From: an uncultured Pseudoflavonifractor sp.
Lineage (GTDB): Bacteria; Bacillota; Clostridia; Oscillospirales; Oscillospiraceae
Length of the DNA stretch: 34,325 bases
Reading direction: 5' to 3'
Assembly (NCBI GenBank): GCA_947651395.1
Contig: CANSYW010000019.1
Span: 1 to 34,325 of the forward strand
Shown: positions 1 through 34,325 of the stretch, piece after piece
Layout: each line of letters opens with the position of its first letter
Numbering within the stretch: the first letter of the stretch is position 1
Program-made: the position numbers and the translations under genes
The notes under the pieces: model-generated
What the model saw: the letters and a program-made list of their open reading frames with translations, nothing else
Databases searched by the model: none
Told to the model about the DNA's origin: nothing

Positions 1-68
1 AATTTCCCGCCCCTGGCATGCGCGGGGGCCCCCACCAGGGGCCCCCCCAGCGCGCCGCGTCTCTTCCT

Positions 69-104
69 AAAAAACCCGCGGGCCCGGCCCGTTGGCCGGC
101 CGCC
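69..104 (-). terminator. Putative terminator after the hpf operon
   Basis: Read on the minus strand, a GC-rich inverted repeat (GGCCGGCC, short loop, GGCCGGGC with one bulge) is followed by GCGGG and then six T residues (plus-strand A at 69-74). It lies directly downstream of the small membrane protein gene, where a rho-independent terminator is expected. The stem is imperfect and the CCCGCGGG next to it is itself palindromic, so the exact fold is uncertain. Nothing else could be assigned in positions 1-117. Confidence 0.5.
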
Positions 105-117
105 TCTTTTTGTGGTT

Positions 118-303
118 TTATTTCTTCGGGGCTGTGGAACGAGCCAGAAGTACCACTCCGGTCAGCAACCCCAGAAAGAGGATAAGGCGGGCGATCTGGA
201 GGGGGTGGGGGGCCTCCCAGCCGCTCATAAGACGGGTGAAAAAGACCAGAGAACCCAGCAGACAGAGGGCGCTGCAGAGGGCATAAATCTTTTGCCCCGT
301 CAT
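118..303 (-). CDS. Small two-helix membrane protein of unknown function
   Basis: This 61-residue protein has two hydrophobic segments (about residues 7-24 and 38-55) separated by a short polar stretch, and a Lys-rich end, so it is probably an integral membrane miniprotein with two transmembrane helices. I do not recognise a family. The ATG begins only two bases after the hpf stop codon, and a GAGGAC sequence inside the hpf end could act as ribosome-binding site, so it looks translationally coupled to hpf and co-transcribed with it. A terminator-like hairpin follows. An overlapping plus-strand frame exists but has no comparable context. It is fairly likely to be a real gene because of position and hydrophobic pattern; its function is not inferable. 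Confidence 0.6.
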   Translation of the reverse strand: MTGQKIYALCSALCLLGSLVFFTRLMSGWEAPHPLQIARLILFLGLLTGVVLLARSTAPKK

Positions 304-305
304 TC

Positions 306-845
306 TCAGCCGTCGTCCTCAATGAGGCCGTAGCCGCCGTTGGCCCGCTTATAGACCACGGCAAAGGCGCCCCGGGCATCCTCATTTTTAAAGGCAAAGA
401 AGGTGTGGCCCAGCAGATTCATCTGGAGCACCGCCTCCTCCACCGTCATGGGCTTGATGGGGAACCGCTTGGTGCGCACCACGTCGTATTCCTCCTCGGG
501 CTCTTCGGGGACAAAGGAGGTGTCCTCCTCGGCGGCACGGACAAAGGCGTCCTTGCGCAGACGCTTTTCCAGCCGGGCCTTGTTCTTGCGCAGCTGACGC
601 TCAATGTCGGCCACGGCGGTGTCGATGGAGGCGAACATATCGGCGGTGCTCTCGGCGGCCCGAAGGATGGTGCCGCCTGAGCGGACGGTGACTTCCACGT
701 TATTGCGCCCCTTCTCGACGCTGAACACGACGGAAGCTTCGGCCTCCGTTTGGAAATAGCGATCCAGCTTGCCCACCTTTTTCTCGGCGTATTCGTGGAC
801 TTTTTTGGGCAGAGAAACCTTTTTGTCAGTGAACGTAAACTTCAT
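306..845 (-). CDS. hpf: Ribosome hibernation-promoting factor, long form
   Basis: HPF binds the 30S decoding region and, in its long form, dimerises 70S ribosomes into inactive 100S particles in stationary phase or stress. The 179-residue length fits the long form: an N-terminal HPF/RaiA domain (about residues 1-100, beginning MKFTFTDKKVSLPKKVHEYA, with the basic helix RQLRKNKARLEKRLRKD), an acidic linker (about 106-120), and a C-terminal dimerisation domain (about 123-178, RTKRFPIKPMTVEEA...LLGHTFFAF). The ribosome-binding site AGGAG lies just upstream of the ATG. The gene is followed at two bases by a small membrane protein. The 350-base region upstream holds its promoter and a divergent small RNA candidate. 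Confidence 0.95.
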   Translation of the reverse strand: MKFTFTDKKVSLPKKVHEYAEKKVGKLDRYFQTEAEASVVFSVEKGRNNVEVTVRSGGTILRAAESTADMFASIDTAVADIERQLRKNKARLEKRLRKDAFVRAAEEDTSFVPEEPEEEYDVVRTKRFPIKPMTVEEAVLQMNLLGHTFFAFKNEDARGAFAVVYKRANGGYGLIEDDG

Positions 846-909
846 GACCTGTCAGCTCCTTTCGCCTCAGGGGCGGTATCTTTCGGAGGGGGACATCCCC
901 TCTGAAACT

Positions 910-938
910 ATTATACCGCAAGTTTACCAAAAAGTCAT
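910..938 (-). promoter_or_regulatory. Candidate hpf promoter
   Basis: On the minus strand TATAAT (910-915) is preceded at 17 bases by ATGACT (933-938), which keeps the TGAC core of the consensus -35. It lies about 65 bases upstream of the hpf ATG. The -10 is perfect and the -35 is moderate. Confidence 0.5.
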
Positions 939-1057
939 CTGTTTTTTGAGAAAAATTGTAGAAAATATAAACCCCTGGAGGGGCGGCGGGGGCGGCCCGA
1001 ATTCAGGGCGTGGAGAGGGCCGGCAGCCCCGGCGGCATAAAACGACAAAAGTAGTGT

Positions 1058-1086
1058 TTGACATATTTTGGAATTTATGACATAAT
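1058..1086 (+). promoter_or_regulatory. Strong sigma-A promoter with no coding gene downstream
   Basis: A perfect -35 TTGACA (1058-1063), a 17-base spacer and CATAAT (1081-1086) form one of the best promoters in the window. It points away from hpf and toward the 3' end of htrA, which is on the opposite strand. The only thing between it and a terminator at 1166-1197 is about 105 bases without a supportable ORF. Confidence 0.8.
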
Positions 1087-1092
1087 AAAGGC

Positions 1093-1197
1093 GTGGTTTG
1101 AAGGGCCGGGTCATCCCGGTCGGTCAGTACCCATGTTCATTCCATTCTCCCCATACCGCGCGATTGGGCGTCCCAGCCGTTGGGACGCCCGCTTTTT
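1093..1197 (+). ncRNA. Candidate small RNA gene (~105 nt), unassigned
   Basis: The stretch lies between a strong promoter (1058-1086) and an intrinsic terminator (1166-1197), in the gap between two minus-strand genes, hpf and htrA. The predicted transcript starts near 1093. A 5' hairpin CCGGG-TCAT-CCCGG (1106-1119) is followed by an apparently unpaired pyrimidine-rich segment with TCTCCCC (1146-1152), then the terminator stem. One ATG at about 1132 opens a frame that reads through the terminator stem and has no ribosome-binding site, so coding is unlikely. I could not match it to 6S, SRP, tmRNA or RNase P RNA. The exposed C-rich segment resembles the Shine-Dalgarno-pairing seeds of known Gram-positive sRNAs; that role is inference. 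Confidence 0.6.
1166..1197 (+). terminator. Rho-independent terminator of the small RNA
   Basis: A perfect 10-bp stem GGGCGTCCCA (1166-1175) / TGGGACGCCC (1181-1190), with a 5-base loop, is followed by GC and five T. The U-tract is on the plus strand only; the minus strand past the htrA stop has no T run, so it serves the plus-strand transcript best. The tract overlaps the htrA stop codon. Confidence 0.85.
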
Positions 1198-2527
1198 ATT
1201 CGGCGTCTCCCTTGGGGCCCAGGGTGACGGCGGCCCAGCGGAGCTTGTCGCCCCGGAGGAGCTGGAGCATCATGAGATCCCCGGGGAGAAGCCCTTCCTT
1301 GGCGGCGCTGAGCTCTTCCGTGGAGGTGACGGCCCGGCCGCCGGCCCGGACGATCACATCCCCGGGGAGGAGACCTTGGGCAAAGGCGTCGGTGTCCTCC
1401 TCCACCTCCACGATAAGGGCGCCCATGGGCGCGGGGGTGGGGAGGGATGCGTCATAGGCGTTTTGGACCCGGATCCCCAGCATGGGTTGGCCCAGATATT
1501 CTCCCAATGCCATGAGCTGCTCCGCCACCGGCTTGACCAGGGCGGTGGGGATGGCAAAGCCCAGGGCCTCAATGGGCTGGAGAGGGGAGGCCATCTTCAT
1601 GTTGGTGATACCCACCACCTGGCCCCCGGCGTTGACCAGGGCCCCGCCGGAGTTGCCGGGATTGAGGGCGGCAGTGGTTTGGATGAGGGTCATAGTGCCC
1701 TGCTGGGTGGAGAGATCCCGGTCAATGGCGGAGATGATCCCGTCGGTCATGGTGCCCCGGAGCTCCTCGCCCAGAGGGTTGCCGATGGCGTAGGCGCTCT
1801 CCCCCACGGTGAGGGAGTCGGAGCTGCCGAACTGGGCGGGGGTGAGAGGGGCTTCGGGCTGCGTTTTCAGCACAGCCAGGTCGGTGCCGGCGTCATAGCC
1901 GGCCAGAAGGGCCTCCAGCCGCTGACCGTCGGAGAAGAGGATCTCCAGGCGGGTGCCGCCGGCGATGACGTGGGCGTTGGTGATGATGTAGCCGTCGGAG
2001 GACATGACCACCCCGGTCCCCAGAGAGGTGCCCTCCTGGGTATAGGCGCGGATGCCTACGATGGCGGGGCTCACCTGTTGATAGATCTCCTGGGGGGTGA
2101 GGCTTTCGCCGGTGGAGGCGGCCAGGGGGAGGGAGCGGCGTTCCGGAGCGGCGGGGGGAACGGAGGTGTAGGGCAGCTCCTGAGGCCAGTCCCACCACAC
2201 CGGAAGCTCCGGTATGAGAGCGCCCCAGGGCAAAGTGAAGTCGGAGAGCCGGTCGCCCAGACTCAGCCGGTAGCACAGCCCTGCGCCGGACAGGAGCAGG
2301 ATCAGGCACAAAGACAGGGCGAAGCCCCGGAGCGCGCCCCGCTTCATCCTGGCCCGGGAGGGCCGGGGACGGCGGAAATCAGGGGTGCGGGGGGAGGGGG
2401 TCTGGGTCTGGCGGGTCTTCTCCCCAGGGAGAGACCCATAGGGGCCTGGGGCGGGAGTGGGCCGCCAGTCGGGGTGGCCCTCTTCCGGAGTCACAGAGGA
2501 GGGGATATGATAATGATCCCGGCGCAT
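1196..2527 (-). CDS. htrA: HtrA/DegP-family membrane-anchored serine protease
   Basis: This is a quality-control protease of the cell surface that degrades misfolded exported proteins. The 443-residue protein has a proline-rich cytoplasmic N-terminus (1-60), one transmembrane anchor (about 66-86), a linker, a trypsin-like domain (about 140-335) and a C-terminal PDZ domain (about 345-435). The catalytic triad is visible: His186 in TNAHV, Asp216 in GTDLAVLK, and Ser293 in NPGNSGGAL. The ATG is preceded by AAAGGAG. It follows the sensor kinase by 32 bases on the same strand, so it is probably in one operon with the two-component genes, as in CssRS-controlled htrA of Bacillus; the regulatory parallel is inference. 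Confidence 0.95.
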   Translation of the reverse strand: MRRDHYHIPSSVTPEEGHPDWRPTPAPGPYGSLPGEKTRQTQTPSPRTPDFRRPRPSRARMKRGALRGFALSLCLILLLSGAGLCYRLSLGDRLSDFTLPWGALIPELPVWWDWPQELPYTSVPPAAPERRSLPLAASTGESLTPQEIYQQVSPAIVGIRAYTQEGTSLGTGVVMSSDGYIITNAHVIAGGTRLEILFSDGQRLEALLAGYDAGTDLAVLKTQPEAPLTPAQFGSSDSLTVGESAYAIGNPLGEELRGTMTDGIISAIDRDLSTQQGTMTLIQTTAALNPGNSGGALVNAGGQVVGITNMKMASPLQPIEALGFAIPTALVKPVAEQLMALGEYLGQPMLGIRVQNAYDASLPTPAPMGALIVEVEEDTDAFAQGLLPGDVIVRAGGRAVTSTEELSAAKEGLLPGDLMMLQLLRGDKLRWAAVTLGPKGDAE

Positions 2528-2559
2528 GGCGGTTTCTCCTTTCCGAATGGGTGAATGGC

Positions 2560-4005
2560 TCAGGCCAGGGTGAGGGTAAAGGTAAAGGTGGTCACGCGGT
2601 CCTCGCTGGTGACCGAGATGGTCTCCTTGTGGTTGTCGATGATGGCTTTGACGATATAGAGGCCAAGCCCCACCCCGTCCCGATCCTCGCTGCGGGAACG
2701 GTCTGTCTTGTGAAAGCGGTCAAAGATCTGGGCCAGCTCCTGAGGGGGGATGGTCTCTCCCGTGTCGGAGAGCGACACCAGGGCCTTTTCTCCCTTGATC
2801 TGGATGGCCAGCCCCAGGGTGGAGCCGGGGTCGGCAAACTTGATGGCGTTGTCCAGCAGGTTATAACACACCTGGGTGATGGCGTCGGGATCGCCCCAGA
2901 CGGTGACCGGCTCCTCGGGAAGCTGGGTGGCCACGTCCAGATTTCTGCCGTTGATCTTTCCCTCCAGACTCACCAGCACCCGCAAAAGCAGCTCGCTGAC
3001 GTCGAAGCGCTCCTGGGCGGTGATATTCTCGCCGGACTGGAGCCGGGAGAGATCCAGCATCCGCCGCACCAGACGGCTGAGCCGCCTGGTCTCCGAGGAG
3101 ATGGTCTTAAGGGCGGCGATCTCTTTTTCCGGTGGGACGGTGCCGTCCAGAATGCCGTCGGCAAAGCCGGCGATGGTGGTCATGGGAGTTTTGAGCTCGT
3201 GGGAGACGTTGGCGATAAACTCGCTGCGCTGATGCTCGCTCTTGGCCAGAGAGTCGGCCATGGCGTTAAAGGATTCGGCCAGTTCGCCCACCTCGTCCCT
3301 GCGATTCTCGCACCCCTCCACCCGGACGTCAAATTCTCCCCGGCCAAAGCGGCGGGCGGCGTCTGCCATGTCCTTCAAGGGCTTGGTCAGCCGCAGGGAG
3401 GTGATGGAACTCAGGGCGGAGGCCAGCAGGAACACGATGCCGGCGGCCAGGATAAAGATGGAGGCAAAATCCCGCCACAGCTGAGTGAGACTGGAGCTCT
3501 CGTTGACCACAAAGACCACGCCCCGGAGGTAGGTCTGTCCGGTGATGCGGGAGCGTTGAAGGATGGGGGTGGCCACCACATAGGACTTTGCCGCCACCAG
3601 TCCGCCCAGGTCGGTGACACGGGCGTAGCCCTCAGTACCGGTGGCGGCCTCGATCACGTCGGCGGGAATATTGCCCACCAGCAGGGAATTGGTGCCCTGG
3701 CTGGCGGCGGAGACGGCGAAGGCGATCTCGCCGTTGTTTTCCGCCAGGATGATGGTGGAGCCTGAAATGCTGGACAGGGAGGAGACATAGAGCTGATAGG
3801 CCCCCTCCTGGACGCTGGAGCCCAGGGTGGAGAGATAGGCGCTGGTGAAGGAGGCGATGTGGCTGGCGTTGTTCTCCATGGTCTGGCGCTTATCCGCCAT
3901 GACATACTGGTAGCTCAGACCCGCAAAGGCGCCGCCCAGCAGGAGAAAGGACAGGAAGATCATGCCGGCCATCATGGTGAACTGTCGCCGGTAGAGGCTT
4001 TTCAC
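2560..4005 (-). CDS. Membrane sensor histidine kinase with HAMP domain
   Basis: The 481-residue protein is a classic sensor kinase: TM1 (about 11-33), an extracellular sensing region (about 34-180), TM2 (about 181-203), HAMP (about 204-256), and HisKA with the H-box NVSHELKTPM (phospho-accepting His269). The HATPase domain carries the N-box NLLDNAIKF (Asn386), G1 DTGE and G2 GVGLGL. It autophosphorylates and passes the phosphate to the partner regulator encoded directly upstream; the ATG overlaps the regulator's stop codon by four bases. The extracellular region resembles no sensor I recognise. With htrA next in the operon, a role in sensing envelope or secretion stress is a reasonable inference. 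Confidence 0.93.
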   Translation of the reverse strand: MKSLYRRQFTMMAGMIFLSFLLLGGAFAGLSYQYVMADKRQTMENNASHIASFTSAYLSTLGSSVQEGAYQLYVSSLSSISGSTIILAENNGEIAFAVSAASQGTNSLLVGNIPADVIEAATGTEGYARVTDLGGLVAAKSYVVATPILQRSRITGQTYLRGVVFVVNESSSLTQLWRDFASIFILAAGIVFLLASALSSITSLRLTKPLKDMADAARRFGRGEFDVRVEGCENRRDEVGELAESFNAMADSLAKSEHQRSEFIANVSHELKTPMTTIAGFADGILDGTVPPEKEIAALKTISSETRRLSRLVRRMLDLSRLQSGENITAQERFDVSELLLRVLVSLEGKINGRNLDVATQLPEEPVTVWGDPDAITQVCYNLLDNAIKFADPGSTLGLAIQIKGEKALVSLSDTGETIPPQELAQIFDRFHKTDRSRSEDRDGVGLGLYIVKAIIDNHKETISVTSEDRVTTFTFTLTLA

Positions 4006-4694
4006 GCTGCCGTCACCTCAAATTTATACCCCACGCCCCAGACGGTTTTCAGGCTCCACTTGTCGCTGATCCCCTCCAGCTTTTCCCGCAGACGCTTGAT
4101 GTGCACGTCCACGGTGCGGGAGTCGCCGAAGTAGTCGAAGCCCCAGACCTCGTCCAGAAGCTGGTTGCGGGTGAATACCCGGTTGGGGGAGGAGGCCAGG
4201 TGATAGAGAAGCTCCAGCTCCTTGGGCGGAGTGTCCACCCGCTTGCCGTCCACCAGCAGCTCATAGGCGTCCAGGTTGATGGTGAGCTTGTCAAAGGAGA
4301 GCTTTTTTGCCCCGGCACTCTCCTCCTCGCCCCCCACCCGGCGCAGAACGGCGTGGATACGGGCCAGGACCTCCTTGGTCTCAAAGGGTTTGACGATGTA
4401 GTCGTCGGCCCCCTGCTCCAGACCGGTGACCTTGTCGGAGGTCTCCCCTTTGGCGGTGAGCATGATCACGGGGGTCCTGCTCTCGGCGCGGATCTTTTTC
4501 AGCACGGACCAGCCGTCCATGACGGGAAGCATGATGTCCAGCAGGACCAGGTCGGGGAGGAAGGAGCGGAAAAGCTCCACCGCTTTGCCGCCGTCGGGGG
4601 CGATCTGAATTTCATAGCCCTCCCGCTCCAGGTAGAGGTGGAGCAGCTCGGCGATGTTGCTGTCATCTTCCACGATGAGGATCTTTTGTGCCAT
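4002..4694 (-). CDS. OmpR/PhoB-family response regulator
   Basis: This 230-residue transcription factor has an N-terminal receiver domain (about 1-120) with the acidic pair Asp10/Asp11, phospho-acceptor Asp53 (LLDIMLP), Thr80 and Lys102 (VKPF). A C-terminal winged-helix DNA-binding domain (about 130-228) has PKELELLYHLAS and the recognition-helix region DSRTVDVHIKRLREKL. It is the first gene of an operon with the sensor kinase (4-base ATGA overlap) and htrA. The promoter TATAAT lies 36 bases upstream. Its targets cannot be read from the window, although autoregulation of the operon would be typical. Confidence 0.95.
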   Translation of the reverse strand: MAQKILIVEDDSNIAELLHLYLEREGYEIQIAPDGGKAVELFRSFLPDLVLLDIMLPVMDGWSVLKKIRAESRTPVIMLTAKGETSDKVTGLEQGADDYIVKPFETKEVLARIHAVLRRVGGEEESAGAKKLSFDKLTINLDAYELLVDGKRVDTPPKELELLYHLASSPNRVFTRNQLLDEVWGFDYFGDSRTVDVHIKRLREKLEGISDKWSLKTVWGVGYKFEVTAA

Positions 4695-4729
4695 GGTGGA
4701 TTTCTCCCTTCTGCCTTAACTTATTTCCT

Positions 4730-4758
4730 ATTATACAACGTTTTTGCTTCCTTTTCGA
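4730..4758 (-). promoter_or_regulatory. Promoter of the two-component/htrA operon
   Basis: On the minus strand TCGAAA (4753-4758), 17 bases and TATAAT (4730-4735) precede the response regulator gene. The -10 is perfect; the -35 keeps four of six consensus bases. Confidence 0.65.
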
Positions 4759-4780
4759 TGAATGAACTGTGAATTTTCCC

Positions 4781-5950
4781 TCAGCAGGTGTAGGGGTGAT
4801 CCACCTGCACCACCGTGAGATATTTGGGATCCTTTTCCCTGGCCAGGCGGGCGAGCTCACGGCGAACCTCGTCATCGGAGAGGGGACAGCTGCGGGGGAC
4901 CACCACGTCGAAGATGAGATTGGTGTGGCTGGGGCCCTCCGTCATGCGGAAATCGTGGAGGGTCATGGCGGGGTCGAGCTGTTGGGCCAGGGAGAGGATG
5001 TCTGCCCGGATGGCGTTGATGTGCTCGTCGTCGGTGACAATGGGATCCATATGTATGGTGGCGATGAGACGGAATTTTTCCGCCAGCTCCCGCTCCACAT
5101 TGTCGATGACGTCGTGGGTGGCGGCCATGTCGGCGTCGATGGACACCTCGGCGTGGAGGGAGGCCATCACATGGCCGGGACCATAGTCGTGGACCATCAG
5201 ATCGTGGACCCCGGCGATCTCCGGATGGCTGAGCACGGTTTGACGGATGCCCTCCACCAGCTCGGGGTCGGGGGCCTTACCCAGCAGGGGATCCACGGTG
5301 TCCTTGGCGGCCTCCCAGCCGGCCCGGAGGACGAAGGCGGCGACCACAACGCCTACCCAGCCGTCGATGGACACCTGGGCAAAGTGGCCCACCAACAGGC
5401 CCAGCAGCACCGCTCCGGTGGCCACGCAGTCCGAGAGGGAATCGGCGGCGGTAGCGGCCATGGCCGCCGAGGAGATGCGGCGGCTCAGCTTTTTGTTGAA
5501 CAGATACATCCACAGCTTGACCGCGATGGAGGCGCACAGGATGCCCACGGACAGCCAGGAGAAGCGGACGGCCTCGGGGTGGAGGATCTTTTCCAGGGCT
5601 CCCTTGGCCAGCTCCACCCCTACCAGGAGAATGGCTGCTGAGACGGCCAGACCTGCCAGGTACTCCATCCGTCCGTGACCGTAGGGGTGATCCTCGTCGG
5701 CAGCCTGTCCCGCCAGACGGAAACCCACCAGAGTCACCAGGGAGGAGGCTGCGTCGGAGAGGTTATTGAAGGCGTCGGCGGTCACCGAGACGGCCCCGGT
5801 GAGGAGTCCGGCGATAAACTTGCCCGCGCACAGCAGGATGTTGAGCACGATGCCCGTGGCCCCGGAGAGGGTGCCGTAGCGTTCCCGCACCTCGGGGGAT
5901 TGGGTGTCCTGATAGTCGCGCACGAAGTGGCGCAGAAGCAGTTCGGTCAA
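4781..5950 (-). CDS. Cation diffusion facilitator, probably Mn2+-type exporter
   Basis: A proton-coupled divalent metal exporter of the CDF family. The 389-residue protein has six predicted transmembrane helices in its first 210 residues, the conserved DEDHPYGHGRMEYLAGL segment after TM2, and a long cytoplasmic metal-sensing domain. The transport-site pairs are Asn62/Asp66 in TM2 and Asp170/Asp174 in TM5. Zn/Cd CDFs have His in the first TM5 position (FieF: D-D-H-D); an N-D-D-D tetrad is what Mn exporters such as MntE are reported to have, so Mn2+ is the favoured substrate. The start is TTG, chosen because AAGGGG lies eight bases upstream and no better start is near; a consensus promoter lies just above. 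Confidence 0.9.
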   Translation of the reverse strand: MTELLLRHFVRDYQDTQSPEVRERYGTLSGATGIVLNILLCAGKFIAGLLTGAVSVTADAFNNLSDAASSLVTLVGFRLAGQAADEDHPYGHGRMEYLAGLAVSAAILLVGVELAKGALEKILHPEAVRFSWLSVGILCASIAVKLWMYLFNKKLSRRISSAAMAATAADSLSDCVATGAVLLGLLVGHFAQVSIDGWVGVVVAAFVLRAGWEAAKDTVDPLLGKAPDPELVEGIRQTVLSHPEIAGVHDLMVHDYGPGHVMASLHAEVSIDADMAATHDVIDNVERELAEKFRLIATIHMDPIVTDDEHINAIRADILSLAQQLDPAMTLHDFRMTEGPSHTNLIFDVVVPRSCPLSDDEVRRELARLAREKDPKYLTVVQVDHPYTC

Positions 5951-5982
5951 GAAAAACGCCCCTTTTCAAAATATTAGGATAT

Positions 5983-6011
5983 ATTATCTCACGGATCGGT
6001 ACGGCAGTCAA
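5983..6011 (-). promoter_or_regulatory. Promoter of the CDF exporter gene
   Basis: On the minus strand TTGACT (6006-6011), a 17-base spacer and GATAAT (5983-5988) lie about 33 bases upstream of the TTG start. No metalloregulator site was recognised. Confidence 0.7.
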
Positions 6012-6027
6012 CGGGAAACACGCGGAA

Positions 6028-6059
6028 AGAGGGCCGCTCCGGATATGGGAGCGGCCTCT
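6028..6059 (-). terminator. Hairpin terminator after the orphan kinase-like gene
   Basis: GGCCGCTCC (6032-6040) and GGAGCGGCC (6048-6056) form a perfect 9-bp stem with a 7-base loop, extended by an AGA/TCT pair around one bulged G. It lies immediately downstream of the minus-strand gene ending at 6062. The minus-strand tail is CTCTTTCC, a weak U-tract. Confidence 0.6.
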
Positions 6060-6061
6060 GG

Positions 6062-6838
6062 TCATTCTATATTTTCAGGCAGGAAGTGCTCCGGGGGGAG
6101 CAGAGGGGAGAGCTCCACCATCAGAGGGGAAAATCCGCCAGTGGGGTCACGGGGGATGCCGGGCGATTTCACGAGGTTCTCTCCGGAGGGTCTGCGCAGA
6201 GGAAGGGAGAGCACCGTGGACAGTCCGCCCCCTGTTTGCTCGTGTCGGGTGAGCAGGCCTCCGTGGAGCCGGGCGGCCTGCTGGGCCACCTGTAGTCCCA
6301 GCCCCAGTCCGCCCGGGCGCTTGAGGAAGGGATCCTCCTCTTCGCGGGAGGAGAGGGGCATGCCGGGGCCGTTGTCGGACACCGTGAGCAGGATCTGCTC
6401 CTCCTTCAGGGCCATTCGCAGTCCCACCCTGCCTCCGGCACCCACGGCCTGAAAGGCGTTGGTGAGCAGGTTCAGCAGCGCCCGCTCCAGAAGAAGGGGA
6501 TCGGCCACAGTCACAAGGCTCTCCCGATCCAGCTTCCAGGAGAAGTCGATCTTCAGACCGGCGTGCAGCAGCTCCAGATCCTGACCCAGGCGACGGCACA
6601 GCGCGGCAAGATCCATGACCTGGGGATAGAAGGGGACATCCTCAGTCTGGGTGAGCTCCAGATGCTGGATGATGCGCATGAGCCGGTAGAGTGATTGGTT
6701 TGCGATGGCCAGACAGTCCATATCCCGCCTGGAGCCCTTCTCCCGGACCAGGGCGGTGAGCAGATGGTCGGCGGAGAGGAGGGTATTGACCTGTTCCCGC
6801 AACTCCCGCAGCAAATTTTGTCCGATCTTGTCGTCCAT
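6062..6838 (-). CDS. Orphan cytoplasmic histidine-kinase-like ATPase lacking the H-box His
   Basis: The 258-residue protein has no signal peptide, membrane helix or sensor domain. Its C-terminal half is a clear HATPase_c fold: N-box ERALLNLLTNAFQ, G1 DNGPGM, G2 GGLGLGL and a final G-box. The N-terminal helix LRELREQVNTL aligns with the H-box SHELRTPLNAI of HisKA domains, but Arg11 stands where the phospho-accepting histidine should be. It may thus be a pseudokinase, an ATP-binding regulator, or use another residue. No response regulator is adjacent. It has its own promoter (6884-6912) and a strong ribosome-binding region (GGAGG, AGGGAGGG), so it appears to be expressed and intact. Confidence 0.8.
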   Translation of the reverse strand: MDDKIGQNLLRELREQVNTLLSADHLLTALVREKGSRRDMDCLAIANQSLYRLMRIIQHLELTQTEDVPFYPQVMDLAALCRRLGQDLELLHAGLKIDFSWKLDRESLVTVADPLLLERALLNLLTNAFQAVGAGGRVGLRMALKEEQILLTVSDNGPGMPLSSREEEDPFLKRPGGLGLGLQVAQQAARLHGGLLTRHEQTGGGLSTVLSLPLRRPSGENLVKSPGIPRDPTGGFSPLMVELSPLLPPEHFLPENIE

Positions 6839-6883
6839 GGACGTCCCTCCCTTTCCTCCAGTTTACGCAGATAGGCTTTTAAA

Positions 6884-6912
6884 AGTATACCAAAATATGG
6901 GCGGGGCAACAA
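6884..6912 (-). promoter_or_regulatory. Promoter of the orphan kinase-like gene
   Basis: On the minus strand TTGTTG (6907-6912), 17 bases and TATACT (6884-6889), with TGG directly before the -10 (extended -10), lie about 46 bases upstream of the ATG. Confidence 0.65.
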
Positions 6913-7006
6913 CACCTTTTGCGAAAAATGTCGGTTCTTGTCGAAAACGTAGAATAGGGTGAAAAAAATCTGTAAAAAATTTCCCCGGAATCAGCAAAAT
7001 TCCCCT

Positions 7007-7034
7007 TTGCAAACAGAGGGAATTGAGATATAAT
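7007..7034 (+). promoter_or_regulatory. gap promoter
   Basis: TTGCAA (7007-7012), a 16-base spacer and a perfect TATAAT (7029-7034) precede gap, giving a leader of about 40 bases. No CggR-type operator was recognised. Confidence 0.75.
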
Positions 7035-7080
7035 GAAGATTGCAAACCATTGTTAATACTATCACAAAGGAGTAATGAAC

Positions 7081-8097
7081 ATGAGCATCAAAGTTGCGAT
7101 CAACGGTTTTGGCCGGATCGGCCGTCTGGCTTTCCGCCAGATGTTCGGCGCCGATGGGTACGAGGTTGTGGCGATCAATGATCTGACCAGCGCCAAGATG
7201 CTGGCCCACCTGCTGAAGTACGACACCGCCCAGGGCAACTACGCCCGCAACCACACCGTCACCTACAACGAGGGTGAGGGTGAGGACAACTATATCGTGG
7301 TGGACGGCAAGAAGATCACTATCTATAAACTGGCTGACGCCTCTGAGTGCCCCTGGGGCAAGCTGGGTGTGGACGTGGTGCTGGAGTGCACCGGCTTCTA
7401 CACCTCCAAGGAGAAGGCTCAGGCCCACATCAAGGCCGGCGCCCGCAAGGTGGTCATCTCCGCCCCCGCCGGCAACGACCTGCCCACCATAGTCTTCGGC
7501 GTCAACCACACCGAGCTGAAGCCCGAGGACACCATCATCTCCGCCGCCTCATGCACCACCAACTGCCTGGCTCCCATGGCCAAGGCCCTCAATGATCTGG
7601 CTGGCATCGAGAGCGGCATCATGACCACTGTCCACGCCTACACCGGCGACCAGATGATCCTGGACGGCCCCCAGCGCAAGGGTGATCTCCGCCGTGCCCG
7701 GGCCGGCGCCCAGAATATCGTTCCCAACTCCACCGGCGCTGCCAAGGCTATCGGCCTGGTCATCCCCGAGCTCAACGGCAAGCTCATCGGCTCCGCCCAG
7801 CGGGTGCCCACTCCCACCGGTTCCACCACCATCCTGGTGGCCAAGGTGAAGAAGGCCGTCACCAAAGACGAGATCAACGCCTATATGAAGTCTGTGGCCA
7901 GCGATAGCTTCGGCTACAACGAGGATGAGGTCGTCTCCTCCGATATCATCGGCGAGACCCACGGCTCCATTTTCGACGCCACCCAGACCATGGTGGGCGA
8001 GGAGAAGCTGGTTCAGGTCGTGGCCTGGTACGACAACGAGAACTCCTACACCAGCCAGATGGTGCGGACCATCAAGTACTTCGCCGAGCTGAAGTAA
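7081..8097 (+). CDS. gap: Glyceraldehyde-3-phosphate dehydrogenase (NAD, type I)
   Basis: This glycolytic enzyme oxidises and phosphorylates glyceraldehyde-3-phosphate to 1,3-bisphosphoglycerate with NAD+. The 338-residue protein has the Rossmann motif NGFGRIGR (8-15), Asp34 (AINDLT), which favours NAD over NADP, the active-site Cys158 in SCTTNCLAP, and the catalytic His185 in TVHAYTGDQ. Two in-frame ATGs occur (7075 and 7081); the second is chosen because AAAGGAG (7066-7072) is eight bases before it and only two before the first. The gene stands alone: it has its own promoter and a strong terminator at once after it, not a gap-pgk-tpi operon. The codon use is strongly C/G-ending, as for a highly expressed gene. 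Confidence 0.97.
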
Positions 8098-8127
8098 GCG
8101 CTCTTATTTTGGAATGATCCAATGAGA

Positions 8128-8163
8128 AAGGCCGCCGGAATTTTCCGGCGGCCTTCTTTTATT
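8128..8163 (+). terminator. gap terminator
   Basis: A perfect 13-bp inverted repeat AAGGCCGCCGGAA (8128-8140) / TTCCGGCGGCCTT (8143-8155) is followed by CTTTTATTT, a canonical rho-independent terminator 30 bases after the gap stop. Confidence 0.92.
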
Positions 8164-8191
8164 TAGCTCTCAGATATAGCTTCGATTGACA

Positions 8192-8219
8192 AGGGCCGGG
8201 AGCGAAAGCTCCCGGCCCT
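8192..8219. terminator. Second hairpin in the gap/NYN spacer
   Basis: A perfect 12-bp stem AGGGCCGGGAGC / GCTCCCGGCCCT is closed by a GAAA tetraloop on the plus strand. It sits between the convergent gap and the NYN gene. Neither strand has a clean U-tract (CTGCTGTTT on plus, TGTCAATCG on minus), so it may be a weak terminator of the minus-strand operon or an mRNA 3'-end stabiliser. Confidence 0.5.
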
Positions 8220-8234
8220 GCTGTTTCCCTTATT

Positions 8235-8984
8235 TCACTGTGCTTTTTTATCCCGCACGTAGATGTGCTTCACATTGGGGGCGCTGGTGGGGCGGGCGTC
8301 GATCTCGAAGCGGTCGATGGACTTGACCAGGGTGGTCAGCTTCTCAAAGCCGTAGTTCCGGGGGTCGAAGTCGGGCTGCTTCCGGGGCAGGATGTTGCCC
8401 AGCTCCCCCATGAAGGCCCAGCCGTCCTCGTCGGACACGTCCTGGATGGTGGCGGCGATGAGATCCACGATGGTCTTGGGGATGGGCCTGCGGGTGGAGG
8501 AGAAGTGGGGGTGGGGGGCGTCCTTCTCCCCGGTTTTCGCCTCGGCCCCCCGGATGACCTCCACGTAGATGAACTTATCGCAGGCGGCGATGAAGGGAGA
8601 GGGGGTCTTTTTCTCCCCGATGCCGTAGACCTTCTTTCCCGCCTCCCGGAGCCGGAGGGCCAGACGGGTGAAATCGGAGTCGCTGGTGACCAGGACGAAG
8701 CCGTCCACCTGGTGAGAGTAGAGGATGTCCATGGCGTCGATGATCATGGCCGAGTCGGTGGAGTTCTTCCCGGTGGTGTAGCTGTACTGCTGAATGGGGA
8801 TGAGGGCGTTTTCCAGCAGAAGGGGCTTCCAGGAGCCCATGTTGTCCATGGTCCAGTCCCCGTAGATCCGCTTGACGGTGGGGGTGCCGTATTTGACGCA
8901 CTCCGCCATGATCTCACCCAGGGCGGTGCGGGGGGCGTTGTCGGCGTCGATGAGGACGGCCAGACGGGGTTCCGCGTTCTCCAT
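8235..8984 (-). CDS. NYN-domain putative RNase with C-terminal OST-HTH/LOTUS domain
   Basis: The 249-residue protein begins with a NYN (PIN-like) domain, about residues 7-150. The acidic metal-binding residues are visible in LIDADNAP (Asp13, Asp15), in DSAMIIDAMDIL, and in VTSDSDFTRLALRLRE. A C-terminal domain (about 175-245, TIVDLIAATIQDVSDEDGW...LGNILPRKQPDFDPRNYGF) fits the OST-HTH/LOTUS fold, which binds RNA or proteins. NYN proteins are predicted or shown endoribonucleases; the substrate here is unknown. The ATG at 8984 is chosen over the upstream in-frame start at 9074, because that would run into the preceding gene, while a GGGAGGG ribosome-binding site serves this one. It follows the M55 peptidase gene by 13 bases, so the two are one operon. 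Confidence 0.88.
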   Translation of the reverse strand: MENAEPRLAVLIDADNAPRTALGEIMAECVKYGTPTVKRIYGDWTMDNMGSWKPLLLENALIPIQQYSYTTGKNSTDSAMIIDAMDILYSHQVDGFVLVTSDSDFTRLALRLREAGKKVYGIGEKKTPSPFIAACDKFIYVEVIRGAEAKTGEKDAPHPHFSSTRRPIPKTIVDLIAATIQDVSDEDGWAFMGELGNILPRKQPDFDPRNYGFEKLTTLVKSIDRFEIDARPTSAPNVKHIYVRDKKAQ

Positions 8985-8997
8985 AACCCGCCCTCCC

Positions 8998-9807
8998 TCA
9001 GTCGCTGAGAACAAAGTGGCAGAAGCGGAGCATCTCGAACCAGTCGTCGGAGGAGAAACAGACGTTCTTTTCATCCTCCAGAACGGCGCCGGGATAGAAG
9101 CTCTTGGAATAGGCGGTGGGATGTTCCCGGAAGCGGACGGTCATCTCAAAGAAGTCGGGCATGGGCACCAGGCAGTGCTTGGCGTTCTTAATGGCCCGCT
9201 TGGCGCTGTCCTTGATCTCCTTCACGGCCACGTCGGGGTGCATGGATACGGTGGCGCCGCCCCGGCCCTCGTTGACGGCCACGGTGGTGATGCCGGGGAT
9301 GAACTCCTGGGCGAAGTCGCACAGGGACTTGTCTCCGGAGAGGAACACCACGGGTACGCCGTAGTAGCCGGCGGTGTAGGAATTCATCATGAACTCACTC
9401 ATACGCACCCCGTTGAGGGTCACGTATTCGTTGCGCAGGTTCATGGTATGGCTCAGGGGATTGCCGCCGCAGGAGGCCCAGGCGTGGTAGCCGGTGAAGA
9501 GCACCGCTCCGAAGTCTCCGGCGTCCAGGCCGCTCATCATGCTCAGGGGGTCGCCCGACCAGCCCCGCATGATGTGGGCGCACTCGGGCAGAGCGGCGGG
9601 ATCCAGGTTCCGGGCGGAGTCGTGGGCGTCCTTGACAAAGATCTTGCTGTCCTTTTCGGCGGCGAGCACTCCGTCACAGGCGGCCCGGACCTCCCGGATC
9701 ATCTGCTTCTGGAAGGGGACGTAGTCCCGGGGGGTGGAGCGCTCGGTCTCCGCCCAGTTGGTAATGCCGCAGGTGCCCTCAATGTCGGCGCTGATGAATA
9801 CGTTCAT
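8998..9807 (-). CDS. M55 family D-aminopeptidase (DppA-like)
   Basis: M55 peptidases are zinc-dependent D-aminopeptidases that form decameric rings and release D-amino acids such as D-Ala from peptides. In the 269-residue protein the metal-binding motifs are visible: SADIEGTCGI at 6-15 (Asp8, Glu10), KDAHDSARNL, and GYHAWAS. In Bacillus dppA opens a dipeptide-transport operon and may recycle D-Ala dipeptides from peptidoglycan; no transporter is present here and the partner is an RNA-binding NYN protein, so the biological setting differs. A consensus promoter drives it (9843-9871), divergent from mutY, and AAGGAGGAAA precedes the ATG. Confidence 0.92.
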   Translation of the reverse strand: MNVFISADIEGTCGITNWAETERSTPRDYVPFQKQMIREVRAACDGVLAAEKDSKIFVKDAHDSARNLDPAALPECAHIMRGWSGDPLSMMSGLDAGDFGAVLFTGYHAWASCGGNPLSHTMNLRNEYVTLNGVRMSEFMMNSYTAGYYGVPVVFLSGDKSLCDFAQEFIPGITTVAVNEGRGGATVSMHPDVAVKEIKDSAKRAIKNAKHCLVPMPDFFEMTVRFREHPTAYSKSFYPGAVLEDEKNVCFSSDDWFEMLRFCHFVLSD

Positions 9808-9842
9808 GGGGTTTCCTCCTTGATTTTAAAGTCCGTGAGACA

Positions 9843-9871
9843 ATTATAAAACACGGGGAAAGGGATTGCAA
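9843..9871 (-). promoter_or_regulatory. Promoter of the M55 peptidase / NYN operon
   Basis: On the minus strand TTGCAA (9866-9871), 17 bases and TATAAT (9843-9848) form a near-consensus promoter. It is back-to-back with the mutY promoter; the two -35 boxes are only seven bases apart. Confidence 0.75.
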
Positions 9872-9878
9872 GGAACGA

Positions 9879-9907
9879 TTGAAATTTTCCCCGATACCCG
9901 GTATAAT
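9879..9907 (+). promoter_or_regulatory. mutY promoter
   Basis: TTGAAA (9879-9884), 17 bases and a perfect TATAAT (9902-9907) lie about 33 bases upstream of the mutY ATG. It probably drives mutY, tdk and perhaps the genes to coaD. Confidence 0.75.
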
Positions 9908-9940
9908 GGTACAAGCCTGAAAAAGAGGGGAGGGGATGGA

Positions 9941-10984
9941 ATGAAAGAACTGGAGCTTCTGCCTGTCCCCCTTCTGGAGTGGTACCGGGACAATGCCCGT
10001 ACGCTTCCCTGGCGCAGCGATCCCACCCCCTATCACGTGTGGATCTCGGAGATCATGCTCCAGCAGACTCGGGTGGCGGCGGTGCTGGGCTACTATGAAC
10101 GGTTTCTGGCTGCCCTGCCCACGGTGGAGGCCCTGGCCTCCTGTGGGGAGGAGGCGCTGATGAAGCTGTGGCAGGGACTGGGCTACTACAGCAGGGCCCG
10201 AAACCTGCAAAGGGCGGCCCAACAGATCGTGGAGCGTTGGGAGGGAGTTTTTCCCGATCGCTATGAGGACATACGGACCCTGCCCGGGGTGGGGGACTAC
10301 ACCGCCGGTGCCATTGCCTCCATTGCCTTCGGTCTCCCAATCCCGGCGGTGGACGGCAATGTGCTGCGGGTGGTCAGCCGCCTCACCGCCGACCGGCGGG
10401 ACGTGACCCGGCCCCAGACTAAGGCCGCCATTACCCGGGCCCTCCGGGAGACCATGCCCGCTGAGGTCCCCGGGATCTATAATCAGGCCCTCATGGAGCT
10501 GGGGGCTACGGTATGTCTGCCCAACGGCGCGCCCCTGTGCGAAAAATGCCCGGCCGCCGCCTTCTGTGCCGCCCGGCGGGAGGACATTGCCCAGACCCTC
10601 CCCGTCAAGCCCCCCAAGCGGGCGCGGCGGGTGGAGGAGCGAATAGTTTACATAATTCTTTTCGGCGGCAAGGTGGCCCTCCGGCAGAGAGGGGAGAAGG
10701 GCCTGCTGGCGGGGCTGTGGGAGTATCCCAACGAACTTGCCCCCTGGCCCTGTCCGGTGCCGGGAGAGGTGGCCTTTGCCGCCCAGGGGAAGCATATCTT
10801 TACCCACATCGAGTGGCATATGAACGCCTGTACCGTGGCCGCGCAAAGCGATGCGCTCCCAACGGGCTGGGTGTGGGCGGACGGAGAGGCCCTTCAGGGG
10901 AAGTATACCCTCCCCAGCGCCTTTGCCCCCTTTGGGCACATTGTGGATGAATATTTGAACACCCAAAAAGAAAAGGTGGAATGA
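9941..10984 (+). CDS. mutY: A/G-specific adenine DNA glycosylase
   Basis: MutY removes adenine mispaired with 8-oxoguanine or G, preventing G:C to T:A changes. The 347-residue protein has an N-terminal HhH-GPD glycosylase domain with Glu37 (SEIMLQQTRV), the helix-hairpin-helix LPGVGDYTAGAI (114-125) and catalytic Asp138 (AVDGN). An Fe-S cluster loop follows, CLPNGAPLCEKCPAAAFC, with spacing C-X7-C-X2-C-X5-C, one residue longer in the first gap than the E. coli spacing. A C-terminal NUDIX-like 8-oxoG recognition domain (about 225-340) follows. The start at 9941 is chosen for the GAGGGGAGGGG ribosome-binding site and because the promoter -10 (9902-9907) lies within the longer frame. tdk follows after three bases. 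Confidence 0.95.
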   Translation: MKELELLPVPLLEWYRDNARTLPWRSDPTPYHVWISEIMLQQTRVAAVLGYYERFLAALPTVEALASCGEEALMKLWQGLGYYSRARNLQRAAQQIVERWEGVFPDRYEDIRTLPGVGDYTAGAIASIAFGLPIPAVDGNVLRVVSRLTADRRDVTRPQTKAAITRALRETMPAEVPGIYNQALMELGATVCLPNGAPLCEKCPAAAFCAARREDIAQTLPVKPPKRARRVEERIVYIILFGGKVALRQRGEKGLLAGLWEYPNELAPWPCPVPGEVAFAAQGKHIFTHIEWHMNACTVAAQSDALPTGWVWADGEALQGKYTLPSAFAPFGHIVDEYLNTQKEKVE

Positions 10985-10987
10985 CAT

Positions 10988-11563
10988 ATGGCAAAGCTCT
11001 ATTTCCGGTATGGCGTGATGGGCTCATCCAAATCAGCCAACGCTCTGATGGTGCGCTACAACTATGAAGAGCGGGGCCAGAGGGCCCTGATGGTCAAGCC
11101 GGATATCGACCAGCGGGAGGGGAAGGCCATCGTCAACTCCCGCATTGGCCTCCATTACCCCTGCGTCTGGTTTGATGAGCTGCGTGTCATGGCGCGGGAG
11201 GAGATCAGATCCTGGCAGTGCATTATCGTGGATGAGGCCCAGTTCCTTACCCGGGAGGAGGTCCGCTTCCTCACCGACGTGGTGGACGATCTTGGGGTGC
11301 CGGTGATCTGCTACGGTCTCCGGGCCGACTTCAAGGGAGATCTCTTCCCTGGCTCTGAGGCGTTGCTGGCCTGGGCGGACATCATCGAGGAGGTCAAGAC
11401 CATCTGCTGGTGCGGCCGCAAGGCCATCTGCAACGCCCGTTTCGATGAGACCGGAAAGGTCCTGAAGGAGGGGGAGCAGGTGGTGCTGGGTGCCAATGAC
11501 AAGTACATCGGCCTGTGCCGCCGCCACTGGAAGGAAGGAAATTTAGGCTCCGCCGGAAAGTGA
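10988..11563 (+). CDS. tdk: Thymidine kinase (type II), variant P-loop
   Basis: Type II thymidine kinase phosphorylates thymidine to dTMP in the salvage pathway. The 191-residue length, the DEAQFL motif holding the catalytic Glu, the lasso-region YGLRADFKGDLFPGSEALLAWAD and the zinc ligands (CWCGRKAIC, CRRHW) fit the family. The P-loop reads GVMGSSKS (9-16): the glycine normally before the lysine (as in MNAGKST of E. coli) is Ser14. Related sequences in Clostridia may share this, so loss of function should not be assumed. It starts three bases after the mutY stop, so it is in the same operon; uvrC follows after 34 bases. Confidence 0.92.
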   Translation: MAKLYFRYGVMGSSKSANALMVRYNYEERGQRALMVKPDIDQREGKAIVNSRIGLHYPCVWFDELRVMAREEIRSWQCIIVDEAQFLTREEVRFLTDVVDDLGVPVICYGLRADFKGDLFPGSEALLAWADIIEEVKTICWCGRKAICNARFDETGKVLKEGEQVVLGANDKYIGLCRRHWKEGNLGSAGK

Positions 11564-11597
11564 TGCCCGGGGATGACCGGAGAAAGGAGGTGGGACC

Positions 11598-13445
11598 GTG
11601 ACCTTTGATGAACTGAAGGAAAAAGCTCACGCCCTGCCTCTGAAGCCGGGCGTGTACATTATGCAGGACGCCAAAAACGAGGTCATCTATGTGGGCAAAG
11701 CCAAGGCCCTGAAGAACCGGGTGTCCCAGTACTTCGCCAATCTGGCCTCCCACAACGAGAAGACCCGGGCCATGGTACGCTCCATCGACCACTTCGACGT
11801 GATCGTGGCCGATAGTGAGTTTGAGGCTCTGGTGCTGGAAAATTCCCTCATCAAGCGCCACCAGCCCCATTACAATATCCTGCTCAAGGACGACAAAGGT
11901 TATCCCTATATCCGGCTGGACGTGAACGCCGACTATCCCCGGTTTTCCCTGTCCAACAAGGTCTCCGAGGACGGCTGCCGCTACTTTGGCCCCTACGGCA
12001 GCCGCAGCGCCTCCTACGCCATTCTGGACGCCCTCCGGGAGGCGTTGAAGCTGCCCTCCTGCAGCAAGAAATTTCCCCGGGATGTGGGCAAGGAGCGGCC
12101 CTGCCTCAACTATCATATGGGCCTGTGCGACGGCTATTGCCGCCCGGAGATGGATCCCGAGCGCCACAAAGAGGCCATGGATCAGGCTGTCCGCCTGCTG
12201 GAGGGACAGTTCAGGGAGGTCAAGGCCGACCTTGCCGCAGAGATGGCCTTGGCCGCCGAGGAGATGCGCTTTGAGAAGGCGGCCGAGCTCCGGGACAGGA
12301 TCCGCGCCATCGAGCTGCTGGGTAAGCGGCAGAAGGTGGTGGCCGGCTCCCTGGCGGACACCGATGTGGTGGGCTGGCACCGGGGAGAGGCCAGGAGCTG
12401 CTTTGTGGTGCTCCACTATGTGGAGGGAGACCTGGCCGCCAAGGATATGGAGCTGCTGGAGACCCCGGTGGAGGGGGAGGAGGGCGAGGAGGTCTCATCC
12501 CTGGTGCGCCAATATTATGTTAACCGAAGCCGGCTGCCCGGACAGATCCTGCTCCCCTGTGAGCTGGAGGATGAGGCGGCCCTGACCCGGCTCCTCTCCG
12601 AGGCCTCCGGCCGTCGGGTGAGCCTGGTGACGCCCCGGCGGGGGGCCAAGATGGATCTGATCAAGCTGGCCAACAAGAACGCCGTGGAGGAAGTGGAGCG
12701 CGCCACCTCCCGGGCGGAGCGGCAGTCCAAGACCCTGGAGCTGCTGGGGAAGGTGCTGGATATGGATCCGCCCCGCCGCATTGAGAGCTACGATATCTCC
12801 AACCAGGGCTCCGACGACATCGTGGCCTCCATGGTGGTCTATGTGGACGCCAGACCTTTGAAACGGGATTACCGCCGCTTTAAGCTCAGGGATATGGCGG
12901 GCCCTGACGACTACGCTTCCATGGAGCAGGTGCTCACCAGAAGATTCAGGCGCTTTCTGGAGGGGGACGAGAAGTTCAGCGACTTGCCCGACGCCCTCTT
13001 CATCGACGGCGGCGCCGAGCACGCCCGGGTGGCGCTGCGGGTGGAGGGGGAGCTGGGACTGAGGATCCCCATTTTCGGGATGGTGAAGGACGACCGCCAC
13101 CGCACCCGGGCCCTGGTGACGCCGGAGGGGCGGGAGATCGGCATTCAGCGCTACCCGGCGGTTTTCGCCCTGGTGGGACAGATCCAGGAGGAGACCCACC
13201 GCTTTGCCATCGAGTTCCACCGCCAGCAGCAGACCCTGCGGGTGAAGGGCTCGGAGCTGGACAAGATCCCCGGTGTGGGGGAGAAGCGGCGCAACGAGCT
13301 GCTAAAACATTTCAAAAGCGTAAAGAATATCAAGGCCTCCTCTCTGGCTGAGCTCCAACAGGTCATGGGCGCTGTCACAGGGAAGGCGGTCTACGACCAC
13401 TTCAACACTCCGGCGGCGGAGACCGCCGAGGACGAAAGGATCTGA
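11598..13445 (+). CDS. uvrC: Excinuclease ABC subunit C
   Basis: UvrC makes both incisions around lesions in nucleotide excision repair after UvrB loading. The 615-residue protein has, in order, the GIY-YIG nuclease domain (about 15-95, PGVYIMQDAKNEVIYVGKAK) for the 3' cut, a UVR helical hairpin that binds UvrB (about 202-238, EEMRFEKAAELRDRI), and an RNase H-like endonuclease domain for the 5' cut (DISNQG, LFIDGGAEH, KDDRHRTRAL). Tandem helix-hairpin-helix motifs end the protein (IPGVGEKRRNELLKHF). The GTG start at 11598 has an AAAGGAGG ribosome-binding site. uvrA and uvrB are not in the window. rsmD follows five bases after the stop. Confidence 0.97.
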   Translation: MTFDELKEKAHALPLKPGVYIMQDAKNEVIYVGKAKALKNRVSQYFANLASHNEKTRAMVRSIDHFDVIVADSEFEALVLENSLIKRHQPHYNILLKDDKGYPYIRLDVNADYPRFSLSNKVSEDGCRYFGPYGSRSASYAILDALREALKLPSCSKKFPRDVGKERPCLNYHMGLCDGYCRPEMDPERHKEAMDQAVRLLEGQFREVKADLAAEMALAAEEMRFEKAAELRDRIRAIELLGKRQKVVAGSLADTDVVGWHRGEARSCFVVLHYVEGDLAAKDMELLETPVEGEEGEEVSSLVRQYYVNRSRLPGQILLPCELEDEAALTRLLSEASGRRVSLVTPRRGAKMDLIKLANKNAVEEVERATSRAERQSKTLELLGKVLDMDPPRRIESYDISNQGSDDIVASMVVYVDARPLKRDYRRFKLRDMAGPDDYASMEQVLTRRFRRFLEGDEKFSDLPDALFIDGGAEHARVALRVEGELGLRIPIFGMVKDDRHRTRALVTPEGREIGIQRYPAVFALVGQIQEETHRFAIEFHRQQQTLRVKGSELDKIPGVGEKRRNELLKHFKSVKNIKASSLAELQQVMGAVTGKAVYDHFNTPAAETAEDERI

Positions 13446-13450
13446 AAGCT

Positions 13451-14002
13451 ATGCGTGTGATCACAGGTACCGCCAGAGGGCGAAAGCTCCGGGAGCTGCC
13501 CGGGATGGACACCCGGCCCACCACCGATAAGGTCAAGGAGTCCATTTTCAACATCGTCCAGTTTGACGTGGAGGGCCGTCGGGTGCTGGATCTCTTTGCC
13601 GGCACCGGACAGCTGGGCATCGAGGCCCTGAGCCGGGGAGCGGAGAAATGCGTTTTTGTGGACGCCTCCCGGGAGGCGGTGAAGGTGATCCGGGAGAATG
13701 TGGAGCTCACCGGCTTTGACAGCCAGGGCCGGGTCCAGCAGGGGGACGCCGTGGCCTTCCTCACCTCCTGCCGGGAGAAGTTTGCCCTGTGTTTTCTGGA
13801 TCCGCCTTACGCCTCCGAGCTGTTGGACAAGGCCCTGGAAAAAATCGCCGAGATTGACATTATGGCGGAAAATGGTATAATTGTTTGCGAAAGTGCCGCT
13901 GACCGGATCCTGCCCCAGCTTCCGGCGCCCTATGAGATGGGTCGGGAGTACCGTTACGGCAAGATCAAACTGACCCTTTACCACCGCCGCGCCGGGAGCT
14001 AA
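13451..14002 (+). CDS. rsmD: 16S rRNA (guanine-966-N2)-methyltransferase
   Basis: RsmD methylates G966 of 16S rRNA with S-adenosylmethionine. The 183-residue protein shows the family N-terminus MRVITGTARGRKL, the region TRPTTDKVKESIFNI, the SAM-binding motif DLFAGTGQLGIEALSRGA, and the catalytic DPPY motif in CFLDPPYAS. It is the usual partner of coaD, which follows 28 bases downstream, and it lies five bases after uvrC. Confidence 0.95.
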   Translation: MRVITGTARGRKLRELPGMDTRPTTDKVKESIFNIVQFDVEGRRVLDLFAGTGQLGIEALSRGAEKCVFVDASREAVKVIRENVELTGFDSQGRVQQGDAVAFLTSCREKFALCFLDPPYASELLDKALEKIAEIDIMAENGIIVCESAADRILPQLPAPYEMGREYRYGKIKLTLYHRRAGS

Positions 14003-14029
14003 GGACGCCGCGGCCAAGGAAGTGCAGCT

Positions 14030-14527
14030 ATGAAGACAGCCATCTATCCCGGCAGCTTCGATCCCATTACGCTGGGACACCTGAACATTATCAAGCGGGC
14101 GGCCGTGTGCTTTGACAAGGTCATCGTCTGCGTGATGGTGAACGCTGAAAAGGTGGGCACCGGCCTGTTTACTCCCGACGAGCGGGTGGAGTTGATCCGC
14201 CGGGTGGTGTCCAAGCTGCCCAACGTGGAGGTGGATCAGTCCACCATCATGGTGGCGGAATATGCCAGGCAGAAGCGGGCCTGTACGCTGGTCAAGGGGC
14301 TCCGGGCCGTGTCCGATTATGAGATGGAGCTTCAGATGGCCCTGATCAACCGGAAGCTGAATCCCCGGCTGGATACCATGTTCCTGCCCTCCAGCACCAA
14401 ATATACCTACATCAGCTCCAGTATGGTCAAGGAGATGGCCTCCTACGGAGCCGACCTGAGCGATTTTGTTCCCCGGGAGATCATTGGGGACGTGAACGAA
14501 AAAATGAAAAGCGGGAGGAAAGAATAA
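14030..14527 (+). CDS. coaD: Phosphopantetheine adenylyltransferase
   Basis: CoaD catalyses the fourth step of coenzyme A synthesis, joining ATP and 4'-phosphopantetheine to dephospho-CoA. The 165-residue length is typical. The nucleotidyltransferase motifs are clear: YPGSFDPITLGH (T/HxGH, ending His18), KGLRAVSDYEMELQMALINR, and the C-terminal ISSSMVKE. A coiled-coil protein gene starts within the stop codon (one-base overlap), so the two are translationally coupled. Confidence 0.97.
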   Translation: MKTAIYPGSFDPITLGHLNIIKRAAVCFDKVIVCVMVNAEKVGTGLFTPDERVELIRRVVSKLPNVEVDQSTIMVAEYARQKRACTLVKGLRAVSDYEMELQMALINRKLNPRLDTMFLPSSTKYTYISSSMVKEMASYGADLSDFVPREIIGDVNEKMKSGRKE

Positions 14528-15063
14528 TGGCCACTGAAGTTGATGAACTGTTGGATATGCTCTTTGAAATGATCGATGAAGCCAAGAACGTGCCCCTGGC
14601 CTCGGATAAGTGTATGGTGGAGCGGGACAAGGCGCTGGATCTTATCGACGAGATCCGGGGCCAGTTTCCCATGGAGCTGGCCGAGGCCAAGAAGCTGCGC
14701 AGTGCCCGGGATGAGTATATCGCCTCCGCCAAGCGGGAGGGAGAGCTCATTCTGAAGCAGGCCGAGGAGAAGGCCAAGCAGATGCTGGCCGAGGACGAGC
14801 TTATGGCTAAGGCCAAGCGCCAGGGAGAGGAGCTCATCACCCAGGCCAAACGGTACAGCAAGGAGCTGCGTCAGGCGGCCAACACCTACTGCGAAGACGC
14901 CATGCGCCGCACCGAGGAGGCGGTGGGGGAGGCCTATGATGAGATCAAAAAGGCCCGCTCCCGGTTCCGTGCCGCCGCGGCCAGCGCCGACGGCACAGGC
15001 GCCCAGGGCATTCAGAACGACCAGCCTCAGCGGGAGATCTTCGACGCCGAGGCAGAGGGCTGA
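14527..15063 (+). CDS. Coiled-coil protein of unknown function, coupled to coaD
   Basis: The 178-residue protein is almost wholly helical and charged. An N-terminal part (1-55, VDELLDMLFEMIDEAKNVPLA) is followed by a long Glu/Lys/Ala coiled coil (about 55-150) resembling the stalk of ATPase b/E-type subunits or DivIVA-like proteins, and by an acidic tail. Such similarity may be compositional only, and there are no other ATPase genes nearby. No membrane segment or enzymatic motif is seen. Its ATG overlaps the coaD stop by one base. The strong terminator at 15073 closes the operon after it. Genes of this type next to coaD are common in Clostridia, but I know of no function. Confidence 0.85.
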   Translation: MATEVDELLDMLFEMIDEAKNVPLASDKCMVERDKALDLIDEIRGQFPMELAEAKKLRSARDEYIASAKREGELILKQAEEKAKQMLAEDELMAKAKRQGEELITQAKRYSKELRQAANTYCEDAMRRTEEAVGEAYDEIKKARSRFRAAAASADGTGAQGIQNDQPQREIFDAEAEG

Positions 15064-15072
15064 AGAGCAAAC

Positions 15073-15120
15073 GAATATAAAAGAGCGGACGGCGCAGGCG
15101 CCGTCCGCTCTTTTATATTC
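15073..15120. terminator. Bidirectional terminator, 23-bp perfect stem
   Basis: A perfect inverted repeat of 23 bases (15073-15095 and 15098-15120) has a GC-rich core GAGCGGACGGCGC and flanks of AAAAG/CTTTT, so each strand ends in a T-rich tract. It lies between the convergent coiled-coil gene and the RCC1 gene and can terminate both. Confidence 0.93.
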
Positions 15121-15134
15121 TGCGGGAAGAAGGG

Positions 15135-16817
15135 TCAGCCGGTGTAAGACTTTCCTGTCTCGATATAGACCTGCCCCTTTTCCTTGTCCCAGCCTACGTT
15201 GAAGCCCAGGACCCTGCCCAGATCCCGGAGCTTGAAGTAAGTGTAGCCGCCCCCCTTGTCGTCGGTGAGGAGGATGGCGGAGAGCTTCACCTCCCGGCCG
15301 TTGACCAGAAGGGTGGGCTCGCCGGCCCTGCCCTGCCGGTCGCCGGAATAGGGGGTGTGCATCTCGGAGCCGTTGGAGGTATAGGGCTGGCTGGTGAGGA
15401 TGGAGGTGTCGGCGGTCTGGGACCACTCCACCTGGAACTGGGAGGCCGAGCCGTTGATGGCAAAGGCGGCGTCCCGGAGCTTGACATAGTTGGTCTCGTA
15501 TCCCTTGGCGTCTTTCAGGGCATAGGCCTGGAAGGTGACCGTCTCCCCGTCCAGAAGTATGTCCTGAGTACGGGCGTAGGCGGTGACCGTCTGAACATAG
15601 GGGTCGGGTCTCTGGGGGGAAGGAGGGTCGGAGGGGGCGGGGGTGGGAAGACCGGAAGAACTTCCGCCGCCCTGGGCGGGGACGCCCAACTGACCGGAGG
15701 AGTTGCTGCCCCAGGTCATAAGAGACCCCTCCTTGAAGGCCAGAGAGAATTCGCCGCCGGCGACGGCACTCCGCACACCGGTGTCCAGCCGGGTGGGGAT
15801 GGAGACGGAGAGGAGGGGGGAGTCCCCCAGCTGACCGTACTGGTTTGAGCCCCAGCCCCAGAGGGAACCGTCCTCCTTGACGGCCAGGGCATGGCAGGCT
15901 CTGGAGGAGCCGCCGGCGCTCATCGAAGCCACCTTGTCCAGGATCTGGACCGGGGAGGTCTGGCAGAAGGTGGAGCTGGCCCCGGGACGCATAACGGCCA
16001 TGTTGCCGCTGCCGCCGTTGCCCAGCTGGACATATTGGTTATCGCCCCAGGCCCAGAGGGTGCCGTCGGTCTTCAGGGCCAGGGAGTAGGAGCGGCAGGC
16101 GCTGACGGCGGCCACGCCCTCCATAAGCTTCATGGGGGAGAGACAGTCTCCGATGACGTCGCCATCCGGCCGGCCCTGGGTGGGGGCGCCCAGCTGGCCG
16201 GCGAGATTGGCTCCCCAGACCCAGAGGGAGCCGTCGGTTTTCAGGGCCAGGGTGTGGGCCTCTCCGGCGCTCACCTGGGCCACGGAGTCCATCACCTTTA
16301 CCGGGCTGAGCTGATCCTGGGTCCCGCCGTTGCCCAGCTGCCCGCTGCGGTTGGCCCCCCAGGCCCAGAGAGAGCCGTCGGTCTGAATGGCCAGGGAATG
16401 GGAGGCTCCGGCGGCCGCGGCAGCCACATGATCCATGACCTTGACCGGGGCGGTGTGGGCGCTGTTGTCCCGGCTGCCTATGCCCAGCTGGCCGGAGGCG
16501 TTGTTGCCCCAGGCCCAGAGAGAGCCGTCGGCCTGCACGGCCAGGGAGTGGTTGGCTCCGGCGGCCGGGGCGGCGACCGAGTCCATGATCCGGACGGGGG
16601 CGGAGCGATCCGCCGTGCCGCCGTCTCCCAGCTGCCCCATGGCGTTGGCCCCCCAGGCCCAGAGAGAGCCGTCGGCTCTGACGGCCAGGATGTGACTGCT
16701 GCCGGCGGCGGCCAGATCAAAGGCGCCGGGGCTTTCCACCGCCCCCACGGGGAGGCTCAAGGCGCAGAACAGGGCGAGGGCGGTCAGGGAGACAAGAGAA
16801 TATTTTAAGGGTTTCAC
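15135..16817 (-). CDS. Secreted RCC1-repeat beta-propeller with C-terminal stalk-like domain
   Basis: The 560-residue protein starts with a signal peptide (about 1-26, hydrophobic core LVSLTALALFCALSL, likely cut after VGA). Seven RCC1-type repeats of about 45-60 residues follow (about 33-390), each with the pattern HxLAxxxDGSLWAWGxNxxGQLG, enough for one seven-bladed propeller. After a Pro/Ser-rich linker comes a C-terminal region (about 410-555) with two similar segments (TNYVKLRDAAFAI and YTYFKLRDLGRVLGFNVGW) like the copper-amine-oxidase-N/stalk domain of Clostridial surface proteins. Function is unknown; a surface binding role is inferred. The GTG start is chosen for AGGAGGG upstream and the signal peptide. 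No sortase or S-layer motif is visible. Confidence 0.88.
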   Translation of the reverse strand: MKPLKYSLVSLTALALFCALSLPVGAVESPGAFDLAAAGSSHILAVRADGSLWAWGANAMGQLGDGGTADRSAPVRIMDSVAAPAAGANHSLAVQADGSLWAWGNNASGQLGIGSRDNSAHTAPVKVMDHVAAAAAGASHSLAIQTDGSLWAWGANRSGQLGNGGTQDQLSPVKVMDSVAQVSAGEAHTLALKTDGSLWVWGANLAGQLGAPTQGRPDGDVIGDCLSPMKLMEGVAAVSACRSYSLALKTDGTLWAWGDNQYVQLGNGGSGNMAVMRPGASSTFCQTSPVQILDKVASMSAGGSSRACHALAVKEDGSLWGWGSNQYGQLGDSPLLSVSIPTRLDTGVRSAVAGGEFSLAFKEGSLMTWGSNSSGQLGVPAQGGGSSSGLPTPAPSDPPSPQRPDPYVQTVTAYARTQDILLDGETVTFQAYALKDAKGYETNYVKLRDAAFAINGSASQFQVEWSQTADTSILTSQPYTSNGSEMHTPYSGDRQGRAGEPTLLVNGREVKLSAILLTDDKGGGYTYFKLRDLGRVLGFNVGWDKEKGQVYIETGKSYTG

Positions 16818-16849
16818 AGGGGTTCTCCCTCCTTTTGTCGGTTAAAATC

Positions 16850-16878
16850 ATTCTACCCCAGAACGCCCCGGATGGCAA
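16850..16878 (-). promoter_or_regulatory. Promoter of the RCC1 gene, embedded in a large palindrome
   Basis: On the minus strand TTGCCA (16873-16878), 17 bases and TAGAAT (16850-16855) lie about 33 bases upstream of the GTG. The -35 and the spacer fall inside the dyad at 16859-16910. Confidence 0.6.
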
Positions 16879-16910
16879 GGCCGATTTCGGCCTTCCTCCG
16901 GGGCGTTCTG
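16859..16910. repeat. Long nested inverted repeat at the RCC1 promoter
   Basis: An outer perfect 14-bp repeat, CAGAACGCCCCGGA (16859-16872) and TCCGGGGCGTTCTG (16897-16910), encloses an inner perfect 8-bp repeat, AAGGCCGA (16877-16884) and TCGGCCTT (16887-16894). Two bulges (T, C) and a GG/CC pair join them, giving about 24 paired bases. Neither strand has a following T tract, so it is not a typical terminator. It may be an operator dyad or a palindromic repeat unit. Confidence 0.8.
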
Positions 16911-17160
16911 CCGCCTTTGCGCCTCTGCTCCGAAGGGATGGCAGGAAAGAAAAAATTTTGTGAAAAACGCAGAGGAACGCGGCGGAGAAAAGGGTCGAAA
17001 CACAAGATATTGTGGGCGGAAAAGAAGGGAGTTCAATAAACTGTGGTTTGGTGGGCGAAAATAGTTACAAAGAGAAACAGAAAGACTTATTCCATACGAA
17101 AAAAGAAGAAAATCCATTGAAAAAAATTGGGGTTCCCCTGAAAAAAATGCAAAAGAAGTA
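16911..17160. other. AT-rich non-coding spacer before mraZ
   Basis: The 250 bases between the palindrome and the mraZ promoter are markedly more A-rich than their surroundings. No ORF with a ribosome-binding site, no clear promoter-terminator pair and no RNA family could be supported in it. Confidence 0.5.
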
Positions 17161-17189
17161 TTGCAATTTTGTTACAGACCCTTTATACT
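17161..17189 (+). promoter_or_regulatory. mraZ (dcw cluster) promoter
   Basis: TTGCAA (17161-17166), 17 bases and TATACT (17184-17189) form a good vegetative promoter. The start site would fall near 17196, immediately before the TGGAG repeats. Confidence 0.8.
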
Positions 17190-17199
17190 AAAAGCACAG

Positions 17200-17214
17200 T
17201 GGAGCAAAATGGAG
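17200..17214 (+). promoter_or_regulatory. Candidate MraZ operator (two TGGAG repeats)
   Basis: TGGAG occurs at 17200-17204 and again at 17210-17214, a period of exactly ten bases, one helical turn, just downstream of the predicted start site. MraZ is known to bind direct TGGGN-type repeats with that spacing upstream of its own gene. A further TGGGG at 17241 lies 31 bases on and belongs to the ribosome-binding site. Confidence 0.6.
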
Positions 17215-17254
17215 CATAAAGCCATAAAAAGACAGTAAAGTGGGGGGTGAGAGC

Positions 17255-17671
17255 ATGACAGGCACCTATGAACATTCCATCGACGCCAAGGGCAGGCTCT
17301 TTATCCCCGCCAAGCTTCGGGAAGAGCTGGGGGTGTCCTTTCACCTGGCCATGGGCGTGGACGCCTGTCTTGCCATCTATCCCCAGGAGACCTGGAACCG
17401 CTTCACCGAAAAGTTTGCCTCCCTGCCCATGAGCGTGTCCAAGTCCATGCGTACCCTCTTCGCCAACGCCGCCAAGTGTGAGCTGGACAGCCAGGGGCGT
17501 ATCGTGGTGCCCCAGAAGCTGCGCAAGTACGCCAATCTGGACAAGGACGTGGTCATCATCGGGGTCAGCGACCGGGCGGAGATCTGGGCGGCCGAGACCT
17601 GGAACGCCCAGGAAGAGGAGGAGATGACCCCGGAGAAGATGTCCGCCTGTATGGAGGCCCTGGGCTTCTGA
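17255..17671 (+). CDS. mraZ: Transcriptional regulator MraZ
   Basis: MraZ is an oligomeric DNA-binding protein that represses the dcw operon from its first gene. The 138-residue protein has two SpoVT-AbrB-like domains, seen as GRLFIPAKLREELG (about 14-27) and GRIVVPQKLRKYANL (about 82-96). The ATG at 17255 is preferred over a GTG at 17240, because the G-rich GGGGGGTGAG is the ribosome-binding site for it and the protein then starts MTGTYEHSIDAKGR, as the family does. Two TGGAG repeats at the predicted start site fit autoregulation. Its stop codon overlaps the rsmH start by one base (TGATG). Confidence 0.96.
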   Translation: MTGTYEHSIDAKGRLFIPAKLREELGVSFHLAMGVDACLAIYPQETWNRFTEKFASLPMSVSKSMRTLFANAAKCELDSQGRIVVPQKLRKYANLDKDVVIIGVSDRAEIWAAETWNAQEEEEMTPEKMSACMEALGF

Positions 17672-18606
17672 TGGAGGAATTTTCTCACAAGCCGGTGCTG
17701 CTGGAGGCGTGCATCGAGGGGCTGAACATCAAGCCTGACGGGATCTATGTGGACGGTACGTTGGGGCGGGCGGGCCATTCGGCCCGAATCGCCCAGACCC
17801 TTACCACCGGCCACCTCTATTGTATTGACCGGGATCAGGCCGCCATCGACGCAGCCGGGGAAAAGCTGAGGCCCTGGATGGACAGGGTGAAGCTCATCCA
17901 CGGGAACTTTACCGACCTGGCCCAGCTGCTCTCGGAGGCGGGGGCGCCGCCTGTGGACGGGATGCTCTTCGATTTTGGGGTATCCTCTCCTCAGCTGGAC
18001 GATCCCGCGAGAGGCTTTTCCTACATGCATGACGCCCCGCTGGATATGCGGATGGATCAAAGGGAACCCCTTACCGCCCGGACGGTGGTAAATGAGTGGC
18101 CCCAGGAGGAGCTGCGGCGCATTCTTTGGCAGTATGGCGAGGAGCGGTATGCCCCCGCCATTGCCCACGGCCTCGTCCGGGCAAGGGGACAAGCCCCCAT
18201 TGAGACCACGCTCCAACTGGTGGATGTGATCCGCTCCGCTCTTCCCGGCGCTGCCCTGCGGGAGAAGCAGCACCCCGCCAAACGCACCTTTCAGGCCATC
18301 CGCATCGCCGTCAATGACGAGCTCACCGCGGCGCGGCGGGTCATCGGTCAGGCGGTGCCCCTGCTGGCCCGGGGCGGCAGGCTGTGTATCATTACATTCC
18401 ACTCCCTGGAGGATCGGATCGTAAAGACCGGCTACGGGGAATATGTCAAGGGGTGCACCTGCCCGCCGGAGTTTCCGGTGTGTGTATGCGGGAAAAAGCC
18501 CAGCTTGAAGCTCATCAACAAAAAGCCCATCCTTCCCGATGAGGAAGAGTTGAAAGACAACCCCCGATCCCGCAGTGCCAAGCTGCGGATCGCGGAAAAG
18601 CTGTAA
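17671..18606 (+). CDS. rsmH: 16S rRNA (cytosine-1402-N4)-methyltransferase
   Basis: RsmH (MraW) methylates N4 of C1402 in 16S rRNA. The 311-residue protein begins HKPVLLEACIEGL, then has the SAM motif YVDGTLGRAGHS, where the family usually reads DGTLGGGGHS. DFGVSSPQLDDPARGFSY, MRMDQ, the helical insert with KRTFQAIRIAVNDEL, and the C-terminal ITFHSLEDRIVK follow. Its ATG overlaps the mraZ stop by one base; the ftsL-like gene follows after 49 bases. Confidence 0.97.
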   Translation: MEEFSHKPVLLEACIEGLNIKPDGIYVDGTLGRAGHSARIAQTLTTGHLYCIDRDQAAIDAAGEKLRPWMDRVKLIHGNFTDLAQLLSEAGAPPVDGMLFDFGVSSPQLDDPARGFSYMHDAPLDMRMDQREPLTARTVVNEWPQEELRRILWQYGEERYAPAIAHGLVRARGQAPIETTLQLVDVIRSALPGAALREKQHPAKRTFQAIRIAVNDELTAARRVIGQAVPLLARGGRLCIITFHSLEDRIVKTGYGEYVKGCTCPPEFPVCVCGKKPSLKLINKKPILPDEEELKDNPRSRSAKLRIAEKL

Positions 18607-18655
18607 CACAGAGAGACAGTAAAGACCTGCGCGGGGACGCGGAGAGGAGAACACC

Positions 18656-19198
18656 ATGGCAAGTGCCGTCAGACGGGGCAGTTATGACCCCTATCGCAAT
18701 CTCACATATTCCGCCTATGACGGTTCCGCCGCCCGCGTACTGGACGGGGAGGAGATCCTCCGCCCGGAGCCCCGGGTACGGCCCCGGCAGCAGGAGCTTG
18801 CCCGCCCCAAGGTGCACACACGGGAGGCGGGAAAGGTCTCCCTGTTTGCGGTGACCGGCTTTGCTGCGGTGGCGGTGCTGGCGGTGTTCATCATCATGAG
18901 CTATGTGCAGCTGTCCACCGTCTCCAGCGAGGTGGTGAGCCTGAGCAATGAGATGACCCGTCTCCAGAGTGAGGAGGCTGTCCTTCGGGCCCGGTACGAG
19001 CTGGCCTACGATGTGGGGGCCATTGAGAGCGCGGTCACCGCCGATGGCTCCATGAGCCGGCCCCAGCTGGGACAGATGGTTTATGTGGACATGACCGAGC
19101 CCGACAGCGTGGTGATCTACGACCAGCCCCAGGAGAGCGACGGCGGATTTCTGGAGGCCGTCCGGGAGATGGCGGACAATATTCTGGCATATTTTTGA
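18656..19198 (+). CDS. ftsL: FtsL/DivIC-type cell division protein
   Basis: The 180-residue protein is a bitopic membrane protein: a charged cytoplasmic N-terminus of about 60 residues, one transmembrane helix (about 63-83, SLFAVTGFAAVAVLAVFIIMSYV), then a short extracellular leucine-zipper-like coiled coil (VVSLSNEMTRLQSEEAVLRARYE). This layout and its place between rsmH and the class B PBP gene match FtsL, which with FtsB/DivIC and FtsQ activates septal wall synthesis. It is longer than typical FtsL at both ends. The assignment rests on topology and gene order, since FtsL sequences are poorly conserved. AGGAG lies upstream of the ATG. Confidence 0.75.
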   Translation: MASAVRRGSYDPYRNLTYSAYDGSAARVLDGEEILRPEPRVRPRQQELARPKVHTREAGKVSLFAVTGFAAVAVLAVFIIMSYVQLSTVSSEVVSLSNEMTRLQSEEAVLRARYELAYDVGAIESAVTADGSMSRPQLGQMVYVDMTEPDSVVIYDQPQESDGGFLEAVREMADNILAYF

Positions 19199-19244
19199 GC
19201 GGCCGGCCATAGATTGCCTTGAGACCGGAACAGAAAGAGAAAAA

Positions 19245-19263
19245 GCGCCGCCCTGGGCGGCGC
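19245..19263 (+). other. Compact GC hairpin between ftsL and spoVD
   Basis: GCGCCGC-CCTGG-GCGGCGC forms a stable 7-bp stem with no U-tract. It lies directly before the longer 16-bp stem at 19271-19304, so the 129-base spacer holds two tandem hairpins inside the operon. Confidence 0.6.
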
Positions 19264-19270
19264 GAAAGGT

Positions 19271-19304
19271 GAGGGCGTAAGAAAAGAACTTTTCTTACGC
19301 CCTC
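19271..19304 (+). promoter_or_regulatory. Perfect 16-bp intra-operon stem before spoVD
   Basis: GAGGGCGTAAGAAAAG (19271-19286) and CTTTTCTTACGCCCTC (19289-19304) are exactly complementary with two bases between. It ends ten bases before the spoVD ribosome-binding site. No T tract follows, so it is not an intrinsic terminator; an mRNA-stabilising 5' stem, RNase III site or protein-bound leader is possible. Confidence 0.75.
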
Positions 19305-19327
19305 CTGTGATGAAAGGGGAGAAAACC

Positions 19328-21739
19328 ATGGATCACCGTCCGGATCGACGGAAGGAGCCGGATCGCTCCGCTCAGGACCGCAAGGCCAATCGCACCATCC
19401 TGATCCGCACCCTGGTACTGATGCTGGTCTTCGGCGTGGCGGCCTTTGCTCCCCTCTTCTTCCGGCTCTATGATATCCAGATCAGACAGCACAATGATTT
19501 TCAGGAGCGGGCCATTCAGCAGCAGACCATGGACAATGCGGTCTCGGCCAACCGGGGCAAGATCAAGGACGCCAACGGAAAGGTGCTGGCCCGGTCGGCC
19601 ACGGTGTACGACGTGATCTTTTCCCCCAACGACTTTGTAAAGGTACAGGAACTCTGGGAGGAGACCTATACCGACAGCAAGGGAAACGTGCTCTCGGGGA
19701 AGAAGGACTATTATCCCAGGCCGGAGGCGGAGACGGTGGCTCAGGCCCTGGCTGAGATACTGGGAAAGGATCCGGAGCGGATCCTGAAAAGCGTCGAGAA
19801 GACGGGCAGCTACTATGAGGTGCTGGCCAACCGGGTGGAGAGCGAGACGGTGGAGGCCCTTCGGGAGCTGATCCGGGAGCAGCACCTGTCCAACAGTCTG
19901 GTGCTCAATCCCACCAGCAAGCGTTATTACACCTATGGCTCCCTGGCTGCCCAGGTCATCGGCTGGGTGAACTGGAAAAACGACAACAAGGGCGCCTGGG
20001 GTATGGAGGCCCTCTATGAGGAGGAGCTGGCCGGTCACACGGGCCGTGTGGTCACCGCCAAGAACGGCCGGGGCCGGGAGATGCGCTACTCCTTCCAGGA
20101 CTACTATGACGCCACCGACGGCAACGATCTGAACCTGACTCTGGACGCCACCATCCAGCTCTACTGTGAGCGGATCCTGGAAAAGGGGATCGAGATGTTT
20201 GAGGTTCAGGAGGGCGGCTTCGTCATCGCCATGGATCCCAAGACGGGGGCCATTAAGGCCTGGGCCAACTCCCCCGGCTATAATCTCAACGATCCCTGGG
20301 CGGTGGTGGATCCGGTGCTGAGCCAGTACCTGACCGCTGTGCAGGAGGATCCCGCCTCCAATGAGGAAGCCTACAACACCGCCCTGGGCCAGATGCAGAA
20401 CAAGCAGTGGCGCAACAAGGCCATCAATGACACCTACGAGCCCGGCTCCACCTTTAAGTCCATGGTACTGGCCGCCGCCTTGGAGGAGGGGGTAGTCAAC
20501 GAAAACTCCACCTTCTACTGTCCCGGCTTTTACGTGGTGGGGGAGAGCAGGATCAGCTGTTCCAAGAAGGACGGCCACGGCAGCCAGGATCTGGCCAAGG
20601 CGGTGGCCAACTCCTGCAATCCCGCCTTTATGATGATCGGGCAGGCCCTGGGGGCCGAGAAGTTCTACAACTATCTGGAGGATTTCGGCTTCCTGGAGAA
20701 GACCGGCATCGACATGCAGGGCGAGGAGAACAGCGTGGTCTGGGATCGGAAGAAGTTTACCGCCCCCAGCACCCAGCAGAACACCTACCTGGCCACCGCC
20801 TCCTTTGGCCAGGGCATGCAGGTCACCCCCATCCAGCTCATCACCGCGGCCTCTGCCGTCATCAACGGCGGCCACCTGATGCAGCCCTATGTGATGGAGT
20901 CCATCACCGATCCCGACGGCAACGTCATCCGCAAAAATGAGCCCACCGAGGTCCGGCAGGTGGTCAGCGAGGAGACCTCGGCGCGCTGCCGCACCATTCT
21001 GGAGGGCGTGGTGGACGGCGGTACCGGCAAGCGGGCCTATGTCCCCGGCTACCGGGTGGGCGGCAAGACCGGCTCCTCCGAGACCCTGGAGAGCCGCCGG
21101 GGTATCGACCACACCATCGTCTCCTTCCTGGGCTTTGCCCCGGCGGACGATCCTCAGATCGTGGTGCTGCTCATGTACGACAAGCCCAAGCCCGCCTCTC
21201 CCGGCAGCAACCTGACCTCCCGTGACTTCTACATCTCCGGCGGCAACATGGCCGCCATGATGGCCGGTGAGCTGATGGAGGATATCCTGGCCCACATGGG
21301 GGTGGAGCGGCACTACTCCGACGCGGAAAAGGCCATGATCGACGTGACGGTGCCCAATCTGGTGGGACAGACCGCCCAGATCGGACAGGAGGCCGCCGTG
21401 GGCGCGGGCTTCGGCGTGCGCACCGTGGGGGAGGGGGATACCGTCACTGCCCAGATTCCCGTAGGCGGTGCCAACATCCCCAGCGGCAGTGAGATCGTGC
21501 TCTATTTCGGGGAGGAGAAGCCCACCGATCTGGTCAATGTCCCCGACGTCCGGGGCCAGAGCGCCGAACGGGCCCAGCAGACCCTGGCCCAGGTGGGGCT
21601 CTACCTGAAGGTGGGGGGCAACAGCAACTACATGTCCAAGGAGGCCATCGTGGCCGGCCAGTCCATCAACGTGGGCACCAGCGTGGAGCGGGGCACTGTG
21701 GTGGAATGCCAGTTCTCGGATAATACTATGACCGATTAA
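19328..21739 (+). CDS. spoVD: Class B penicillin-binding protein with two PASTA domains (SpoVD/FtsI family)
   Basis: A monofunctional transpeptidase that crosslinks peptidoglycan together with a SEDS polymerase. The 803-residue protein has a cytoplasmic basic N-terminus, one transmembrane helix (about 29-51), a PBP dimerisation domain (about 60-240) and a transpeptidase domain with STFK (374-377, nucleophile Ser374), SCN (429-431) and KTG (580-582). Two C-terminal PASTA domains follow (about 672-731 and 734-801). PASTA repeats and the neighbouring SpoVE-like gene fit SpoVD, but vegetative PBP2B/FtsI has the same layout; from sequence alone the two cannot be separated. The ATG at 19328 has AAGGGGAG in front; earlier in-frame starts would run into that site. 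Confidence 0.92.
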   Translation: MDHRPDRRKEPDRSAQDRKANRTILIRTLVLMLVFGVAAFAPLFFRLYDIQIRQHNDFQERAIQQQTMDNAVSANRGKIKDANGKVLARSATVYDVIFSPNDFVKVQELWEETYTDSKGNVLSGKKDYYPRPEAETVAQALAEILGKDPERILKSVEKTGSYYEVLANRVESETVEALRELIREQHLSNSLVLNPTSKRYYTYGSLAAQVIGWVNWKNDNKGAWGMEALYEEELAGHTGRVVTAKNGRGREMRYSFQDYYDATDGNDLNLTLDATIQLYCERILEKGIEMFEVQEGGFVIAMDPKTGAIKAWANSPGYNLNDPWAVVDPVLSQYLTAVQEDPASNEEAYNTALGQMQNKQWRNKAINDTYEPGSTFKSMVLAAALEEGVVNENSTFYCPGFYVVGESRISCSKKDGHGSQDLAKAVANSCNPAFMMIGQALGAEKFYNYLEDFGFLEKTGIDMQGEENSVVWDRKKFTAPSTQQNTYLATASFGQGMQVTPIQLITAASAVINGGHLMQPYVMESITDPDGNVIRKNEPTEVRQVVSEETSARCRTILEGVVDGGTGKRAYVPGYRVGGKTGSSETLESRRGIDHTIVSFLGFAPADDPQIVVLLMYDKPKPASPGSNLTSRDFYISGGNMAAMMAGELMEDILAHMGVERHYSDAEKAMIDVTVPNLVGQTAQIGQEAAVGAGFGVRTVGEGDTVTAQIPVGGANIPSGSEIVLYFGEEKPTDLVNVPDVRGQSAERAQQTLAQVGLYLKVGGNSNYMSKEAIVAGQSINVGTSVERGTVVECQFSDNTMTD

Positions 21740-21753
21740 AAAAAGAAAAAGGG

Positions 21754-21865
21754 GAGCCCCACAAAAGCGACCTTCAGCTTTTGCGGGGAGAGGACGAGCG
21801 ACGGAATGAGCGAGTTTTCCCGCTTGCGGGGAAACGAGGGATATGAAGTTTGTGAGGACGAGGTG
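21754..21865 (+). repeat. Structured spacer element, copy 1 (before murE)
   Basis: The element begins with a hairpin: CCCC (21757), one mismatch, CAAAAGC, an 8-base loop, GCTTTTG, a mismatch and GGGG (to 21788). GAGAGGACGAGCG follows, then a second stem TTTCCCGC-TT-GCGGGGAAA, and GAAGTTTGTGA-GGACGAGGTG. The last GAGGTG serves as murE ribosome-binding site. A diverged copy with the same order of parts lies before spoVE (24421-24532). Confidence 0.7.
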
Positions 21866-21870
21866 TTCGT

Positions 21871-23289
21871 ATGCGCCTGAACGCGCTGCTGGAGGGAGCG
21901 GGCTGTGTCAGCCCCGTTCCTCAGGACGTGGAAATCAAAGGCATTTCTTACGACACCAGAACGATAAAGCCCGGCGAGGTCTATGTGGCCCTGCGCGGGT
22001 ACAAGACGGACGGACACCGGTATGTGGCCCAGGCCCTTCAGAAGGGGGCCGCCGCCGTGGTCTGTGAGGAGGGTCCCGGTCTTCAGGTCCCTGACGGAAG
22101 GGCCGCCCTGGCGGCCATGTCCGCCAACTGGTTTGGCCATCCGGGCCGGGAGCTGGAGCTGGTGGGGGTCACCGGCACCAACGGTAAGACCACAGTCACC
22201 AGCCTGCTGTGGAGCCTTTTGAGGGAGACCCTGGGGACTGAGGTGGGGCTTTTGGGCACCAACGTCAACCGGGTGGGCCGGAGGGCTTACCCTGCCCAGC
22301 GCACCACTCCGGAGAGTTACGAGACCCAGCAATGGCTGCGCAGGATGGCAGATGAGGGCTGTACCCATGTGGTGATGGAGGTCTCTTCCCATGCCCTGTG
22401 CCTCCATCGGGTGGACGGTCTTACCTTCGGGGTGGGAGCCTTTACCAATCTGACCCAGGATCACCTGGACTTTCATAAGACCATGGAGGCCTACCGCCAG
22501 GCCAAGGGCCGGCTCTTTGCCCAGTGCCGCGGGGCGGTGATCAATGGGGACGATGAGGCCGGTAAATATTATGTCAACCAGCTCTTCCCCTCCGCCTTCA
22601 CCTATGCCGTAAACGGCCCTGCCGATCTCCGGGCCCGGGAGGTCGCCCTGTTTGCCGACCGTGTGACCTTCTCCGGGGAGACCTGGGAGGAGTGTGTTCC
22701 CGTGACCGTGCCCATCCCCGGTGAGTTCAGCGTCTATAACGCACTGTGCGTGCTCTCCTGTGCCCGGCTTTTGGGGGTGTCTCTGTCCCGGGGGGCGGCA
22801 GCCCTGGCCCATGTCCGTGGGGTCAAGGGCCGCATGGAGGTGGTCCCCATCCCAGGCCACGGCACGGTCATCATCGACTATGCCCACACCCCGGACGCCC
22901 TGGAGAACGCCCTTACCGCTCTGCGGGGCTTTACCAAGGGACGGCTGATCTGTCTCTTTGGCTGCGGCGGGGACCGGGACAGGACCAAGCGGCCTGTGAT
23001 GGGGGCCATTGCCCGGCGGCTTTCCGATGTGTGCATGGTGACCTCCGACAACCCCAGGACGGAGGAGCCGAAGGCCATCATCGACGACATTTTGGCGGGG
23101 ATGGAGCCCTTGGGAGAGACTGTGCTGGTGGAGCCCGACCGGGAGAAGGCCATCGGAGCAGCCCTTGGAATGCTGGGAGAGAGGGACGTGCTTTTGCTGG
23201 CTGGAAAGGGCCATGAGACCTATCAGGAAGTGATGGGGGAAAAGCGGCATATGGATGAGCGGGAGATCGTGGCGGGATATTTTTCCTGA
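21871..23289 (+). CDS. murE: UDP-MurNAc-tripeptide synthetase, meso-DAP type
   Basis: MurE adds the third residue to the UDP-MurNAc dipeptide. The 472-residue ligase has the N-terminal UMP-binding domain (SYDTRTIKPGEVYVALRG), the central ATPase with P-loop TGTNGKTT (101-108), and the C-terminal domain with DNPR (393-396), the signature of meso-diaminopimelate rather than lysine addition. EVSSHAL and FTNLTQDHLDFH are further family motifs. The ATG follows the repeat element, which provides the ribosome-binding site. In many clusters murF comes next; here mraY follows, behind its own promoter. Confidence 0.97.
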   Translation: MRLNALLEGAGCVSPVPQDVEIKGISYDTRTIKPGEVYVALRGYKTDGHRYVAQALQKGAAAVVCEEGPGLQVPDGRAALAAMSANWFGHPGRELELVGVTGTNGKTTVTSLLWSLLRETLGTEVGLLGTNVNRVGRRAYPAQRTTPESYETQQWLRRMADEGCTHVVMEVSSHALCLHRVDGLTFGVGAFTNLTQDHLDFHKTMEAYRQAKGRLFAQCRGAVINGDDEAGKYYVNQLFPSAFTYAVNGPADLRAREVALFADRVTFSGETWEECVPVTVPIPGEFSVYNALCVLSCARLLGVSLSRGAAALAHVRGVKGRMEVVPIPGHGTVIIDYAHTPDALENALTALRGFTKGRLICLFGCGGDRDRTKRPVMGAIARRLSDVCMVTSDNPRTEEPKAIIDDILAGMEPLGETVLVEPDREKAIGAALGMLGERDVLLLAGKGHETYQEVMGEKRHMDEREIVAGYFS

Positions 23290-23321
23290 CGGTTGCCAAC
23301 CGTGCCGTGATGTGATACAAT
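23289..23321 (+). promoter_or_regulatory. Internal promoter for mraY with operator-like palindrome
   Basis: TTGCCA (23293-23298), 17 bases and TACAAT (23316-23321) form a promoter starting four bases after the murE stop. A perfect 15-base palindrome, ACGGTTG-C-CAACCGT (23289-23303), covers the -35 box, as repressor sites often do. Confidence 0.7.
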
Positions 23322-23381
23322 AGCCGCTCGTGTGAAAGCGAAAGGAAGTTTTGCCTGAAAAGCGGGCAGGAGGTCTAAAAA

Positions 23382-24413
23382 ATGAGTGAAGAGATGCGGA
23401 TGATCCTGATCCTTGTGGCGGTGAGCTTTGTTCTGACGGTCCTGCTGGGCCGGCTGCTCATCCCGGTCCTGCGCGCCCTCCATGCGGGCCAGTCCATCAA
23501 GGAGATCGGGCCCAGGTGGCATATGTCCAAGCAGGGGACCCCCACCATGGGGGGACTCATGTTTATTTTGGCCATCGGCCTCATTGTAGTGGTCTTTACC
23601 ATAGGGGGGCGGATCGCCGGAGGGGGCGGCTCCTTTTGGGGCGGCGGGGATCTGGGCGGGCTCTATGTCTTTGGGTTTGCCCTGGTCTTCGGAGCCATCG
23701 GTTTTATCGACGACTATATGAAGGTGGTCCACCACGAGAATACCGGCCTGACCGCCGGGTGGAAGTTCCTCCTTCAGCTCTCCGCCGCCATTCTGATGAC
23801 GGTGTTGCTCAGACATGAGCACTATCTGGCCCCGAACCTTTATATCCCTTTTACCCATAACTTTTCCGTCCCCCTGCCCTGGCCTCTCTATATGGTGTTT
23901 GCCGCCTTTGTGATGGTGGGCTGTGTGAATGCGGTGAACATTACCGACGGGCTGGATGGACTGAGTTCCTCGGTGACGGTACCGGTGGCGGTCTTTTTCA
24001 TTGCCGTCACGGCTCTCTGGGGCAAGAGTGAGCTTACGGCCGTTGCCTGTGCTCTGCTGGGAGGACTGTTGGGCTTTTTGGTCTATAACCACTATCCCGC
24101 CCAGGTCTTCATGGGGGATACGGGCTCTCTCTTCCTGGGGGGAGCGGTGTGCGGCCTGGCCTTTGCCGCCGACATGCCCCTGGTGTTGGTGCTGGTGGGT
24201 GTGATCTACATCGCCGAGACCCTCTCCGACATCATCCAGGTCATCTATTTCAAGCTTACCCACGGCAAGCGTATTTTTAAGATGGCCCCCCTGCACCACC
24301 ATTTTGAGATGTGTGGCTGGAAGGAGAAGAAGGTGGTGGCGGTGTTCACCGCCATCTCCGCGATCTTTTGTGTGATCGCCTATCTGGGTGTGATGGAGCG
24401 GTATCTGATCTAA
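23382..24413 (+). CDS. mraY: Phospho-MurNAc-pentapeptide transferase
   Basis: MraY transfers phospho-MurNAc-pentapeptide from UDP to undecaprenyl phosphate, giving lipid I at the inner face of the membrane. The 343-residue protein has about ten transmembrane helices and the conserved motifs GTPTMGGLMF, GFIDDYMKV (catalytic Asp pair), NITDGLDGL, FMGDTGSLFLGG and PLHHHFEM. The ATG is preceded by CAGGAGGT. It lies behind a promoter of its own, so it can be transcribed apart from mraZ-murE. A 127-base spacer with repeat copy 2 follows, in the place where murD is usual. Confidence 0.97.
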   Translation: MSEEMRMILILVAVSFVLTVLLGRLLIPVLRALHAGQSIKEIGPRWHMSKQGTPTMGGLMFILAIGLIVVVFTIGGRIAGGGGSFWGGGDLGGLYVFGFALVFGAIGFIDDYMKVVHHENTGLTAGWKFLLQLSAAILMTVLLRHEHYLAPNLYIPFTHNFSVPLPWPLYMVFAAFVMVGCVNAVNITDGLDGLSSSVTVPVAVFFIAVTALWGKSELTAVACALLGGLLGFLVYNHYPAQVFMGDTGSLFLGGAVCGLAFAADMPLVLVLVGVIYIAETLSDIIQVIYFKLTHGKRIFKMAPLHHHFEMCGWKEKKVVAVFTAISAIFCVIAYLGVMERYLI

Positions 24414-24420
24414 GAAAAAT

Positions 24421-24532
24421 GGACCCCAAAAGGGCTGAAAGGCATTTTGGGAGAGGAGGAGCGGCAGGGAAGCCTGCGGAATTTTCGCCGCCGGCGCAGA
24501 TGCGGTGGAGCGAACTTTGTGACGACGAGGTG
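24421..24532 (+). repeat. Structured spacer element, copy 2 (before spoVE)
   Basis: This 112-base spacer repeats the order of parts seen before murE: a 5' stem CCCAAAA (24425-24431) / TTTTGGG (24445-24451), GAGAGGAGGAGCG, a central TTTTCGCC/GGCG region, and GAACTTTGTGA-CGACGAGGTG. The last 21 bases match copy 1 at 19 positions, and both differences are C for G. GAGGTG is the ribosome-binding site of spoVE. Stem sequences differ but the pairing is kept. Confidence 0.7.
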
Positions 24533-24540
24533 GTGGCACA

Positions 24541-25737
24541 ATGGCAAAAAGAGATCTGACCATGGAGCAGCAGCTCTCCCGGGGGCCGCTGGATCTTCCC
24601 TTTCTCATGCTGGTGGTCATGCTGACGGTGATCGGCGTCATCATGGTCTTCTCCGCCTCCTATGCCACTGCCCTCAATGAGGGAAAAGCGGCCACCCATT
24701 ACTTCATTCGCCAGGCGATCTTTGCGGGAATGGGGCTGGCGGCCATGTATGTCACCTCCAAGATCAACTACCAGCAGTTCCGCTGGATGTCCATTTTTGT
24801 GCTGGGGATCGCCATCGCGCTGCTGGTTCTGGTGCTGATACCCGGCATCCATACCAACCGGGCTGATGGAGTGAAGCGGTGGATCAGGGGTATCGGCCCC
24901 ATCCCGGACTTCCAGCCCTCCGAGGTGGCAAAGCTGGGCGTTACGCTCTACTTTGCCGCCCGGCTCAGTAAGCGGCACAGTGAGAAGAAGCGGCGCTACG
25001 ACACCCACACCTATGCCGGGATGACCCTCCAGAAGCTGGACGACTGGGGATTCATGGAGCTGCTGCCCTATGGTCTGATCCTGCTGGGCATTTTGATCCT
25101 TATGTATCTGGAGCCCCATCTGTCCGGCCTGATCCTTATCTTCATTCCCGCAGCCGCCATTCTCTTTGCCGGAGGTGTGAAGCTGCGCTGGTTCGCCATC
25201 GGCGGCGGTGCGGTGACAGCCCTTCTGGCCCTCACCATGCAGGGCTACCAGTCCACCCGTATCCTGGTCTGGCAGGATCCCTGGGCCTATCCCCAGAACG
25301 GTGGATATCAGATCATCCAGTCTCTCTACGCCATCGGCTCCGGGGGACTGTTCGGCGTGGGCTTCGGCCAGAGCCGCCAGAAGCAGCTGTTTTTGCCCGA
25401 ACCGGAGAACGACTTTATCTTCTCCATCGTCTGTGAGGAGCTGGGCCTGATCGGGGCGGGGCTTATTCTGGCCCTGTTCGTTATGCTCATCCTGCGGGGC
25501 TACTGGATCGCCCTCCACGCCAGAGATCGGTTTGGCTCTCTGCTGGCGGTGGGCATCACCACACTGCTGGCGGTACAGGTGTTCCTGAATATCTCGGTGG
25601 TCACCAATTTCCTGCCCACCACCGGTATCTCGCTGCCTTTCTTCAGTTATGGCGGCACCGCTCTGATCATCCAGCTCATGGAGATGGGCATCGTACTGAG
25701 TGTGTCCAGACAAATACCGGTCACAAAGCAAGGCTAG
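24541..25737 (+). CDS. spoVE: SEDS-family peptidoglycan glycosyltransferase (SpoVE/FtsW)
   Basis: SEDS proteins polymerise lipid II into glycan strands with a cognate class B PBP. The 398-residue protein has about ten transmembrane helices and family motifs: FSASYATAL in TM1, PIPDFQPSEVAKLG, MYLEPHLSG, QGYQSTRI, GVGFGQSRQKQLFLPEPENDFIFS (conserved Asp in the last part), and LPTTGISLPFFSYGG near the end. A short cytoplasmic loop (about 146-170, SKRHSEKKRRYDTHTYAG) is basic. The spoVD/spoVE pair in one cluster fits cortex synthesis in sporulation, but it may instead be the vegetative FtsW; there is no second candidate in the window. Confidence 0.93.
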   Translation: MAKRDLTMEQQLSRGPLDLPFLMLVVMLTVIGVIMVFSASYATALNEGKAATHYFIRQAIFAGMGLAAMYVTSKINYQQFRWMSIFVLGIAIALLVLVLIPGIHTNRADGVKRWIRGIGPIPDFQPSEVAKLGVTLYFAARLSKRHSEKKRRYDTHTYAGMTLQKLDDWGFMELLPYGLILLGILILMYLEPHLSGLILIFIPAAAILFAGGVKLRWFAIGGGAVTALLALTMQGYQSTRILVWQDPWAYPQNGGYQIIQSLYAIGSGGLFGVGFGQSRQKQLFLPEPENDFIFSIVCEELGLIGAGLILALFVMLILRGYWIALHARDRFGSLLAVGITTLLAVQVFLNISVVTNFLPTTGISLPFFSYGGTALIIQLMEMGIVLSVSRQIPVTKQG

Positions 25738-25803
25738 CAGCGCGGAGCAAGGGGGCGGGCAGACAGTCCCTTGCAGAACGCGACAAGGTTAGGGGGCCTT
25801 TTT

Positions 25804-26922
25804 ATGAACATTCTTTTTACCTGCGGCGGTACCGCCGGCCATATCAATCCCGCTGTGGCCCTGGCCCGGATGTTCCGGGAGCGGGATCACGCCGACATCC
25901 TCTTTGTGGGTGCGGATGGGGGCATGGAGCAGCGTCTGGTGCCCAAGGAGGGCTTTGAACTGAAAATGGTGACCATCACCAATTTTCGCCGATCCCTCAC
26001 CCCTGCCGCCATCGGCCACAACCTGGGTACCGTGGTGAATATGGCGCGCTCCGACCGCCAGGCCAGAGCCATTCTGGACGACTTCAAACCCGACCTGGTG
26101 GTGGGCACCGGAGGCTATGCCTCTTACCCGGTGGTGAAGGCTGCCGCCAAACGGGGGATCCCCACCGCCGTCCATGAGTCCAACGCGGTGCCCGGGCTCA
26201 CCACCAAAGCCCTCAGTAAGGTCACCGACACGGTGATGGTGGGCTTTGCCGAGAGCCGGGAGCACTATGAAGATCCCGATAAGGTGGTGGTCACCGGCAC
26301 CCCTGTCCGGGGGGACTTTTTCCGCTATACCCGCGCCGAGGCCCGGCAGCAGCTGGGTCTTAGCGACGATCGGCCCCTGCTCCTGTCCTACTGGGGGAGC
26401 CTGGGGGCGGAGCGGATGAACCGCTGTATGACCGAGTTTATCCTGCTGGAGAGCAGAGCCGGAGCCCCCTTCCGCCACATACACGGGGCGGGCCGGGATT
26501 TTGCCGTCATGACGAAGGAGCTGTCCGCCGCCGGCGGGGCCGGGGAGAGCCTGGACGGGGTAGAGGTACGGGAGTACATCTACGACATGCCCCTGGTGAT
26601 GGCGGCCGCCGATCTGGTGCTCTGCCGCTCGGGGGCCTCCACCATCTCGGAGCTGTCCGCCATCGCCAAGCCCTCCGTTCTCGTGCCCTCTCCCAATGTC
26701 ACTGCGGATCATCAGACCAAGAACGCCAAGGTGCTCTCTGAGGCGGGAGGGGCCCTCCTTCTGCCGGAGAAGGACTGCTCGGGCGAGCGGCTGTTTGAGG
26801 AGGTGCGGAAGCTCCTCTCAGACGGGCCCCGCCGCGCGGAAATGAGCCGGAAGCTCTCCGCCATGGCCATTCCGGACGCCAACGAAAAGATCTACGCTAC
26901 CCTGAAGGGCCTGCTTCGCTGA
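25804..26922 (+). CDS. murG: Lipid II synthase (UDP-GlcNAc transferase)
   Basis: MurG adds GlcNAc to lipid I on the cytoplasmic membrane face. The 372-residue GT-B enzyme shows the N-terminal glycine-rich loop TCGGTAGHINPA (family form GGTGGH), GTGGYASYP, HESNAVPGLTTKAL, and the C-terminal donor-site region CRSGASTISELSAIAKPSVLVPSP with ADHQTKNA. The ATG at 25804 is preceded by AGGGGG; a longer in-frame TTG start at 25771 has no ribosome-binding site. The 66-base spacer from spoVE includes a GCAAGGG/CCCTTGC stem (from about 25748 to 25774). murC or murB usually lie near; neither is here. Confidence 0.96.
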   Translation: MNILFTCGGTAGHINPAVALARMFRERDHADILFVGADGGMEQRLVPKEGFELKMVTITNFRRSLTPAAIGHNLGTVVNMARSDRQARAILDDFKPDLVVGTGGYASYPVVKAAAKRGIPTAVHESNAVPGLTTKALSKVTDTVMVGFAESREHYEDPDKVVVTGTPVRGDFFRYTRAEARQQLGLSDDRPLLLSYWGSLGAERMNRCMTEFILLESRAGAPFRHIHGAGRDFAVMTKELSAAGGAGESLDGVEVREYIYDMPLVMAAADLVLCRSGASTISELSAIAKPSVLVPSPNVTADHQTKNAKVLSEAGGALLLPEKDCSGERLFEEVRKLLSDGPRRAEMSRKLSAMAIPDANEKIYATLKGLLR

Positions 26923-26953
26923 AGCACCTCCGCCCGACCTGGGATTGACCCCA

Positions 26954-27006
26954 ATTTGCCCTCCCGCATAGGATGACCCGAAGGAAATCCGATAGGGAGG
27001 GCAAAT
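26954..27006 (+). promoter_or_regulatory. Hairpin that sequesters the murA ribosome-binding site
   Basis: ATTTGCCCTCCC (26954-26965) pairs perfectly over 12 bases with GGGAGGGCAAAT (26995-27006). The right arm holds the Shine-Dalgarno GGGAGG and ends one base before the ATG at 27008. The 29-base loop can form an inner GGAT/ATCC stem. There is no T tract, so this is not a terminator. Folding would block ribosome access, which suggests translational control of murA. Confidence 0.75.
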
Positions 27007-27007
27007 C

Positions 27008-28276
27008 ATGAGCATATTGAGGATCGAGGGGGGCCGTCCGCTTCGGGGCAGCGTCCATGTACAGGGGGCGAAGAACAGCGTGCTGCCCATCCTGGCCGGG
27101 ACCTTTCTGGCCCGGGGTGTGTGCGTGGTACATAACTGTCCCCGGCTCACCGACGTGGAGTACACCCTCTCCATATTAAAGCACCTGGGCTGCCGGGTGG
27201 GACGGGAGGAGGACACCGTGACGGTGGACGCCTCCGACCCCGTGGCGGCTGACGTACCCGATAACCTGATGCGCCAGATGCGCTCCTCTGTCGTCTTTCT
27301 GGGGCCTATCCTGGGGAGAATGGGAAGGGCGGAGCTGAGCTATCCCGGGGGCTGTGAGCTGGGGCCCCGGCCGATTGATCTCCACCTGTCCGCGCTGCGG
27401 GCCATGGGGGCCGATATCCGGGAGGAGGGCGGCCGGCTCGTCTGCGGCGGCCGCCTCACCGGCGGGGACGTGACCCTGTCCCTGCCCAGTGTGGGAGCCA
27501 CGGAAAACGCCATGCTGGCCGCCGTGGCGGCGGAGGGGATCACCACCATCACCAACGCGGCCCGGGAGCCGGAGCTGGTGGATCTGCAGGCTTTTCTCAA
27601 CACCCTGGGGGCCGATGTGCGGGGAGCGGGAAGCTCGGTCATCACCATTCGGGGCGGGCGGCCCCTCCACGGAGGGGAGCACACCGTCATCGCCGACCGT
27701 ATCGTGGCCTGTACCTACCTCTCGGCGGTGGCCGCTGCCGGCGGCGAGGGGGAGATCACCGGTGTGGACTGGCGGCACCTGTCCACCGTGACCGCCGTTT
27801 TGGCGGAGGCGGGCTGTGGAGTGACGAGCTCCCCCGATACCATTGCCATCACCGCGCCCCCGGTGCTGAAAGGGGTGCGGCCCATCCGTACCGCGCCCTA
27901 TCCCGGCTTTCCCACCGACGCCCAGGCGGTGGTCATGGCTGCCCTTTGCAAGGCCCAGGGCGCCACGGTCTTTTCGGAGAATATGTTTGACAGCCGATAC
28001 CGTCATGTGGATGAGCTCTCCCGTATGGGGGCGGATATCCGGGTAGAGGGACGGGTGGCGGTGGTCTATGGCGTGCCCCGCCTCTCAGGGGCACGGGTGT
28101 GCTCCACCGACCTGCGGGGAGGCGCGGCTCTGGCGGTGGCCGGAGTGGGCGCCGAGGGGACGACCCTGCTGGGGGAGCTGCAGCATGTGGATCGGGGCTA
28201 CGCCGATCTGGCTGCCGACCTGCGGGCGCTGGGCGCGGATATCCGCCGGGAGGAGAGGGAATGGTCGGGTACATAA
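27008..28276 (+). CDS. murA: UDP-GlcNAc 1-carboxyvinyltransferase
   Basis: MurA makes the first committed step of peptidoglycan synthesis, transferring enolpyruvate from PEP to UDP-GlcNAc. The 422-residue protein is a two-domain EPSP-synthase-like fold. Lys22 (QGAKNSVLP) and the active-site Cys116 in GGCELGPRPIDLH are present, so the fosfomycin-reactive cysteine is kept. Other family motifs are PGFPTDAQAV and ENMFDSRYRHVDEL. Translation start is at 27008, directly after a stem that buries the ribosome-binding site. It is the sole murA copy in the window; many Firmicutes have two. Confidence 0.96.
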   Translation: MSILRIEGGRPLRGSVHVQGAKNSVLPILAGTFLARGVCVVHNCPRLTDVEYTLSILKHLGCRVGREEDTVTVDASDPVAADVPDNLMRQMRSSVVFLGPILGRMGRAELSYPGGCELGPRPIDLHLSALRAMGADIREEGGRLVCGGRLTGGDVTLSLPSVGATENAMLAAVAAEGITTITNAAREPELVDLQAFLNTLGADVRGAGSSVITIRGGRPLHGGEHTVIADRIVACTYLSAVAAAGGEGEITGVDWRHLSTVTAVLAEAGCGVTSSPDTIAITAPPVLKGVRPIRTAPYPGFPTDAQAVVMAALCKAQGATVFSENMFDSRYRHVDELSRMGADIRVEGRVAVVYGVPRLSGARVCSTDLRGGAALAVAGVGAEGTTLLGELQHVDRGYADLAADLRALGADIRREEREWSGT

Positions 28277-28314
28277 TATTGTAAGCAAATTTTAACGACT
28301 TTTTATTTTTTCAG

Positions 28315-28323
28315 TGATATAAT
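28315..28323 (+). promoter_or_regulatory. Extended -10 promoter before ftsQ
   Basis: TGATATAAT (28315-28323) is a perfect extended -10 (TGn-TATAAT) in an AT-rich stretch after murA. No good -35 sits at 17 bases (ACGACT at 28295-28300). A small hairpin AATGGCT-CTG-AGCCATT (28353-28369) lies in the leader. It could give ftsQ-ftsZ transcription independent of the mraZ promoter. Confidence 0.6.
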
Positions 28324-28396
28324 AGCCGCCATCGGCTGTTGTATCGACTTAAAATGGCTCTGAGCCATTGAGAGCGTTAAAATCAGGAGGAGACCC

Positions 28397-29287
28397 ATGG
28401 CGGCGAGGAAGACACGAAATCGACATCGGCGCAGGAGAGGACGCTTTGGCTTCCTCTATAAGCTGTTGTCCTTTTTGGTCATCCTGGCCGCCATTTTGGT
28501 GGGCTGTGTGGCTTTTTTCCGGGTCAATCAGATCACGGTGGAGGGCAACAGCCGCTATTCCGCCCAGGAGATCATTCAGGCTTCCGGGGTGGAGCTGGGG
28601 GAGAATCTGTTGCTCATCAGCAAGCCCCAGACCGCGGGCAGCATTCAAAAGCAGCTGCCCTATGTGCAGAATGTTTTCGTAGTCCGCCGTCCGCCTGACG
28701 GGTTGACCCTGCGGGTCACCGAGTCCACGGTGGCGGCCGTGATCCAGGCGGGGGACGCATGGTGGCTCATGGACGCCCGGGGCAAGCTGTTGGACTGGGG
28801 AGATGAGAGCGTGAAGGGCACGCTCCCGGTGGTCAGCGGGATCCATCCCACCGAGCCCGGTTTGGGAGACTGGTTGACGGTGGAGCCGGAGGAGCGGCTG
28901 AAACTGGAGAGCCTGGAAGGGCTCCTCACCGCTCTGGCCAACCGGGGCATGGTGGGCAATGTAACGGGATTTGTGGATCTGAATGCGGCCAACACCATCT
29001 ACTTTGGCTTTGGCGATAATCTCACTGTGGCGGTGCCCATGTCGGGAGATTTTGACCGCTGGGCCTTCCAGCTCCAGCGGGTGTTGGAGACCTTCCAGCA
29101 GCGGGGAGGATCGGTGACGGGGACCCTGGATCTGACCTATGGGGATGAGCAGGCCCGTCTGCTTACCGAGCGTTGGCTTCCGGGCCGGGATGAAGAAGGA
29201 GAGGAGGCGGAGAATGATGGAGCGGGAACGGACGGACAGCCCGTCGACGAACAGCGGGAGCCGGACAGCCCGGCAGCAGGGGAATAA
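28397..29287 (+). CDS. ftsQ: Cell division protein FtsQ/DivIB
   Basis: FtsQ/DivIB is a bitopic division protein that scaffolds FtsL and FtsB/DivIC. The 296-residue protein has a very basic cytoplasmic N-terminus (RKTRNRHRRRRGR), a transmembrane helix (about 22-41), a POTRA domain starting FRVNQITVEGNSRYSAQEII (about 42-112), the FtsQ beta domain (about 115-255) and a long acidic tail (DEEGEEAENDG...) likely unstructured. The tail is encoded in the region where the next gene already begins, a 74-base overlap in another frame. CAGGAGGAG precedes the ATG. Its own promoter-like -10 lies about 75 bases upstream. Confidence 0.92.
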   Translation: MAARKTRNRHRRRRGRFGFLYKLLSFLVILAAILVGCVAFFRVNQITVEGNSRYSAQEIIQASGVELGENLLLISKPQTAGSIQKQLPYVQNVFVVRRPPDGLTLRVTESTVAAVIQAGDAWWLMDARGKLLDWGDESVKGTLPVVSGIHPTEPGLGDWLTVEPEERLKLESLEGLLTALANRGMVGNVTGFVDLNAANTIYFGFGDNLTVAVPMSGDFDRWAFQLQRVLETFQQRGGSVTGTLDLTYGDEQARLLTERWLPGRDEEGEEAENDGAGTDGQPVDEQREPDSPAAGE

Positions 29288-30026
29288 GTCCCACGGCACC
29301 GTGGCCCTGACGGCGGTCTTTATCATTGTGGGATTTTTGCTGGCCTCCCAACTTCAAAGCGTCCGCTTCAATACCCAGGCTGACGCCGCTGCCGCCGGGC
29401 GGCTGGAGACCCTTCAACAGCTCTATAATCAGGAGTTGGACAAGGCGGAGGGACTGGAGCGGCAGCTGGACCAGACCCAGGAGGAGCTGGCTCTCTATCG
29501 CCGCCAGGCCAGCGAGGGCACCGAGGAGGGCGAGGCCCTTCGCGCAGAGCTGGAGAAGCTGGAACTGACCGCTGGACTGGTGGAGCTCACCGGGCCGGGG
29601 GTGTCGGTCATCCTCTCCGATTCCACCGCCGTCAACACCACCGGGGATGAGGCCGATTACCTCATCCATGACTCCGATCTTCTCTCTGTGGTCAATGAGC
29701 TGCGCTCCGCCGGAGCGGAGGCCATCTCTCTCAACGGGGAACGGCTGCTGGCCACCAGCGAGATCCGCTGTACCGGCGCTGTGGTGACCGTGAACGGCCG
29801 CCGGTACGCGGCCCCCTATGTGATCTTTGCCATTGGGGATCCGGGTACCCTCTATAGCGCCCTGACCATGCGCAACGGTGTGGTGGATATCCTCAGCCAG
29901 TGGCGGATCCAGGTACAGGTCTCCACCAGTGAACAGCTCACCATTCCCAAGTATCAGGGAACGGTGGAGTACCGGTACGCCAAGGCAGTGGAGCCTGCCC
30001 TGCCGGAGGAAGGGGGCGGAGTTTGA
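29214..30026 (+). CDS. DUF881 membrane protein (YlxW/YlxX-like)
   Basis: DUF881 proteins are found between divIB and ftsZ in Firmicutes and Actinobacteria; their function is not known. The 270-residue protein has a charged N-terminus, one transmembrane helix (about 28-45, TVALTAVFIIVGFLLASQL), a coiled coil (about 58-118, LETLQQLYNQELDKAEGLERQL), and the extracellular DUF881 domain (about 120-260, LTGPGVSVILSD, DLLSVVNELRSAGAEAISLNGERL). The start at 29214 (or the ATG at 29217) is chosen for the GGAGAGGAGG before it, although it overlaps ftsQ by 74 bases; without it the only option is a poorly supported GTG after the ftsQ stop. Bacillus has two such genes, here there is one. Confidence 0.88.
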   Translation: MMERERTDSPSTNSGSRTARQQGNKSHGTVALTAVFIIVGFLLASQLQSVRFNTQADAAAAGRLETLQQLYNQELDKAEGLERQLDQTQEELALYRRQASEGTEEGEALRAELEKLELTAGLVELTGPGVSVILSDSTAVNTTGDEADYLIHDSDLLSVVNELRSAGAEAISLNGERLLATSEIRCTGAVVTVNGRRYAAPYVIFAIGDPGTLYSALTMRNGVVDILSQWRIQVQVSTSEQLTIPKYQGTVEYRYAKAVEPALPEEGGGV

Positions 30027-30412
30027 TGGTAGAGCTTATCGGATTGGTGGCGGGGATCCTGCTGGGCGTCCTCTATCCGCTACGGATCTCTACCGCCATG
30101 ACCCTCTATGCCGGCATCGGACTGCTGGCCGCTTTGGATTCCGGGGTGGGAGGCTATCGGGCCAGGCTCCAGGGGGAGTTCCACACGGGGATATTCCTCT
30201 CGGGCATTTTGGGCAACGCGGCCATCGCCGTATTCCTCACCTGGCTGGGTCAGAAGATGGGAATTCCCATTTATTTGGCTGCAGTGGTGGTTTTTGGCAC
30301 AAGATTGTTCCAAAACTTTGGGGAAATCCGAAGAGAACTATTGACCTCGGGGCCAAAGAAGGGTAAAATAAAACAAGATATAGAAAACACTGGGGAGCAC
30401 GGCACAACATGA
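30026..30412 (+). CDS. sbp: Small basic protein (DUF1290), membrane
   Basis: The 128-residue protein has three or four hydrophobic segments (MVELIGLVAGILLGVLYP, MTLYAGIGLLAALDSGVGGYRA, FHTGIFLSGILGNAAIAVFLTWLG, YLAAVVVFGTRLFQN) and a basic tail, as in Sbp of Bacillus, which lies in the same place between the ylxW/X genes and the fts genes. Function is unknown. The ATG overlaps the DUF881 stop by one base (TGATG). The soluble tail after residue 108 (RRELLTSGPKKGKIKQ) is longer than the hydrophobic core suggests. In Bacillus ftsA follows; here ftsZ does. Confidence 0.9.
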   Translation: MVELIGLVAGILLGVLYPLRISTAMTLYAGIGLLAALDSGVGGYRARLQGEFHTGIFLSGILGNAAIAVFLTWLGQKMGIPIYLAAVVVFGTRLFQNFGEIRRELLTSGPKKGKIKQDIENTGEHGTT

Positions 30413-30466
30413 CACCCATTCCCCATGCCAGCAAGTGATCGTACTTTGTACATAGGAGGAGCAAAT

Positions 30467-31603
30467 ATGGCCTTTGGATTGGATACCGGCGCTGAGTCCG
30501 TTGTCAACATCAAGGTGATCGGAGTAGGCGGCGGCGGAAATAATGTGGTCAACCGCATGGTGAACATCGGCGTGAAGGGCGTGGAGTTCATCGCCGTCAA
30601 TACGGATAAGCAGGCGCTCAATATCTCCAGCGCCAACCAGAAGATCCAGATCGGTGAGAAGCTCACCGGCGGACAGGGGGCGGGCAGCGATCCCGAGGTG
30701 GGCAGAAAGTCCGCCGAGGAGAGCCGCGCCGCCATTGCCAAGGCGCTGGAGAACACCGATATGGTCTTTATCACCGCCGGCATGGGCGGCGGTACCGGCA
30801 CCGGAGCCGCCCCCGTGGTGGCCGCCATTGCCAAAGAGGCGGGCATCCTCACCGTGGGCGTGGTCACCAAGCCCTTCAACTTTGAGGGCAAGCGCCGCAT
30901 GGAGCAGGCTGAGCTGGGGATCGAGGCTCTCAAGGAGCAGGTGGATTCCCTGGTCATCATCCCCAACGAGCGGTTGAAGTTCGCCACCGACCAGAAGATC
31001 ACCTTCAACAATGCCTTTAAGATCGCGGACGACGTGCTGCTCCAGGCCGTCCAGTCCATCGCCGACCTGATCCGGAACATTGGCTTTGTCAATGTGGACT
31101 TTGCCGACGTGACCTCCGTGATGAAGGATGCGGGGATGGCCCACATGGGCGTGGGCCGGGCCGCGGGTAAGAACAAGGCCGAAGAGGCCGCCAAGATGGC
31201 CATCTCCAGTCCCCTGCTGGAAACCTCCATCAACGGCGCCCGGGGCGTGCTCATCAACGTTATCGGCTCCATGGACATCGGTCTGGAAGAGGTGGAGCAG
31301 GCCTCCGAGATGGTGCGTCAGGCCGTCCATCCCGACGCCAACATCATCTTCGGCGCCGCCTTCGACGAGGAGCTGGAGGACGAGCTCCAGATCACCGTCA
31401 TCGCCACCGGCTATGACGAGGGCGCAGCCCAGGCGGCCGCTGCGGGGGACAAGCCCTTCACCCGGGCCGGTGAGAAGGTAGGGGAGCAGAAGGTCGCCGA
31501 TCCCGCTGCGATCGCCGCCCAGGGGGCGGAGTCCACCGCCGAGGACGACACCCAGTGGCAGGAGATCTTTAACATCTTCAACAAGCGGGACCAGGGCCGC
31601 TGA
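30467..31603 (+). CDS. ftsZ: Cell division GTPase FtsZ
   Basis: FtsZ is the tubulin homologue that forms the division ring. The 378-residue protein has the nucleotide-binding start [13 protein letters not shown], the tubulin signature [13 protein letters not shown] (104-117), the T7 loop region FVNVDFADV, and a complete C-terminal GTPase-activating domain to about residue 317. A short variable linker (about 320-362) is followed by [19 protein letters not shown]. The tail is unlike the common DIPAFLRKR peptide that binds FtsA, and no ftsA gene is in the cluster. The ATG at 30467 is preceded by AGGAGGA; a longer frame to 30425 lacks a ribosome-binding site. Confidence 0.97.
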
Positions 31604-31614
31604 AAGAAATAAGC

Positions 31615-31655
31615 AGGAGAGCCGCTCACAGAAGGAGCGGCTCTCCTTTTTTGTT
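31615..31655 (+). terminator. Terminator of the dcw cluster
   Basis: AGGAGAGCCGCTC (31615-31627) and GAGCGGCTCTCCT (31635-31647), a perfect 13-bp stem with a 7-base loop, are followed by TTTTTG. It lies 11 bases after the ftsZ stop and is among the strongest terminators here. Confidence 0.95.
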
Positions 31656-31664
31656 TAGGATAAA

Positions 31665-31690
31665 TTACGTAAACTCATTATGTAAACTTA
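31665..31690 (+). repeat. Tandem 13-base direct repeat, possible operator
   Basis: TTACGTAAACTCA (31665-31677) is followed at once by TTATGTAAACTTA (31678-31690), matching at 11 of 13 bases. The pair ends 16 bases before the -35 of the dehydrogenase promoter, a place usual for an activator, or for a repressor acting upstream. Confidence 0.6.
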
Positions 31691-31706
31691 AGGGCGGAGA
31701 GTTTTC

Positions 31707-31735
31707 TTGCTTTTCCTGGAACAGAATGGTAAAAT
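31707..31735 (+). promoter_or_regulatory. Promoter of the SDR-fhs pair
   Basis: TTGCTT (31707-31712), 17 bases and TAAAAT (31730-31735), with TGG directly before the -10, lie about 40 bases upstream of the dehydrogenase ATG. It follows the ftsZ terminator, so this is a separate unit. Confidence 0.7.
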
Positions 31736-31775
31736 GGCTTTGATTGGTCACACTATCCTTTGAAAGGAGTGGACG

Positions 31776-32546
31776 ATGTTGAAGATCGCCGTTGTCACCG
31801 GGGCCTCCTCGGGGTTGGGGAGGGCCTATGCCAGACAGCTGGACAGGATGACCTCGTTGGATGAGATGTGGCTCATTGCCCGTCGGGCCGAGCGCCTTCA
31901 GGAGCTGGCGGGGGAACTGGAATGTAAGTGCCGGGTGCTGCCCATGGATCTGAAGCGTCGGGAGAGTGTGGAGGCGCTGGAGGCCATGCTGGCCGAGGAG
32001 AGGCCGGAGGTGGCTGTGCTGATCAGCGCCGCCGGCTTCGGAAAGTTTGGCCGGGCCCAGGATCTGACCGCCCAGGAGACGGAGGATATGATCACCCTTA
32101 ACTGCCGCGCCGCCGTGGACGTGACCAGGGTGTGCCTTCCCTGGCTGGAGCGGGGCAGCCGGGTGCTGGAGGTGGCCTCCTGTGCCGCCTTCCAGCCCTT
32201 GCCGGGGATGAACCTCTACGCCGCCACCAAGGCCTTTTTGCTGCGCTATACCCAGGCCCTGCGCTGGGAGCTGCGGGAGCGGGGGGTGAAGGTGACGGCG
32301 ATATGTCCCTTCTGGATCAAGACGGAATTTATGGCGGTGGCCCGGGATACCGCCAACCCCGACGCGGTGGCCCACACCCCCTTTGCCATGCGGCCTGAGG
32401 CGGTGGCGGCCTGGAGCCTTACCATGAACGGGCTGAACAGGGGCCTTGTCACCTGTGGGCCCATCCCCCTGGCCATGGAGCTGGGCAGTAAGGTGCTGCC
32501 CGCCTGGGTGCCAATGGCCCTGTGGGATAAGCTGAGAAAACTGTGA
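31776..32546 (+). CDS. Short-chain dehydrogenase/reductase
   Basis: The 256-residue protein is a classical SDR oxidoreductase with the cofactor loop TGASSGLG (8-15), the structural SAAG motif (in place of the common NNAG), and the catalytic Ser135, Tyr148 and Lys152 (YAATK). An Arg-rich stretch after beta-2 ([12 protein letters not shown]) favours NADPH. C-terminal features like CPFWIKTEF and [17 protein letters not shown] resemble the DltE/YqjQ-type SDRs of unknown substrate. GAAAGGAG precedes the ATG. fhs follows after 13 bases, so both share a transcript, but no functional link to folate is evident. The substrate cannot be told. Confidence 0.9.
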
Positions 32547-32559
32547 AGGAGAGAATACC

Positions 32560-34230
32560 ATGCTGACCGATATTGAGATCGCCCAGAGCGTACAGCCCCG
32601 TCCCATTGCTGAGATCGCCGCTAAGCTGGGCCTTACGGAGGCCGATCTGATCCCCTACGGTCACGACAAGGCCAAGGTGGAGCCTGGGGCATATCGGGAC
32701 AAGCCCCGGAAGGGGAAGCTGATCCTGGTCACCGCCATCAATCCCACCCCCGCCGGGGAGGGGAAGACCACCACCAGCGTGGGCCTGGCCGACGCCCTGA
32801 GCCGCCTGGGGAAGAAGACCTGCCTGGCCCTTCGGGAGCCCTCCCTGGGCCCGGTGTTCGGGGTGAAGGGAGGGGCCGCCGGAGGGGGCTATGCCCAGGT
32901 GATCCCCATGGAGGACATCAACCTCCACTTCACCGGGGACTTCCACGCCATCGGGGCGGCCAACAATCTGCTGGCGGCCATGCTGGACAATCACATTCAG
33001 CAGGGCAACGCCCTGGACATCGACGGGAAGAACATTACCTGGAAGCGGTGCGTGGACATGAACGACCGCCAGCTGCGCAACGTGATCGATGGCCTGGGGG
33101 GCCGGATGCAGGGGGTACCCCGGGAGGACGGGTTCGACATCACCGTGGCCAGCGAGGTGATGGCGGTGTTCTGCCTGTGTTCCGATCTGTCCGACCTGAA
33201 ACACCGGCTGGGCCGGATGGTGGTGGCCTACACCCGCTCCGGGGAGCCGGTGACCGCCCATGACCTGAAGGCGGAGGGGGCCATGGCCGCCCTTTTGAAG
33301 GACGCCCTCAAGCCCAATCTGGTGCAGACTCTGGAGGGGACCCCCGCCTTTATCCACGGCGGGCCCTTCGCCAACATCGCCCACGGCTGCAACAGCGTCA
33401 TCGCCACCGACGCGGCCCTGAAGCTGGGGGATTATGTCGTCACCGAGGCGGGCTTCGGCGCCGACCTGGGAGCGGAGAAGTTTTTGGACATCAAATGCCG
33501 TATGGCGGGCCTTGTCCCCGACGCGGTGGTGGTCGTGGCCACCGTCCGGGCCTTGAAGCACCATGGGGGCGCGGCCAGGGGGGATCTGAACAAGGAGGAT
33601 CTGGCCGCCCTGGAGAGGGGCCTTCCCAACCTGCTGCGGCACGTGGACAACATCAAAAATACCTATCATCTGCCCTGCGTGGTGGCCCTCAACGCCTTCC
33701 TCACCGACACTTCCGCCGAGTTGAAGCTGGTGGAGGACAAGTGCAGGGAGCTGGGGGTCAACGTGGCCCTCAGTGAAGTGTGGGCCAAGGGGGGAGCCGG
33801 AGGCGAGGCCCTGGCCAGAGAGGTCATCCGCCTGTGCGACGAGCCCCGGCCGGAGGAGTTTACCTACGCCTACCCGGAGGGCACCTCCATCATCTACAAG
33901 CTCAACGCCATTGTGGGCCGGGTGTACGGCGGGGCGGGGGTGGAGCTCACCGCCGCCGCGGAAAAGCAGGCCCAAAAGCTTATAGAGCTGGGCTTTGGGG
34001 ATCTGCCTGTCTGCATGGCCAAGACCCAGTATTCCTTCTCGGATGACCCCGCTCTGCTGGGGGCCCCCGAGGGCTTTAAGGTGACGGTGCGCAGTCTGAA
34101 GGTCTCCGCCGGGGCGGGGTTCATCGTGGCCCTCACCGGTGACATCATGACCATGCCGGGACTGCCGAAAGTACCGGCGGCGGAGAGCATTGATGTCACA
34201 CCGGACGGAAGGATCACAGGACTTTTTTGA
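32560..34230 (+). CDS. fhs: Formate--tetrahydrofolate ligase
   Basis: Fhs uses ATP to join formate and tetrahydrofolate to 10-formyl-THF, feeding purine and fMet synthesis, or the methyl branch of the Wood-Ljungdahl pathway in acetogens. The 556-residue length is standard. The P-loop TPAGEGKT lies at 63-70; further family blocks are [60 protein letters not shown] and [20 protein letters not shown] precedes the ATG. No other one-carbon genes (folD, acs genes) lie in the window, so an acetogenic role cannot be judged. Confidence 0.97.
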
Positions 34231-34247
34231 GAAAACCGCAACAAGAA

Positions 34248-34285
34248 GCGGCTGGCGGGTGCACCGGCAGCCGCGGGTGGTTTTT
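34248..34285 (+). terminator. Probable fhs terminator
   Basis: GCGGCTG (34248-34254) pairs with CAGCCGC (34268-34274) around a GGTGCACC palindrome, and GGGTGGTTTTT follows. The U-tract is separated from the stem by six bases, so it is moderate. The rest of the window to 34325 shows no supported feature. Confidence 0.55.
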
Positions 34286-34325
34286 AGCGGTGTTTTTGAT
34301 TGGGCAGCCCGCCCGGAGTATGTGC

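Follow-up and report, generated by a model that had tools for sequence, protein, structure and literature searches.

The DNA analysed here is a 34,325-nt stretch from an uncultured Pseudoflavonifractor sp. (hereafter, the window), and between its hpf and htrA genes lies what is very probably a genuine small-RNA gene. The predicted product is about 105 nt long, and we rate it as a new family outside Rfam. As a whole explanation we favour a trans-acting small RNA that would be stimulated by Spo0A and would pair with mRNA starts at sporulation entry; we put its probability at about 0.5. The elements of the locus are the following.

306 to 845, minus strand: hpf, ribosome hibernation factor (PF02482 and PF16321, the S30AE N- and C-terminal domains)
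1041 to 1047, minus strand: degenerate Spo0A-box-like site, TGTCGTT (plus strand AACGACA), aligned with the TTCGACA of relatives
1058 to 1086, plus strand: promoter TTGACA-17-CATAAT, from the motif scan and kept in the genus alignment
1093 to 1197, plus strand: predicted small RNA of about 105 nt, from conservation, folding and the motif scan
1095 to 1131, plus strand: 5' hairpin, from folding, its sequence differing among species
1135 to 1152, plus strand: core GTTCATTCCATTCTCCCC, its first 17 nt invariant in 14 genus loci
1165 to 1197, plus strand: intrinsic terminator, consisting of a stem (1165-1191) and a T run, from the motif scan and covariation
1196 to 2527, minus strand: htrA-type protease, trypsin-like with a PDZ domain (PF13365, PDZ)

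The promoter consists of a -35 element, TTGACA, at 1058-1063, a 17-nt spacer, and a -10 element, CATAAT, at 1081-1086; it matches the consensus at 11 of 12 positions and, judged by these elements, is of the sigma-A type. Three promoter-like sites are found in positions 1-4000, compared with 0.5 expected from shuffles. The RNA 5' end at 1093 is placed approximately 7 nt past the -10, and the 3' end is the T run. The terminator stem comprises 12 pairs, is followed by CTTTTTATT, and is the longest among eight terminator-like sites (3.2 expected from shuffles). The 105-nt segment as a whole folds with a free energy of -43.6 kcal/mol (z -3.2), which none of 200 shuffles equals. Of the two neighbours, hpf is divergent from the RNA and htrA convergent with it, and neither is part of the RNA. 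A terminator serving htrA was rejected, as the minus strand has no T run after the stem. A leader of a downstream gene was rejected as well, since the next gene in the window is on the opposite strand, as is htrA in all 14 genus loci.

In the explanation that we favour, the housekeeping RNA polymerase would start transcription at about 1093, and the promoter would most likely be stimulated by phosphorylated Spo0A sitting immediately ahead of the -35, so that the level of the RNA would rise on sporulation entry. The 5' hairpin and the terminator stem would leave the pyrimidine-rich core single-stranded between them. Because the core mirrors a translation start, it would be expected to pair with mRNA start regions, keeping ribosomes off them and reducing translation.

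A DNA search with positions 1040-1210 matches the unit in 14 of the 16 genus genomes, the window's own included; Pseudoflavonifractor sp. Marseille-P3106 and Oscillospiraceae bacterium CE91-St43 are among the named carriers. Together with the motif scans, this confirms an earlier note on this DNA, which had proposed a promoter and a terminator enclosing about 105 nt; of these checks, conservation carries the most weight. In the genus alignment the promoter, core and terminator are kept, and the spacer farther upstream cannot be aligned. The members consist of TTGACA, a -10, in most cases a GTGGT start, a hairpin whose sequence varies, the invariant stretch GTTCATTCCATTCTCCC, and the terminator. 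The core is invariant across 17 nt in the 14 loci, with variable flanks. All 14 have hpf on one side of the RNA and htrA on the other; the distance from hpf to the core is 186-289 nt in ten of them and 1070-1358 nt in four, and in these four a gene-sized stretch lies between hpf and the core (a fumarate hydratase gene in all three that were scanned). Of 68 matching stretches, 17 were accepted by eye as true members.

The two genus genomes with no match are G012 and G007. In G012 (locus L156), the RNA and htrA are absent together, and hpf is followed by an apparent sensor-kinase gene like that of the window; the covariance model gives only a partial, terminator-like match in this genome. The refuting case named in the earlier note, a spacer that diverges in relatives while its flanking genes stay, did not arise.

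The general plan of the RNA is a variable 5' hairpin, a mostly unpaired core GUUCAUUCCAUUCUCCCC, and a covarying terminator. In 19 sequences aligned with MAFFT, both-sided changes that preserve pairing occur in 8 of the 10 terminator pairs, which answers the earlier call for a covariation check, and 91% of the terminator cells are paired (79% in shuffles; 45-65% in slid versions). For 61 distinct members, folded with approximate ends and assumed starts (about ten of them placed manually, and with the end of L002 set too early), the mean unpaired probability is 0.78 in the core and 0.45 elsewhere. The openness of the core is variable, exceeding 0.8 in 33 of the 61 members and falling to 0.26 in the lowest. 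The 5' segment has a median z of -1.25 against single-base shuffles, and is below -1 in 34/61; most genus loci show a clear hairpin there, but not every member does. The proposed arrangement of a 5' hairpin, an unpaired pyrimidine-rich segment with TCTCCCC, and a terminator stem is upheld, and the TCTCCCC segment turns out to be the invariant part.

Outside of the genus the flanks are fully diverged, and the exact 17-nt core occurs in nine of the 300 genomes from the family, representing 3 of 106 genera. Loci of other genera anchored on hpf yielded more members, in which the core is slightly changed; a core with up to three mismatches is present in 5 of 30 such loci that were read. A covariance model of the core plus terminator matches 46 of the 300 family genomes at E<=1e-6, in 19 of 106 genera, of which 14 were confirmed by reading the sequence and five are counted by score alone. 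Matches above E 1e-6, many of which span only model positions 31-62 (the terminator), are excluded from the 46, and one of the 46 (G202) covers only positions 10-62.

Among 394 genomes of the order, 30 match the model at E<=1e-5. Thirteen of these belong to a second family, and all 13, when read, have the common core GTTCATATCTTTATCCC; one match in a third family has the core GCTCATATCTTTATCCC. The matches in G483 and G141 were dropped, as their sequences did not resemble those of members. A divergent amidohydrolase gene and a converging gene for an S1-domain protein flank the RNA in two loci of the window's own family (L201 and L215) and in three of the second family (L270, L273 and L277), and the neighbours in L203 and L212 are the amidohydrolase and htrA. 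As this pair of neighbours recurs in both families, we take the second-family RNA to be a putative syntenic ortholog, whose core differs in sequence yet is invariant among its own members. The overall interpretation of the earlier note stands as regards a conserved small-RNA gene and is not supported as regards a special link with hpf, which is not general beyond the genus; the other neighbours that were read are the amidohydrolase, the S1-domain protein or htrA.

As a separate observation, a second conserved block, TTGCAGC followed in most cases by CCAAT, marks the 5' end of the RNA in a number of other genera (L157, L201, L205, L212, L214, L219 and L220), and is absent from the window's genus.

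The suggested control by Spo0A is based on a short site upstream of the -35. Its sequence in relatives, TTCGACA, corresponds to the Spo0A box core TGTCGAA read on the opposite strand. Scanning was for sites that start 12-22 nt ahead of the -35. TTCGACA is exact in 25 of 61 members (0.04 expected from shuffles), and 36 have it with no more than one mismatch (1.0 expected); about ten members with unusual promoters (including L018, L215, L226, L228, L230, L231, L276, L279 and L282), for which the -35 was misplaced, stay in the 61 and are mostly scored as misses. Two further candidate loci, L227 and L250, yielded no member. In the 16 genus genomes, the pattern TTCGACA-N(9-11)-TTGACA has seven matches, six of which are the small-RNA promoter, and the reversed control has two. 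The site in the window starts 17 nt before the -35 and has two mismatches in seven to the box core; it retains G2, C4 and G5, which are the box bases contacted by Spo0A (PMC3485338).

The regulator itself is represented throughout the genus, as a match to the Spo0A C-terminal domain is found in all 16 genomes (E<=1e-45 in 15, and weaker in G013). One genus protein matches solved Spo0A domains with an E of 1e-49, the helix stretch TTASRVERAIRHAIEVAW being identical. As a control, the DNA ahead of spo0A, taken from 15 genus genomes, has exact boxes in five (0.4 expected) and near-consensus boxes in 13 (3.7 expected), with two mis-set start codons (L349 and L357) counted as misses. In six of these loci (L347, L351, L352, L353, L356 and L359), paired Spo0A-box-like sites lie 10 bp apart before spo0A, an arrangement that suggests autoregulation. 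A second control, upstream of spoIIE, shows no enrichment, with exact boxes in 0/30 regions (1.5 expected) and near-consensus boxes in 10/30 (12.5 expected), and for this reason our confidence in the whole explanation was lowered to the value given above. In B. subtilis, spoIIAA and spoIIE have near-consensus boxes only (PMC3485338). We also noted by eye sequences like TTATGTTAAC/TTATGTAAAC before spoIIE in genera that have no Spo0A box there (L317, L319, L336, L338 and L342); in L342 and L338 they form an inverted repeat.

The same data bear on the first alternative, in which the RNA is a real anti-start-site RNA that is not controlled by Spo0A, TTCGACA being bound by another regulator or serving the divergent gene, so that expression would follow sigma-A and growth phase. 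It would fit with the unenriched spoIIE regions. It would also fit with the site being degenerate or absent in five of the 14 genus loci and in the majority of second-family members, all of which retain the RNA. Four genus loci (L004, L009, L010 and L013) have no recognisable box, and among 14 members of the second-family type the box is at the standard place in one, with TTCGACA elsewhere in three more. What speaks against this alternative is the position of the site, which is exactly 17 nt from the -35 of the RNA in 30 of 36 cases, while the distance to the divergent gene varies, the start of hpf alone being separated from the core by 186 to 1358 nt within the genus. In addition, the site agrees with the Spo0A box core, and similar sites precede spo0A in the genus. 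On balance we consider an RNA free of Spo0A control to be somewhat unlikely.

Stimulation by Spo0A is also consistent with the distribution of the RNA with respect to the sporulation protein SpoIIE, which is found at E<=1e-60 in 177 of the 300 family genomes; this threshold was picked once the scores were seen, and none of the genomes passes the curated cut-off. The RNA is present in 45 of the 177 strong-SpoIIE genomes and in 1 of the 123 others (Fisher p 1.2e-10, a raw value that ignores shared ancestry and genome incompleteness), and 132 of the 177 have no RNA match at E<=1e-6. A link with stationary phase or stress, which had been thought conceivable from the hpf neighbour, is plausible on other grounds, namely the Spo0A-box-like promoter site and the co-occurrence with SpoIIE. 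Separately, the weak or absent SpoIIE match in 123 of the 300 genomes suggests repeated loss of sporulation within the family.

The reverse complement of the core, GGGGAGAATGGAATGAAC, consists of a Shine-Dalgarno sequence, 6 nt, and ATG AAC; put differently, the core is fully antisense to GGGGAGAAUGGAAUGAAC, i.e., to a Shine-Dalgarno sequence, six bases, and AUG AAC. In this segment, which the earlier note likened to the C-rich seeds that pair with Shine-Dalgarno sequences, the complementarity covers a ribosome-binding site together with the start codon. The complement of the second-family core, GGGGAUAAAGAUAUGAAC, also contains AUG AAC. The likeness is suggestive and is not proof, because the same arrangement of Shine-Dalgarno and AUG arises in 8% and 5% of shuffled cores, and the pattern is kept in seven of nine typed core variants and absent from two.

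Searches for targets gave an excess of matches distributed over many genes. The 18-nt core complement, with up to three mismatches, has 49 non-self matches in the 16 genus genomes, compared with 8 for a reversed control. Of the 47 that were read, 32 have a frame that starts at the pattern's own ATG or GTG; the genes differ, and some of these starts lie inside longer frames. The best match (17 of 18 positions) is at the start of a phosphoribosyltransferase gene in the close relative G001 (L109, 958-1506, minus strand). There it sits upstream of an AAA-domain gene, and we take the pair to be hpt/ftsH; the phosphoribosyltransferase gene is not among the core-complement matches of the other genus species. 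Three pairs of look-alike proteins are matched in two species each, all with three mismatches: a short lipoprotein (G000 and G001), a substrate-binding protein (G000 and G014), and a Tat-signal lipoprotein (G002 and G006).

Wider searches behave similarly. An exact 13-mer occurs at 57 places in the 300 family genomes (control, 1), 28 of them outside the small RNA, and among the latter no gene is repeated except for one integrase-like frame in two genomes. The second-family core complement has 28 non-self matches in 12 genomes (control, 8), and the 18 that were read show no gene repeated at a start. Duplex energies against the 31 gene starts in the window give no clear winner, hpf and htrA being poor. 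Thus, many start regions match and none recurs as a conserved target across the genus, 300-genome and second-family scans, a pattern that leads us to propose that the RNA would repress translation by pairing with start regions.

The absence of a target gene that recurs between species would also be expected if the core instead has a protein as its partner, or acts as a sponge for another RNA, its likeness to a ribosome-binding site being incidental, and the 8% and 5% obtained with shuffled cores show how often such a likeness arises. Yet the cores of the two families, which differ in sequence, both end antisense to AUG AAC and both begin with a G-rich complement, which would be expected were start regions to constrain them, and we regard a protein-binding or sponging core as unlikely. 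That the segment is a small-peptide mRNA, or merely a chance promoter-terminator pair, is very improbable: an open frame does cross it in the window, but the ATG or GTG that precedes the core is missing in other genera, and the conservation across genera despite diverged flanks argues strongly against chance. A small ORF was accordingly rejected, the open frames being run-throughs into antisense htrA, which bears out the original view that the segment has no supportable ORF.

No Rfam family matches the whole window or 20 related loci at the gathering threshold, and with E<=10 nothing credible is found in positions 880-1300, the best hit being sX12, whose 19.9 bits fall below its cut-off of 106. 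This accords with the initial impression that the RNA resembles none that is recognised. Rfam presumably contains the covariance models for RsaE/RoxS and for the raiA motif/ModT, and we take raiA to be of the hpf family.

Among the known RNAs, the RsaE/RoxS type of Staphylococcus aureus and Bacillus subtilis has single-stranded C-rich regions complementary to Shine-Dalgarno sequences; RoxS, which is under ResDE control, has several of them (PMC4409812). The present RNA would be similar in being a short Firmicutes RNA with an unpaired C-rich stretch complementary to Shine-Dalgarno, and differs in having one core, ending CCC(C), that spans the Shine-Dalgarno, spacer and start codon, and in its Spo0A-box-like site. 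With a single C-rich core and no Rfam match at gathering, it is not placed in RsaE/RoxS. A second comparison is with CsfG, which is under forespore sigma-factor control. CsfG is described as a sporulation small RNA of Bacillus whose C-rich regions are predicted to be single-stranded (PMC4409812). The RNA found here would resemble it, so described, in being sporulation-linked with a C-rich single strand, and no Rfam model reached its cut-off in the general scans.

SpoX and SpoY of Clostridioides difficile are described as base-pairing small RNAs at sporulation entry (PMC10267692). Compared by description, they act on the spo0A mRNA, and hence upstream of Spo0A, whereas the RNA of the window would act downstream. 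The raiA motif RNA, or ModT, is non-coding, often near raiA, and affects sporulation (PMC11706538). Unlike the RNA so described, the present one is built simply of hairpin, core and terminator and runs divergently from hpf, and it was not assigned there because no Rfam model matches the window or the 20 loci at gathering. In the open-access literature we found nothing on the core sequences, on Spo0A boxes in combination with small RNAs, or on small RNAs of gut Clostridia, and no described sporulation small RNA for Oscillospiraceae and relatives.

A broader and rather improbable reading is that the RNA would be a broad, Spo0A-triggered translational brake common to several genera that, rather than acting on a single target, silences all mRNAs of the type with a strong G-rich Shine-Dalgarno, six bases and AUG-AA at the commitment to sporulation, its core having been re-tuned as a block between families. 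The core would then be the one described above in one family and GUUCAUAUCUUUAUCCCC in another, with position and architecture kept. Whichever mRNAs are involved, the naturally re-written core of the second family can help to find targets by covariation. Oscillospiraceae and their relatives are abundant gut bacteria, and in them a conserved RNA whose promoter has a site resembling the Spo0A box would place post-transcriptional control directly behind the decision taken by Spo0A.
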